Shown: positions 1-50,178 of the stretch, in pieces
How the letters are laid out: every line of letters begins with the position of its first letter
How positions within the stretch are numbered: the first letter of the stretch is position 1
DNA from: Cycloclasticus sp.
Lineage (GTDB): Bacteria; Pseudomonadota; Gammaproteobacteria; Methylococcales; Cycloclasticaceae
NCBI GenBank assembly: GCA_012959695.1
Contig: DUCS01000001.1
Span: 1 to 50,178 of the forward strand
DNA length: 50,178 nucleotides
Direction: 5' to 3'
Position numbers and translations under genes: made by a program
Notes under the pieces: model-generated
What the model saw: the letters and a program-made list of their open reading frames with translations, nothing else
Told to the model about the DNA's origin: nothing
Databases searched by the model: none

Positions 1-84
1 GGGTTTTTTATGAAATAATAAAATACAAACCGTCAGAAAAACCGTCAATTAAGTTTTGCTACATCACTTCGTCTAAATGGATTA

Positions 85-134
85 AGGGACTCATAATCCC
101 TTTGTCCGCGGTTCAAGTCCGTGCAGGCCCACCA
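85..134 (+). pseudogene. 3' half of tRNA-Ile2(CAT), probable attachment-site scar
   Basis: A complete anticodon arm (stem 85-89/97-101, loop 90-96, anticodon CAT at 92-94), variable loop, T-arm (107-123 with a TTCAAGT loop) and a 3' acceptor strand ending in CCA at 134 are visible. The anticodon arm resembles the lysidine-modified tRNA-Ile2 of gammaproteobacteria. The acceptor strand CAGGCCC would need GGGCCTG upstream, and this is absent. The preceding bases also do not form a D-arm that pairs. It is therefore a 3' tRNA fragment, as left where an element recombined into a tRNA gene. Confidence 0.75.
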
Positions 135-143
135 TCTAAAAGT

Positions 144-179
144 AGCCTCAATTCCCTATGCGGGGGTTGGGGCTTTTTT
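144..179 (+). terminator. Rho-independent terminator after tRNA fragment
   Basis: An imperfect GC-rich hairpin (AGCC-CAA-CCC side at 144-156, GGG-TTG-GGGCT side at 162-174) is followed by a run of six T. It lies 10 nt after the tRNA CCA, where a terminator for the original tRNA transcript would sit. Confidence 0.7.
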
Positions 180-393
180 GTGGTAGCCAGCACCTACCCA
201 TTACGATTCAGCTATGGTTAATTTTAGAATGATATAAACGCTTTGTAGAAACTTAAAGCGAAAAAGCGATGCGACAAAATCACAGAGCACTCACAAAAAT
301 TCTCTCGGGTTGATTCCAAGTCTGTTTAATAACGACATTCCCAAGAATTTCAGACATCTGTTCATCGGTATGTTAATAAGCATGCAAAACTGA
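180..393. other. Non-coding stretch with possible IS end
   Basis: I see no credible gene here. Near its right end (about 373-405) the bases reading AAAACTGACCCACTTT resemble terminal repeats seen in IS21-family elements, recalled from general knowledge and not checked. The EAL reading frame is interrupted by a TGA at 391-393, so this junction is where the upstream part of the EAL gene was lost. Confidence 0.35.
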
Positions 394-771
394 CCCACTT
401 TAGGGAATCAGGCGGTTACTATTGAGCGAATACGCGACCTTCGTGAGGTTGGTTTTTTAATCTCCATTGATGATTTTGGTACAGGCTATTCTTCATTAAA
501 CTATTTGAAAAACTTGCCTTTTGATCAGCTCAAAATTGATAGATCGTATATTCAAGGGATTGCCCAAAATGATAGCGACGCTGCGATTGTCAATATGATT
601 ATCAGTATGACGCATCACTTAGGTGCTAAATTAATTGCCGAGGGCGGGGAGACACAAGAACAACTGGATTACCTGCTTGAGAATGGTTGTAATGAATACC
701 AAGGCTACTTTTTCAGTAAGCCGCTGCCCGCTGATCAGTTCGTTACTTACGTGGAAAGTTTGGCAACGTAG
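394..771 (+). pseudogene. EAL-domain (c-di-GMP phosphodiesterase) C-terminal fragment
   Basis: The translated segment contains the EAL-family signature DDFGTGYSSL (from about 469), then LKIDRSYI, an AEGGET segment matching the family's AEGVET, and an ending like QGYFFSKPLPADQF. These are the second half of an EAL domain. The EAL motif itself and any GGDEF, PAS or membrane parts are missing, because the frame hits TGA at 391-393 and nothing EAL-like precedes it. An ATG at 505 could start an 88-residue peptide, but it would lack the catalytic DDFGTG residues. I regard it as a 5'-truncated remnant, probably left by an insertion or recombination near the tRNA-Ile scar. Confidence 0.8.
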
Positions 772-847
772 AGCGAGGTTATTTCAGCTTGTTTATGTTC
801 ATTTTACTTGACCTTTAATGTAAGGCTAATACAATACCCACCACAAA

Positions 848-924
848 GCGCCAGTAGCTCAGCTGGATAGAGTACTCGGCTACGAACCGAGCGGTCAGGG
901 GTTCGAATCCCTTCTGGCGCACCA
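848..924 (+). tRNA. tRNA-Arg(ACG)
   Basis: A 77-nt cloverleaf: acceptor GCGCCAG/CTGGCGC, anticodon stem CTCGG/CCGAG with loop CTACGAA giving anticodon ACG (inosine-modified in bacteria, reading CGU/CGC/CGA), T-loop TTCGAAT and an encoded CCA. Confidence 0.97.
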
Positions 925-968
925 TACAAACAATAAAACCTGCTTTGGCAGGTTTTATTGTTTGTATG
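923..968 (+). terminator. Perfect 21-bp hairpin after tRNA-Arg
   Basis: The arms 923-943 and 948-968 are exact reverse complements around a 4-nt TTTG loop. The left arm begins inside the tRNA's encoded CCA. The stem includes TTTTATTG on its 3' arm, so it probably works as a terminator for the tRNA-Arg transcript, possibly in both directions. Confidence 0.75.
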
Positions 969-1003
969 GGTTAAAAGGTTGGGAAGTTTAGTGTTAATAA
1001 ATA

Positions 1004-1031
1004 TTGCACCGCAATAAAAACTATGTATAAT
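1004..1031 (+). promoter_or_regulatory. Sigma70 promoter for phasin gene
   Basis: TTGCAC (1004-1009), a 16-bp spacer and a consensus TATAAT (1026-1031) lie about 47 nt before the phasin start. An AAGGA ribosome site is at 1067-1071. Confidence 0.7.
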
Positions 1032-1077
1032 GCGCTGCAACAAAACAATATTTATTAATTAACTAAAAGGATATATC

Positions 1078-1428
1078 ATGTTAAACAATCTAGAATTATT
1101 ATTGGCACCTGCTAAAAAATTAGCTGAGCTAAACAAAGCACAAATCGAAAAAGCAATGGCTACACAACAAGCTGCTGCTAAAGAATATGTAGCTTTAACT
1201 GAAGCGCGCATCAAAGCTGCTACAGCAATTAAAGACGTTGCTGGTTTAAACGCATTCGTTAAAGACCAAGTTGAATTGGCTAAAAGTAGTTTAGAAAAAG
1301 TACAAGCTGACAACAAAGCATTAGTTGAAGACGTTAAAGCTTACAATGAAGAAGTGATTAAACTTGTTCAAGACAGCGGCACTGTTGTTACTAAAGAAAT
1401 TAAAAAAGTAATAAAAAAAGCAGCGTAA
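1078..1428 (+). CDS. Phasin family protein
   Basis: A 116-residue soluble protein, almost wholly helical, rich in Ala, Lys and Glu, with no cysteine, signal peptide or membrane segment. The opening MLNNLELLLAPAKKLAEL and the amphipathic helices fit the phasin_2 family: small proteins that coat polyhydroxyalkanoate granules or act as general helical chaperone-like proteins. AAGGA lies 6 nt before ATG. It is a single-gene unit with its own consensus promoter and a strong terminator, so it is likely abundant. No PHA synthase, depolymerase or other granule gene is in the window, so the granule role is inferred from the family only. Confidence 0.75.
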   Translation: MLNNLELLLAPAKKLAELNKAQIEKAMATQQAAAKEYVALTEARIKAATAIKDVAGLNAFVKDQVELAKSSLEKVQADNKALVEDVKAYNEEVIKLVQDSGTVVTKEIKKVIKKAA

Positions 1429-1452
1429 GCTAGCTTAAAATAAGCTGTAAGC

Positions 1453-1488
1453 AAAAAAGCCGCTGCCTAAAAAGGTAGCGGCTTTTTT
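1453..1488 (+). terminator. Terminator after phasin gene
   Basis: Stem AAAAAAGCCGCTGCC / GGTAGCGGCTTTTTT (one G-T pair) around a short A-rich loop, ending in six T, 25 nt after the phasin stop. Confidence 0.93.
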
Positions 1489-1606
1489 GTGCCTGCGTTT
1501 TAACTTATGTGGATTTTTTATATGTATTAATTGATGTTACTCATTCAATTAATAAGCTAACGAGTTGATATTTCAAGCAATTTTTCAGATTCAGATGAAT
1601 TGATTC

Positions 1607-1655
1607 GCATACTATATGTGGTTGTTTTAAAAATAAACAACACATCATGTTGTGT
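1607..1655 (+). promoter_or_regulatory. Tandem NrdR-box-like palindromes
   Basis: Two 16-bp imperfect palindromes, GCATACTATATGTGGT (1607-1622) and ACACATCATGTTGTGT (1640-1655), start 33 bp apart, about three helical turns. NrdR, the ATP/dATP-sensing repressor of ribonucleotide reductase genes, binds paired 16-bp boxes (ACAC..AT..GTGT type) with helical phasing. The second box overlaps the likely -35 of the nrdJ promoter. The match is partial, so this is a good candidate but not proof. Confidence 0.55.
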
Positions 1656-1676
1656 TTTTATCGATTTTCTTATAAT
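1650..1676 (+). promoter_or_regulatory. Probable nrdJ promoter
   Basis: A consensus TATAAT at 1671-1676 with TTGTGT at 1650-1655 (15-bp spacer) lies 67 nt before the nrdJa start. The -35 lies within the second NrdR-like palindrome. Confidence 0.5.
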
Positions 1677-1743
1677 CTAACGTAATAGGGAGAATGGGGT
1701 TTTACCTCGAATAAAAATAAATAACAGGACGCAAAGGGGACGC

Positions 1744-3897
1744 ATGAGCACAGTAAATTTAAAAGTCATTAAATCTAAGCAGGCTGAGATTGAATTTCAA
1801 TCGGCATCAATGGATATTTGGGATAAGAAGTATTGCCTGAAAAGACAAGATGGCTCGGCAGTAGATGCAAATATTGAGGAAACATATCACCGTGTAGCGA
1901 CTGCTATTGCAGAGGTTGAAGAAACGACGGATAAAAAGGAATATTGGCACGATCAATTTGTTTGGGCTTTAAAGCACGGTGCTATTCCAGCGGGTCGGAT
2001 TATTTCAAATGCGGGTGCAAGTGCCTATAAACCAGCGACGTCTACAATTAACTGTACGGTATCGGGTTCAATCACCGATTCTATGGACGATATTCTTGGT
2101 AAAACACATGAAGCCGGCTTAACGCTAAAAGCGGGTTGCGGTATTGGCTACGAATTTTCAACATTACGCCCTAAAGGTGCTTATGTATCTGGCGCGGGTG
2201 CTAATACGTCGGGTCCATTGTCGTTCATGGATATTTTCGACAAGATGTGTTTCACCGTTTCATCAGCCGGTGGCCGCCGTGGCGCCCAAATGGCAACGTT
2301 TGATGTGTCTCACCCAGATGTACGTGATTTTGTTCGTGTGAAACGTGAAGATGGCCGCTTACGCCAATTTAACCTATCACTACTGATTACCGATGATTTT
2401 GTGCAAGCAGTGAAAGACGATGCAGATTGGCCGTTAGTGTTCCCTATGTCAGCTAAAGAGGTGGCCAGCGGTGACGTTGATCTAAACGACGCGAATTCAG
2501 TGGTTTGGCGCGAATGGCCGGTAACCGACGGTTATCAAGTTAATGATGAAGGGCTGGTTGCTTGCCGTATTTACAATACGATTAAAGCGCAACGTTTATG
2601 GGAAACCATCATGGCGTCTACCTACGATTACGCAGAGCCTGGCTTTATCCTTATTGATAAAGTAAATGAAATGAACAATAACTGGTTTTGCGAAAATATT
2701 CGTGCGACTAACCCGTGTGGTGAGCAGCCTTTACCACCGTATGGCTCATGCTTATTAGGGTCAATTAATTTAACAAAATTCGTTATAGACCCCTTTACGA
2801 AAAAAGCATCGTTTGATTGGGATAAGTTCCGCCAGACGGTCGGTATTTTTACTCGTATGCTTGATAACGTGGTTGAAATCAACGGCCTACCGTTAGAAAA
2901 GCAACGTGAAGCGATTGAGCACAAACGCCGTCACGGTATGGGCTTTTTAGGTTTAGGTTCAACCTTAACCATGATGGGTATCCCTTACGGCGAACAAAAG
3001 TCGGTTGATTTCACCGAAGAAGTGAGCAAGCAACTAGCCGTCACAGGCTGGGAAGCGGGACTTGAACTTGCGAAAGAAAAAGGCGCTGCACCGATTATGG
3101 ATGAAGACTTTGAAGTAACCGGCGACATGTTGCGTAAACGCCCTGAAATGGTGACAGATGGCTACGAATTAGGTGACAAGATTAAAGGTAGAATTTTGCA
3201 TGCGAGATACAGCCGTTATATGCAACAAATTGCTTCAGTGGCGCCGGAATTAGTAGAAAAACTCGCTGAAACAGGTGCGCGCTTCACCCATCACAGCTCT
3301 ATCGCGCCAACGGGTACTATCTCTTTATCATTGGCTAATAACGCTAGCAACGGCATTGAGCCAAGCTTTGCTCACCATTACGCACGTAACGTAATCCGTG
3401 AAGGGCGTAACGCGAAAGAGAAAATAGATGTCTTCTCGTTTGAGTTATTGGCGTATCGGACGTTGATTAACGAAAAAGCGATGCCGTATTCCGACGTAGC
3501 GAACGAGAAGTTACCAGATTATTTTGTAACGGCTGAAACAATTTCGCCAAAACAACACGTGGATATTCAAGCTGCAGCACAAAAATGGATTGATTCATCC
3601 ATTTCAAAAACTGCAAATGTACCAACGGATTTTCCATTCGAAGAATTTAAAGACATTTATCTTTACGCGCATGAAAAAGGACTGAAAGGCTGTACTACAT
3701 TCCGTTTTAACCCAGATGTGTTCCAAGGCGTATTGGTAAAAGAGTCAGATTTAGAAAACACAACGTACCGTTTCACACTCGAAGATGGCTCAGCGCTTGA
3801 AGCGAAAGGTAATGAAATGGTTGAATACGAAGGAGAGTCACATACCGCCGCTAACCTGTACGATGCCTTAAAAGAAGGCTACTACGGTAAATTTTAA
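1744..3897 (+). CDS. nrdJa: Class II (adenosylcobalamin) ribonucleotide reductase, large part NrdJa
   Basis: Reduces ribonucleotides to deoxyribonucleotides for DNA synthesis with a cobalamin-derived radical, so it works with or without oxygen. Visible in the 717 residues: STINCTVSG with Cys104 (first redox cysteine), the reductase signature ATNPCGEQPLPPYGSCLLG with Cys325 and Glu327 (radical site), HHSSIAPTGTISL near 520, and a C-terminal GCTTFRFNP segment. The redox tail cysteines usual at a reductase C-terminus are missing here and appear instead in the next gene. This matches the split NrdJa/NrdJb arrangement known in Pseudomonas. The ATG is preceded by a purine-rich AAAGGGGA. Regulation by NrdR is suggested by the palindromes upstream. 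Confidence 0.93.
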   Translation: MSTVNLKVIKSKQAEIEFQSASMDIWDKKYCLKRQDGSAVDANIEETYHRVATAIAEVEETTDKKEYWHDQFVWALKHGAIPAGRIISNAGASAYKPATSTINCTVSGSITDSMDDILGKTHEAGLTLKAGCGIGYEFSTLRPKGAYVSGAGANTSGPLSFMDIFDKMCFTVSSAGGRRGAQMATFDVSHPDVRDFVRVKREDGRLRQFNLSLLITDDFVQAVKDDADWPLVFPMSAKEVASGDVDLNDANSVVWREWPVTDGYQVNDEGLVACRIYNTIKAQRLWETIMASTYDYAEPGFILIDKVNEMNNNWFCENIRATNPCGEQPLPPYGSCLLGSINLTKFVIDPFTKKASFDWDKFRQTVGIFTRMLDNVVEINGLPLEKQREAIEHKRRHGMGFLGLGSTLTMMGIPYGEQKSVDFTEEVSKQLAVTGWEAGLELAKEKGAAPIMDEDFEVTGDMLRKRPEMVTDGYELGDKIKGRILHARYSRYMQQIASVAPELVEKLAETGARFTHHSSIAPTGTISLSLANNASNGIEPSFAHHYARNVIREGRNAKEKIDVFSFELLAYRTLINEKAMPYSDVANEKLPDYFVTAETISPKQHVDIQAAAQKWIDSSISKTANVPTDFPFEEFKDIYLYAHEKGLKGCTTFRFNPDVFQGVLVKESDLENTTYRFTLEDGSALEAKGNEMVEYEGESHTAANLYDALKEGYYGKF

Positions 3898-3927
3898 TTC
3901 AGCGGTTAAAGACGAGGAGACAAAACA

Positions 3928-4641
3928 ATGACACACAAAATATCACAAAATATCACCAGTTATGAAGTGGTGAAACAAGAAGACGAGTCAACAGAAGAAA
4001 TAGTCGCAGCAGTTGATGAGTTTAAAAAAAGCAATGTAATTCAAATGCACGAAAGCCTTGCAAGGCCAGAAATGTTATTGGGTTCAACCTATAAAATAAA
4101 AACACCGTTATCCGAGCACTCGCTGTACATCACGATTAATGATTTAGTGCTAAACCAAGATACAGAGCACGAACAACGCCGCCCATTTGAAGTGTTTATT
4201 AACTCTAAAAACATGGATCACTTTCAATGGATAGTTGCGCTAACCCGCATTATGTCAGCCGTCTTCAGAAAGGGTGGTGATATTACTTTCCTAGTGGAAG
4301 AGCTGCGTTCTGTGTTTGACCCAAGCGGTGGTTATTTCAAAAAAGGCGGTAAGTTTATGCCATCATTGGTGGCAGAAATTGGCGACGTCGTTGAATCACA
4401 TCTGAAAATGATTGGCATGATAAAAACTGAAGAAATCAGTGAGCATCAACAAAAAATTATGGATGAGAAACGCGCCCAATTTGAAGCAGATAAAAAACCA
4501 AAAGAACCTGAAGCTGATGCTGAAGAGGCAAGTGCATTTCCAGAAGGCTCACAGTTATGCACCAAGTGTAATACCAAAGCGATGATAAAAATGGACGGCT
4601 GTATGACGTGTTTGAATTGTGGAGATAGTAAGTGTGGGTAG
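3928..4641 (+). CDS. nrdJb: Class II ribonucleotide reductase, small part NrdJb
   Basis: A 237-residue protein 30 nt after nrdJa, with a GAGGAG ribosome site. The body (about 60-165, with ITINDLV, RPFEVFINSKN and FDPSGGYFKKGG) resembles the C-terminal domain fused to longer cobalamin-dependent reductases and TSCPD-type domains. The end holds six cysteines, C211, C214, C225, C228, C231 and C236, in the pattern CxxC-x10-CxxCxxC-x4-C. These would supply zinc binding and the redox-active tail that re-reduces the NrdJa active site. A charged, Glu/Lys-rich linker (about 150-200) separates the two parts. It presumably forms a complex with NrdJa, as reported for the split Pseudomonas enzyme. Confidence 0.88.
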   Translation: MTHKISQNITSYEVVKQEDESTEEIVAAVDEFKKSNVIQMHESLARPEMLLGSTYKIKTPLSEHSLYITINDLVLNQDTEHEQRRPFEVFINSKNMDHFQWIVALTRIMSAVFRKGGDITFLVEELRSVFDPSGGYFKKGGKFMPSLVAEIGDVVESHLKMIGMIKTEEISEHQQKIMDEKRAQFEADKKPKEPEADAEEASAFPEGSQLCTKCNTKAMIKMDGCMTCLNCGDSKCG

Positions 4642-4846
4642 AGCTTGTTTGTATTTGTAAATAGATTGACTTTAAGAATACGTTCAAAACAAATTCTTCT
4701 TAGGAATATTTCGCAGCTTACGAATTGATAATTCGAATTTGCCTACCAACTTAAATGCTAAAAGCTTAGGCACAAAGGAAGTCGGTTCAGACTCGATTAG
4801 TTCATTTAATTAAAGGTTATTGCTGCCTCAATTAAGGAAAATGACG

Positions 4847-5899
4847 ATGGCTAGTTTATTTGATCCAATAAAAATCGGCGCACTTAATTTGTCTAATCGG
4901 CTTATTATGGCGCCACTTACCCGTTGCCGTTCAGGCAGTAGCCGTGTTCCTAATGATTTAATGGTGGAATATTACACGCAGCGCAGTACAGCAGGGTTGA
5001 TTATAAGCGAAGCCACTGCTGTAACACCTATGGGTATTGGCTATGCAGATACGCCAGGTATTTGGTCTGATGAGCAAGTTGACGGCTGGAAAAAAATTAC
5101 GGATGCGGTGCATACAGCAGGCGGCAGAATAGTTATGCAGCTATGGCATGTTGGGCGTGTGTCTGACCCAACGTTTTTGGATGGACAGCAACCAATAGCG
5201 CCCAGTGCCATTCCGCTTAAAGGCCACGTTAGTTTAGTACGCCCTGAAAAACCGTATGTAACACCACGTGCATTGGAGCTTGGTGAAATTAAAGAGGTGG
5301 TCGAGCAGTTTCGTAAAGGTGCTGACAATGCAAAAAAAGCAGGATTTGATGGCGTGGAAATTCACGGTGCGAATGGGTATTTGCTTGATCAGTTCCTGCA
5401 GGATAGTACCAATCATAGAACGGATAATTATGGCGGGAGCATAGAAAACCGTGCCAGGTTCATGTTGGAGGTGACAGATGCTGTTATTTCTGTATGGGGT
5501 GCGGACAGAGTGGGTATGCACTTAGCACCAAAAGGAGATGCTCACGATATGGGCGATTCTGATTTGCTGAGTACATTTACTTACGTTGCAACAGAACTTG
5601 GCAAACGCAAACTTGCCTTTATTTGCGCACGTGAAGCAAGCGGTGACGGATGGTTTGGACCTAAATTAAAAGCAGCTTTTGGTGGTGTTTATATTGCCAA
5701 TCAAGGCTTAACAAAGGACAGCGCGAATTCTATATTAGAAGCAAAAGAAGCGGATGCAGTTGCTTTTGGGCAGCTGTATATTGCGAACCCAGATTTGCTA
5801 TACAGGTTTAAGACTAATGCACCATTAAATGAACCAGACGCTGCAACTTTTTATGCATTTACAAATAAAGGGTATACGGATTACCCGGTGCTAAGTTAA
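4847..5899 (+). CDS. Old yellow enzyme family NADH:flavin oxidoreductase (NemA-like)
   Basis: An FMN-dependent TIM-barrel reductase of activated alkenes (enones, N-ethylmaleimide, nitro compounds), cytoplasmic. Seen: the start MASLFDPIKIG and LIMAPLTRCR, LWHVGRVS at 99-106, His173 and Asn176 in EIHGANGYLLDQF (substrate carbonyl ligands), NYGGSIENRARF at 194, and FGQLYIANPDL near the end. Start chosen at ATG 4847 because an AAGGA at 4834-4838 is correctly spaced and the family begins here; a TTG at 4820 would add nine residues. Oddity: where relatives read VGxRLSP (Arg near FMN), this reads VGMHLAP (His225). The physiological substrate is unknown. Confidence 0.9.
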   Translation: MASLFDPIKIGALNLSNRLIMAPLTRCRSGSSRVPNDLMVEYYTQRSTAGLIISEATAVTPMGIGYADTPGIWSDEQVDGWKKITDAVHTAGGRIVMQLWHVGRVSDPTFLDGQQPIAPSAIPLKGHVSLVRPEKPYVTPRALELGEIKEVVEQFRKGADNAKKAGFDGVEIHGANGYLLDQFLQDSTNHRTDNYGGSIENRARFMLEVTDAVISVWGADRVGMHLAPKGDAHDMGDSDLLSTFTYVATELGKRKLAFICAREASGDGWFGPKLKAAFGGVYIANQGLTKDSANSILEAKEADAVAFGQLYIANPDLLYRFKTNAPLNEPDAATFYAFTNKGYTDYPVLS

Positions 5900-6124
5900 A
5901 CAGGGACAGACCACGGCTTCCATCCTGTGAGAGGTTATTTCAGCCTAAACGGTCATAAAGCCGTCGCGCCTGAGGCTCCCAATAAATCCCTTGGTGCATA
6001 CCAAATTTAACTCCCCTCCATTTATTTGAAGCGTAAAACTTGCCTATGCCTGACATGCGTGTAGTGAGGGTTGTTCTGAGCATGTTTGTAACTTTACAGG
6101 CTATTTACTGTCACACCTTAATAG
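5900..6124. other. Intergenic region with possible mobile-element remnant
   Basis: No gene is seen. It opens with ACAGGGACAGACCACG, wording I associate with flanks of REP-associated (Y1/IS200-like) transposase genes. No transposase is present, so at most this is a remnant. No clear promoter for the following ATPase was found. Confidence 0.3.
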
Positions 6125-8974
6125 ATGAGTAATGGATATGCGCAATATTTAAATATGTCTGCCGTGGAAGGTGTGATTGCCTTAACCGTGTTGCTTGTTA
6201 TTGTGCTTGCTGTCTTGGCATGTAAGTCATATCGTGCGTTTAAAAGTAAACAGACCCGGCTAAGTGGGCGGGCGCACTCAGTTGCTAGTTGGCATTACGA
6301 CATGATAGAGACGGTGCTTGCATCGCTCGAGGTTACGCCAGAAGGCTTATCAAATAACGAGGTCGTCGCTAGACGGGCCAAGTTTGGTCAGAATCAACTG
6401 CCCGAAGTACAACCACGTGGCTTATTGCTGCGATTTTTGTATCAATTCCACAATGTTTTAATTTACGTGCTTATTGTTGCCGGTTGTGTGACCGCGATGT
6501 TGGGGCATTGGGTGGATGCGTCTGTGATTATGGCGGTGGTTGTGTTGAATGCGTTGATAGGCGTTGTGCAAGAAGGCAAGGCTGAGAACGCCTTAAGGGC
6601 GATAAGGCAAATGCTTTCTCCCAATGCGATGGTTTTACGTGATGGACATCAAAAGAGTATTCCGGCTGAGGAGCTGGTGCCTGGTGATGTTGTTTTGCTG
6701 CAATCAGGTGACAAGGTGCCTGCTGATGTGCGGTTGCTGCGCGTTAAAGGGCTTCAAATTCAGGAGTCTTTACTGACGGGTGAATCGCTGGCTGTGGAAA
6801 AGATGATTGATCCTGTCGCACAGAATTCGGTCATTGGTGACCGCCTTTGTCTGTGTTTTTCCGGTACGTTAGTGACACATGGCCAAGGGAGAGGTGTGGT
6901 GGTTGCAACGGGTACGCACACTGAAATTGGTCGCATTAGTATGTTGGTTTCAGATGTTGAATCGGTGACGACGCCGCTATTTCGTCAAATGGCTCAGTTT
7001 AGCCGTTGGCTGACGTTAGCAATTTTGGTTGTTGCTGTTCTTACGTTTGTTTTTGGCGTGTTTGTTCGGGACTATGCATTTGCTGATATGTTTTTAGCGG
7101 CTGTTAGTTTGGCCGTGGCGGCAATTCCCGAAGGTTTGCCGGCTATTATGACGATTACGCTGGCAATTGGTGTGCAACGTATGGCGCGGCGTAATGCCAT
7201 TATTCGAAAACTGCCCGCGGTTGAAACGTTAGGTGCGGTAACGGTTATTTGTTCAGATAAAACGGGTACGTTGACGAAAAATGAAATGACCGTTCGTATG
7301 ATAGCGACCACCCAGCATATTTTTGATTTGAGTGGCACGGGTTATGACCCTCACGGCACGATATCCTTGGCAAAGAAGGATGCCTTTCCCGAAGAGAAAC
7401 CGCTGTTGATAGAGGCTATCAGAGGCGCGGTGCTTTGTAACGAAGCTGCGCTTGAGCAAATAAACGCTGAATGGTTTGTGTACGGCGATCCGATGGAGGG
7501 TGCGTTATTGGTGTCGGGGTTGAAAGCGGACTTAGATATTGAGGCTGAGGCTAAACAATATCCACGGACTGACTTAATACCGTTTGAGTCGGAGCATCGC
7601 TTTATGGCGACGCTTAATCATAATCACGCGGGTGATGGCTTCATCTTTTTGAAAGGCGCACCTGAGCGTGTACTAGAGATGTGTCATCAGCAAAGAACGG
7701 CTACAGGAGAAGAACCAATAGATAAGGCCTATTGGCTGAACCGGGTTGAAGAAATGGCCAGCCAAGGCCAGCGCATACTGGCGATTGCTTTCAAGCAGGC
7801 CGATAACGAACAAGTGCAGTTAACGTTTGATGATGTAGAAGATGGGCTGGTTATGCTGGGCTTGTTTGGCATGATAGATCCGCCTCGCGAGGGGGCGATT
7901 GAATCAGTGATAGCCTGTAAAAGAGCCGGTATACGGGTAAAAATGATCACGGGTGACCACAGTGCAACTGCGCTTGCGATAGCCAAAAAACTGAACCTTG
8001 TGAATACGGATGATGTGCTAAAAGGGCAGGATCTTGAATTATTGAGTGAGGATGAATTACGAAATTGCGTGGAACGTGTTGATGTGTACGCGCGTGTTAA
8101 CCCTGAACATAAGTTACTTTTAGTGAAGTTGATGCAAGAGCAGGGTTCAATTGTGGCGATGACGGGTGATGGCGTTAATGATGCACCCGCTTTAAAACGT
8201 GCGGACGTTGGCACGGCGATGGGTCACAACGGAACAGAAGCGGCGAAAGAAGCCGCAGAAATGGTGTTGGCTGATGATGATTTCGCATCAATCGTACACG
8301 CGGTAGAAGAGGGCCGTACCGTTTATGACAATTTAAAAAAAGCGATTTTATTTATCCTGCCTACCAATGGCGGTGAGGCGTTAGTGATTCTGGCTGCCAT
8401 TGTCCTTGGTTTCGAGCAACTGCCTTTAACGCCGGTGCAGATACTTTGGGTCAATATGGCCACGGCTGTTACCTTAGCCCTGTCGTTGGCGTTTGAACCA
8501 CCGGAACGTAATGTTATGCAGCGCCCACCTCGAAATGCCCAGCAACCGATGCTGACATCGCACCTCATTTGGCGTGTTGCGTACGTTTCAATTATTTTAA
8601 TGGGAGGCACCTTCGGGCTTTTCATCTGGGAAATGGGAAAAGGCGTTAGCATTGAGTATGGGCGGACGGTTGCGGTGAACACATTGGTTATGTTCGAAAT
8701 TTTTTACCTCTTTAACTCTCGTTATATTACGGCGTCAATCTTTAACTGGGGAGGGTTTACTGGCAACCGATATGTACTGATTGCTATTGGCGTGCTTATT
8801 ATCTTGCAAATGGGGTTTACGTATCTCACACCTTTACAATCTTTATTCGGCACGACAGCTATTGGTTTTAATACATGGTTTAGCATCATAATTGTCGCCT
8901 CCTCGGTGCTATTTTTAGTAGAGTTGGAAAAATATTTTGTACGATGCATGGTTCAAAAAAATAAAGAATCTTAA
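6125..8974 (+). CDS. P-type cation-transporting ATPase (P2-type)
   Basis: A 949-residue inner-membrane ATP-driven cation pump. Motifs in order: actuator TGES at 218-221, AAIPEGLPA in the fourth transport helix, phosphorylated Asp378 in [26 protein letters not shown] at 680-694, and a C-terminal membrane domain with [22 protein letters not shown] cation_ATPase_N domain (about 55-120) follows an unusual extra N-terminal membrane helix (about 14-33). The PEGL motif is typical of Ca/Na/H-type P2 pumps. The sixth-helix NxxxD has Ala where calcium pumps have Asp, so the ion cannot be assigned. No ribosome site is obvious before ATG 6125. Monocistronic. Confidence 0.9.
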
Positions 8975-9077
8975 TATAATTTTGACGACTTTTCTTTCGC
9001 AGAAACGAATATTATCAACTCAAAACCTAAAGCAATAATTGATGTATCATCAGATAAAATAATCGGAGGTTACCATC

Positions 9078-9851
9078 ATGAAAAACCTAATAATCAACAC
9101 AATAGTGTTAGCCCTAACACTAACCACAACCCAAAGCTTTGCCACCGATGCCAACACGGCAATGGCAGAGCGCATCAACCAACAATTAAAAGCCCCCGGT
9201 CGTGATCAATACGATGCAATTAAAGACCCCGGTAGAAAACCGTTTGAAGTAGTCCAGTTTTTTGGTGTGAAAGAAGGGATGACGGTGCTGGATATGTTCA
9301 CAGGCGCTGGTTATAACACTGAGATATTTTCTGCTGCGGTGGGTGAGAAGGGGATTGTGTATGCTCAAAATTATCACTTTGTTTTACAGCTGATTAATGG
9401 TGCGCGGCATAAATCAATGCTGGCGCGGCTAGTGAATGGCCGTTTGCCGAATGTTCGATACATGGTGGTGGATGCTGAAGATATGCCATTTGAGGGTAAT
9501 GTTGATGTGGCCTATTGGGGGTTCAATATGCATGATGTGTATAACTCTGTTGAAGCGCATGAAGGTGAAGGCGGGGTGCAAAAATACCTTCGTAGCATGT
9601 ACCGGGCGCTTAAACCGGGTGGTATTGTTGGGATTAGCGATCATGTGGGTGAAGCGGGGTACGATAATGTTGAATTCCACCGTATTGAAATTCGTATTAT
9701 TAAAGATATGTTAGAGAAAGCAGGGTTTGTTGTTGAAGCGACCTCTGATTTATTAGGTAACTCAAACGATGACCATAGCCAGTCTATTTATGGTGAGGGT
9801 TTGCGCTACAACACGGATAGAATTCTGGTGCGTGCGAGAAAACCTAAATAG
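9078..9851 (+). CDS. Exported class I SAM-methyltransferase-like protein
   Basis: 257 residues: an N-terminal signal peptide (hydrophobic 4-20, likely cleavage near SFA/TD at 22-23), then a Rossmann methyltransferase fold with the SAM loop VLDMFTGAGYNTEIF (from 70), acidic motif VVDAEDMPF and a post-domain YRALKPGGIVGISDH. It belongs to the predicted-methyltransferase group COG4798, often annotated with a signal peptide. The oddity is its predicted export, because SAM is cytoplasmic; a non-enzymatic or alternative role is possible. GGAGG at 9065-9069 supports the ATG. It converges on purT with an 8-nt gap. Confidence 0.78.
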   Translation: MKNLIINTIVLALTLTTTQSFATDANTAMAERINQQLKAPGRDQYDAIKDPGRKPFEVVQFFGVKEGMTVLDMFTGAGYNTEIFSAAVGEKGIVYAQNYHFVLQLINGARHKSMLARLVNGRLPNVRYMVVDAEDMPFEGNVDVAYWGFNMHDVYNSVEAHEGEGGVQKYLRSMYRALKPGGIVGISDHVGEAGYDNVEFHRIEIRIIKDMLEKAGFVVEATSDLLGNSNDDHSQSIYGEGLRYNTDRILVRARKPK

Positions 9852-9859
9852 TTGTTTAA

Positions 9860-11053
9860 TTATTCAGTGGTAACTAACCCCGCTGCCTTTTTTGCATTTT
9901 CTCGCGCATGCTCTGTTGTCTCGTGATAACACAGTGCAACGCCCATCCGGCGGCGCATGAAGCTTTCCGGTTTACCGAATAGCCTTAAGTCGGTTTGTGG
10001 AATACTTAACGCTTTTTCTATACCGTTAAATTGAAGTCCTTTTTTCTCTAGCTCACCATAAATAACGGCGCTGGCACCGGGCGTATGCAGTGTGGTTGAT
10101 ACGGGTAAGCCCAATATCGCACGGGCGTGTAGTTCAAATTCATTTTGCGATTGGGTTGCCATTGTTACCATGCCGGTATCGTGTGGGCGTGGGCTTACTT
10201 CGCTAAAGAGCACGTTATCACCTTGTATAAATAGCTCAACACCAAATAGGCCACAGCCACCTAAATTGTCGGTGACTTGTTTGGCGATATGCTTTGCTTT
10301 TGTCAGTGCTGTTTCGCTCATCTGTTGAGGTTGCCAGCTTTCTACGTAATCGCCTTGTTGTTGTATATGACCGATGGGTTCACAGTAGCTGGTTTCTATG
10401 TCGCCATTGGCATTAAGCGAGCGTACGGTCAGCAGGGTAATTTCGTAATCAAAGTGAATCATTTGCTCAACAATAATACGCGTGGTGGCTACACGCCCAC
10501 CTTGTATGGCATATTCCCAGGCAGTTTGAGTGTCGCTTTCGTTGTGAATAGTTGATTGCCCTTTACCCGATGATGACATAACTGGTTTAACGATACAGGG
10601 GTAGCCAATACCGTTGTTAATGGCAGCTTGTAGCTCATCAAACGATTCGGCAAAGGCGTATTTTGAGGTGGCTAAGCCAAGTTCTTCCGCGGCTAAACAA
10701 CGAATGCCTTCACGGTTCATGGTGAGTTGCGTTGCCCGCGCGGTGGGTATGACAGTGGCGAGTTGTTCGGCTTCTATTTCTGCCAACATATCGGTAGCAA
10801 TGGCTTCAATTTCTGGCACGATGTAGTCAGGTTTTTCTTTTTCTACTAACGCTTTTAGCGCTGCACCATCGGTCATATCAATAACATAAGCACGGTGCGC
10901 TACTTGGTGACCTGGTGCGTTTTTATAACGGTCTACGCCTATCACTTCAACACCAAAACGTTGCAGAGCGATAATAACTTCTTTACCTAATTCACCGCAG
11001 CCTAAAAGCATGACTTTAGTGGCGGTGTTTGAAAGCGGGCTGCCAATCTTCAT
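9860..11053 (-). CDS. purT: Formate-dependent phosphoribosylglycinamide formyltransferase
   Basis: Makes formyl-GAR from GAR, formate and ATP in purine synthesis, the folate-independent alternative to PurN. The 397 residues have the preATP-grasp loop [12 protein letters not shown] (15-26), [15 protein letters not shown], the ATP-grasp segment [20 protein letters not shown], and metal/substrate residues in [29 protein letters not shown]. Length and order match E. coli PurT (392). It is alone on the minus strand, divergent from a small unknown gene, with a TATAAT on its own strand at 11081-11086 (plus reading ATTATA). I saw no PurR site. Confidence 0.96.
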
Positions 11054-11205
11054 TTAATTATCTCGCATTTAGAACGTCGTATTATAGTGTTTTATTATTT
11101 CTAATGGGCATTGCTAAGGCCACTAAAGCGACGCTAAATAGATTAAAATCGACAGTCTAATTCAGCGATGTTGTTACTAACAAGAAATTAAAACCACTTT
11201 GTAAT

Positions 11206-11463
11206 ATGAAAATACTTTTTCAGGCACCTATTTTTTCAAATACCGACCACAAAAGTGAGTTTCTCGCGTTGTTGAGTGAATTACCCGCCTATGTAGGTAA
11301 TGAAGAAATGTCCACGCATTTTTTGTTAGAGCTTGATAGCGAAACCATCGAATTTGAATCCATTCGGCAATTGTCTCAAATATTTAAACAATGGAGCATT
11401 AATCAAAGCCCTCTTGAGTCGCTGTATCAACTGATGGGTATCGATGGCTATAATCCCGAGTAA
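11206..11463 (+). CDS. Small protein of unknown function (85 aa)
   Basis: I do not recognise this protein. It is acidic and soluble, starts MKILFQAPIFSNTDHKSEFL, is rich in Glu, Ser and Leu, and is predicted mostly helical in its C-terminal half. It has no cysteine, signal peptide or membrane helix. It sits 34 nt before the transporter gene on the same strand, so the two may be cotranscribed. No good ribosome site precedes the ATG, which lowers confidence, but the frame is open, compact and in the right strand context. Confidence 0.5.
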   Translation: MKILFQAPIFSNTDHKSEFLALLSELPAYVGNEEMSTHFLLELDSETIEFESIRQLSQIFKQWSINQSPLESLYQLMGIDGYNPE

Positions 11464-11497
11464 GTCTGGTCATCTGACCGGTTAAAGGGACGTAACA

Positions 11498-12385
11498 ATG
11501 AATGCTTTTTTATCTATTCCTGTCGGCGCTCGCTACATGATGCTAAGTGCTTTTGCTTTCAGCATTATGGCGTTATTTGTTAAACAAATTGGTTTATTGG
11601 GTATACCGGTGCTGGAAATGGTTGCGGCACGGTCCCTCGTGTCGTTGTTAATCAGTTATATAGCCATTAAACGACTAGGGATTGCCGTGTTAGGCAAACG
11701 TAAAGGCCTGTTGTTTGCGCGTGGCTTGGTGGGCTTTATTGCGCTCAATTGTGTGTTTTATGCACTCACGCATATGCCATTGGCTGAAGCGACGGTATTG
11801 CAGTATTTACACCCAATGGTTACCGTTATATTGGCCATGCTCTTTTTGAAAGAAGGCGCTACACAAGGCAGTTTGATTTGCATAGCGTTAAGTTTTGTTG
11901 GCCTACTTGTGATGGTGCAACCGCCGTTTATATTTTCATCCTCTACGGTTGAGTTTGATAATTTGGCGGTTATGGCCGCTATTGCAGGTGCTTTCGGCAG
12001 TGCAATTGCCTACACTTTGGTACGATCGTTAAATAAAAGCGAAGAGCCGTTAGTGATTATTTTGTATTTTCCTTTAGTGTCATTACCCATTAGCGTAGTG
12101 TTGCTGTGGAACGACTTTGTAATGCCCGAGGGAATGGCATGGTTATATCTGTTAGCGATAGGTTTGGCAACTCAAGTAGGACAGTGGGGTTTAACAAAAT
12201 CAATGCAAACAGAAACGGCGGGTAGGGCAACCAGCTTTTCTTATCTGCAAGTTGTGTTTGCTGTTGTACTCGGTTTTGTGTTTTATGATGAAGTGCCAAA
12301 CTTGAGTACTTTATTCGGCGCGGGCTTTATTATTGTGGCTGCGTTTATTAATGTTAGATGGAAAGCCAAGGTAACAACGATTTAA
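11498..12385 (+). CDS. DMT superfamily (EamA) transporter
   Basis: A 295-residue inner-membrane protein with about ten hydrophobic helices forming two EamA repeats; the first repeat ends near AEATVLQYLHPMVTVILAML (about 89-108), the second near GRATSFSYLQVVFAVVLGF. Such carriers export or import small metabolites (amino acids, SAM, nucleobases) in exchange for protons. The substrate cannot be read from the sequence. A GGGACG stretch precedes the ATG. Confidence 0.85.
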   Translation: MNAFLSIPVGARYMMLSAFAFSIMALFVKQIGLLGIPVLEMVAARSLVSLLISYIAIKRLGIAVLGKRKGLLFARGLVGFIALNCVFYALTHMPLAEATVLQYLHPMVTVILAMLFLKEGATQGSLICIALSFVGLLVMVQPPFIFSSSTVEFDNLAVMAAIAGAFGSAIAYTLVRSLNKSEEPLVIILYFPLVSLPISVVLLWNDFVMPEGMAWLYLLAIGLATQVGQWGLTKSMQTETAGRATSFSYLQVVFAVVLGFVFYDEVPNLSTLFGAGFIIVAAFINVRWKAKVTTI

Positions 12386-12448
12386 TGCGTTTTATTGATG
12401 GCTTTAAAGATTAAAATCATTTTAATTTTTTTAAAGAGGTGAGACGTT

Positions 12449-13072
12449 ATGACAAAATTTGTTCCGATAGTTTTATTTGTTCTTTCATTGGTTTTCTTAG
12501 TCCCTGGCTTGACGACGCCGTTAATGACGATTGAGGCGAAAATCGATAAAAAAGAAATGATAGAAATGGGTGCTGATTTACTGATTAAGCCAGGGCAAAG
12601 CAGGGGTTTTATACAGGATGTAGTTGAGTCGCTGGTTCAGGATATGGGAGTTGAAGGTGAGTTGACAGTCTTTACATCCACGCGTAGTTTACTCGCGACA
12701 ATGCGTGAGTTGTTATTAAACGGCCATTTATTAGTCGGTGTGTTAATTGGCTTGTTCGGTCTGGTTATCCCGCTAATCAAGATGGTGCTAGTGGTGTGGT
12801 CATTTGTTACGGCATCAACATCACGTCGAAAAGGCCTATTGAAACTCAGTGGCTTGCTAGGAAAATGGTCAATGTCCGATGTGTTTTTGATGTCTGTTTT
12901 AGTCGCTTTTTTCGCGATTAATGCGAATGAATATGCAGATGATGTTTTGCAAATGCAGGCGGAACTTCACGAGGGTTTTTATTACTTCGCTGCGTATTGT
13001 TTATTAGCTATTTTGGCAAACCAATTAATGGAGCGGAAACTGCTACAAGACGATTTAGAACAAGGTAAATAA
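12449..13072 (+). CDS. Paraquat-inducible protein A (PqiA) domain membrane protein
   Basis: 207 residues with four hydrophobic segments (about 5-25, 92-120, 143-160, 177-192). The segment LSGLLGKWSMSDVFLMSVLVAFFAI matches the PqiA/LetA family hallmark KWSMxDVF. PqiA/LetA proteins work with MCE-domain proteins (PqiB/LetB) in lipid transport between membranes. Here no MCE gene is nearby and only one PqiA domain is present, half the usual length. A GAGGTG ribosome site precedes ATG. The next gene starts 5 nt after its stop, so they form one operon. Confidence 0.78.
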   Translation: MTKFVPIVLFVLSLVFLVPGLTTPLMTIEAKIDKKEMIEMGADLLIKPGQSRGFIQDVVESLVQDMGVEGELTVFTSTRSLLATMRELLLNGHLLVGVLIGLFGLVIPLIKMVLVVWSFVTASTSRRKGLLKLSGLLGKWSMSDVFLMSVLVAFFAINANEYADDVLQMQAELHEGFYYFAAYCLLAILANQLMERKLLQDDLEQGK

Positions 13073-13076
13073 GCAA

Positions 13077-13355
13077 ATGGCAAAAGCATGTGCTCGGCAT
13101 ATATTGGTTAAAACTAAAGAGCAGGCCGAAAATATCAAACAACAATTAGCGAAGGGTGCAGATTTCGCCAAATTGGCTAAGAAGCATTCGCAATGTAATT
13201 CGTCAAAACGAGGCGGTGACCTCGGCGAATTCTCGCCCGGTAAAATGTTAAAGGCATTCGATAATGTGGTGTTTAAAAAGGCTGTTTTAACCGTGCATGG
13301 ACCGATAAAAACAAAGTTTGGCTACCATCTTATTGAAACGATTTATCGTTTTTAA
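13077..13355 (+). CDS. ppiC: Parvulin-type peptidyl-prolyl cis-trans isomerase
   Basis: A 92-residue single-domain parvulin, the same size as E. coli PpiC (93). Seen: CARHILVKTKEQAE at the start, FAKLAKKHSQCNSSKRGGDLGEF (family SxCxSxxxGGDLGxF), and the closing FGYHLIETIYRF with the conserved histidine. There is no signal peptide, so it is cytoplasmic. It catalyses proline isomerisation in folding proteins. Immediately downstream of and probably cotranscribed with the PqiA-domain gene. Confidence 0.93.
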   Translation: MAKACARHILVKTKEQAENIKQQLAKGADFAKLAKKHSQCNSSKRGGDLGEFSPGKMLKAFDNVVFKKAVLTVHGPIKTKFGYHLIETIYRF

Positions 13356-13409
13356 ATAGCCTCGAGGCAGCTGTAAAAATGAAAAGAATGTTTTTTTTCA
13401 AATAAAAGC

Positions 13410-13436
13410 TAAAGTTTTAGTAATGGGGGCCGATAG
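13410..13436 (+). promoter_or_regulatory. FliA (sigma28) flagellar-type promoter
   Basis: TAAAGTTT (13410-13417), an 11-bp spacer and GCCGATAG (13429-13436) match the enterobacterial sigma28 consensus TAAAGTTT-N11-GCCGATAA at 15 of 16 positions with exact spacing. It lies 42 nt before the DUF5610-like gene. Confidence 0.8.
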
Positions 13437-13477
13437 TTCTAGCGTTAAGTACGAATTTTATATTTTTAGGAGGTGTT

Positions 13478-14092
13478 ATGCCTATTTCAATACAAGCAAC
13501 TCAGACTTCGTTTAATCAGGAGGTTAGAGGCTTAGCTAAAAGCGACACTAAAAAAGAAGACGGTCCAATCGATCCTGAAGTCTCAAAACTTGCGCGCGAA
13601 AAAGATACTGCGCAAAAACAGCTAAATGCTGCGATTCTCGAATCTACTATCAGCATTAGTGCGGCTGACTCACCCCAAGCATTGATTTTAAAAACTGCGC
13701 TTGAAGGTATCAATGAAGCGTTAAGCGCCACGTTAGGGGGTAACGCAATACAAAACGCGTACGACTCCGGTCTAGACGTTAGTCCAGGCGCGACAGCCGA
13801 CCGTATTGTGTCTTTAAGTACGGCTTTTTTCTCACAATATCAAACCGTACATACAGAGTTTTCTGATGATGTAAATGCTGCTCGAGCCGCATTCACTGAG
13901 GTGATTAGGGGCGGTATCGAAAAAGGTTTTGCCGAAGCTAGGGAGATACTAGGCGGGTTAAATGTTTTAGACGGCGATATCGCATCTAACATTGATAAGA
14001 CATATGACTTGGTGCAAAAGAAATTAAACGATTTTGCGAACCTTGTGAATGAATTGGTTGCAGAAAGTCCGGTCGATAACGAAGAAAGCTAA
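13478..14092 (+). CDS. DUF5610-like protein, predicted flagellar-regulon member
   Basis: A 204-residue soluble, largely helical protein without signal peptide, cysteine or membrane helix. The C-terminal half (ADRIVSLSTAFFSQYQTVH, RGGIEKGFAEAREILGGL, LDGDIASNIDKTYDLVQK) matches what I recall of DUF5610, whose function is not known to me. The N-terminal 45 residues are polar and low in structure. AGGAGG at 13468-13473 is a near-perfect ribosome site. A sigma28 promoter upstream and a terminator downstream make it a single-gene FliA-controlled unit, which points to motility, chemotaxis or flagellar export. That functional link is inference. Confidence 0.8.
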   Translation: MPISIQATQTSFNQEVRGLAKSDTKKEDGPIDPEVSKLAREKDTAQKQLNAAILESTISISAADSPQALILKTALEGINEALSATLGGNAIQNAYDSGLDVSPGATADRIVSLSTAFFSQYQTVHTEFSDDVNAARAAFTEVIRGGIEKGFAEAREILGGLNVLDGDIASNIDKTYDLVQKKLNDFANLVNELVAESPVDNEES

Positions 14093-14114
14093 GGATTTTA
14101 TACCGAGGTAAATC

Positions 14115-14144
14115 TAAAAGGAGAGGTCTAACGTCTCCTTTTTT
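14115..14144 (+). terminator. Terminator after DUF5610-like gene
   Basis: AAAAGGAGA (14116-14124) pairs with TCTCCTTTT (14134-14142) around a 9-nt loop and runs into T residues, 23 nt after the stop. Confidence 0.88.
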
Positions 14145-14234
14145 ATTATCAGCATGACAATCTTAGTTCGATGAATCGCGCCATTATTTCTATAAAATTG
14201 TTGTGTTCTTAGGTGACCTGATAAAGGATGAGCA

Positions 14235-14693
14235 ATGCAAAACGTTAATCAGATTTTTTTGTACGCCCTTATCATGCTCATTGCTGGTATTGGGATTCCT
14301 ATTATGGGCGCTTTAAGTGGTGGGCTTGGAACTCGGTTACAAAGCCCTGCATTGGCGGCTGTTGTTTTGTTTGTTGTCGGGTTCATTCTTTCCTTAGCGT
14401 TTATATTCTTTGTAGAAGGTGTGCCTAAATCACTACCAAAAACCCCCATTCCTATTCAATATTATTTTGGTGGGTTATTTATTTTGTTTTATACCTTAAG
14501 TATCACTTGGGTTGGGCCAAAGTTTGGTATTGGTAATGCTGTTAGCTTTGTACTATTAGGCCAATTGATTTCAATGTCGGTTATTGATCATTATGGGTTA
14601 ATGGGCGCGCTTAATTACCCCGTTACTCTGCAACGAATAACAGGGCTTATTTGTATGGCGGTAGGCGTGTTTCTTGTAGTAAAACGTTTCTAA
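14235..14693 (+). CDS. DMT family (YdcZ/DUF606) membrane protein
   Basis: 152 residues with five hydrophobic segments. The opening (LIAGIGIPIMGALSGGLGTR) and centre (GGLFILFYTLSITWVGPKFG, AVSFVLLGQLISMSVIDHYG) match the YdcZ/DUF606 branch of the drug/metabolite transporter superfamily, which usually act as dimers or pairs of five-helix subunits. The substrate is unknown. A GGATG-type purine stretch precedes the ATG. No partner subunit is adjacent, so it may homodimerise. Confidence 0.83.
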   Translation: MQNVNQIFLYALIMLIAGIGIPIMGALSGGLGTRLQSPALAAVVLFVVGFILSLAFIFFVEGVPKSLPKTPIPIQYYFGGLFILFYTLSITWVGPKFGIGNAVSFVLLGQLISMSVIDHYGLMGALNYPVTLQRITGLICMAVGVFLVVKRF

Positions 14694-14778
14694 TAGGTTT
14701 GAGTTAACGGGTATTTTTAACTTTGTTTAGACGAGTAAAATATGATAGACCATAGGATTAAAAACAGGAGGCTATATT

Positions 14779-15375
14779 ATGAAAGAGAACAAATATGATG
14801 TAGATGTGTTTTTTAATTTTAGAAGCCCATATTGTTATTTGGCGTCAAAAAATATGTTTTCTGTTTTTGATGAATATAACGTCAATTTACTATGGAAACC
14901 GTTTGGCGGATGGGGAGGGCGGTCGTCCCCTGATAGAGTCAAAATGAAAATACATTTGGTTCGGCAGGATGTAGCGCGCAGCTGCGCGAAAATGGGTATA
15001 CCTTTTTCGCCTCCCCCTGCTGAGACCAATCCAACGTTGGCGGGAGCTATCTCTTTTGTTGCTGAGCAAGAAGGTCTGTTAAAACCTTATGTTGTAGAGG
15101 TCATGAGAAAAGAGTGGGCTGAGGGTCACAATATCGGTGACTTAGATGTTATTCAAGAAGTGGCTGAAAAAATTGGTTTGCCCCAAGCTAAGATTGAAAA
15201 AGCGACTAACAATAAAGACTTTTTTACCCAACTCGAAAAAAATTGGCAAGAAGCTCAAACTAAAGGGGTTATTGGCGTGCCAACATTTACCATTGAAGAT
15301 CAGATTTTCTGGGGCAATGATCGAATTGATTCGTTGAAGGAGCACCTGCAGCAGTTAAGGTTGCGGAAAATATAG
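14779..15375 (+). CDS. 2-hydroxychromene-2-carboxylate isomerase-like (kappa GST/DsbA fold)
   Basis: 198 residues of the DsbA-like thioredoxin fold with helical insertion. FFNFRSPYCYLAS (11-23) carries the Ser-Pro-Tyr that replaces CxxC; Ser16 corresponds to the glutathione-activating serine of NahD. The helical region includes NPTLAGAISFVAEQEGL, and the end reads GVIGVPTFTIEDQIFWGNDRID, the family cis-Pro and FWGxDR signature. NahD isomerises 2-hydroxychromene-2-carboxylate in naphthalene degradation; many relatives have other glutathione-dependent roles. The neighbouring GST gene fits glutathione chemistry. No ring-cleavage genes are here, so the substrate is unproven. A good AGGAGG lies before ATG. 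Confidence 0.82.
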   Translation: MKENKYDVDVFFNFRSPYCYLASKNMFSVFDEYNVNLLWKPFGGWGGRSSPDRVKMKIHLVRQDVARSCAKMGIPFSPPPAETNPTLAGAISFVAEQEGLLKPYVVEVMRKEWAEGHNIGDLDVIQEVAEKIGLPQAKIEKATNNKDFFTQLEKNWQEAQTKGVIGVPTFTIEDQIFWGNDRIDSLKEHLQQLRLRKI

Positions 15376-15397
15376 CGATGAGAGGGAGATTAACGGT

Positions 15398-16015
15398 ATG
15401 AGGCTTTATCATCGTCCTGATTGCCCCTTTTGTTGGAAGGTGCGAATCTTTCTTCATGAAGCTCAAACGGAGATAGAAGAAGTTTTCGTTGAGTTTGGTA
15501 AAAAACATCCCGATGTTGTGTCGTTAAACCCTAATGCGACAGTGCCAGTATTGATAGAGGGCGATTTGGTGATTTACGAGTCGGCGTTGATCATCGAATA
15601 CCTGAGCGATATGTTTCCTCAATCGATGTTAATGCACGGTTCTCCGCTTGAAATAGCGAACATTAGGCAGCTACACAGTTATAGCGATAGTAAGGTGGGT
15701 AAAGCCTTATTTCCGTACATTAAACACGTTCGTGAAAACCAGGGTTGTTCTGTCGACGAAGGGCTTAAACGGACTACATTAGAAGCGTGGGTCGGCATAC
15801 AAGGCAAATTATCGGAGTCTATTGGCAATAAAGATTTTTTTAGCGCAGATTTTTCTGTGGCAGAGTGCGCGTTGATTCCTCGATTTACGATTGCAATTAC
15901 TTACGGCTTGCACATTAGTAATCAGTTTCCAAATTTGTTGGATTGGTATGAACGATGCAAAAAGCGTGAATCATTTATTACTACGTTGCCTCGTAGCTTT
16001 CCAGGTATAAAATAA
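15398..16015 (+). CDS. Glutathione S-transferase family protein
   Basis: 205 residues: an N-terminal thioredoxin-like domain with a CPFC motif at 9-12 (glutaredoxin-like), NPNATVPVLIEGDLVIYESALIIEYL (cis-Pro and Glu-Ser glutathione-binding site), and an all-helical C-terminal domain. The N-terminus resembles the SspA/omega-like GSTs that use cysteine instead of serine or tyrosine. It starts 23 nt after the isomerase with a GAGGGAGA site, so the pair are probably cotranscribed. Detoxification, thiol transfer or a catabolic step are all possible. Confidence 0.83.
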   Translation: MRLYHRPDCPFCWKVRIFLHEAQTEIEEVFVEFGKKHPDVVSLNPNATVPVLIEGDLVIYESALIIEYLSDMFPQSMLMHGSPLEIANIRQLHSYSDSKVGKALFPYIKHVRENQGCSVDEGLKRTTLEAWVGIQGKLSESIGNKDFFSADFSVAECALIPRFTIAITYGLHISNQFPNLLDWYERCKKRESFITTLPRSFPGIK

Positions 16016-16020
16016 CTTAC

Positions 16021-16713
16021 GTGTTAAATATTACCCGACTACTCGCCGCTACTCTGGTGCTCTTTTTATTTAGCTCTTCTGCCGCGTTGGCTCATGGTGT
16101 TGACGCTAATACAGAGCGTTTTTTATTGGCTAACGAGGGTGTTGCGATAGGGCCGTTTCTTTATATAGGTGCAAAGCACATGGTGACGGGGTACGACCAT
16201 TTGTTGTTTTTGGTCGGTGTGATTTTTTTCTTATTCCGAAAACGTGATGTGTTGTTGTACGTGAGTTTGTTTACCGTTGGACACAGCTTGACGTTATTGC
16301 TTGGGGTGTTAAATAACATCGCGGTAAACCCGTATTTGATTGACGCTATTATCGGCTTATCAGTGGTTTATAAAGGCTTTGATAATATCGGTGGCTTTAA
16401 TAAGTTGCTAGGTTTTCAGCCAAATACTAAAATTGCGGTGGCCGTATTTGGCTTATTCCATGGCTTTGGTTTGGCCACTAAATTACAAGATTTCGCCTTA
16501 CCGCAAGAAGATTTATGGAAGAACTTACTGGCCTTTAACATCGGTGTCGAGCTTGGCCAGTTTATCGCGTTAGTGTTTATATTAATCGCGCTGAGTTTTT
16601 GGCGTAGGTTTCCCAGTTATTATTCTTTTTCAACCACAACTAACACATTATTAATGGCAGGCGGTTTGGTGCTGTTTGGTTATCAAATGTTTGGTTACTC
16701 TGTTACGGCCTAA
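16021..16713 (+). CDS. HupE/UreJ-like membrane protein
   Basis: 230 residues: a signal sequence (about 5-24, mature end at AHGVD), then six to seven hydrophobic segments. The conserved histidine motifs GAKHMVTGYDHLLFLVGV, TVGHSLTLL and FGLFHGFGLATKL identify the HupE/UreJ-2 family, associated with nickel uptake or metal supply, though many members lie away from hydrogenase and urease genes. A GTG start lies 6 nt after the GST stop. The next gene starts 5 nt after its stop and encodes a protein often seen as a partner. No hydrogenase or urease is present, so the metal is unknown. Confidence 0.82.
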   Translation: MLNITRLLAATLVLFLFSSSAALAHGVDANTERFLLANEGVAIGPFLYIGAKHMVTGYDHLLFLVGVIFFLFRKRDVLLYVSLFTVGHSLTLLLGVLNNIAVNPYLIDAIIGLSVVYKGFDNIGGFNKLLGFQPNTKIAVAVFGLFHGFGLATKLQDFALPQEDLWKNLLAFNIGVELGQFIALVFILIALSFWRRFPSYYSFSTTTNTLLMAGGLVLFGYQMFGYSVTA

Positions 16714-16717
16714 TGTT

Positions 16718-17260
16718 ATGAATAAAATAGAACACCCCATTCAATCGGTTAAATCGTTGGTTAAAGCTGTTATTGCGGCGACAGCACTGGCCGTAATTAT
16801 TTTAGTAACGGCCATATTGCCGGCTGAATATGGGGTTGACCCAACAGGCTTGGGTGGGGCAATGGGGTTGATGGTTTTGTCTGCGCCACTTGAGGATTCA
16901 ACTAAGGCTAATGTAGGCGCTTGCCCTGATGCTGTGGTGTTGCGAGAAGATACCGTTAAGATTATTGTGCCTGCTCATAGTGGATTGGAATACAAGCTGT
17001 TCATAGAAAAGAGTGTGGTTCTGGATTATTCATGGAAAACTGATGGCGGCGTGCTGTTTTTTGATTTTCATGGTGAGCCCCAAGGTGATACAACGGGGTA
17101 TTTTAAAAGTTATAAAGAAGCATCTGCATCGAGTGATAGCGGTTCAAAAAAGGTTCCATTCACGGGTTCGCACGGCTGGTACTGGAAAAATGAAACCGAC
17201 ACGCCCGTTACCGTTTTATTGCAGACTAAAGGTGTCTACCAGGTCATAGGCTTGAGGTAA
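16718..17260 (+). CDS. Membrane-anchored periplasmic protein (HupE partner)
   Basis: 180 residues: a short cytoplasmic N-terminus, one membrane helix (about 16-36), then a periplasmic beta-rich domain with DTVKIIVPAHSGLEYKLFIE, a GVLFFDFHGEP segment and a HGWYWKNETDTPVTVLLQT ending. Proteins of this form are commonly annotated as transmembrane anchor proteins beside HupE-like genes. The start is ATG 16718, giving a normal membrane anchor; an upstream frame from 16676 would run inside hupE. His and Asp in FDFHGEPQGDTTG could bind a metal. The function is unknown to me; cotranscription with the HupE gene supports a shared role. Confidence 0.75.
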   Translation: MNKIEHPIQSVKSLVKAVIAATALAVIILVTAILPAEYGVDPTGLGGAMGLMVLSAPLEDSTKANVGACPDAVVLREDTVKIIVPAHSGLEYKLFIEKSVVLDYSWKTDGGVLFFDFHGEPQGDTTGYFKSYKEASASSDSGSKKVPFTGSHGWYWKNETDTPVTVLLQTKGVYQVIGLR

Positions 17261-17342
17261 TTGCAGACCATTAATGGTATTAATACATAACAGTGCTAGA
17301 GTGTATTTAAGGGAAGGCGGCATTGATTAATTAAATGGGTTG

Positions 17343-18452
17343 ATGAGCATGCAAGGTACGAAGAAACAAAACAACTTGAGTTCGATTGTTTTATGTATCA
17401 TCGCCCTGTTGTTTCACGGCGTAGTCACTGCTGAAATATTCAAATACAAAGATCAAAACGGCCGCTGGCAGTTTTCTGATGCGCCTAAAAAAGGCGCTAG
17501 TACATCTTCTGTTCGCTCATATGGACGCGCGGGCTCGACGGGGCCGATATCCAACGATTTTGTTACGCTATTAAACAGTAAATACAGGCCAAGCAACCCT
17601 GTGCAAAAAGCGACGATGGCGGTTGTTACAGTCAAGAGTAAGTTGGGTTCAGGGTCGGGCTTCTTTGTAACGGATACCTGTTATTTAGTGACGAATAAAC
17701 ATGTCGTACGTCCGGCAAAAGGCAAGCAATGGGATGCGACGAAGGCAAAAATAAAACAAAATGCATCGTCATTCCAACGTGCTCGATTGCAATTAGCCAA
17801 TCAAAAACGACAACTGGCTGTTAATAAGCAAAAATTGGATGAGTTTAGGAGTTGCATGAATAGTCTGTCTTCTGATAAAGCAAGGAATTTGGCAGAACAA
17901 GAATACGCGGTTTATGCAGATCGTTACTATCAAGACAAACAACATATTGATTCTGTTTCACAACGACTTTCAAAGGACGAGCGAAAGTTTAACAAGCAAC
18001 AGTCGGATTTTAGTTTTTCAAGCAGCATTGCAAATGTTGCACAATCTTTCCAAATTATTCTTAAAGACAACACCAAGGTGCAAGCCCGTTTAGTAAAAGT
18101 GTCGCCAACAGATGACCTTGCCTTGCTAAAGGTTAATGGTTGTAACGCACCGTATTTAACGCTGGGGACAAGAGCCGTGTCTCAGGGAATGACGGTTCAT
18201 GCGATAGGTAGCCCGTTAGGCTTGCGAGACCAGTTAACACAAGGAACGGTCACTAATGTCTCCTCGTACGGTATTGCGACGGATGCACAAATATTACCGG
18301 GTAATAGTGGCGGGCCTTTGATTATGGGCAATGGTCATGTGGTCGGTGTTAATACCCTTAAAGTTGCTAAAGGGTCTGCGCTAGAAACAGGTTTTGGAAT
18401 CTCAATACCGGTGAGTAAAGTTAGGCAAAATTTCGGGCGGTACTTGAACTAG
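17343..18452 (+). CDS. Exported trypsin-like serine protease with DUF4124 domain and coiled-coil insertion
   Basis: 369 residues. A hydrophobic signal segment (about 12-30), a DUF4124 domain (EIFKYKDQNGRWQFSDAPKK, 31-50), then a chymotrypsin-fold protease with His120 (VTNKHVV), Asp258 (PTDDLALLKV) and Ser322 (PGNSGGPL). Between His and Asp sits an atypical Lys/Gln-rich helical insertion (about 131-225) with coiled-coil character. No PDZ domain follows, unlike DegP. Start taken at ATG 17343; a TTG just before and an ATG at 17349 are alternatives. It probably acts in the periplasm on unknown substrates. Confidence 0.83.
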   Translation: MSMQGTKKQNNLSSIVLCIIALLFHGVVTAEIFKYKDQNGRWQFSDAPKKGASTSSVRSYGRAGSTGPISNDFVTLLNSKYRPSNPVQKATMAVVTVKSKLGSGSGFFVTDTCYLVTNKHVVRPAKGKQWDATKAKIKQNASSFQRARLQLANQKRQLAVNKQKLDEFRSCMNSLSSDKARNLAEQEYAVYADRYYQDKQHIDSVSQRLSKDERKFNKQQSDFSFSSSIANVAQSFQIILKDNTKVQARLVKVSPTDDLALLKVNGCNAPYLTLGTRAVSQGMTVHAIGSPLGLRDQLTQGTVTNVSSYGIATDAQILPGNSGGPLIMGNGHVVGVNTLKVAKGSALETGFGISIPVSKVRQNFGRYLN

Positions 18453-18505
18453 CGATGGATGGCGCTCGGGTGGTTGTTTGTATTAATGAAGTTTAGACGC
18501 GGGGA

Positions 18506-19891
18506 ATGGTAACGGTGACAAGGTACACATATTCCATAGCAGGGCGTTCGTATCGGTTTAAAGGCTTAGCGGATGTGATGGCTAAAGCGTCATCGCTTAA
18601 AAGTGGCGACTGTCTGGCAGGCATTGCCGCTGATAATGACGAACAGCGCGTTGCGGCCCAAATGCTGTTGGCGAACATCCCTTTGAAACGATTTATCGAA
18701 GAGCCGCTTATCTCGCCCGAACATGATGCGGTGACGCGGTTACTCCTAGACGAGCAAGATGCTGAGTCATTCAAAAAAATAGAAAATGATACCGTTGGCG
18801 ATTTTAGAAATAGATTGCTGAGTTACTCATCTAACACCGATGAGCTATCAGCGCTGGCGAGTGGCTTGTTGCCGGAAATGGTTGCAGCGGTCAGCAAGGT
18901 GATGCGTAATCAAGATTTGATTTTAGTGGCGAGTAAATGCCAAGTTGTCAGTAAGTTTCGTAATACGATTGGCTTGCCAGGCCGCTTATCTATTCGACTT
19001 CAACCGAATCATCCAACGGATGACGCAAAAGGAATCGGTGCATCGATACTCGATGGTTTGATGTACGGCTGTGGCGATGCAGTCATCGGCATCAATCCCG
19101 CAACTGATAGTGTTGATGGCGTACATCGCTTATTGAGCAGCATCGATGAACTGATTCAGCGTTTTGAAATACCCACGCAATCTTGCGTGTTGGCACATAT
19201 CAGCACCCAACTTAAAGCAATGGAGCGAGGTGCGCCTGTTGATATTGTTTTTCAATCCATCGCAGGGACAGAAGCTGCAAACAAAAGTTTCGGTACTGAT
19301 TTGAATCAATTGGCCGAGGCTCAACAAGCGGCGTTATCGCTTAACAGAGGCACGGTGGGACAGAACGTGATGTATTTTGAAACTGGCCAAGGCTCATGCT
19401 TGTCAGCGCAGGCTCATCATGGAGTTGACCAGCAAACGTTAGAAGCTCGGGCATATGGTGTGGCAAAGAAATTTGATCCCTTGTTGCTTAACAGCGTGGT
19501 CGGTTTTATTGGCCCCGAGTATTTGTATGACGGTAAACAAATTATACGCGCTGGGCTTGAGGATCATTTTTGCGGGAAACTATTGGGCTTGCCCATGGGT
19601 TGCGATGTTTGTTACACCAATCATGCGGATGCCGATCAAGACGATATGGATAATTTATTAACATTGTTGGGCGTTGCTGGCTGTCATTTCTTTATGGGCG
19701 TACCGGGTGCTGACGACATCATGCTTAATTATCAATCAACATCGTTTCATGATGCGCATTATTTAAGGCAAGTATTGAACAAGAAACCAGCGCCTGAGTT
19801 TGAAGCGTGGTTGCAGCGTATGAATATTATTGACGAGAATAATTTGCTGTTACCGGTCAATGAAGGTCATCCATTATTAATGGCGCAATAA
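18506..19891 (+). CDS. eutB: Ethanolamine ammonia-lyase large subunit
   Basis: 461 residues, matching the family (453 in E. coli). EutB is the catalytic TIM-barrel subunit that, with EutC and adenosylcobalamin, converts ethanolamine to acetaldehyde and ammonia. Family motifs seen include YRFKGLADVMAKAS, SKFRNTIGLPGRLSIRLQPNHP, LDGLMYGCGDAVIGINPATDS, FETGQGSCLSAQAHHGVDQQT, MGCDVCYTNHADADQDDMDN and FFMGVPGADDIMLNYQSTSFHD. eutC follows after 6 nt. No EutA reactivase, shell proteins, EutH or aldehyde dehydrogenase is nearby, suggesting a simple non-compartment pathway for nitrogen or carbon gain. Confidence 0.96.
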   Translation: MVTVTRYTYSIAGRSYRFKGLADVMAKASSLKSGDCLAGIAADNDEQRVAAQMLLANIPLKRFIEEPLISPEHDAVTRLLLDEQDAESFKKIENDTVGDFRNRLLSYSSNTDELSALASGLLPEMVAAVSKVMRNQDLILVASKCQVVSKFRNTIGLPGRLSIRLQPNHPTDDAKGIGASILDGLMYGCGDAVIGINPATDSVDGVHRLLSSIDELIQRFEIPTQSCVLAHISTQLKAMERGAPVDIVFQSIAGTEAANKSFGTDLNQLAEAQQAALSLNRGTVGQNVMYFETGQGSCLSAQAHHGVDQQTLEARAYGVAKKFDPLLLNSVVGFIGPEYLYDGKQIIRAGLEDHFCGKLLGLPMGCDVCYTNHADADQDDMDNLLTLLGVAGCHFFMGVPGADDIMLNYQSTSFHDAHYLRQVLNKKPAPEFEAWLQRMNIIDENNLLLPVNEGHPLLMAQ

Positions 19892-19897
19892 CGCGAT

Positions 19898-20668
19898 ATG
19901 ACCAATAAAAAATCCTTAGTAAAAGATTCTTGGAGTAACTTGAGGCAGTATACCTCGGCGCGTATTGCCTTAGGCCGAGCTGGAGGAAGCTTAAAAACAG
20001 ATGATTGGCTGGATTTTAAACTCGCGCATGCAAGAGCGCGCGATGCTGTGCATGGTGAATTTGATGCGGAGGCTTTAGCCAAAGAGCTTAGCAGCATAGA
20101 TTTGCCAGCCTTATTGGTGTCAAGCCGTATAAAAGACAGAGCAGAGTTTCTAAAAAGGCCAGATTTAGGGCGTCGCTTAGATACTGTCTCTAAGCGTTTA
20201 TTAAGTGAGAGTAGTGATACTACGTCGGATTTAGTGATTGTGGTTAGCGATGGTTTATCGGCATCAGCGGTTCACGCGCATGTGGCGGATGTGCTGTCTA
20301 AACTTATGCCCAAGTTGCTAGAGGCCAGTTGGTCACTATTGCCGCTTGTGATTGCACGGTATGGTCGAGTGGCAATACAGGACGAAATAGGCGCTTTGTT
20401 GGCTGCCAAAACGGCACTTATTTTAATCGGCGAACGCCCAGGTTTAAGCGCTACAGACAGTTTAGGTGCCTACCTTGTTCATGACCCTAATATGGCTAAT
20501 ACAGATGCTAATAGAAACTGTGTATCGAATATTCGCCCTGCTGGTTTAAATTATCAGAAGGCAGCGGATACCTTATTTTATTTATTGAGTGAAATAAAGC
20601 GACGGCAGATTTCTGGTGTTGAGGTTAAGGATGCACGTGTTTTGATGGACTGTTTCATCAAGGAATAA
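19898..20668 (+). CDS. eutC: Ethanolamine ammonia-lyase small subunit
   Basis: 256 residues. EutC forms the cobalamin-binding part of the EutBC enzyme. Seen: WSNLRQYTSARIALGRAGGS, LAHARARDAVHGEFD, DLVIVVSDGLSASAVHAH, IGERPGLSATDSLGAYL and the final ANRNCVSNIRPAGLNYQKAA, all typical. It is somewhat shorter than the E. coli protein (295) by a reduced N-terminus. It follows eutB closely and is surely cotranscribed. Confidence 0.95.
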   Translation: MTNKKSLVKDSWSNLRQYTSARIALGRAGGSLKTDDWLDFKLAHARARDAVHGEFDAEALAKELSSIDLPALLVSSRIKDRAEFLKRPDLGRRLDTVSKRLLSESSDTTSDLVIVVSDGLSASAVHAHVADVLSKLMPKLLEASWSLLPLVIARYGRVAIQDEIGALLAAKTALILIGERPGLSATDSLGAYLVHDPNMANTDANRNCVSNIRPAGLNYQKAADTLFYLLSEIKRRQISGVEVKDARVLMDCFIKE

Positions 20669-20749
20669 TTTTTTAACAACATGTAAGCTTAGTTTAAGTA
20701 ATCTGGATTAAACTTCATCATTACGTTATTAGTTGAGTAAGGAAAACAG

Positions 20750-21241
20750 ATGAACGATGTTATTAAGCCGGTAAAACTAGGACTAGCAATTGTCATGTTA
20801 TCGCTATTTTCTGGTGTTGGCATGGGGGTTTCATTTGGTGTTTCTGAAGATATGTACAAGTCTTATGTGTCAGACAATGTTGCTAAGTACCCAGACGTGC
20901 ACGATGCTAAAAGTAATTCTAAAATTTGGCGTTACGCGCAAAGAGCACACTTCCATTCAACGGGGATAGCCGTATTTTCATTAGGTTTGGTGATTCTCAC
21001 GATGTTTTCCTCGATGTCGGTAGGGCTTAAATCTCGGACATCTACTTTGATAGGTTTGGGCGGTTTGTATCCATTATCTTGGTACACAATGTTTTACCTT
21101 GCGCCAAGCATAGGGCGTAATGCGGCTCATGCGCACATAGTCACTGAAACATTTACTTATATTGGCGTCGGCGGGTTGTTACTAGGCATGACGATATTAT
21201 TTTTAAACGTATTTTTTGGGCTGCTTATAGACGATCATTGA
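20750..21241 (+). CDS. Histidine-containing four-helix membrane protein, unknown function
   Basis: 163 residues with four hydrophobic helices (about 9-30, 70-92, 97-119, 132-158). Two His-x-His pairs stand out: RAHFHSTG (His67, His69) at the start of helix 2 and NAAHAH (His127, His129) just before helix 4, placed so that they could face each other at one membrane side as a metal or heme site. I do not recognise the family. It lies 81 nt after eutC and ends 6 nt inside the convergent feoC gene, so a link to either ethanolamine use or iron uptake is possible but unproved. Ribosome site AAGGAA precedes ATG. Confidence 0.8.
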   Translation: MNDVIKPVKLGLAIVMLSLFSGVGMGVSFGVSEDMYKSYVSDNVAKYPDVHDAKSNSKIWRYAQRAHFHSTGIAVFSLGLVILTMFSSMSVGLKSRTSTLIGLGGLYPLSWYTMFYLAPSIGRNAAHAHIVTETFTYIGVGGLLLGMTILFLNVFFGLLIDDH

Positions 21242-21468
21242 TTGTTCGTTTGATGCCACTCGTAGATATCAATCGTTTCTGGGTCGCAGCTTCTACAGCC
21301 GCCTTGGCAAAGTGAGCCAGCGGGCATTTTTCTAGCCAAGCCTTTTTTAACCCAGTGTTCAACCATCGCTTTAGCGTCGTCTTCAGATATTTTGAAGTGA
21401 AGAGCAAGGTCACGCACGGGCGCGCTTCCCGCTGCTTTTAGATAGTCCCGTATATCCAATAAAATCAT
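21235..21468 (-). CDS. feoC: FeoC-like small winged-helix regulator
   Basis: 77 residues: MILLDIRDYLKAAGSAPVRDLALHFKISEDDAKAMVEHWVKKG is a winged-helix fold, then a cysteine cluster CQGGCRSC that in FeoC proteins may bind an Fe-S cluster or iron. It overlaps the feoB stop by 4 nt, so it is translated with it as the third gene of feoABC. FeoC is thought to protect FeoB from proteolysis or sense iron/oxygen. Its end overlaps the convergent membrane-protein gene by 7 nt. Confidence 0.85.
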   Translation of the reverse strand: MILLDIRDYLKAAGSAPVRDLALHFKISEDDAKAMVEHWVKKGLARKMPAGSLCQGGCRSCDPETIDIYEWHQTNNQ

Positions 21469-23822
21469 GTGCTAGTTGGCACACTCGGACCGATATCGAG
21501 CAGTTGCCTGCCAAGTTGGCGTAAGGTTAACCAAATACCTATAAAGCCGACAGTGAAGACACTAACCCATATGATTGTTTGTGTGGGGTGGCTTGAAAAA
21601 TTTGCGATTTGGTAAAATGATACCGCCATGCTGTAGGCTAAATATAAGCTCCAAAAGATGGAGAATACTGCCCAACGCGTACCTGTTTCTCGTTGCACGG
21701 CGGCAATAGCAGCAACGCATGGTACGTAAAGTAGGATGAATAGTAAGTAGCTGAAGGCACCGACCTTGCCATCAAAATATTTCACTAACGTACCGAACAG
21801 CGCGTAACTAACGTCTTGCTCGGCAGCAGCGGCGTCAATGTTGTCGCCTGTATCTAAGGTGCGTAAACCAAGCGGATCGCCCATGTTTTGGAATGCGTCG
21901 TTCAAATTGTCACCGGTCACAGCGATAGCTTCAGAGAATTTAGCGGCGATGCTGAATGTTTCTTCGTCAGGTTCGACTGCGCCTTCTAAGTTTGAGTAAA
22001 CAGCATCGAGTGTGCCAACCACCACTTCTTTGGCGAGTAGGCCACTAAAAATACCGACGATAGCTGGCCAGTTTTCTTGCTGGATTCCCATGGGTTTAAA
22101 AATCGGTGTGAAAGTTTTGCTGACCTCACTGAGCACAGATTTAGAGCTGTTCTCATTGCCGAAACTGCCATCGGTGCCGACAGAGTTTAGGATGTTAATG
22201 ACCATCACCATCATGATGATAAACTTGCCAGCCTCTAAAACGAAACCTTTTAATCGTTCCCAGGTGTGAATCATTAAGCTTTTAATCGCAGGGCGGTGAT
22301 AAGGCGGAAGTTCGATTAAAAAGCCATCGGATTCACCTTCCAGCACGCTGCTCTTTAGCAATAGTGCGGTAAAAATTGCTGCCCCTATACCCAGTATATA
22401 CAGTAAGAAAACGATGTTTTGGCCAGACTGCGGGAAAAAAGCCGCGGCGAATAAGGCGTATACCGATAATCGTGCACCGCAGGACATAAACGGTGCCATC
22501 ATCACGGTCAGGATGCGGTCACGTTGTTTTTCTAAGGTGCGGGTTGCCATGATGGACGGCACGTTACAGCCAAAGCCAACAATTAATGGAACAAACGCCT
22601 TGCCCGGCAGGCCGAGTTTGCGCATAAAGCGATCCATGACGAAGGCGGCGCGGGCCATATAACCTGAGTCTTCCAGTATAGAGAGGCAGAAGTACAAGGT
22701 AGCGATAATAGGTATAAAGGTCGCTACCACTTGAACGCCGCCGCCTAAACCATCTGCAAATAATACTTGGAACCAACTCGGAAAGCCTAGATTTTGTAAT
22801 TGAATTTTCAAGCCGTCGACGAAGATAGCGCCAGCCGTGATATCAAAGAAATCAATCAGCGCACCACCAAAGTTGATGGTAATGCTAAACATTAAATAAA
22901 TGGCGAAAAAGAAGATAGGTAGTCCAAGGTAGTCACTTAGCACCACCTTGTCCACCCGATCTGACCAGGTTTGTTGACTGCTTTTAGTTTGCTCAACGAC
23001 GTTGGCGATTAACTTGTGAGCAAATTCATAGCGAGTAGCCGCAATTAAGGTGTCGGCATCCTCGTCAGTTTCTTGTTGAATACGCTGTTGTAATTGCTTG
23101 CAGAGGGACTTTGTTTCATCCGTTGCAGCAGGGGAAAAGTAATCTTCTAGGCATTGTAGGGCGTGCCAGCGTTGAATAAAAGCAGTCTGTTGCTTTGCGT
23201 CTAATGTTGTAACAATCTCAGTGATTGCTGCATTGATAACCGGGGGGTAATTTAAGTCTAAATGCTGATGACTGTTGTTGCGTAAAATGCTTAAGGTGGC
23301 CGTTAATAGCTCATCAATGCCTTTGTTTTGTCTTGCCATGATGGGAATGACGGGAAAGCCGAGCGTTTTTGATAGCGCGTCGATATCGATGTCCATGCCT
23401 CTGGATTTGGCAACATCCATCATATTCAAAGCGAGAACGGCAGGAATGCCAGTTTCCAGTAGTTGACTGGTTAAAAACAAGCTGCGTTCAAGGTTCGCCG
23501 CGTCAGCAACAATCAGCAAGGCGTCAGCTTCACCGGAGAGTATGTATTGCCTTGCAATCTGCTCATCTAACGCTTCGCGATCACTATCAAGAGCATATAC
23601 CCCGGGCAAATCAACTAAGATTACTTCCTGCCCCTTAATGTTAGCTAGACCTTCACGGCGTTCAACCGTAACCCCAGGCCAATTGCCGGTTTTTTGTTTA
23701 ATGCCAGTAATAGCATTAAATAAGGTGGATTTTCCGCAGTTAGGGTTGCCAATAGCGGCTATTACAGGGCTTCTGTTTGACGAAACAATAGGTGAGCCCG
23801 TGTCACAACATTGTTTAGTCAT
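21465..23822 (-). CDS. feoB: Ferrous iron transport protein B
   Basis: 785-residue inner-membrane Fe(II) transporter. N-terminal G domain: G1 GNPNCGKST at 25-33, DLPGVYAL (G3) near 71, NMMD (G4) near 132; then the GDI helical domain and two Gate domains with the conserved Cys-containing GCNVPSIMATRTLE and MSCGARLSVYALF segments, and a C-terminal FeoB gate ending with about three helices. Length fits the E. coli protein (773). It overlaps feoA by 4 nt and feoC by 4 nt, so the three are translationally coupled. Expression is expected under low iron, through the Fur box ahead of feoA. Confidence 0.97.
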   Translation of the reverse strand: MTKQCCDTGSPIVSSNRSPVIAAIGNPNCGKSTLFNAITGIKQKTGNWPGVTVERREGLANIKGQEVILVDLPGVYALDSDREALDEQIARQYILSGEADALLIVADAANLERSLFLTSQLLETGIPAVLALNMMDVAKSRGMDIDIDALSKTLGFPVIPIMARQNKGIDELLTATLSILRNNSHQHLDLNYPPVINAAITEIVTTLDAKQQTAFIQRWHALQCLEDYFSPAATDETKSLCKQLQQRIQQETDEDADTLIAATRYEFAHKLIANVVEQTKSSQQTWSDRVDKVVLSDYLGLPIFFFAIYLMFSITINFGGALIDFFDITAGAIFVDGLKIQLQNLGFPSWFQVLFADGLGGGVQVVATFIPIIATLYFCLSILEDSGYMARAAFVMDRFMRKLGLPGKAFVPLIVGFGCNVPSIMATRTLEKQRDRILTVMMAPFMSCGARLSVYALFAAAFFPQSGQNIVFLLYILGIGAAIFTALLLKSSVLEGESDGFLIELPPYHRPAIKSLMIHTWERLKGFVLEAGKFIIMMVMVINILNSVGTDGSFGNENSSKSVLSEVSKTFTPIFKPMGIQQENWPAIVGIFSGLLAKEVVVGTLDAVYSNLEGAVEPDEETFSIAAKFSEAIAVTGDNLNDAFQNMGDPLGLRTLDTGDNIDAAAAEQDVSYALFGTLVKYFDGKVGAFSYLLFILLYVPCVAAIAAVQRETGTRWAVFSIFWSLYLAYSMAVSFYQIANFSSHPTQTIIWVSVFTVGFIGIWLTLRQLGRQLLDIGPSVPTST

Positions 23823-24067
23823 ACTGCTTGTATCATCACTTGTTGTGCTAGCGCTTCATTCAGTGCGATTCGAGCATTGCCGATACTGACGACTAAGCCG
23901 CCTTTTCTTTTTTGCGTGACGTGCAAGGGGATAAGTTTAGAAAAACCAAGAGCCAACAGCTTCTTTTCAAGCTTGCGGTCCATCTTGTTTTTACACAACA
24001 TGACTTTTACGCCAATATTGATATCAGCCAATGAAGTGTTGTTTGATGATACAGATGTGTTTGACAT
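23819..24067 (-). CDS. feoA: Ferrous iron transport protein A
   Basis: An 82-residue SH3-like protein that assists FeoB at the cytoplasmic membrane face. Seen: KKLLALGFSKLIPLHVTQKRKGGLVVSIGNARIALNEALAQQVMI, the FeoA domain (family LxxxGLxxG...P and GD...xxRIAL). The N-terminus is slightly extended. First gene of feoABC; promoter and Fur box lie just upstream. Confidence 0.93.
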   Translation of the reverse strand: MSNTSVSSNNTSLADINIGVKVMLCKNKMDRKLEKKLLALGFSKLIPLHVTQKRKGGLVVSIGNARIALNEALAQQVMIQAV

Positions 24068-24079
24068 AGATTCTCAAAC

Positions 24080-24098
24080 GTTAATGATAATGATTCCC
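24080..24098 (-). promoter_or_regulatory. Fur box
   Basis: The 19-mer GTTAATGATAATGATTCCC (plus strand) matches the consensus GATAATGATAATCATTATC at about 15 positions. It begins next to the -10 of the feo promoter, so Fur-Fe(II) would block feoABC transcription when iron is plentiful. Confidence 0.85.
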
Positions 24099-24126
24099 AT
24101 TCTAATCTTAAAGAAAACTATGTCAA
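24099..24126 (-). promoter_or_regulatory. feoABC promoter
   Basis: On the minus strand TTGACA (complement of 24121-24126), a 16-bp spacer and TAGAAT (complement of 24099-24104). It faces feoA, with the Fur box immediately downstream of the -10. Confidence 0.75.
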
Positions 24127-24136
24127 GTATTGTTGT

Positions 24137-25006
24137 TTATGAAGGCGGGTTGATAACTGAAGGTTTAATGGCAATAAAATAAAAGGCGGTTGATAAAATG
24201 ACCAACCAAACGAGACTAAGGTAACCAATAATTCCGTCGTATTGCCCGGTTAAAAAAGACCAGTCGGATAGGCTGTTGTTATCAGTAAGTTCTTTAGAAA
24301 TTTTGATAAGAAACACCCAGCTAGCATGTAAACCAATACAGTACGTTAGCGAGCGTGTTTTAAGTCGCACAAGAGCCAATAAAACACCAACAGAAAAGAG
24401 GGCGAAAAAGTCATCCGTTTGCATATTGGACAGTGCGGCAAAGGCATTTAGAATAACCTCGAAACCACTAAAGAAGTTTAGCGCGCTTTGATCTATGTGT
24501 TGGATAGGCTTGATGAAATGCAGTATGGCGTAAAAAAAACTGCTAAGTAGGACGGCAACTAAGCTGCTGTGCCAGAGGTTGGCGAGTTTAAAAAACAGGC
24601 CTCTGAATAACGTTTCTTCGATTAAGGCGACCATTAAACCAGCCAGTAAGGCTTTTAAGCATAATGAAACGGACAGCTCTGCTGTTGCTGAAAGAACCCT
24701 AACATCTAAAAATATCAGCAAATAAATCACGACACCGAGCACGAGCAAACCAAATATAAAACCGGTGCTGATTTGTTTAATAAACGAGTTAATGTTGGCA
24801 GTGTGGCCTAATGAATTTAATGATAAATCAAAAAAATTCAAGCAAGGGATTAAACCCAAAACAAGAAATAAAAGTGCAGAGCGAGTGACCCAGCGTTCAA
24901 ATTTAAAGTTGTCGTTGCCCACCATGTCGAACAAAGGAAAAGCAATAACGGCAGCCATTACAGATGCGATGCAGAAGTAAAGAATAAAAAAACCGAAAGC
25001 TTTCAT
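24137..25006 (-). CDS. CPBP family intramembrane metalloprotease
   Basis: 289 residues with about eight membrane helices. The CPBP (Abi) motifs are present: Glu130-Glu131-x3-Arg135 in IEETLFRGLFF, FYAILHF with a conserved His (about 167), and LHASW near 226. These form the glutamate/histidine active site of the Rce1/CPBP family. The function of bacterial members varies (prenyl-protein processing, bacteriocin immunity, stress). It ends close to the feo promoter but is transcribed separately, upstream on the same strand. Substrate unknown. Confidence 0.85.
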   Translation of the reverse strand: MKAFGFFILYFCIASVMAAVIAFPLFDMVGNDNFKFERWVTRSALLFLVLGLIPCLNFFDLSLNSLGHTANINSFIKQISTGFIFGLLVLGVVIYLLIFLDVRVLSATAELSVSLCLKALLAGLMVALIEETLFRGLFFKLANLWHSSLVAVLLSSFFYAILHFIKPIQHIDQSALNFFSGFEVILNAFAALSNMQTDDFFALFSVGVLLALVRLKTRSLTYCIGLHASWVFLIKISKELTDNNSLSDWSFLTGQYDGIIGYLSLVWLVILSTAFYFIAIKPSVINPPS

Positions 25007-25101
25007 AACTATATTTAATGTTTTGGGCAGTTTGTCTCGAAAAGAGGTGCAAAAGTGATAAAAGAGTAGGTATGATACCGCACATTGTTTCCAACCTATA
25101 T

Positions 25102-25187
<86 letters not shown>

Positions 25188-25234
25188 TCTATTTTTTGAA
25201 TAAAACCCTTAATAAACAACACTAGAGAATAATT

Positions 25235-26542
25235 ATGCAGGTTTCTGTTGAATCTAATTCTGATATTAAAAAAACACTAACAATTGTCGTGCCTCAAGAA
25301 GAGGTGGATACAGCGATTAATAAACGCTACGAAGACGCTAAACGCAATGCACGTATTGATGGTTTTAGACCGGGTAAAGTGCCGATGAGCGTGATCAAGA
25401 AAAAATTTGGCGCCAGTGTAAAAGCAGAAGCGTTGTCTGAATTAACGCAAAGCTTTTTCTATAAAGCTATTATGGAAGAAAAGCTAAATCCAGCGAGCGC
25501 ACCGGTTATTACACCGAATGATGAGAAGACAGATGGTTATGAGTTTTCAGCCAGCTTCGAAGTGTACCCAGAAATTAAAGTTAACCCTGTTGAAGAGTTA
25601 AAATTAAACAGCCCAGTGGTTGAAATTGCTGATTCTGACATAGACGATATGATTGAGAAATTAAAATCACAAAAGTTGACATGGAAAGAAGTTAAAACGA
25701 AAGCTAAAAAAGGTGAGCAAGTAACGATTAGCTTTGAGGGCAATGTTAACGGTAAGCCTGTTTCTGAAGATCCAATTAAAAACTTCCCTGTTGTTATCGG
25801 TTCGAAAAACATGATTCCTGGTTTTGAGGATGAGTTAAAAGGTGCTAAAGCGGGCGAAAAGCTAAGTTTTGAAGTGACTTTCCCTGAAGATTATCAGCAA
25901 GCTGATTTTGCTGGCCAAGTAGGTAAGTTTGAAGTAGAAGTTGAAAAGGTAGAAAAAAGTGAATTGCCTGATGTAAACGAAGAGTTCATTAAAGAATTTG
26001 GCGTTGAAAGTGGCGACATGGCTGATTTCAGAGAAGACCTAACTAAAAACATGACGGGCGAATTAAACCGTGCATTGGCAGCAAAGCGTAAGCAAATTGT
26101 GATGGATGCGATTGTTGAGAACAATGAAGTTTCTATTCCTGACGCGCTAGTTGATAATGAAATCAACCAAATGATTGCATCGCTAAATGAAAAAGCTGCG
26201 CAAGCGGGCCAACCGACTCAACCTGAGTTGCCAAAAGAATTATTCGAAGACCAAGCAAAAAAACGCGTTAAATTAGGTTTGCTGTTATCCGAAGTGATTA
26301 AACAAAACGACATTAAAGCGGATGAGGCTAAGGTACAAGAGCGAATCGAAGAGTTTGCTCAAACATACCAGTCACCAGAAGAAGTTGTTAATTGGTATAA
26401 CTCAAACCCTGCAGAACGTAGTAAAGTTGAAGGTGTCGTGCTGGAAGATCAACTGGTTGATTGGGTGCTTGAAAAAGCAAAAGTGACAGAAACGACATTA
26501 ACATTTGAAGAGTTAATGACGCCAGCTCAACCTGCTGGATAA
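25235..26542 (+). CDS. tig: Trigger factor
   Basis: A 435-residue ribosome-bound chaperone and prolyl isomerase. N-terminal ribosome-binding domain with the signature [17 protein letters not shown] (about 43-59), a central FKBP domain (about 155-245, [16 protein letters not shown] and [15 protein letters not shown]), and a helical C-terminal cradle. Same size as E. coli Tig (432). First gene of the tig-clpP-clpX cluster; its stop overlaps the clpP start by one base. Confidence 0.97.
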
Positions 26543-27198
26543 TGGATGTAAAACACATGGGAATAAATATGGACAATACGGCTGAAGCACAAGCACTTGG
26601 GTTAGTTCCAATGGTGGTTGAACAGACTGCACGGGGCGAGCGTTCTTACGATATATATTCTCGACTACTTAAGGAACGGGTCATCTTTTTGGTCGGTCAA
26701 GTAGAAGATCAAATGGCTAACTTAATTGTTGCCCAGATGTTGTTTTTAGAATCAGAAAATCCAGATAAAGACATTCATTTGTACATTAATTCGCCGGGTG
26801 GTTCAGTAACGGCCGGTATGTCTATTTACGATACGATGCAGTTCATTAAGCCTGATGTCAGTACGATGTGTATTGGCCAAGCGGCTAGTATGGGTGCTTT
26901 GTTATTAACCGGCGGCGCTAAAGATAAGCGTTTCGCATTGCCACATTCAAGAATGATGATTCATCAGCCTTTAGGCGGCTTTCAAGGCCAAGCGTCAGAT
27001 ATTGATATACATGCAAAAGAAATCCTGCTCATTCGTGACCGGCTAAATACCATTATGGCAAAACATACGGGGCAATCTATTGACGTTATCAAAGGCGATA
27101 CAGACAGAGATAACTTTATGGGCAGTGAAAAAGCGGTTGAGTACGGTTTAATTGATAAGGTGCTTAGTAGTCGTAGCAGTGACGAATCTGATAAGTAA
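26542..27198 (+). CDS. clpP: ATP-dependent Clp protease proteolytic subunit
   Basis: 218 residues counted from ATG 26542. Catalytic triad Ser116 ([11 protein letters not shown]), His141 ([10 protein letters not shown]) and Asp190 (DTDRDNF) keep the canonical spacing. It forms the tetradecameric barrel used by ClpX/ClpA. The ATG overlaps the tig TAA (TAATG), which suggests coupling; internal ATGs at 26557 and 26569 are alternatives since ClpP N-termini are processed. clpX follows after 115 nt. Confidence 0.96.
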
Positions 27199-27211
27199 AC
27201 TATTGGTTATA

Positions 27212-27278
27212 GACAGATACGAAATCTCGACCATACTATAGTTAAATGCAATGAAAGATTGAGAGCATCGAATCTGTC
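27212..27278 (+). repeat. Inverted repeat in clpP-clpX spacer
   Basis: GACAGATACGA (27212-27222) and TCGAATCTGTC (27268-27278) are reverse complements with one mismatch, enclosing 45 nt. Possible mRNA structure or regulator site between clpP and clpX. It is not followed by a T-run, so it is not a usual terminator. Confidence 0.5.
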
Positions 27279-27313
27279 AGATATAGTAAGCAAGAAACGT
27301 TAAAGAGGTTTGT

Positions 27314-28588
27314 ATGAGTGATGACAAGAAAAGTGGCGACGACAGCAAAATTTTAATTTGCTCGTTTTGCGGTAAAAATCAGCACGAAGTAAGAAAGCTA
27401 ATTGCAGGGCCTTCCGTTTTTGTTTGTGATGAATGTGTTGAACTTTGTAATGACATCATCAAAGAAGAGTTAGAAGAAAGTGAAGTAGCGAGTACTGATG
27501 GTGATTTGCCAAAACCTTCTGAGATTAAAAAAGCGCTAGATAAGTACGTTATCGGCCAGCAACAAGCCAAAAAAATTCTTTCCGTAGCCGTTTATAATCA
27601 CTATAAACGCCTTAATGCTTCTAAGGGTGCCGATGACGTCGAGTTAGCCAAAAGCAATGTCTTGCTGATTGGACCTACAGGGTCTGGTAAAACATTATTG
27701 GCTGAAACCTTGGCCAGAATGTTAAATGTACCGTTCACGATTGCCGATGCAACAACGCTGACTGAAGCGGGCTATGTGGGTGAGGACGTCGAGAATATCA
27801 TTCAAAAAATTCTGCAAAAATGTGACTTTGATGTTGAAAAGGCAGAAAGTGGCATTGTTTACATTGATGAAATTGATAAGATTTCACGTAAATCTGATAA
27901 CCCTTCATTAACGCGTGATGTATCAGGGGAAGGCGTTCAACAAGCTTTGTTAAAGCTTATTGAAGGCACGGTCGCTTCTGTTCCTCCGCAAGGTGGAAGA
28001 AAACATCCGCAGCAAGAGTTCTTACAAGTGGACACGTCCAATATACTGTTTATTGTAGGTGGTGCGTTTTCTGGCTTAGAAAAAGTAATCAAAGATCGTT
28101 CGCAAGAAAATGCCGGCATTGGTTTTTCAGCCGACGTCATTGGGTCTGATGAAGAACCATTGATTGGTGAAGTATTACAAGACGTTGAACCTGAAGATTT
28201 GGTTAAATACGGCTTAATACCTGAATTTGTCGGCCGCTTACCGGTTGTCGCTACGCTAGAAGAGCTTGATGAAGAAGCGTTGATTGAAATATTAAGTGAA
28301 CCAAAAAATGCATTAACGAAACAATATAAAAGACTCTTTGAAATGGAAGGCGTTGAGTTAGAGTTCAGAGAAGATGCCTTGCGTGAAGTGGCTAAAAAAG
28401 CGATGGCACGGAAAACGGGTGCACGTGGGTTAAGAACGATTTTAGAACAAGTCTTATTGGATACGATGTATGACTTACCAACACTCGATAATGTATGTAA
28501 AGTTGTGATTGATGAAAAGGTTATCAGAGGCGAGTCAACGCCATTATTCATTTATGAAAATGAGAAGAAGTTAGTTTCATCTGAGTAA
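27314..28588 (+). CDS. clpX: ATP-dependent Clp protease ATP-binding subunit
   Basis: A 424-residue AAA+ unfoldase, same size as E. coli ClpX. N-terminal zinc domain with Cys16, Cys19, Cys38 and Cys41; Walker A GPTGSGKT at 120-127; Walker [10 protein letters not shown]; sensor/pore region PPQGGRKHP and the IGF-loop region (AGIGFSADV) that docks on ClpP. C-terminal domain with [14 protein letters not shown]. Unfolds tagged proteins and feeds them to ClpP. Terminator follows. Confidence 0.97.
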
Positions 28589-28593
28589 GGTAA

Positions 28594-28642
28594 CTCCAAA
28601 CACAAAAAAAGGCGCTTAAGGCGCCTTTTTTTGTGTTTGGAG
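28594..28642 (+). terminator. Strong terminator after clpX
   Basis: Arms 28594-28615 and 28621-28642 are perfect 22-bp reverse complements with a GGCGC core, a 5-nt loop and seven T in the 3' arm. It separates tig-clpPX from lon. Confidence 0.95.
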
Positions 28643-28643
28643 G

Positions 28644-28671
28644 GTTGAAAAATGATCTTCATGCCCTAATA
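28644..28671 (+). promoter_or_regulatory. Sigma32-like heat-shock promoter of lon
   Basis: GTTGAAA (28644-28650), a 13-bp spacer and CCCTAATA (28664-28671) resemble the heat-shock consensus CTTGAAA-N12-15-CCCCATNT. lon is a classic sigma32 gene in E. coli, which agrees with this placement 43 nt before its ATG. Confidence 0.6.
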
Positions 28672-28713
28672 TTAATAACTAACGAGGATTAATATTTTTA
28701 AGGCGATATTTCA

Positions 28714-31125
28714 ATGAGTGATAAACAAAATTTAAGCAATTTACCGGTTCTTCCATTAAGAGACGTCGTGGTTTACCCGCACATGGTCATCCCTCTTTTT
28801 GTTGGTCGTGATAGATCAATTCAAGCGATTGACTTGGCGATGGAAGAGAATAAAAAAATTGTTTTAATTGCGCAAAAAACCCCTGATCAAGACGACCCAA
28901 AAGAATCTGATTTATACGAAGTAGGCACCTTGGCGACTATTTTGCAATTGCTAAAGCTTCCAGATGGCACGGTTAAAGTTTTAGTAGAAGGTGAAAGAAG
29001 GGTCAGCATTGATAATATTCATGCGGATGATAAATTGTTTGCTGCTGATGTGACGCTACTTGAAGATGAATTGGACCTTGAAGAGTCTGAAATGGACGTG
29101 CTTATACGCACAGTAACGTCTGCGTTTGAAAATTACGTTAAATTAAATAAGAAAATTCCACCAGAGGTCTTGACCTCATTATCAGGTATTGAAGGCCCCG
29201 GTCGACTTGCCGATACGATGTCTGCACACATGGTACTGAAAGTCGAAGAAAAACAGAAAATATTAGAAACGCACAATCTTCGTGAACGTCTCGAACACCT
29301 TATGTTGTTAATGGAAGGCGAGGTCGATATTCTTGAGATGGAAAAACAAATCCGCACCCGTGTTAAACAGCAGATGGAAAAAAATCAACGCGAGTACTAT
29401 CTGAGTGAGCAGATGAAAGCCATTCAAAAAGAACTCGGTGAGATGGAAGATTCGCCAAACGAAACAGATGAGATTGAACAAAAGATTGCAAAAGCAGGCA
29501 TGTCAAAAGAGGCAAGAGAAAAGGCCGAATCTGAGCTCAGTAAATTAAAAATGATGTCGCCCATGTCGGCCGAAGCGAGTGTTATTCGGAATTACATTGA
29601 TTGCTTGCTCGGTGTGCCTTGGAAAAAACGCTCACGCATTAGGCATGATTTATCTGCGGCACAACGAGTGTTAGATACGGACCATTTTGGTTTAGAAAAA
29701 GTTAAGGAACGGATTTTAGAATATTTGGCTGTGCAACAACGTGTTAAAAATATGAAGGGCCCCATTCTTTGTTTAGTTGGGCCTCCAGGCGTTGGCAAGA
29801 CGTCCTTAGGACAGTCTATTGCCCGAGCGACTAACCGCAAGTTTGTTCGCATGTCCTTGGGTGGTGTACGCGATGAGGCCGAAATAAGAGGCCATAGACG
29901 GACATACATAGGTTCAATGCCTGGCAAGATTTTACAAAACCTCTCGAAGGTTGAAACACGTAATCCATTGTTTTTATTAGACGAAATTGACAAAATGGCA
30001 ATGGATTTCAGAGGCGATCCAGCTTCAGCATTGCTTGAGGTGTTAGATCCTGAACAAAACAATACCTTTAATGATCATTATCTAGAAGTTGATTTTGATT
30101 TATCTGAGGTGATGTTTGTTGCGACAGCAAACAGTATGAATATCCCCGGCCCATTGCTTGACCGTATGGAAGTTATTAACTTGGCGGGTTACACAGAAGA
30201 TGAAAAAATCAATATAACAGAAGATTATTTAATTTCTAAACAGCTGAAAAACAATGGTTTAAAAGAGTCTGAGTTGCATATAAGTCAATCGGCGATTAGA
30301 GACACGGTTCGTTATTACACGCGTGAAGCTGGCGTTAGGAATATTGATAGAGAAATGTCGAAAATTTGCCGTAAGGTGGTGCGCGATATTTTATTAAGCA
30401 AGCCGAAAAAAAGAATCAATGTAACGTCACGCAATTTAAATAAGTATTTAGGCGTCAGGCGTTTTGATTTTGGTAAAGCTGAAGAAACTAATCAGGTAGG
30501 CCAAGTGACGGGTCTTGCGTGGACGGAAGTTGGTGGTGAACTATTAACCATAGAGTCGGCTATTACCGAAGGTAAAGGTAAATTGACACTAACAGGTAAG
30601 TTAGGCGATGTTATGCAGGAATCCATTCAAGCGGCTTTAACGGTTGTTAGAAGCCGTGCAGCTACTTTAGGCATTCAATCTGATTTTTACCAAAAAAATG
30701 ATATCCATGTACACGTACCAGAAGGTGCTACGCCTAAAGATGGGCCAAGTGCTGGTGTTGGTATGTGTACGGCGCTAGTCTCATCGTTAACAGGTATTCC
30801 TGTGCTTGCAGATGTGGCTATGACAGGAGAAATCACACTGCGTGGAGAGGTGTTACCCATCGGTGGCTTAAAAGAGAAATTATTAGCAGCACTAAGGGGT
30901 GGAATTACCACGGTTATCATTCCGCATCAAAATGAAAAAGACCTAGTTGAGATGCCCGCGAATATAAAACAAAACCTAAAAATCATTCCTGTACGTTGGA
31001 TTGATGAAGTGTTGGCTGTCGCTCTTGAGAAAACACCAGTTCCTGTGAAGGCTGTTGAACAATCTTCAAAAGATGGCGCTAAGAAAACAAAATCTGGAAA
31101 AAGTAAAACAATAACAGCACATTAA
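28714..31125 (+). CDS. lon: Lon protease
   Basis: An 803-residue ATP-dependent AAA+ serine protease for misfolded and regulatory proteins. LON substrate-binding domain (about 10-200), Walker A GPPGVGKT at 356-363, Walker [10 protein letters not shown], and a protease domain with Ser679 in DGPSAGVGM and Lys722 in [10 protein letters not shown], the same numbering as E. coli Lon. The tail is Lys/Ser-rich. Own unit: terminator upstream, heat-shock-like promoter. Confidence 0.98.
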
Positions 31126-31210
31126 ACACCTAATGTAGAAACAGGGTGAGAAGTGCTGATTTTTTTTTTGAATTTTTGTGTAGAAAAGTCACTTAAAAGT
31201 CCTATTCTGC

Positions 31211-31240
31211 TTGACATTTAGGGGTGTGAAAGGATATAAA
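31211..31240 (+). promoter_or_regulatory. hupB promoter
   Basis: Consensus TTGACA (31211-31216) with an 18-bp spacer to TATAAA (31235-31240). A small palindrome AGGATA-TAAAT-TATCCT (31231-31247) covers the -10. Confidence 0.7.
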
Positions 31241-31344
31241 TTATCCTGTTGTTTTAATAGCAAAACAGACATAACTGCTAGATGATTCAACAGCAAAAAA
31301 AATCAATTTTTATAAAATATAAATTATCCTATTGGGGGAACTTC

Positions 31345-31617
31345 ATGAATAAATCAGAACTTATTAACGCAATTGCAGAAGCATCAGGTCTTACTAAAGC
31401 AGATGCTGGTCGTGCATTAGATGCAACAATTTCATCAGTAACATCTGCACTTCAAGGTGGCGATTCAGTCTCACTTATTGGCTTCGGTACGTTTTCTGTA
31501 AAGGCGCGTTCTGCACGTGCTGGCCGTAATCCACAAACTGGCGAAACTATCCAAATTAAAGCCTCAAATATTCCTTCATTTAAAGCTGGAAAATCTTTAA
31601 AGGCTTCTGTAAACTAG
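31345..31617 (+). CDS. hupB: DNA-binding protein HU
   Basis: A 90-residue nucleoid protein: [20 protein letters not shown] start, [16 protein letters not shown], the DNA-arm [27 protein letters not shown]. It bends and compacts DNA as a dimer. ATG 31345 is chosen because a GGGGGA site lies just before and the protein then matches HU exactly; an upstream frame from 31282 would add 21 unlike residues. It lies between lon and ppiD as in E. coli. Confidence 0.97.
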
Positions 31618-31634
31618 CGCCTCTTTCTATCCAA

Positions 31635-31710
31635 GGGTGCTTAGCTCAGCTGGGAGAGCGTCGCCCTTACAAGGCGAATGTCGGGGGTTCGATCCCCTCA
31701 GCACCCACCA
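31635..31710 (+). tRNA. tRNA-Val(TAC)
   Basis: 76 nt; acceptor GGGTGCT/AGCACCC, anticodon loop CTTACAA (TAC) on a TCGCC/GGCGA stem, T-loop TTCGATC, encoded CCA. 17 nt after hupB. Confidence 0.97.
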
Positions 31711-31715
31711 ACTTA

Positions 31716-31792
31716 GGAGTGGTAGTTCAGTTGGTTAGAATACCGGCCTGTCACGCCGGGGGTCGCGGGTTCGAGTCCCGTCCACTCCGCCA
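31716..31792 (+). tRNA. tRNA-Asp(GTC)
   Basis: 77 nt; acceptor GGAGTGG/CCACTCC, anticodon loop CTGTCAC (GTC) on a CCGGC/GCCGG stem, T-loop TTCGAGT, encoded CCA. 5 nt after tRNA-Val, so one transcript. Confidence 0.97.
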
Positions 31793-31795
31793 AAC

Positions 31796-31831
31796 AACCC
31801 TAAGGCCGTTGAGGTCTTAGGGTTTTTTTTT
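31796..31831 (+). terminator. Terminator after tRNA-Val/tRNA-Asp
   Basis: AACCCTAAG pairs with CTTAGGGTT around a short loop, followed by nine T. Confidence 0.93.
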
Positions 31832-31855
31832 GAATTTTTTGATTAGGTTTTATTT

Positions 31856-33763
31856 ATGTTAGACAAATTAAGAACACACGTTAAAGGTTGGCTAGGAATA
31901 GTTATTCTTATAATGATTTCAATACCATTTGCATTATTTGGTTTGCAAAACTATAGCAGCGGGGGCTCGGAAACACCTGTTGCAGAGGTGGGTGATTATC
32001 AAATTTATCAAGCCGATGTTAATCAAGCCTATCAACAACGTATTGCTCAGTTAAAGGAGCAATACGCGGACCAATATTCGCCGGACTTGTTTAATGAAGA
32101 GGCAATCCGTCTTGAGTCGCTAAACCGTTTAGTACAGGACCAATTAGTGCTTCATACAGTGGAAAATGATGGTTACGTGGCTTCTGAGAAAGCTATTCTT
32201 GATGTGATTTCTACCATTGATGCATTTAAAAAAAATGGACAATTTGATAAAGAATCTTATATGCAGTTACTGCAAGCACGTGGCATGACGACTAATGGCT
32301 TTGTGCAACAAGTAAAGGTTGGCTTGCAACGTGATCAATTCATAAATGCAATTGTTAACACGACACTCGTTGATGATAGTGAAATAGTTGATTTTTATCG
32401 ACTCAATAATCAAACACGTGATATTCGTTATATTTCATTGTCAATAGCGTCAGTAATGAATGACTTAGAAGTGAATGAAGACGAAATAGTTAAAAGTTAC
32501 AACGAAAATGAACACCTTTATAAAAGCCAAGAGCAAGCCTCTATTGATTACGTTGAATTGAATTTGAGCGATTTAATGGCCGACGTTAATCCAACTGAAG
32601 ATGAATTGTTAGCCTTTTATGAAAGTGAAAAACAAAGTTTTACTGCATTAGGCCACCGTAGAGCGAGCCATATATTGTTAGAAGCCGCGGATGGAACGGC
32701 TGAAGCTGAGGCGGAAGTAAAGAGAAAGCTAGCAGAGGAAGTTTTAGTTAGAATTAAGAACGGTGAAGACTTTGCTAAATTGGCTGCTGATTTCTCTGAT
32801 GATATTGGCTCATCGAAGTCTGGTGGTGATTTAGGAATCATTACTGAAGGCATGATGGATTCTGTGTTTGAAAAGACATTATCAGCTCTAGAAGCGGGTG
32901 GTGTGAGTGAGGTTGTTCAGACGAGTTATGGGTTTCATATCATAAAACTTACAGAATTAGAGGCAGATACGATTCAAACATATGCTGTGGTTGCTGAAAA
33001 AGTTAAGGAATTACTTAAAAAAACAACAGCGAGTGAAATATTTTACCAATCAGCTGAAAGGTTTGCTGAATTAGGCTTCGAAAACCCAGATGGGCTTGAT
33101 GCGTTGGTTGAAGAGCTTGGTTTGTCTATTAAGCAGCAAGAGAACGTGTCTAAAAATACCGCTGAGGGTGTTGCGTCATCAGACAAAGTGCGACATGCTG
33201 TTTTTAGTGAAGATGTGTTGGCGGGTAATAATAGTGAAGCCATCGAGGTAGCCCCAGAACACCTAGTTATATTGCGTATAAAAGAACATAAACCGGAATC
33301 TGTTATGTCGTTAGACGATGTGCGTGGCGCAGTGGAGCTGGCGGTAAAATCTGATAAAGCAGGTCTTTTACTTAAACAAAAAATAGCTGAATTGATGGCT
33401 AAAATTAACTCAGGTGAGTCGATTAAGGCATTGTCTGAAGCGAGCGATGTAACATTAACTGATGTGGGGCCTGTGATGCGAAGCGAAAAATCAGTGCCTG
33501 ATGTTTTATTAAGGGACGCCTTTAGTATGTCACACCCTGTGGAGGGTGAGCCTTCATTCAAGGAAAGCGTTTTAAGTAATGGAGACGCGGTTATCATTGA
33601 ACTCAATAAAATAACCGATGGTGATGAAGCAGATATTACAGATGCTTCTCGTGAATCATTTAAAAAATTCTTGGCACGTTTAAAAGGTGAAGTAACCTTG
33701 GCAGCCTCTTTAGCGAATTTAAGTGTCGATGCGGATGTTAAATTCGCCAATAAACCCGAGTAA
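31856..33763 (+). CDS. ppiD: Periplasmic folding chaperone PpiD (SurA/parvulin type)
   Basis: A 635-residue inner-membrane-anchored periplasmic chaperone, near the E. coli size (623). N-terminal anchor (about 12-31, VKGWLGIVILIMISIPFALFG), SurA-like N-domain, a parvulin domain (about 269-365: RASHILLE, FAKLAADFSDDIGSSKSGGDLG, YGFHIIKL), and a long C-terminal region with a second helical part. It associates with SecYEG and helps outer-membrane protein folding. Position after HU and tRNAs follows the usual gammaproteobacterial order lon-hupB-ppiD. Confidence 0.95.
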   Translation: MLDKLRTHVKGWLGIVILIMISIPFALFGLQNYSSGGSETPVAEVGDYQIYQADVNQAYQQRIAQLKEQYADQYSPDLFNEEAIRLESLNRLVQDQLVLHTVENDGYVASEKAILDVISTIDAFKKNGQFDKESYMQLLQARGMTTNGFVQQVKVGLQRDQFINAIVNTTLVDDSEIVDFYRLNNQTRDIRYISLSIASVMNDLEVNEDEIVKSYNENEHLYKSQEQASIDYVELNLSDLMADVNPTEDELLAFYESEKQSFTALGHRRASHILLEAADGTAEAEAEVKRKLAEEVLVRIKNGEDFAKLAADFSDDIGSSKSGGDLGIITEGMMDSVFEKTLSALEAGGVSEVVQTSYGFHIIKLTELEADTIQTYAVVAEKVKELLKKTTASEIFYQSAERFAELGFENPDGLDALVEELGLSIKQQENVSKNTAEGVASSDKVRHAVFSEDVLAGNNSEAIEVAPEHLVILRIKEHKPESVMSLDDVRGAVELAVKSDKAGLLLKQKIAELMAKINSGESIKALSEASDVTLTDVGPVMRSEKSVPDVLLRDAFSMSHPVEGEPSFKESVLSNGDAVIIELNKITDGDEADITDASRESFKKFLARLKGEVTLAASLANLSVDADVKFANKPE

Positions 33764-33768
33764 AAAAC

Positions 33769-35028
33769 ATGAAATTACACTGGCAGATATTTATAGCAAT
33801 TGGCTTGGCTATTGTTGCCGGTATATTAACAGGTGAGACTGCAGGAATTGGTTCCTTTGTGTTTTACGATGTGTACGTTTTTCTTGGAACTCTGTTCCTT
33901 AATGCCTTGAAAATGCTGATTGTGCCGCTTATCTTTTCATCTATTATTTGCGGTATAGGAAATATGGGTGATTTAGGTGGACTTGGGCGACTAGGCAGTA
34001 AAACCATTACCTATTACTTGTCGACCAGCGTTGTGGCCATCTTAATTGGTTTACTGTTGGTAAATGTGGTTGAGCCCGGAACTATAGACGGCGAACCGGT
34101 TCGTGATAGGGTAGGTTTAACAGCGGATATCAGTGATATTGCTGCCAAAGTTGAAGGTAAAGGTGCGAGTGACTTAACGGGTATCTTTTTACGCATGGTA
34201 CCCACTAATATAGTTGAAGCGGCCGCTAATGGCCAAATGTTAGGGCTGATATTCTTCGGCCTATTGTTCGGTTACTTTTTAACTCAAATAGCGAAAGAGA
34301 ATAAAAAGGTGTTACTGACATTTTGGAACGCCGTGTTGCAAGTGATGATGAAAATGACCGATTGGGTGATGACGTTTGCGCCCATTGGTGTGTTCGGCTT
34401 AGTCGCTAAAGTCGTCGCCTCTACAGGTTTAGCCGCCTTTTTACCGTTAGCGTATTTTTTCTTCACCGTGGTGTTCGCGTTAGCCCTGCACATGTTTGTG
34501 GTGATGCCCATCGTATTGAAGTATTTAGGCCGCGTTAATCCCCTGCGTCATTACAAGGCAATGCTGCCGGCTATATTGACGTCCTTTTCAACCAGTTCAT
34601 CGTCTGCCACATTACCCATTACCCTTGAATGCGTTGAAAAAAATGCTGGCGTGTCGAATAGAACGAGTAGTTTTGTTTTGCCGCTGGGCGCCACCATTAA
34701 CATGGATGGTACGGCACTGTATGAATGTGTCGCCGCGATGTTTATTGCACAAGCATACGGTTTGGACTTAGGGTTTACGGAACAGTTTCTAATTGTTATT
34801 ACTGCGCTGGTAACGTCGATTGGTGTTGCGGGCATTCCAGCTGCAAGCTTAGTGGCGATCAGTATTATTTTGGCGACCATCGGTTTGCCGTTGGAAGGTA
34901 TTGGTTTAATTCTCGCGGTTGATCGTGTGCTTGATATGTGCAGAACCAGTGTGAACGTGTTCAGTGACTCTTGTGGCGCGGTTATCATTGCTCGAAGTGA
35001 AGGCGAGGATCAGATTTTACGCTCGTGA
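33769..35028 (+). CDS. Dicarboxylate/amino acid:cation symporter (DAACS)
   Basis: 419 residues, about eight membrane helices plus two re-entrant loops. Signatures: SSSSATLPITLECVE (serine-rich re-entrant loop HP1), GATINMDGTALYECVAAMFIAQ (helix 7 NMDGT cation site), VAGIPAASLVAIS (HP2) and DRVLDMCRTSVNVFSD (helix 8 Asp and Arg). Imports glutamate/aspartate or C4-dicarboxylates with Na+ or H+. MCRTSVNV with Arg in helix 8 suggests acidic substrates such as glutamate/aspartate. It starts 5 nt after ppiD and ends 21 nt before the ABC genes. Confidence 0.92.
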   Translation: MKLHWQIFIAIGLAIVAGILTGETAGIGSFVFYDVYVFLGTLFLNALKMLIVPLIFSSIICGIGNMGDLGGLGRLGSKTITYYLSTSVVAILIGLLLVNVVEPGTIDGEPVRDRVGLTADISDIAAKVEGKGASDLTGIFLRMVPTNIVEAAANGQMLGLIFFGLLFGYFLTQIAKENKKVLLTFWNAVLQVMMKMTDWVMTFAPIGVFGLVAKVVASTGLAAFLPLAYFFFTVVFALALHMFVVMPIVLKYLGRVNPLRHYKAMLPAILTSFSTSSSSATLPITLECVEKNAGVSNRTSSFVLPLGATINMDGTALYECVAAMFIAQAYGLDLGFTEQFLIVITALVTSIGVAGIPAASLVAISIILATIGLPLEGIGLILAVDRVLDMCRTSVNVFSDSCGAVIIARSEGEDQILRS

Positions 35029-35049
35029 TAATGCTTATCATTTAACTCG

Positions 35050-37182
35050 ATGAGTACACCAATCAAACATGTTGTTATCGTTGTTTTTTTGCTGCTATCG
35101 GCTTGTTCAGACAGCGCTTTAAACAACCCCTATAGTGAATCCGAGCATACAGAAAAAATTATCTACACGGCTTTTTCTGAACGCCCCAAACACCTTGATC
35201 CAGCGAAGGCGTATAGCTCAAATGAGTACGCGATTATTGCGCAAGTTTACGAGCCATTATTTCAATACCATTACCTTAAAAGGCCGTATCAGCTCGAGCC
35301 GTTATTAGCCGCATCCATGCCAACGGTCAGCTACTTTGATTACACGGGCGCTCAACTGCCTGTGGACGCCGCTGATGCACATATTGCCTACAGCGAGTAC
35401 CAACTGTCCATTATGCCAAAAGTGAGTTTTCAGCCTCACCCAAGCTTTAATGTGGCGCTGCATAAGGAGCTACCGCTTGAGTGGAGTGGTGAGAATGTTT
35501 ACGATTTGCCACTAACGAGCCGCCAATTAACATCGGATGACTTTATTTACCAAATAAAACGCTTAGCTGATCCTGCCACGCAGTCTCCTATAGCCGGTTT
35601 AATGGGTAATTACATTGTTGGTTTTACTGAGTTTTCGGCAAAACAAACCGCGTTAAAAAAGCAATACCCGATGTTACGTAAAACGCAGCGCTTGCAGTCC
35701 GAGTCTATGTTGGGCGTTAAGCGAATAGACGATTTGAATTTTAGTATTCGTATTAAGGGAAAGTACCCACAATTTATCAATTGGTTGGCGATGCCGTTTT
35801 TTGCGCCCATGCCTTGGGAGGCGGATGAGTTTTACAGTAACCCCAACCTACAGAAGAAAAACATCAGTTTAGACTGGTTTCCAGTAGGAACAGGGCCTTA
35901 TTATTTACAAGAGAATAATCCTAATCGGCGAATGGTATTGGCGAAGAACCCGAATTTTCATGATGAGTTTTACCCGACAGACGGGGCCGCAGATTCTAGA
36001 GAAAAAGGCTTGCTGAACGATGCAGGGAAAAAGCTGCCGCTCACGGATAAAGTGATGTTTTCATTAGAAAAAGAAAGCATTCCTTATTGGAATAAATTCT
36101 TGCAAGGCTATTACGATTCATCGGGGATCAGTTCAGATAGCTTTGACCAAGCGGTTAGCTTTTCAGGTGCTGGAGACGTTGGTTTAACTGAGGACATGCT
36201 GGAGCGCGAGATTGATTTGCAAACAGCGGTGACAACATCGAGTTATTACCTGGGGTTTAATATGCTGGATAAAGTGCTGGGTGGCTATACCGAGAAGGCA
36301 AAGAAACTCCGTCAAGCGATTTCCATTGTGGTGGATTATGAGGAGTATATTTCAATTTTTCAAAACGGCCGTGGCGTGCCGGCACAGAGCATTATCCCAC
36401 CGGGAATTTTTGGCCATGTTGCTGGCGATAAAGGCATTAATCAAGCGGTTTATACGGTACAAAATGGTGTGCAAAGGCGATCTGTTGAGGAGGCAAAAGC
36501 GTTGCTGGCAGAAGCGGGGTACGCTAACGGTATTGATTCATCAACAGCTAAGCCTTTGGTGTTATATTTTGACACGATGGACAGCGGGCCAGACAGCAAG
36601 GCGAGGTTGAATTGGTTGCGTAAGCAATTTAATAAGTTAAACATTCAATTGGTTATACGGGGAACGGATTACAACCGCTTCCAAGAGAAAATGCGAAACG
36701 GCAATGCGCAAATGTTTATGTGGGGCTGGAACGCCGATTACCCAGACCCTGAAAACTTTTTGTTTTTGTTATACGGTAAAAACGCGAAGGCTGTGCATGG
36801 CGGCGAGAACGCAGCTAATTATCAAAATGAACTATTTGATGCTTTATTTGAAACAATGAGTACTATGGATAATACGCCGCAACGAGAAGCCATTATTAAT
36901 CAAATGATTGCTATTACACAAGACGATGCACCCTGGCTATGGGGCTTTCACCCAAAAGCCTTTTCACTGCATCATGCTTGGTATAAAAACGTCAATCCAA
37001 ATTTAATGGCGAATAATAAAACCAAATACATCAATATAGACCCAGCACAGCGTCACGAGTATCAAGCAGCATGGAATAAGCCGGTTTATTGGCCATTGGT
37101 TGTGTTGTTGTTGGTGTTTATCTGCCTGTTAATGCCCGCGTATGTGATCTACAGGCGTATTGAACGTTCAACCGCCCTATGA
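35050..37182 (+). CDS. ABC transporter substrate-binding lipoprotein (family 5)
   Basis: 710 residues, with a lipobox LLSAC (Cys19) and a family 5 (oligopeptide/dipeptide) binding fold: PKHLDPAKAYSSNEYAIIAQVYEPLFQYH, SADDFIYQIKRLADP-type segment, WFPVGTGPYYL, LAEAGYANG, WGWNADYPDPENFLFLLYG. It captures a peptide-like substrate in the periplasm. Oddity: a C-terminal membrane helix (about 681-703, PVVWPL..VYVIYRR region) adds a second anchor. Overlaps the next gene by 4 nt, so coupled to the permeases. The actual ligand is unknown. Confidence 0.88.
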   Translation: MSTPIKHVVIVVFLLLSACSDSALNNPYSESEHTEKIIYTAFSERPKHLDPAKAYSSNEYAIIAQVYEPLFQYHYLKRPYQLEPLLAASMPTVSYFDYTGAQLPVDAADAHIAYSEYQLSIMPKVSFQPHPSFNVALHKELPLEWSGENVYDLPLTSRQLTSDDFIYQIKRLADPATQSPIAGLMGNYIVGFTEFSAKQTALKKQYPMLRKTQRLQSESMLGVKRIDDLNFSIRIKGKYPQFINWLAMPFFAPMPWEADEFYSNPNLQKKNISLDWFPVGTGPYYLQENNPNRRMVLAKNPNFHDEFYPTDGAADSREKGLLNDAGKKLPLTDKVMFSLEKESIPYWNKFLQGYYDSSGISSDSFDQAVSFSGAGDVGLTEDMLEREIDLQTAVTTSSYYLGFNMLDKVLGGYTEKAKKLRQAISIVVDYEEYISIFQNGRGVPAQSIIPPGIFGHVAGDKGINQAVYTVQNGVQRRSVEEAKALLAEAGYANGIDSSTAKPLVLYFDTMDSGPDSKARLNWLRKQFNKLNIQLVIRGTDYNRFQEKMRNGNAQMFMWGWNADYPDPENFLFLLYGKNAKAVHGGENAANYQNELFDALFETMSTMDNTPQREAIINQMIAITQDDAPWLWGFHPKAFSLHHAWYKNVNPNLMANNKTKYINIDPAQRHEYQAAWNKPVYWPLVVLLLVFICLLMPAYVIYRRIERSTAL

Positions 37183-38156
37183 TTAATTACATACTTCGAC
37201 GCTTATTGTATGTATTGCCGGTACTGGTGGGCGTTAACATCCTTACCTTCTTGCTGTTTTTTGTTGTCAACACGCCGGATGATATGGCGCGTATGCAATT
37301 GGGTGATAAACACGTGTCACAAGCCGCTGTGGATAATTGGAAAGCTCAACGTGGTTACGACTTGCCTTTATTATGGAATGAAGAAGAAGAGGGGTTTGCT
37401 CAGGCATCTAAGACCATCTTCTTTGAAAAATCAGTGGGTTTATTCGTGTTTGATTTAGGCGCGTCAGATAACGGCCGCGATATCATTGCCGATATCTCAC
37501 AGCGTATGTGGCCGAGTCTGGCGATTGCTATTCCATCATTAATTTTTGGCGTATTGGCGAACATCACCTTCGCGTTGCTGCTGATTTTTTATCGTGGCAG
37601 TTACTTGGAGTTTGGCGGCTTGTTTATTTGCATTACGCTGATGTCCATATCGGGCTTGTTTTATATTATTGCTGGCCAGTATTTCATTGGCAAACTGCTC
37701 GTTCTCACGCCCATCTCTGGCTATGCACCGGGTATGGATGCCGTAAAATTTATCATATTACCGGTCCTAATCGGCATTGTTGGTGGGCTCGGGTCCGGAG
37801 TGCGATGGTATCGAACCTTGTTTTTGGAGGAGTCAGCTAAAGACTATGTTCGAACAGCGAAAGCGAAGGGCTTGTCGGACTTACAAATATTATTTAAACA
37901 CGTCCTTAAAAACGCACTGATTCCTATATTGACCGGTATCGTGGTTATTTTACCGTTGTTGTTTATGGGCAGTTTAATCACGGAATCATTTTTCGGCATA
38001 CCCGGTTTAGGTAGTTACACCATTGACGCTATCAGCAGCCAAGATTTTGCGATTGTCCGTTCAATGGTGTTCTTGGGGTCGTTCTTATATATCATCGGCT
38101 TGTTGTTAACCGATATTTCGTACACTCTGGTTGACCCGCGGGTTAGGTTAGACTGA
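37179..38156 (+). CDS. ABC transporter permease (OppB/DppB-like)
   Basis: 325 residues, six membrane helices: N-terminal RRLLYVLPVLVGVNILTFLLF, and the EAA loop ESAKDYVRTAKAKGLSDLQILFKHVLKNALIP (the ATPase-contact segment), then ITESFFGIPGLGSYTIDAI. It forms half of the membrane channel of the importer with the next gene. The periplasmic loop between helices 1 and 2 is typical. Starts inside the binding protein gene (4-nt overlap) and its stop overlaps the next ATG by 1 nt. Confidence 0.93.
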   Translation: MINYILRRLLYVLPVLVGVNILTFLLFFVVNTPDDMARMQLGDKHVSQAAVDNWKAQRGYDLPLLWNEEEEGFAQASKTIFFEKSVGLFVFDLGASDNGRDIIADISQRMWPSLAIAIPSLIFGVLANITFALLLIFYRGSYLEFGGLFICITLMSISGLFYIIAGQYFIGKLLVLTPISGYAPGMDAVKFIILPVLIGIVGGLGSGVRWYRTLFLEESAKDYVRTAKAKGLSDLQILFKHVLKNALIPILTGIVVILPLLFMGSLITESFFGIPGLGSYTIDAISSQDFAIVRSMVFLGSFLYIIGLLLTDISYTLVDPRVRLD

Positions 38157-39514
38157 TGTTAACGCTGCTATGGACAGATATTGCGGTGTTTGCGTTGGTG
38201 ATAGCAGGCATGTATGGTGCTTGGGCTAGTAGTAAAAAAGAACATTTACGTCGTCCTTGGGGCCAAGTTTTTGAAAGTACCGTCGGGGTTGTTTCTTTAA
38301 CCATGCTATTGGTGTTTATTCTTGTTGGCGTGTTGGACTCGGTTCGTATTCAGCACCATGACACACTGGCCAGTGGCGAGGTCAGTGAGCACGCAAAAAC
38401 ATTGAGCTTACTGGATATTGTATTAACACCGATAAGAACACGTGTTGAGAAAACGTACTCAATGCCGTTTGCGCACACGGCGTATGCCAAGGAAATGGTT
38501 GCTGACAGTAATGGCCAGTCGCAATGGCATTACCCACGGTTAGTATTTGCAGTTTCTCATTTGGCCTATCCAGAGGTTGAAAAAACCAGCGATATTGGTA
38601 ATAAAATATTAATGGGCGTTGCAGTAGCCGTGTTGGTTTGGTTGCTGTTGATACTTTTCATAACAGGTATTCGTGGCCAGCACCCCTTTAAACAAGATAC
38701 TAACGGCCTTAAGTCGTGCGTATGGACCTTGCTGGCTGTATTTCTATTGTTAGGTGCAACGGCTAATTTGGCGCCTTACTATCATATTTTAGGCACCGAT
38801 AAGGTTGGCGAAGATGTTCTGTATCAGGCCATTAAAAGTATTAGAACTGGCTTGGTGATTGGTGCCTTAACCACCATCGTTATGCTACCCATAGCGATTA
38901 GTTTGGGACTGATGGCAGGTTTCTTTCGAGGCTGGGTCGACGATGTTATCCAATACCTCTATACGACGCTAAGCTCTATACCCGGTGTGTTATTGATTGC
39001 AGCGGCTATTTTAATGGCGCAGGTGTATATGGCTAATAATCCCGAATTATTTACCACGCTGGAAGACCGAGCAGATATGCGCTTATTACTGCTTTGCATG
39101 ATTTTGGGTGTCACCAGCTGGACGGGCTTATGCCGTTTATTACGGGCAGAAACCTTGAAGATACGTGAAATGGACTACGTAGTAGCGGCACAAGCCTTGG
39201 GTGTAAAACGGCTGCAAATACTAAAACGGCACGTGTTGCCGAATGTAATGCACTTGGTGATGATAACCGTGGTATTGGATTTTAGTGGCCTTGTACTCGC
39301 CGAAGCGGTGCTGTCATACATTAACATTGGTGTTGACCCATCTACCTACAGTTGGGGCAATATGATCAATACCTCTCGACTCGAAATGGCACGTGAGCCG
39401 ATTGTTTGGTGGTCGCTGGCGGCTTCTTTTGTGTTTATGTTTACGCTGGTGCTAGCGGCAAATTTATTTGCTGATGTGGTTCGTGATGCTTTTGACCCAC
39501 GGGCTAATAACTAA
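38156..39514 (+). CDS. ABC transporter permease (OppC/DppC-like) with N-terminal extension
   Basis: 452 residues, longer than typical OppC (about 300). The C-terminal BPD_transp_1 domain has the EAA loop REMDYVVAAQALGVKRLQILKRHVLPNV and SGLVLAEAVLSYINIGVDPSTYSWGNMI. The first 170 residues have two extra hydrophobic segments (about 4-22 and 42-60) and a periplasmic part, then a helix near 158-177 and another near 197-215. Pairs with the upstream permease. The extension is a distinctive trait. Confidence 0.92.
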   Translation: MLTLLWTDIAVFALVIAGMYGAWASSKKEHLRRPWGQVFESTVGVVSLTMLLVFILVGVLDSVRIQHHDTLASGEVSEHAKTLSLLDIVLTPIRTRVEKTYSMPFAHTAYAKEMVADSNGQSQWHYPRLVFAVSHLAYPEVEKTSDIGNKILMGVAVAVLVWLLLILFITGIRGQHPFKQDTNGLKSCVWTLLAVFLLLGATANLAPYYHILGTDKVGEDVLYQAIKSIRTGLVIGALTTIVMLPIAISLGLMAGFFRGWVDDVIQYLYTTLSSIPGVLLIAAAILMAQVYMANNPELFTTLEDRADMRLLLLCMILGVTSWTGLCRLLRAETLKIREMDYVVAAQALGVKRLQILKRHVLPNVMHLVMITVVLDFSGLVLAEAVLSYINIGVDPSTYSWGNMINTSRLEMAREPIVWWSLAASFVFMFTLVLAANLFADVVRDAFDPRANN

Positions 39515-39553
39515 CACATATTACTTTAACTAAAGTTTGTAACCTATTGATAA

Positions 39554-40381
39554 ATGAATAAATATATTTTCCATAAAAATAGTTTCTCAACCGAAGAATT
39601 GAATCTAATTGATGAGGCATTCTCCAAAATACCCGTCAAAAAGAGTAGTTTTTATGCCCTTGAATCTAATGAGCTGGTTGAATTATCGGCTATTCGTGAA
39701 CAACTCGGTTGTGATGTTAGCCGCTTAGAAGCGTCATTTGATGCTAAAGCTATTCGCTTATTCGTAACGGATATGGATTCGACGTTTATCTCCATTGAAT
39801 GCATCGATGAAATTGCCGACATGTTGGGTATTAAAGCGCAAGTGTCGGGAATAACAGAAGCAGCCATGCGCGGGGAATTGGATTTTGAAGCGTCGTTAAC
39901 GCAGCGCGTCGCGTTATTAAAAGGCTTGCCCGTAGAGGAGTTGCAACGGGTATACGACGAGCGCTTAACGCTTAACCCAGGGGCAGAAGAATTGATTTTA
40001 TTCCTTAAAGAATCAAATATTAAACTGGCCTTGGTTTCTGGTGGTTTTACCTTCTTCACGGATAAATTAAAAGACAGGCTCGGCTTAGATTACACCTTAG
40101 CAAATACCTTAGGCATTGAAGACGGACGATTAACCGGAAAAGTGGTCGGTGATATTATCGGTGCTCAAGCTAAGGCAGATCTGCTATTGGCGCTTTCAAA
40201 TGAATTAGCAATAAACGCCAGCCAAGTAATTTCTATGGGTGATGGCGCAAATGATTTGTTGATGATGGATGAGGCAGGTTTAAGCGTTGCTTATCACGCA
40301 AAACCAACGGTGCAAGCGCAAACGGACATTCAGTTAAATAACGCCGGTTTGAACGCCGTTGTGGACTTACTGAAAGCATAA
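39554..40381 (+). CDS. serB: Phosphoserine phosphatase
   Basis: 275 residues of the HAD superfamily: motif I DMDST with Asp73 and Asp75, motif II VSGGFTFF, and motif IV MGDGANDLLMM; also ALDFEASLTQRVALLKGLP-type segment MRGELDFEASLTQRV that recognises phosphoserine. It carries out the last step of serine synthesis. The N-terminal ACT part present in E. coli SerB (322) is reduced to about 60 residues. It lies between the permease genes and the ATPase gene of an ABC importer, with gaps of 39 and 5 nt; a shared transcript is likely. Confidence 0.93.
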   Translation: MNKYIFHKNSFSTEELNLIDEAFSKIPVKKSSFYALESNELVELSAIREQLGCDVSRLEASFDAKAIRLFVTDMDSTFISIECIDEIADMLGIKAQVSGITEAAMRGELDFEASLTQRVALLKGLPVEELQRVYDERLTLNPGAEELILFLKESNIKLALVSGGFTFFTDKLKDRLGLDYTLANTLGIEDGRLTGKVVGDIIGAQAKADLLLALSNELAINASQVISMGDGANDLLMMDEAGLSVAYHAKPTVQAQTDIQLNNAGLNAVVDLLKA

Positions 40382-40386
40382 ACAGT

Positions 40387-42387
40387 ATGTCGCAGCCGCT
40401 ACTCTCAATTGAAGGTTTAAAAACCCAGTTCAATCAACAGTCTGACAGCATAAAGGCGGTTGATGGCATCAGTTTTGAGATTGCCGAGGGGGAAACCTTT
40501 GCCTTGGTAGGCGAGAGCGGTTGTGGGAAATCAGTATCGGCACTGTCTGCGTTACGTTTATTACCCAATAATGCACAAATAACAGCGGGTAAGGTGCTTT
40601 ACCGAGGTAAGGATTTACTGCGGATGGCTGAAAAAGATATGCGTAACATCCGCGGCGTCCGTATTTCGATGATTTTCCAAGACCCCATGATATCGCTGAA
40701 CCCGGTGATGAGCATTGGGGAACAAATTGGAGAAACAGTCTTATTACACAAGCAACAATCGGCTTCAGCTGTTAAGGCAAAGGTGATTAGCTTAATTAAG
40801 CAGGTAGGGATGCCGGATGCGGAAGAACGCTACGCGGCGTTTCCGCATCAACTATCGGGAGGCATGCGTCAGCGCGTGATGATAGCTATGGCGCTGGCGA
40901 ATGAACCTGATTTATTGATAGCAGATGAGCCAACCACCGCGTTGGATGTAACGATTCAAGCGCAAATTTTACAGTTATTGAAAGACTTACAGCGCCAAAC
41001 GGGCATGTCTTTGTGGATTATCACGCATGACCTTGGCATTGTGGCGGATATAGCTGATAAAGTGGCCGTTATGTACGCAGGTCAGTTGGTTGAAGTGGCT
41101 ACGCGCGACGATTTTTTTAGGTGCTCAGCGCACCCTTATAGTCAACGGCTGTTTGACTCATTACCTAAAATGGATAAACGCGATGAGGCGCTGGTAACCT
41201 TATCAGGCTCAGTGCCTAAATTGTCGGCTGAGTTTAGTGGTTGTCGATTTGCCGAACGTTGTGATTATAAAGAAGCTGTCTGCGTTGAAGGCGCAGAAAT
41301 CAAATGGCAATCAATATCTCAAGTTCACCAAGTACGTTGCGTAAAGCATGCTGAGCTTGTGCAGACTGTGCCGACCCCATTTGTGCCAATTTCTTCAAGC
41401 AAGCAGGTGTTTGGTAAGTCTTCGTTGACGGTCAAAAATTTAAAAATTCATTTTCCGATTAAAAAAGGCTTATTGAAGCGCACAGTCGGCCAAGTTAAAG
41501 CGGTCGATGGGGTGAGTTTTGAATTAAAACCGGGCGCCACTACAGCTTTAGTGGGCGAGTCTGGTTGTGGCAAGACCACATTAGGCAAAGGGTTATTGCG
41601 ACTATTACCGCTTACATCGGGTCAAGTGAATTACGATGGTTGTGATTTAGCCGCACTGAGCGATCAAGAGTTCAATCGCTATCGTGGGCAATTACAAATC
41701 ATCTTTCAAGACCCGTTTTCATCCATGAACCCTAGGATGTTGGTGGGCGATATATTAGAAGAAGGTTTAAAAGCCTTAAGGCCCAATTTAAGTGATATGG
41801 ACGTGCAGCAGCAATGCGACGATTTATTGCTTAAGGTGGGTTTGACCACCGATGTTAGGCAACGTTACCCACATGAATTTTCAGGCGGGCAACGTCAACG
41901 CCTGTGCATCGCGCGGGTATTAGCGGTTAAGCCGTCGGTTATTGTTTGTGATGAACCAACCAGTGCGCTGGATGTATCCGTGCAAGCACAAGTGTTGAAC
42001 TTACTGAAAAGGCTACAAAAAGAGCAAGGGTTAAGTTATTTATTTATCACGCATGATTTGTCGGTTGTCTCGTATTTAGCCGATACTGTAGCAGTGATGT
42101 ATTTAGGGCGTATTGTGGAAGAGGGAACGGTTGAAGAGGTGTTGAATAGCCCCGCTCACCCCTACACAAAAGCGTTAATCGATGCCATCCCAAGCTGGGA
42201 TAAACAGCAACAACGTAACGTGATAAAACTGCCCGACAATATGCCGTCACCTTCAAATCCGCCAAGTGGCTGTCACTTTCATACTCGTTGTGCAGAAGCG
42301 ATGCCGCAATGCAGCGAACAACAACCGGCGAATATTCGCTTAAGCTCTAGCCATCAAGTGAATTGCTTATTGTTTAAGAGCGAGTAA
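40387..42387 (+). CDS. Fused double ATP-binding protein of a peptide-type ABC importer
   Basis: 666 residues containing two ABC domains like OppD+OppF or YejF. Domain 1: Walker A GESGCGKS at 42-49, LSGGMRQRVMIAMAL, DEPTTALDVT; domain 2: GESGCGKTT, FSGGQRQRLCIARVL, DEPTSALDVS. After each comes an oligopeptide C-terminal cysteine segment (GCRFAERCDYKEAVC; GCHFHTRCAEAMPQC). It powers the transporter encoded just upstream, separated by serB. Starts 5 nt after the serB stop. Confidence 0.95.
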   Translation: MSQPLLSIEGLKTQFNQQSDSIKAVDGISFEIAEGETFALVGESGCGKSVSALSALRLLPNNAQITAGKVLYRGKDLLRMAEKDMRNIRGVRISMIFQDPMISLNPVMSIGEQIGETVLLHKQQSASAVKAKVISLIKQVGMPDAEERYAAFPHQLSGGMRQRVMIAMALANEPDLLIADEPTTALDVTIQAQILQLLKDLQRQTGMSLWIITHDLGIVADIADKVAVMYAGQLVEVATRDDFFRCSAHPYSQRLFDSLPKMDKRDEALVTLSGSVPKLSAEFSGCRFAERCDYKEAVCVEGAEIKWQSISQVHQVRCVKHAELVQTVPTPFVPISSSKQVFGKSSLTVKNLKIHFPIKKGLLKRTVGQVKAVDGVSFELKPGATTALVGESGCGKTTLGKGLLRLLPLTSGQVNYDGCDLAALSDQEFNRYRGQLQIIFQDPFSSMNPRMLVGDILEEGLKALRPNLSDMDVQQQCDDLLLKVGLTTDVRQRYPHEFSGGQRQRLCIARVLAVKPSVIVCDEPTSALDVSVQAQVLNLLKRLQKEQGLSYLFITHDLSVVSYLADTVAVMYLGRIVEEGTVEEVLNSPAHPYTKALIDAIPSWDKQQQRNVIKLPDNMPSPSNPPSGCHFHTRCAEAMPQCSEQQPANIRLSSSHQVNCLLFKSE

Positions 42388-43960
42388 CGTCAACAATAAT
42401 TTTTAGCTTTTGACCGGGTTTTAAATACTTCTTATTTAAAACATTCCAGCGTTTTAGGTCGGCAATGCTGACATTGAATTTTTTTGAAATAAGGTACAAA
42501 GAGTCCCCGTATCTAACCGTATAGCGAATGGTTTGGTGTTTGCGCGAGGCGGTTAGGGGTGTCGATGGGCTGGCATGTGAGTGCTTACCCCACACCACCA
42601 ATGTTTGCCCAACCTTTAAGGTATCGCCGGGTGCCATAGCATTCCATTTGGCCAATTGGCGAATACCCACCTGATATTGCTTGGCAATGCCCCAAAAAGA
42701 ATCACCGGACTTAACTCGATACTTAATTTTGTAGCCTTTACGTTTGGTATTAACAATCGTATTTTTTCTCATTGCAACGCTATTAGAATACAGCGCGATA
42801 TTATAATTCGCGGTAGGAATTAGTAAGTGCTTACCTGCTCTGATGGTGTTATTACGAATTCCGTTTGCCTGCTTTATTTGCGTAACCGTTGTTCGGTAGC
42901 GCCGTGCAATATGCCCAATGGTTTCGCCAGATTTGACCTTATGACGCGCCCACTTTAGCCGTTGTGAGTCGGCCAGTTCAGCAATTCGGGCCTTAAATAC
43001 GGGTACCTTTTCAATGGGAATCAATAAATAATGTGGGCCAGTAGGGCTCGTCGCCCATTGGTTGTAGGACGGGTTTAAGACGTACAACTCCTCAATACTG
43101 ATGTCGGCTAATTCGGCCGCGCGAGCCAAGTCGATTTGTTTAATGATATCAACGCGTTCAAAAAAAGGTTTGTTGGGGATAGGTACCAGTTTGATATTGT
43201 ATTTTTCAGCATTCGCCATGATTGTGGCAATGGCAATCAGTTTTGGCACGTAGTGTTCGGTTTCCTTGCGCAACGATAAAGACCAAAAATCCTGGGGCTT
43301 ATTGGCACGTTTATTTTTGCGAATAGCAGAAGAAATGGTGCCGCCTCCCGCGTTGTATGCAGCTAACCCTAGCAACCAATTGTTATTAAAGCGCTTAGAC
43401 AGTTGCGTGAGGTAATCAAGCGCCGCGGAGGTAGACGTATAAACATCACGGCGGCCGTCATACCACCACGTTTGCTCAAGGCCAAAAGCGCGTCCGGTTG
43501 ATGGGATGAATTGCCAAAGCCCAGCCGCTCTACCGTGTGAGTAGGCAAAGGGTCGATAAGCGCTTTCGACAATCGGTAGTAAGGCTAGTTCACCAGGAAT
43601 TCCGCGCTCTTCAATTTCATTCACAATATGAAAGAGGTAAGGCGCTGCATTTTTCTGCACACGGTTTAAATACTCAGGGTGTCGGCTATACCAATCAATT
43701 TCAGCTTGAATGAGCTTGTTATTGATGGTCGGTAATTGATATAGCGCAAATAATCGTTGCCATAAGGTTTTCGGTAAAACCACGGCAGGGGGGGCAATCA
43801 TTTTTTCGACCAACGGCGCATCGACGGATAGCAGGTTGACAGCAGGGGTGAACTTAGTTGCTTCAGGCGGTCTAATTTCTAATGGAGTGCATGAAATTAG
43901 CGCAAAAGCGCCAATAAATAAAAGGAACTTAAGCCGTTTATTTGTGATTAAATATTGCAT
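42374..43960 (-). CDS. mltD: Membrane-bound lytic murein transglycosylase D
   Basis: A 528-residue lipoprotein (LISC lipobox, Cys24) that cleaves peptidoglycan glycan strands to 1,6-anhydro ends. The SLT domain has catalytic Glu132 in LPIVESAYRPFAYSHGRAAGLWQFIPSTGRAFGL (core motif ES-GLWQF). Three LysM repeats follow (about 340-383, 410-455, 478-523: each begins KVKSGET, RVKSGDS or TVRYGDS), for murein binding; E. coli MltD has two. Divergent from the yafS-like gene, the usual gammaproteobacterial neighbourhood. Its 3' end overlaps the ABC ATPase gene's end by 14 nt. Confidence 0.95.
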   Translation of the reverse strand: MQYLITNKRLKFLLFIGAFALISCTPLEIRPPEATKFTPAVNLLSVDAPLVEKMIAPPAVVLPKTLWQRLFALYQLPTINNKLIQAEIDWYSRHPEYLNRVQKNAAPYLFHIVNEIEERGIPGELALLPIVESAYRPFAYSHGRAAGLWQFIPSTGRAFGLEQTWWYDGRRDVYTSTSAALDYLTQLSKRFNNNWLLGLAAYNAGGGTISSAIRKNKRANKPQDFWSLSLRKETEHYVPKLIAIATIMANAEKYNIKLVPIPNKPFFERVDIIKQIDLARAAELADISIEELYVLNPSYNQWATSPTGPHYLLIPIEKVPVFKARIAELADSQRLKWARHKVKSGETIGHIARRYRTTVTQIKQANGIRNNTIRAGKHLLIPTANYNIALYSNSVAMRKNTIVNTKRKGYKIKYRVKSGDSFWGIAKQYQVGIRQLAKWNAMAPGDTLKVGQTLVVWGKHSHASPSTPLTASRKHQTIRYTVRYGDSLYLISKKFNVSIADLKRWNVLNKKYLKPGQKLKIIVDVTRS

Positions 43961-44017
43961 GTAATACGGTGAACATAGGGGTTATTCTCAGTTAGCTAAT
44001 TATAGATTGTTTAAACC

Positions 44018-44809
44018 ATGTCAAATGAAAAAATCTCACATATAGATGGACCTATTGAACTACGCCATTGGTATGAAACACCAATTGGAAGTGCTTATAG
44101 GCATGCTGAAGCGAGACTATTAAGCGCCAAATTAAGTGAAAATTTTAGGGCGGAAGTGTTGCAACTGGACTTCGTCGGTTGGGAGGATGAGTTTCATCAG
44201 GCCATGCGATTTGCGCATTATACGATTTTGGATCACTCAATTAATGGTTCGACGGACTATACGCGTCTTGTAGGTGAAGCCGATAGTTTACCGATTGATA
44301 CCCACAGCGTTGACATTGTGATTATGCCGCATACCTTGGAATTTGAACAAGACCCACACCAAGTATTACGTGAGGTGAACCGCGTGTTAAAGCCAGAAGG
44401 CATCGTTTTATTAATGGGCTTCAACCCGTGGGCGTTTTGGCATTTACCTCGATTTTTCCCAAAGGCGAAACAAAAAACACCTTGGAATGGACGTTTTATT
44501 AGTCGTTACCGGGTAGTAGATTGGTTAAAATTACTGAACTTTGAGATTGAAGTCAGTCAAGGTTGTTGTTTGTTTCCACTGACCAAGAAACGGCCAGAAA
44601 GTAACAGTAAACAAACCGTCATTGAAAAAATAACATCATGGCTGCCTTTTGTTCCAGCAGCTTATTTTGTGATGGGAGTAAAACGTGTGTCAGGTGGCAC
44701 GTCGGTTTTCCATCTGCAAGATTTAAAGAATAGATTCATGCCATCACCTTTAGCAAAACCAGCAACAAAGACAATACATGTTGAAAAAAAGCGTGCAAAT
44801 ATACACTGA
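44018..44809 (+). CDS. YafS-like class I SAM-dependent methyltransferase
   Basis: 263 residues with methyltransf_11 features: [50 protein letters not shown]. The SAM-binding glycine motif is weak in the N-terminal part ([12 protein letters not shown]), as in YafS. In E. coli yafS sits divergent to mltD/gloB next to rnhA-dnaQ, exactly as here. Substrate is unknown. Its 3' end overlaps the rnhA start by 32 nt. Confidence 0.85.
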
Positions 44810-45215
44810 CGGCGCATGCCGTGGAAACCCGGGCGTTGGTGGATGGGGCGCGAGCCTTAGTTATAATGGTACGCATAAAGAAATTTACGGCGGTGAACAA
44901 GATACCACCAATAACCGTATGGAAATGATGGCGGTTATTCAGGCTCTTAAAGCTTTAAAAGAGCCCAGTGACGTGGTCATAAATAGCGACTCTAAATACG
45001 TATTAAGCGGTATTAATGAATGGCTGCCAAACTGGAAAAAGCGCAACTGGAAAACCGCCAGCAGAAAGCCCGTTAAAAATGTCGATTTATGGCAAGAATT
45101 GGATGCCTTAACGCAAACGCACACCATTGAGTGGGTTTGGGTGAAAGGGCATAGCGGCAACCCGGGAAATGAGCGTGCTGATGAGTTGGCTAATATGGGC
45201 ATAGATACGTTATGA
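44778..45215 (+). CDS. rnhA: Ribonuclease HI
   Basis: 145 residues; degrades RNA in RNA-DNA hybrids. Catalytic residues Asp11 ([11 protein letters not shown]), Glu49 (NNRMEMMA), Asp71 (SDSKYV), His125 and Asp135 (ERADELA) are all present. Starts 32 nt inside the methyltransferase gene and its stop overlaps dnaQ by 4 nt, so the three are coupled. Confidence 0.97.
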
Positions 45216-45919
45216 GAGTCATTGTATTAGATACAGAAACCACTGGTCTTGAACCAAAAAAAGGCCACCGTATTATTGAGGTGGGTTGTGTTGAGCTAAT
45301 TAATAGACGCTTAACCGGTAATAACTTCCATTATTACTTAAACCCACAGCGAGACATTGATGAAGGCGCTGTTGCAGTCCACGGCCTTACTAGCGAGTTT
45401 TTATCGGATAAACCCTTGTACGAAGACATAGCAGAAGAGCTTTTTGAGTACCTTAAAGGTGCCGAAGTAGTGATTCATAATGCTGCCTTTGATGTTGGCT
45501 TCATTAACCATGAATATAAGCTGATGGGTTCAGAACAAGTGGATATGGCTTCATGGTGCGAGGTAACTGATTCCTTACATATGGCGCGCAAAATGTTCCC
45601 TGGCCAGCGTAATAGTTTGGATGCTTTGTGCAAACGGTATGAAATAGACAATAGCCAACGTGAATTGCACGGTGCGTTGCTGGATGCCGAGATTCTGTCT
45701 GATGTTTATCTGATGATGACCGGTGGTCAGAATTCATTGTTTGATGATGAAAGTAGTTCGAAAATTGACCTAACACCTAAAGTATTGGATACCAATAGGC
45801 CGCGATTAGCGGTGATAAAAGCCAGTAATGATGAGTTGGCGCTTCACGCTGAACGGCTTTCTTTTCTTGCGAAAGAGTCTGGGGAAGCCTGTGTTTGGGA
45901 TAAAATAAACAGTAAATAA
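45212..45919 (+). CDS. dnaQ: DNA polymerase III epsilon subunit (proofreading exonuclease)
   Basis: 235 residues. DEDDh 3'-5' exonuclease: Asp7 and Glu9 (LDTETTG), Asp94 (NAAFDVGF), His153 and Asp158 (LHGALLDAE). After the domain comes QNSLF at 173-177, a good match to the beta-clamp-binding consensus QLxLF, then a flexible linker and a C-terminal segment that binds the polymerase alpha subunit. Overlaps rnhA by 4 nt; in E. coli rnhA and dnaQ are adjacent but divergent, so the same-strand overlap is a different arrangement. Confidence 0.95.
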
Positions 45920-45940
45920 ATTAAAAACAGGACATTAAGC

Positions 45941-46555
45941 ATGAACGTTTATATAAAAAGATTAGCCATTCTATTGATATGCTTTTGCGTGGCATTACCG
46001 ACAATGAGTTATGCCGTTGATATAAAAACAACGATTACGACCGACAGTTTAAAGGAAAAGAAACAGTCCGAATCTAATAAATATTTAACAGCAACACAAG
46101 CCTATGCTGTTGTACAGGACAGCGCTGATGATATTCTTTTTATTGATGTGAGAACGCCCGCTGAAGTTGAATTTGTTGGTTGGACATCTTTAGTGGATGC
46201 GGTTATACCTTATATGGACAATGACTTTGATGAATGGGATGAGAAGAAGCATCGTTACCAAAAGGTTATTAATGGTGATTTCCCCATTGTTTTTGAAGAA
46301 TTGGTAGCGGCCAAAGGCTTTAATACAAACACGCCTATTATTTTTATGTGTCGTTCGGGTACACGCAGTGGCAAAGCAGCCACATTGGCTACCAAGCTAG
46401 GTTACACGCAGGCATATACTATGGTGGATGGTTTTGAGGGTGATAAGGCTAAGAAAGGTGCCGATAAAGGCCATAGAACAGTGAATGGCTGGAAAAATAG
46501 CGGCCTACCTTGGACCTATAAAGTAGACGGCAGCAAAATTTTATTTAATCAATAG
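45941..46555 (+). CDS. Exported rhodanese-domain protein
   Basis: 204 residues: signal peptide (about 1-25, ending TMSYA/V), then a rhodanese domain (about 50-190) with LFIDVRTPAEVEFVGW and active-site loop CRSGTRS at 137-143 with Cys137, followed by MVDGFEGD and GWKNSGLPW. It probably handles sulfane sulfur in the periplasm. The inserted WDEKKHRYQKV segment before the active site is longer than in GlpE. It is 8 nt before the cysteine-rich protein gene, so the two are likely cotranscribed. Confidence 0.88.
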   Translation: MNVYIKRLAILLICFCVALPTMSYAVDIKTTITTDSLKEKKQSESNKYLTATQAYAVVQDSADDILFIDVRTPAEVEFVGWTSLVDAVIPYMDNDFDEWDEKKHRYQKVINGDFPIVFEELVAAKGFNTNTPIIFMCRSGTRSGKAATLATKLGYTQAYTMVDGFEGDKAKKGADKGHRTVNGWKNSGLPWTYKVDGSKILFNQ

Positions 46556-46563
46556 GCCATGTA

Positions 46564-47379
46564 ATGAGCGCGCATTGGGATAAACATAGTACGTGGGAAG
46601 ACGCTGAAAAAAGCTGGGATGTGCGTTCTAGCGAGCTTGAACAAAGTCACCCTATTAGGCAGTTAGTAAAAATTCCTAAGTTACCCGGTATTCGGCCAAA
46701 AACAAAAAAGCACCTTCGTTGGAAGGCGATGAACTACTTGGCGAAATACGATGAAGAAAAGTTTTTTATTAAATACTTTTTTTCTAACCCCATTAAACAT
46801 GGGTTTAACTTAATTCGTTCTTATTTAACGCCATTACCTTTCACGCGTGATGACGACTTTTTCTTTTACGGGCTAAAAAACGAACAAGAATTTAGAGACA
46901 TGCTGGTCAAGAAAAACAGCAAACTGGTCATCGGTTTTTCTTATTGCCACAAACCGTTCGAGTGTCCATCGGGTCGCTTTACTCAAGAGTGTGCACACGA
47001 AACAAACAACCCGGTGTGTGGCCAGTGCTTTATTGGTAAGTGTGTTCACAGCTTGCCAACTAAGCAGGTATTGCCTGTGTTTATTACTACCGTCCACCAG
47101 ATTGGTGAGGTGATTGTTAAAGAGGTTAAAAAACACCCTAAGTTAGAAATTACTTATATTATTACCGCCTGTGAAATGACCCTGCAAATGTTTGGCGATT
47201 GGGCAAACATGATGAACGTACGTGGTTTAGGTGTACGTTTGGATGGGCAAATTTGCAATACTATGAAGGCGTTTGTTGCTTCAGAGCATGGCATTAAACC
47301 CGGTATGGCGGTGGTGTTGGATAACACCAAAACACGCATTCTTGATTTAATAAAATTCCGCCGAGACGCGAATATTTAA
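46564..47379 (+). CDS. Cysteine-rich protein, DUF116-like, unknown function
   Basis: 271 residues with eight cysteines: C128-x5-C134-x8-C143-x8-C152-x2-C155-x4-C160, then C203 (IITACEMTL) and C231 (GQICNTM). The order CxxC-x4-C, a Rossmann-like stretch, ACE, then CNT resembles DUF116, proteins thought to hold metal or Fe-S centres; the match is by eye only. The N-terminal 100 residues are basic and aromatic without signal peptide or membrane helix. It follows an exported rhodanese by 8 nt. A role in sulfur or metal handling is a guess. I do not recognise it with certainty. Confidence 0.75.
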   Translation: MSAHWDKHSTWEDAEKSWDVRSSELEQSHPIRQLVKIPKLPGIRPKTKKHLRWKAMNYLAKYDEEKFFIKYFFSNPIKHGFNLIRSYLTPLPFTRDDDFFFYGLKNEQEFRDMLVKKNSKLVIGFSYCHKPFECPSGRFTQECAHETNNPVCGQCFIGKCVHSLPTKQVLPVFITTVHQIGEVIVKEVKKHPKLEITYIITACEMTLQMFGDWANMMNVRGLGVRLDGQICNTMKAFVASEHGIKPGMAVVLDNTKTRILDLIKFRRDANI

Positions 47380-47440
47380 AGAAACGTAGTGCTTAAGTTT
47401 TTGCTAAAATATCGCCTTTCTTAAAAAGCGGTAATGTTAA

Positions 47441-48859
47441 ATGACAGTTCGCACACGTTTTGCCCCCAGCCCAACGGGTTACTTGCACGTTGGTGGTGCT
47501 AGGACAGCCTTGTTTTCTTGGCTTTACGCTAAAAAAACCAATGGCCAATTCATTTTACGTATTGAAGATACCGATAGAGAGCGCTCTACTGATGAGTCCG
47601 TTCAAGCGATTTTTGATGGTATGGAGTGGTTGGGCTTAACGCACGATGAAGGACCATTCTTCCAAACAGAGCGCTTCCCGCGTTATGAAGAAGTTATTCA
47701 ACAATTGCTGGACCAAGGTGATGCCTACCATTGTTATTGCTCCGCAGAGGAAGTTGAAACGGTGCGTGAAGAACAGCGCGCTAATAAACAGAAGCCTCGC
47801 TATAACGGCAAATGTCGTCATCGTACGGACGCAGCTGAAGGTGTTAACCCCGTTGTTCGTTTTAAAAACCCAGAGCAAGGTGAGGTTGTATTTGATGACC
47901 TCGTGCGTGGTGAAATAACGATTAGCAATGGCGAGTTAGATGATTTGATTATTGCCCGCTCAAACGGCACGCCAACGTATAATTTAACGGTTGTTGTGGA
48001 CGACTTAGACATGAACATGACGCACATCATTCGTGGTGATGACCATATTAATAATACGCCTCGCCAAATCAACATTATGAAGGCATTGGGTGCTGACGCA
48101 CCACACTTTGCCCACGTACCGATGATTCTAGGCGACGATGGCGCGCGTTTATCCAAAAGACACGGTGCAGTCAGCGTTATGCAATACCGTGATGAGGGTT
48201 ATTTACCAGAAGCCTTGCTGAACTATTTAGTAAGGTTAGGTTGGTCGCATGGTGATCAAGAACTGTTCAGTCGTGACGAAATGATTGAGTTGTTTGATAT
48301 TAAAGATGTTAACAAAACGGCGTCGGCGTTTAATACTGAAAAACTGCAGTGGATTAATCAGCAATATATTATGAAAGCGGAACCTAGTAGTTTGGTTTCT
48401 CCGTTAATAGAGCAGCTAAAAACCTTAGGCTGTGATGTTGAGAATGGTCCAGATGTAGTCGAAATTGTTAAAACGCAGCAGGAACGTGCAAAAACGCTTA
48501 AAGAAATGGCAGAAAAAAGCCTGCTGTTCTATAACGATTATGACGAGTTTGATGAAAAAGCAGCTAAAAAGAATTTAAAAGCTGCTGCGTTAGAACCATT
48601 AGAAATGATGTTGGGAAAATTTGAACAGTTATCTGACTGGTCAAAAGACCCGTTGCATCAGGTAATACTTGATACTGCAGAAGCGCTAGACGTTAAGCTT
48701 GGTAAAGTGGCTCAACCGTTGCGAGTTTCATTAACAGGTACGTCAGTGTCACCTTCACTGGATGCCACTTTATTTCTATTAGGCAAAGACACTTGCGTAA
48801 GAAATATAAATAGAGGCATTGAATTCATAAAAACCAAAATTGCTAACCAAGAAAGCTAG
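47441..48859 (+). CDS. gltX: Glutamyl-tRNA synthetase
   Basis: 472 residues; charges tRNA-Glu with glutamate. Class I motifs: HIGH-type [18 protein letters not shown] near 8-25 and KMSKS-type [10 protein letters not shown] near 240. The catalytic and anticodon-binding domains have the usual length for GltX (471 in E. coli). A tRNA-Ala and its cognate tRNA-Glu follow within 180 nt on the same strand. Confidence 0.97.
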
Positions 48860-48901
48860 ACACTCTGCTTATCATTCAGTACAATTCGCGTCCTACCGAG
48901 A

Positions 48902-48977
48902 GGGGCCATAGCTCAGCTGGGAGAGCGCAACACTGGCAGTGTTGAGGTCAGCGGTTCGATCCCGCTTGGCTCCACCA
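48902..48977 (+). tRNA. tRNA-Ala(GGC)
   Basis: 76 nt; acceptor GGGGCCA/TGGCTCC (one G-T), anticodon stem CAACA/TGTTG with loop CTGGCAG (GGC), T-loop TTCGATC, encoded CCA. Confidence 0.96.
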
Positions 48978-49034
48978 ATTTTTGGTGGAAAAGTGATTTA
49001 GACGATTCACTTTAGTAGTAATAAATAAGACTTA

Positions 49035-49110
49035 GTCCCCATCGTCTAGAGGCCTAGGACACCGCCCTTTCACGGCGGTAACAGGGGTTCGAACCCCCTT
49101 GGGGACGCCA
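49035..49110 (+). tRNA. tRNA-Glu(TTC)
   Basis: 76 nt; acceptor GTCCCCA/TGGGGAC, anticodon stem CCGCC/GGCGG with loop CTTTCAC (TTC), T-loop TTCGAAC, encoded GCCA end. Cognate to GltX encoded just upstream. Confidence 0.97.
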
Positions 49111-49118
49111 TATAAATC

Positions 49119-49149
49119 AACCACTTACAGTAATGTGAGTGGTTTTTTT
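49119..49149 (+). terminator. Terminator after tRNA-Glu
   Basis: AACCACTTAC (49119-49128) pairs with GTGAGTGGTT (49135-49144; one G-T) and a T-run follows. Confidence 0.88.
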
Positions 49150-49408
49150 ATGCCCGCACGGAACATATACGGAACATTTTATTTGCGAAAATTAATTAGC
49201 GATAATAATTGTTAAAGGTAGTCTAAGAGCATCTCCACTGTATAAAATCTTTGTATATTTACCATATGCCTCAGAACTACAAAAATTAACCAAAAGTCAC
49301 TTGGTGAATATTAAACGCCTGAAATATTCATCCACCAACCATATGTTGTAGCAGGCGGTCCAATTAAGTACTATATGTTGTATATATATTTAATTTTGAG
49401 GCTTTAAC
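49150..49408. other. AT-rich spacer with short direct repeats
   Basis: No gene is seen. Two ACGGAACAT copies (49158-49166 and 49169-49177, 11 bp apart) lie just past the tRNA-Glu terminator. Two ATATGTTGTA copies (49341-49350 and 49373-49382, 32 bp apart) lie before the next gene. The AT-rich content and position after a tRNA suit the edge of an integrated element; the repeats could be recombinase or repressor sites. Confidence 0.55.
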
Positions 49409-50089
49409 GTGGGAATTTATTTACCAGAGGTCAACGCATTCACAATAGATGAAATAGCAGATAGGTGGAACTGTGATAGGACTAAGGTTATTAGTTACTT
49501 TGGCTTAGGTATGTTACGTATTCAATACCAATTTAATGGTCAAGCAGCAAGCCATAATATGAGTGAAAAGATGAATGATGAGCCGCATTTCTGTTTAAGG
49601 CTAACAGGTTTTTTTTCAATTGATAACCATGTGGTGAATTTCGTTTTGGCTGGGGGTAGGAACGCGTTTGTTTGTGTGGCAATAGATGGCAAGGGCAGCA
49701 GATATCTCTTAGAGTCTTCATTTTATCTCGATAGTTGTGATTTAAAAATCACAAAGGAAGAGCGTGATAAATTCGAAATGATATACAAAGACATTAAGAA
49801 TGCTGGGCTTAATGTGAGCAAAGGTAAGTACGAATTCACTAACAGGAATCGAAGCAAAGGAGGTCTTATCCGTCATGCCGAGAGTAATACCTATAAAGAG
49901 CTTTGTCGTGAATGCTTTAACGAGGAGGGTCATATGTTCACAGTTGATAAAATGGCCACGAAATTTGTAAGTGATGGTGATGGAATTGTAGTTTTTAGAA
50001 CAGCACAGAAGTGGATACAGGGCTGGAAAAAGGAGGCCAAAGAAAAGAGGGCAGAGGAAAGCCAGAAATTGTTTAAATCATTAAAGTAA
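49409..50089 (+). CDS. Unrecognised protein with possible HTH segments (226 aa)
   Basis: I do not recognise this protein. It starts GTG with a TTGAGG site upstream. The N-terminus (FTIDEIADRWNCDRTKVISYFGLGMLRI, 12-39) reads like a helix-turn-helix, with a beta-rich middle (40-120). The second half holds RSKGGLIRHAESNTY and FTVDKMATKFVSDGDG followed by FRTAQKWIQGWKKEAKEKRAEE, a second HTH-like segment plus basic tail. No membrane or signal sequence. It is flanked by short repeats and follows a tRNA; it may be a regulator or replication-linked protein of a mobile element. No integrase is visible in the window. Confidence 0.6.
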   Translation: MGIYLPEVNAFTIDEIADRWNCDRTKVISYFGLGMLRIQYQFNGQAASHNMSEKMNDEPHFCLRLTGFFSIDNHVVNFVLAGGRNAFVCVAIDGKGSRYLLESSFYLDSCDLKITKEERDKFEMIYKDIKNAGLNVSKGKYEFTNRNRSKGGLIRHAESNTYKELCRECFNEEGHMFTVDKMATKFVSDGDGIVVFRTAQKWIQGWKKEAKEKRAEESQKLFKSLK

Positions 50090-50099
50090 AAAATACGCG

Positions 50100-50122
50100 C
50101 TGCTCAGTACACCTCTGAGCAG
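50100..50122. repeat. Short inverted repeat after the terminal gene
   Basis: CTGCTCAG (50100-50107) and CTGAGCAG (50115-50122) form an 8-bp stem with a 7-nt loop. No T-run follows, so it may be a weak terminator or a protein site. Confidence 0.5.
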
Positions 50123-50178
50123 AGTGCCACGCAGCTCAGGCTCTAGAGCAGCGGTAGGTTGTGTGATTAATTCTCGTG

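Follow-up and report, generated by a model that had tools for sequence, protein, structure and literature searches.

A candidate late-flagellar accessory family, DUF5610, and its probable relic in a Cycloclasticus genome

DUF5610 genes are very probably late-flagellar accessory genes in the close relatives of Cycloclasticus sp., as the comparison of their promoters and genomes suggests, and the copy described here is probably an orphan or relic of a lost sigma28 regulon rather than an active member of it. The copy lies in a window of 50,178 nucleotides, the whole stretch of DNA that was analysed, which is the entire contig C1 of a genome (G000) of 1.71 Mb in 44 contigs with a completeness of 80.3%. 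The case rests on comparison: on the promoter in close relatives, the co-occurrence of the gene with FliA, the depletion of Cys and Trp in its product and a missing syntenic flagellar block; from these we infer FliA-driven transcription itself, export and a role. In flagellated relatives DUF5610 would be transcribed by RNA polymerase with sigma28 from its own promoter, usually alone, and its product would be a substrate of the flagellar export apparatus with an unfolded N-terminus, ending outside the cytoplasm, either as part of the filament, attached to it or set free; the helical C-terminal domain would be its working part. The window's lineage would have lost the flagellum and been left with DUF5610 behind a promoter that has no reader. 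Taken as a whole (accessory late gene, export substrate, relic in the window's lineage), this best explanation has about an even chance of being right.

Few bacterial machines have been studied as thoroughly as flagella, but this family behind a late promoter has no assigned role. A survey of flagellar clusters would overlook its genes, which usually stand alone. DUF5610 is directly testable in culturable relatives by way of its promoter, its lack of Cys and Trp and its N-terminal motif, and the window may show a flagellar regulon in decay, with a promoter outlasting the machine.

The gene and its promoter in the window

The open reading frame at positions 13478–14092 (+) has no internal stop and encodes the short form of DUF5610, a protein of 204 amino acids with neither Cys nor Trp. 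Its assignment to DUF5610 in the preliminary description is borne out by a Pfam match (PF18433) of residues 65–186 (E 3.8e-33), which covers positions 2–117 of the 117 of the profile with 114.9 bits against a gathering cut-off of 26.4. The domain (13670–14035, +) is all-helical in the structure model, and an N-terminal FxxxVxxL motif (FNQEVRGL, residues 12–19; 13511–13534, +) can be read in the translation. Downstream, a possible terminator (AAAAGGAGA, a 9-nt loop and TCTCCTTTTTT; 14116–14145, +) was recognized by eye; a scan allowing loops of 3–8 nt listed none at this hairpin, whose loop has 9 nt. Upstream are genes for a PpiC-type rotamase (13077–13355, +) and an EamA transporter (11498–12385, +), both identified by domain match. 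The Pfam title records no function for DUF5610, neither "DUF5610" nor "PF18433" is mentioned in the open-access paper text searched, and within such searches the link between FliA and DUF5610 appears to be unpublished.

The gene is preceded by a sigma28-type promoter, claimed earlier as a match of 15 in 16 bases with exact spacing and confirmed at 13410–13436 (+). The −35 element TAAAGTTT (13410–13417, +) agrees in 8 of 8 bases and the −10 element GCCGATAG (13429–13436, +) in 7 of 8 with the sigma28 (FliA) consensus TAAAGTTT-N11-GCCGATAA; the spacing is 11 nt. The site had been placed 42 nt before both an AGGAGG and an ATG: this fits the ATG at 13478, which follows the −10 element after 41 nt, and does not fit the ribosome-binding site AGGAGG, which reads at 13468–13473 (+). 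In relatives, the FliA-driven transcript would start about 7–10 nt past GCCGCTAC.

When the window was shuffled 300 times with dinucleotides preserved and both strands were scanned, the mean number of chance matches per shuffle was 0.88 at 13 or more matches and 0.067 at 14 or more, and there were none at 15 or more; the real window has one site with at least 13 matches, the one scoring 15. Genome-wide, two further 15/16 sites were found in G000, both within open frames (540 and 250 codons), and with up to two mismatches there are 6 sites versus 4 with a reversed control pattern. Taken alone, the site of the window is therefore suggestive, and the presence of equally good sites inside long open frames makes a comparative test necessary. 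It is this comparison among relatives that carries the main weight of the promoter case.

Promoter conservation and co-occurrence with FliA

By DUF5610 protein, the closest relatives belong to Cycloclasticus, the first being the one that lives in symbiosis with Bathymodiolus heckerae, a mussel (79%), and the relatives span Cycloclasticus, Methylophaga, Methylobacter, Methylomonas, Psychromonas, Colwellia, Amphritea and others. Three samples were used: the best 80 of 193 relatives from a scan of a collection of named genomes, some of which are shared with the order set; the order set itself, with 201 genomes; and 369 genomes drawn from across the class. Two DUF5610 proteins, 63% and 55% identical to that of the window, come from contigs labelled Candidatus Nitrotoga (L047) and Nitrosomonas (L057).

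The comparison of upstream regions of DUF5610 orthologs, which the preliminary description had recommended, was carried out, and the site recurs in other genera. Among 77 DUF5610 genes (the best 80 of 193 relatives minus L053, L057 and L080, which failed the filter), 37 have a site with at least 13 matches, as against 3 of 786 other open reading frames of the same loci; with at least 12 matches the counts are 53/77 and 16/786. The L080 gene, which comes from Methylotuvimicrobium buryatense 5G, a motile and non-pathogenic relative that can be cultured, has a site of 13/16. When only one representative was kept per cluster of 65% identity, 23 of 33 genes retained a site with at least 12 matches. 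The sites also recur in position: among the best 80 of 193 relatives, 48 of the 56 sites with at least 12 matches fall 25–90 nt upstream of the chosen start, the individual distances being possibly off because the starts were chosen by rule. Positions C22, G23 and T25 of the 27-mer are invariant across 23 dereplicated sites from other genomes. That the match is coincidental and DUF5610 has no link to FliA is extremely improbable in the face of 37/77 versus 3/786 from the same loci, even though near-perfect matches do occur within coding frames of G000 and many relatives across the class have no site.

Within the window's genus, all nine DUF5610 genes have a site of 12–15 matches. The order set returned 30 DUF5610 loci, and 24 of them show an upstream site with 11-nt spacing that matches at 12 or more of the 16 bases. 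A longer architecture of about 400 amino acids also occurs in the order, and six of its nine genes have sites of 14–16 (the nine scores are 11, 11, 14, 14, 8, 15, 16, 14 and 14; the start of the gene scoring 8 looks misassigned). Farther away the picture thins out. The class draw contained 26 genomes with DUF5610, 25 of them above the cut-off, and among the 23 loci that were both new and above the cut-off, 9 score at least 12, including two with 15 and one with 16, these top scores coming from long or short forms; in the other 14 the site is weak or absent (below 12). The low-scoring loci include short forms in genomes that do have FliA (G277, G283, G389, G361 and G539). The link to the sigma28 regulon is firm in close relatives and patchy at greater distance.

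Co-occurrence with FliA, likewise recommended earlier as a check, was found as well. In the order, FliA is above the cut-off in 34 of 39 genomes with DUF5610 versus 88 of 162 without it (Fisher p 1e-4), and in the class in 21 of 26 versus 186 of 343 (p 0.013); these p-values ignore phylogeny, and the FliA status was taken from per-genome E-values. Within the genus the association is not significant (7/12 versus 2/6, p 0.62). DUF5610 is at most accessory, because it is missing from 88 of 122 FliA-containing genomes of the order and from 5 of 12 of the genus. A "motility component", as the preliminary description has it, would thus be an accessory one at most. In close relatives the proposed tie to the late flagellar regulon stands, both by recurrence of the promoter and by co-occurrence with FliA; it is not supported in the window's organism, in whose 80% complete genome no FliA above the family cut-off was found.

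DUF5610 also occurs without FliA, in G000, G027, G020, G069, G175, G253, G420, G432 and G515. In G420 and G432, with sites of 16 and 15, FliA may be absent from the assembly since these genomes are 82% and 90% complete. By contrast, the retention of DUF5610 in G253 (a single contig, 100% complete) and in G020, G069 and G175 (98–100% complete) counts against the best explanation; the sites of the FliA-less G020, G069 and G253 (97–100% complete) score 12, 12 and 10. It would fit a non-flagellar job, such as surface attachment, a function in the envelope or host contact, that is merely co-induced with flagella, because DUF5610 would then survive in lineages without flagella, including that of the window, where the copy is intact and fully conserved and no flagellar core genes were detected. 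Such a job is nevertheless improbable: four FliA-less genomes of the genus (G035, G043, G050 and G068, three at least 83% complete and one 73%) have no DUF5610, the copy in FliA-less G515 carries an internal stop, and that of G253 has lost the site and contains one Cys and one Trp.

A conserved neighbourhood of DUF5610 was sought and none was found, the commonest neighbour family being present at 16 of 80 loci; a stand-alone late-flagellar gene is therefore a fair reading. The earlier description of a gene without flagellar neighbours holds for the window too, where tblastn gave no match to flagellar genes. In these respects DUF5610 may be likened by description to MotV (VC1909/VF_1491) of Vibrio, which is a stand-alone motility regulator, monocistronic and outside flagellar clusters, with a domain of no assigned function (PMC8789113, PMC3948606). 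The two differ in that MotV, a binding partner of HubP, possesses a transmembrane helix, whereas none is apparent in DUF5610.

Composition, N-terminal motif and structure

The strongest new fact on DUF5610 is the absence of Cys and Trp. In 79 close DUF5610 proteins (16,068 amino acids; the best 80 of 193 relatives minus one fragment dropped for length) there is not a single Cys or Trp, and 17 long forms (6,898 amino acids) have no Cys and five Trp. Of ten short forms from across the class, eight have no Cys and two do; the copy with one Cys and one Trp in G253 belongs to a genome with neither FliA nor an MCP match. Neighbouring open reading frames of 150–260 amino acids contain 1.14% Cys and 1.46% Trp on average; 74 of 322 have no Cys and only 3 of 322 have neither residue. 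Among 47 neighbour families present at four or more loci, the only ones free of both are DUF5610 (15,645 amino acids) and two small families (511 and 420 amino acids).

Exported flagellar proteins tend to avoid Cys, and flagellar export substrates are typically free of Cys, with a disordered N-terminus and no cleavable signal. FlgM, FlaG, FliD and FliC belong to the late flagellar class, and in G013 these four, together with FlgL and FlgK, have neither Cys nor Trp, like DUF5610, which otherwise shows no sequence or fold similarity to the four that could be found and in most cases is located away from flagellar genes. One particular flagellin is stated to have no Cys (PMC7643111). Absence of Cys by itself does not prove export.

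Among the best 80 of 193 relatives, 54 carry the FxxxVxxL motif within their first 75 residues, compared with 1.6% of shuffled sequences. The motif starts mostly at residues 5–14, and two copies spaced 18–19 residues apart occur in 18 of the 80. Early flagellar substrates carry FxxxPhi as a gate-recognition motif. FxxxVxxL resembles it and would be part of an export or chaperone signal, the likeness being weak for a pattern this short. In the model of the short form (mean pLDDT 69.2), helices make up the stretch between about residues 66 and 187, and the pLDDT is 86–95 per ten-residue block over residues 101–190. The N-terminus is modelled with low confidence: residues 1–32 and 34–40 have a pLDDT below 50 from an alignment of only 27 sequences, which is compatible with disorder.

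On these grounds export is the likeliest fate of the DUF5610 product, although it falls somewhat short of an even chance, the main rival being a cytoplasmic accessory protein. Somewhat more tentatively still, the DUF5610 proteins of the Gammaproteobacteria might make up a class of late flagellar accessory proteins, exported and so far undescribed, of about 200 or about 400 residues, free of Cys and with a tandem FxxxVxxL signal for export or docking. As the rival has it, a cytoplasmic protein under sigma28 control would tune chemotaxis, the motor or export, its FxxxVxxL helix docking to a flagellar partner. Several observations are in keeping with such a protein: neither a signal peptide nor a membrane segment is apparent by eye in the 204-residue sequence, 18 of 80 relatives have two copies of the motif, a doubling that would suit a docking motif, the G013 gene adjoins a stretch of eight genes that by eye are chemotaxis genes, and cytoplasmic export chaperones are free of Cys too. 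FliS, FliT and FlgN have no Cys and one Trp each. However, CheR, CheV and a PilZ-like protein of G013 do contain Cys, and a cytoplasmic family in which 79 diverse members have neither Cys nor Trp would be unusual, so that a cytoplasmic DUF5610 is rather unlikely.

Among solved structures the sole match by sequence is CV_1783 from Chromobacterium violaceum (PDB 3sjr; profile E 6.4e-09), a protein whose function is not assigned. It is also the best Foldseek match, with a probability of 1.00 but an E of 0.0097 and about 20% identity to DUF5610; at E ≤ 0.001 Foldseek gave no match for the short or the long model, and no flagellar fold was matched. The architecture of about 400 amino acids (L143, L146 and L162–L170) has an extra region that is beta-rich in a low-confidence model (mean pLDDT 59.7). 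Pfam found no second domain above the cut-off in ten long forms (best DUF4367, 21.7 versus 22.1 bits), and NCBIfam gave only weak matches below the cut-off for four proteins.

Flagellar genes in the window's genome

In the 80.3% complete genome G000, FliA was not found (best match 94.9 bits versus a family cut-off of 189.6), and searches for FlhA, flagellin and the rod domain found none. FliA is likely absent. The preliminary description had named a genome lacking fliA as grounds for refutation, and as far as an 80% complete genome shows this is the case here, so that its tie of the gene to the late flagellar regulon is not supported in this organism. In G027, DUF5610, PpiC and EamA directly adjoin fliT, fliS, fliD, flaG, fliC, flgL, flgK, flgJ and flgI, which start directly past EamA (Pfam was used to check FliT and FlaG, and the remaining names were given by eye or come from searches for flagellin and the rod domain). 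The window keeps the DUF5610-PpiC-EamA side, with PqiA in between, and none of the genes from fliT to flgI. G027 itself has FlgM, FlgN, CheV-like and rod genes; FlhA and FliA were not found there, which may be an assembly gap.

A second flagellar region points in the same direction. In G047 a flagellar and chemotaxis block of 21.4 kb sits between SoxB-like and SucA-like genes. In G000 these genes, which are 86% (SoxB-like) and 86–89% (SucA-like) identical to those of relatives, are only about 0.8 kb apart (C41, L216:12915–13689), and this interval has no match to reference flagellar genes at E < 0.05; it contains a gap of 88 N, which leaves room for doubt on the loss of the block. The comparison thus suggests that the flagellum was probably lost in the window's genome, and the promoter of DUF5610 would be a relic there, because FliA, FlhA, flagellin and rod genes were not found and the syntenic flagellar block is missing.

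Two further genes of G000 have sigma28-like sites. A MotY gene (MotY_N 1.1e-35) is intact behind a 14/16 site (C21, L208:576–1730, −), and a chemoreceptor-like gene behind a conserved 14/16 site (C9, L207:1331–1720) ends after 129 amino acids, all of which align at 76% identity with the start of a longer G027 gene that includes the signalling domain. A reading of the latter as one gene in two pieces was rejected since only the 129-residue piece matches the G027 gene.

If the window's organism were motile, the 20% of its genome that is missing from the assembly would have to contain FliA and the flagellar genes, as the completeness of 80.3%, the intact motY behind its site and the four MCPs left might suggest. 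This is quite improbable, slightly more so than a non-flagellar job of the protein, given that all of the four flagellar families, which belong to two or more clusters, are lacking, that soxB and sucA are separated by 0.8 kb and not by 21.4 kb, albeit with the gap of 88 N, and that the MCP gene behind the 14/16 site is cut at 129 amino acids, the G027 copy being longer.

In the window's DUF5610 none of 53 near-invariant columns is changed (range over 27 sequences 0–13), which counts against the best explanation since a dead export substrate should decay in time. Its dN to G027 is within the range of the neighbouring genes (maximum-likelihood dN 0.136, dS 2.7); the synonymous side is saturated, and the loss of the flagellum could therefore not be dated. 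The protein does not appear to be decaying, and either the flagellum was lost recently or the protein may still be working. Near the end of the contig, at positions 400–771 (+) of the window, lies a fragment resembling the end part of a 997-residue protein of G023 (42% identity over 123 amino acids), in which an EAL domain can be recognized by eye.
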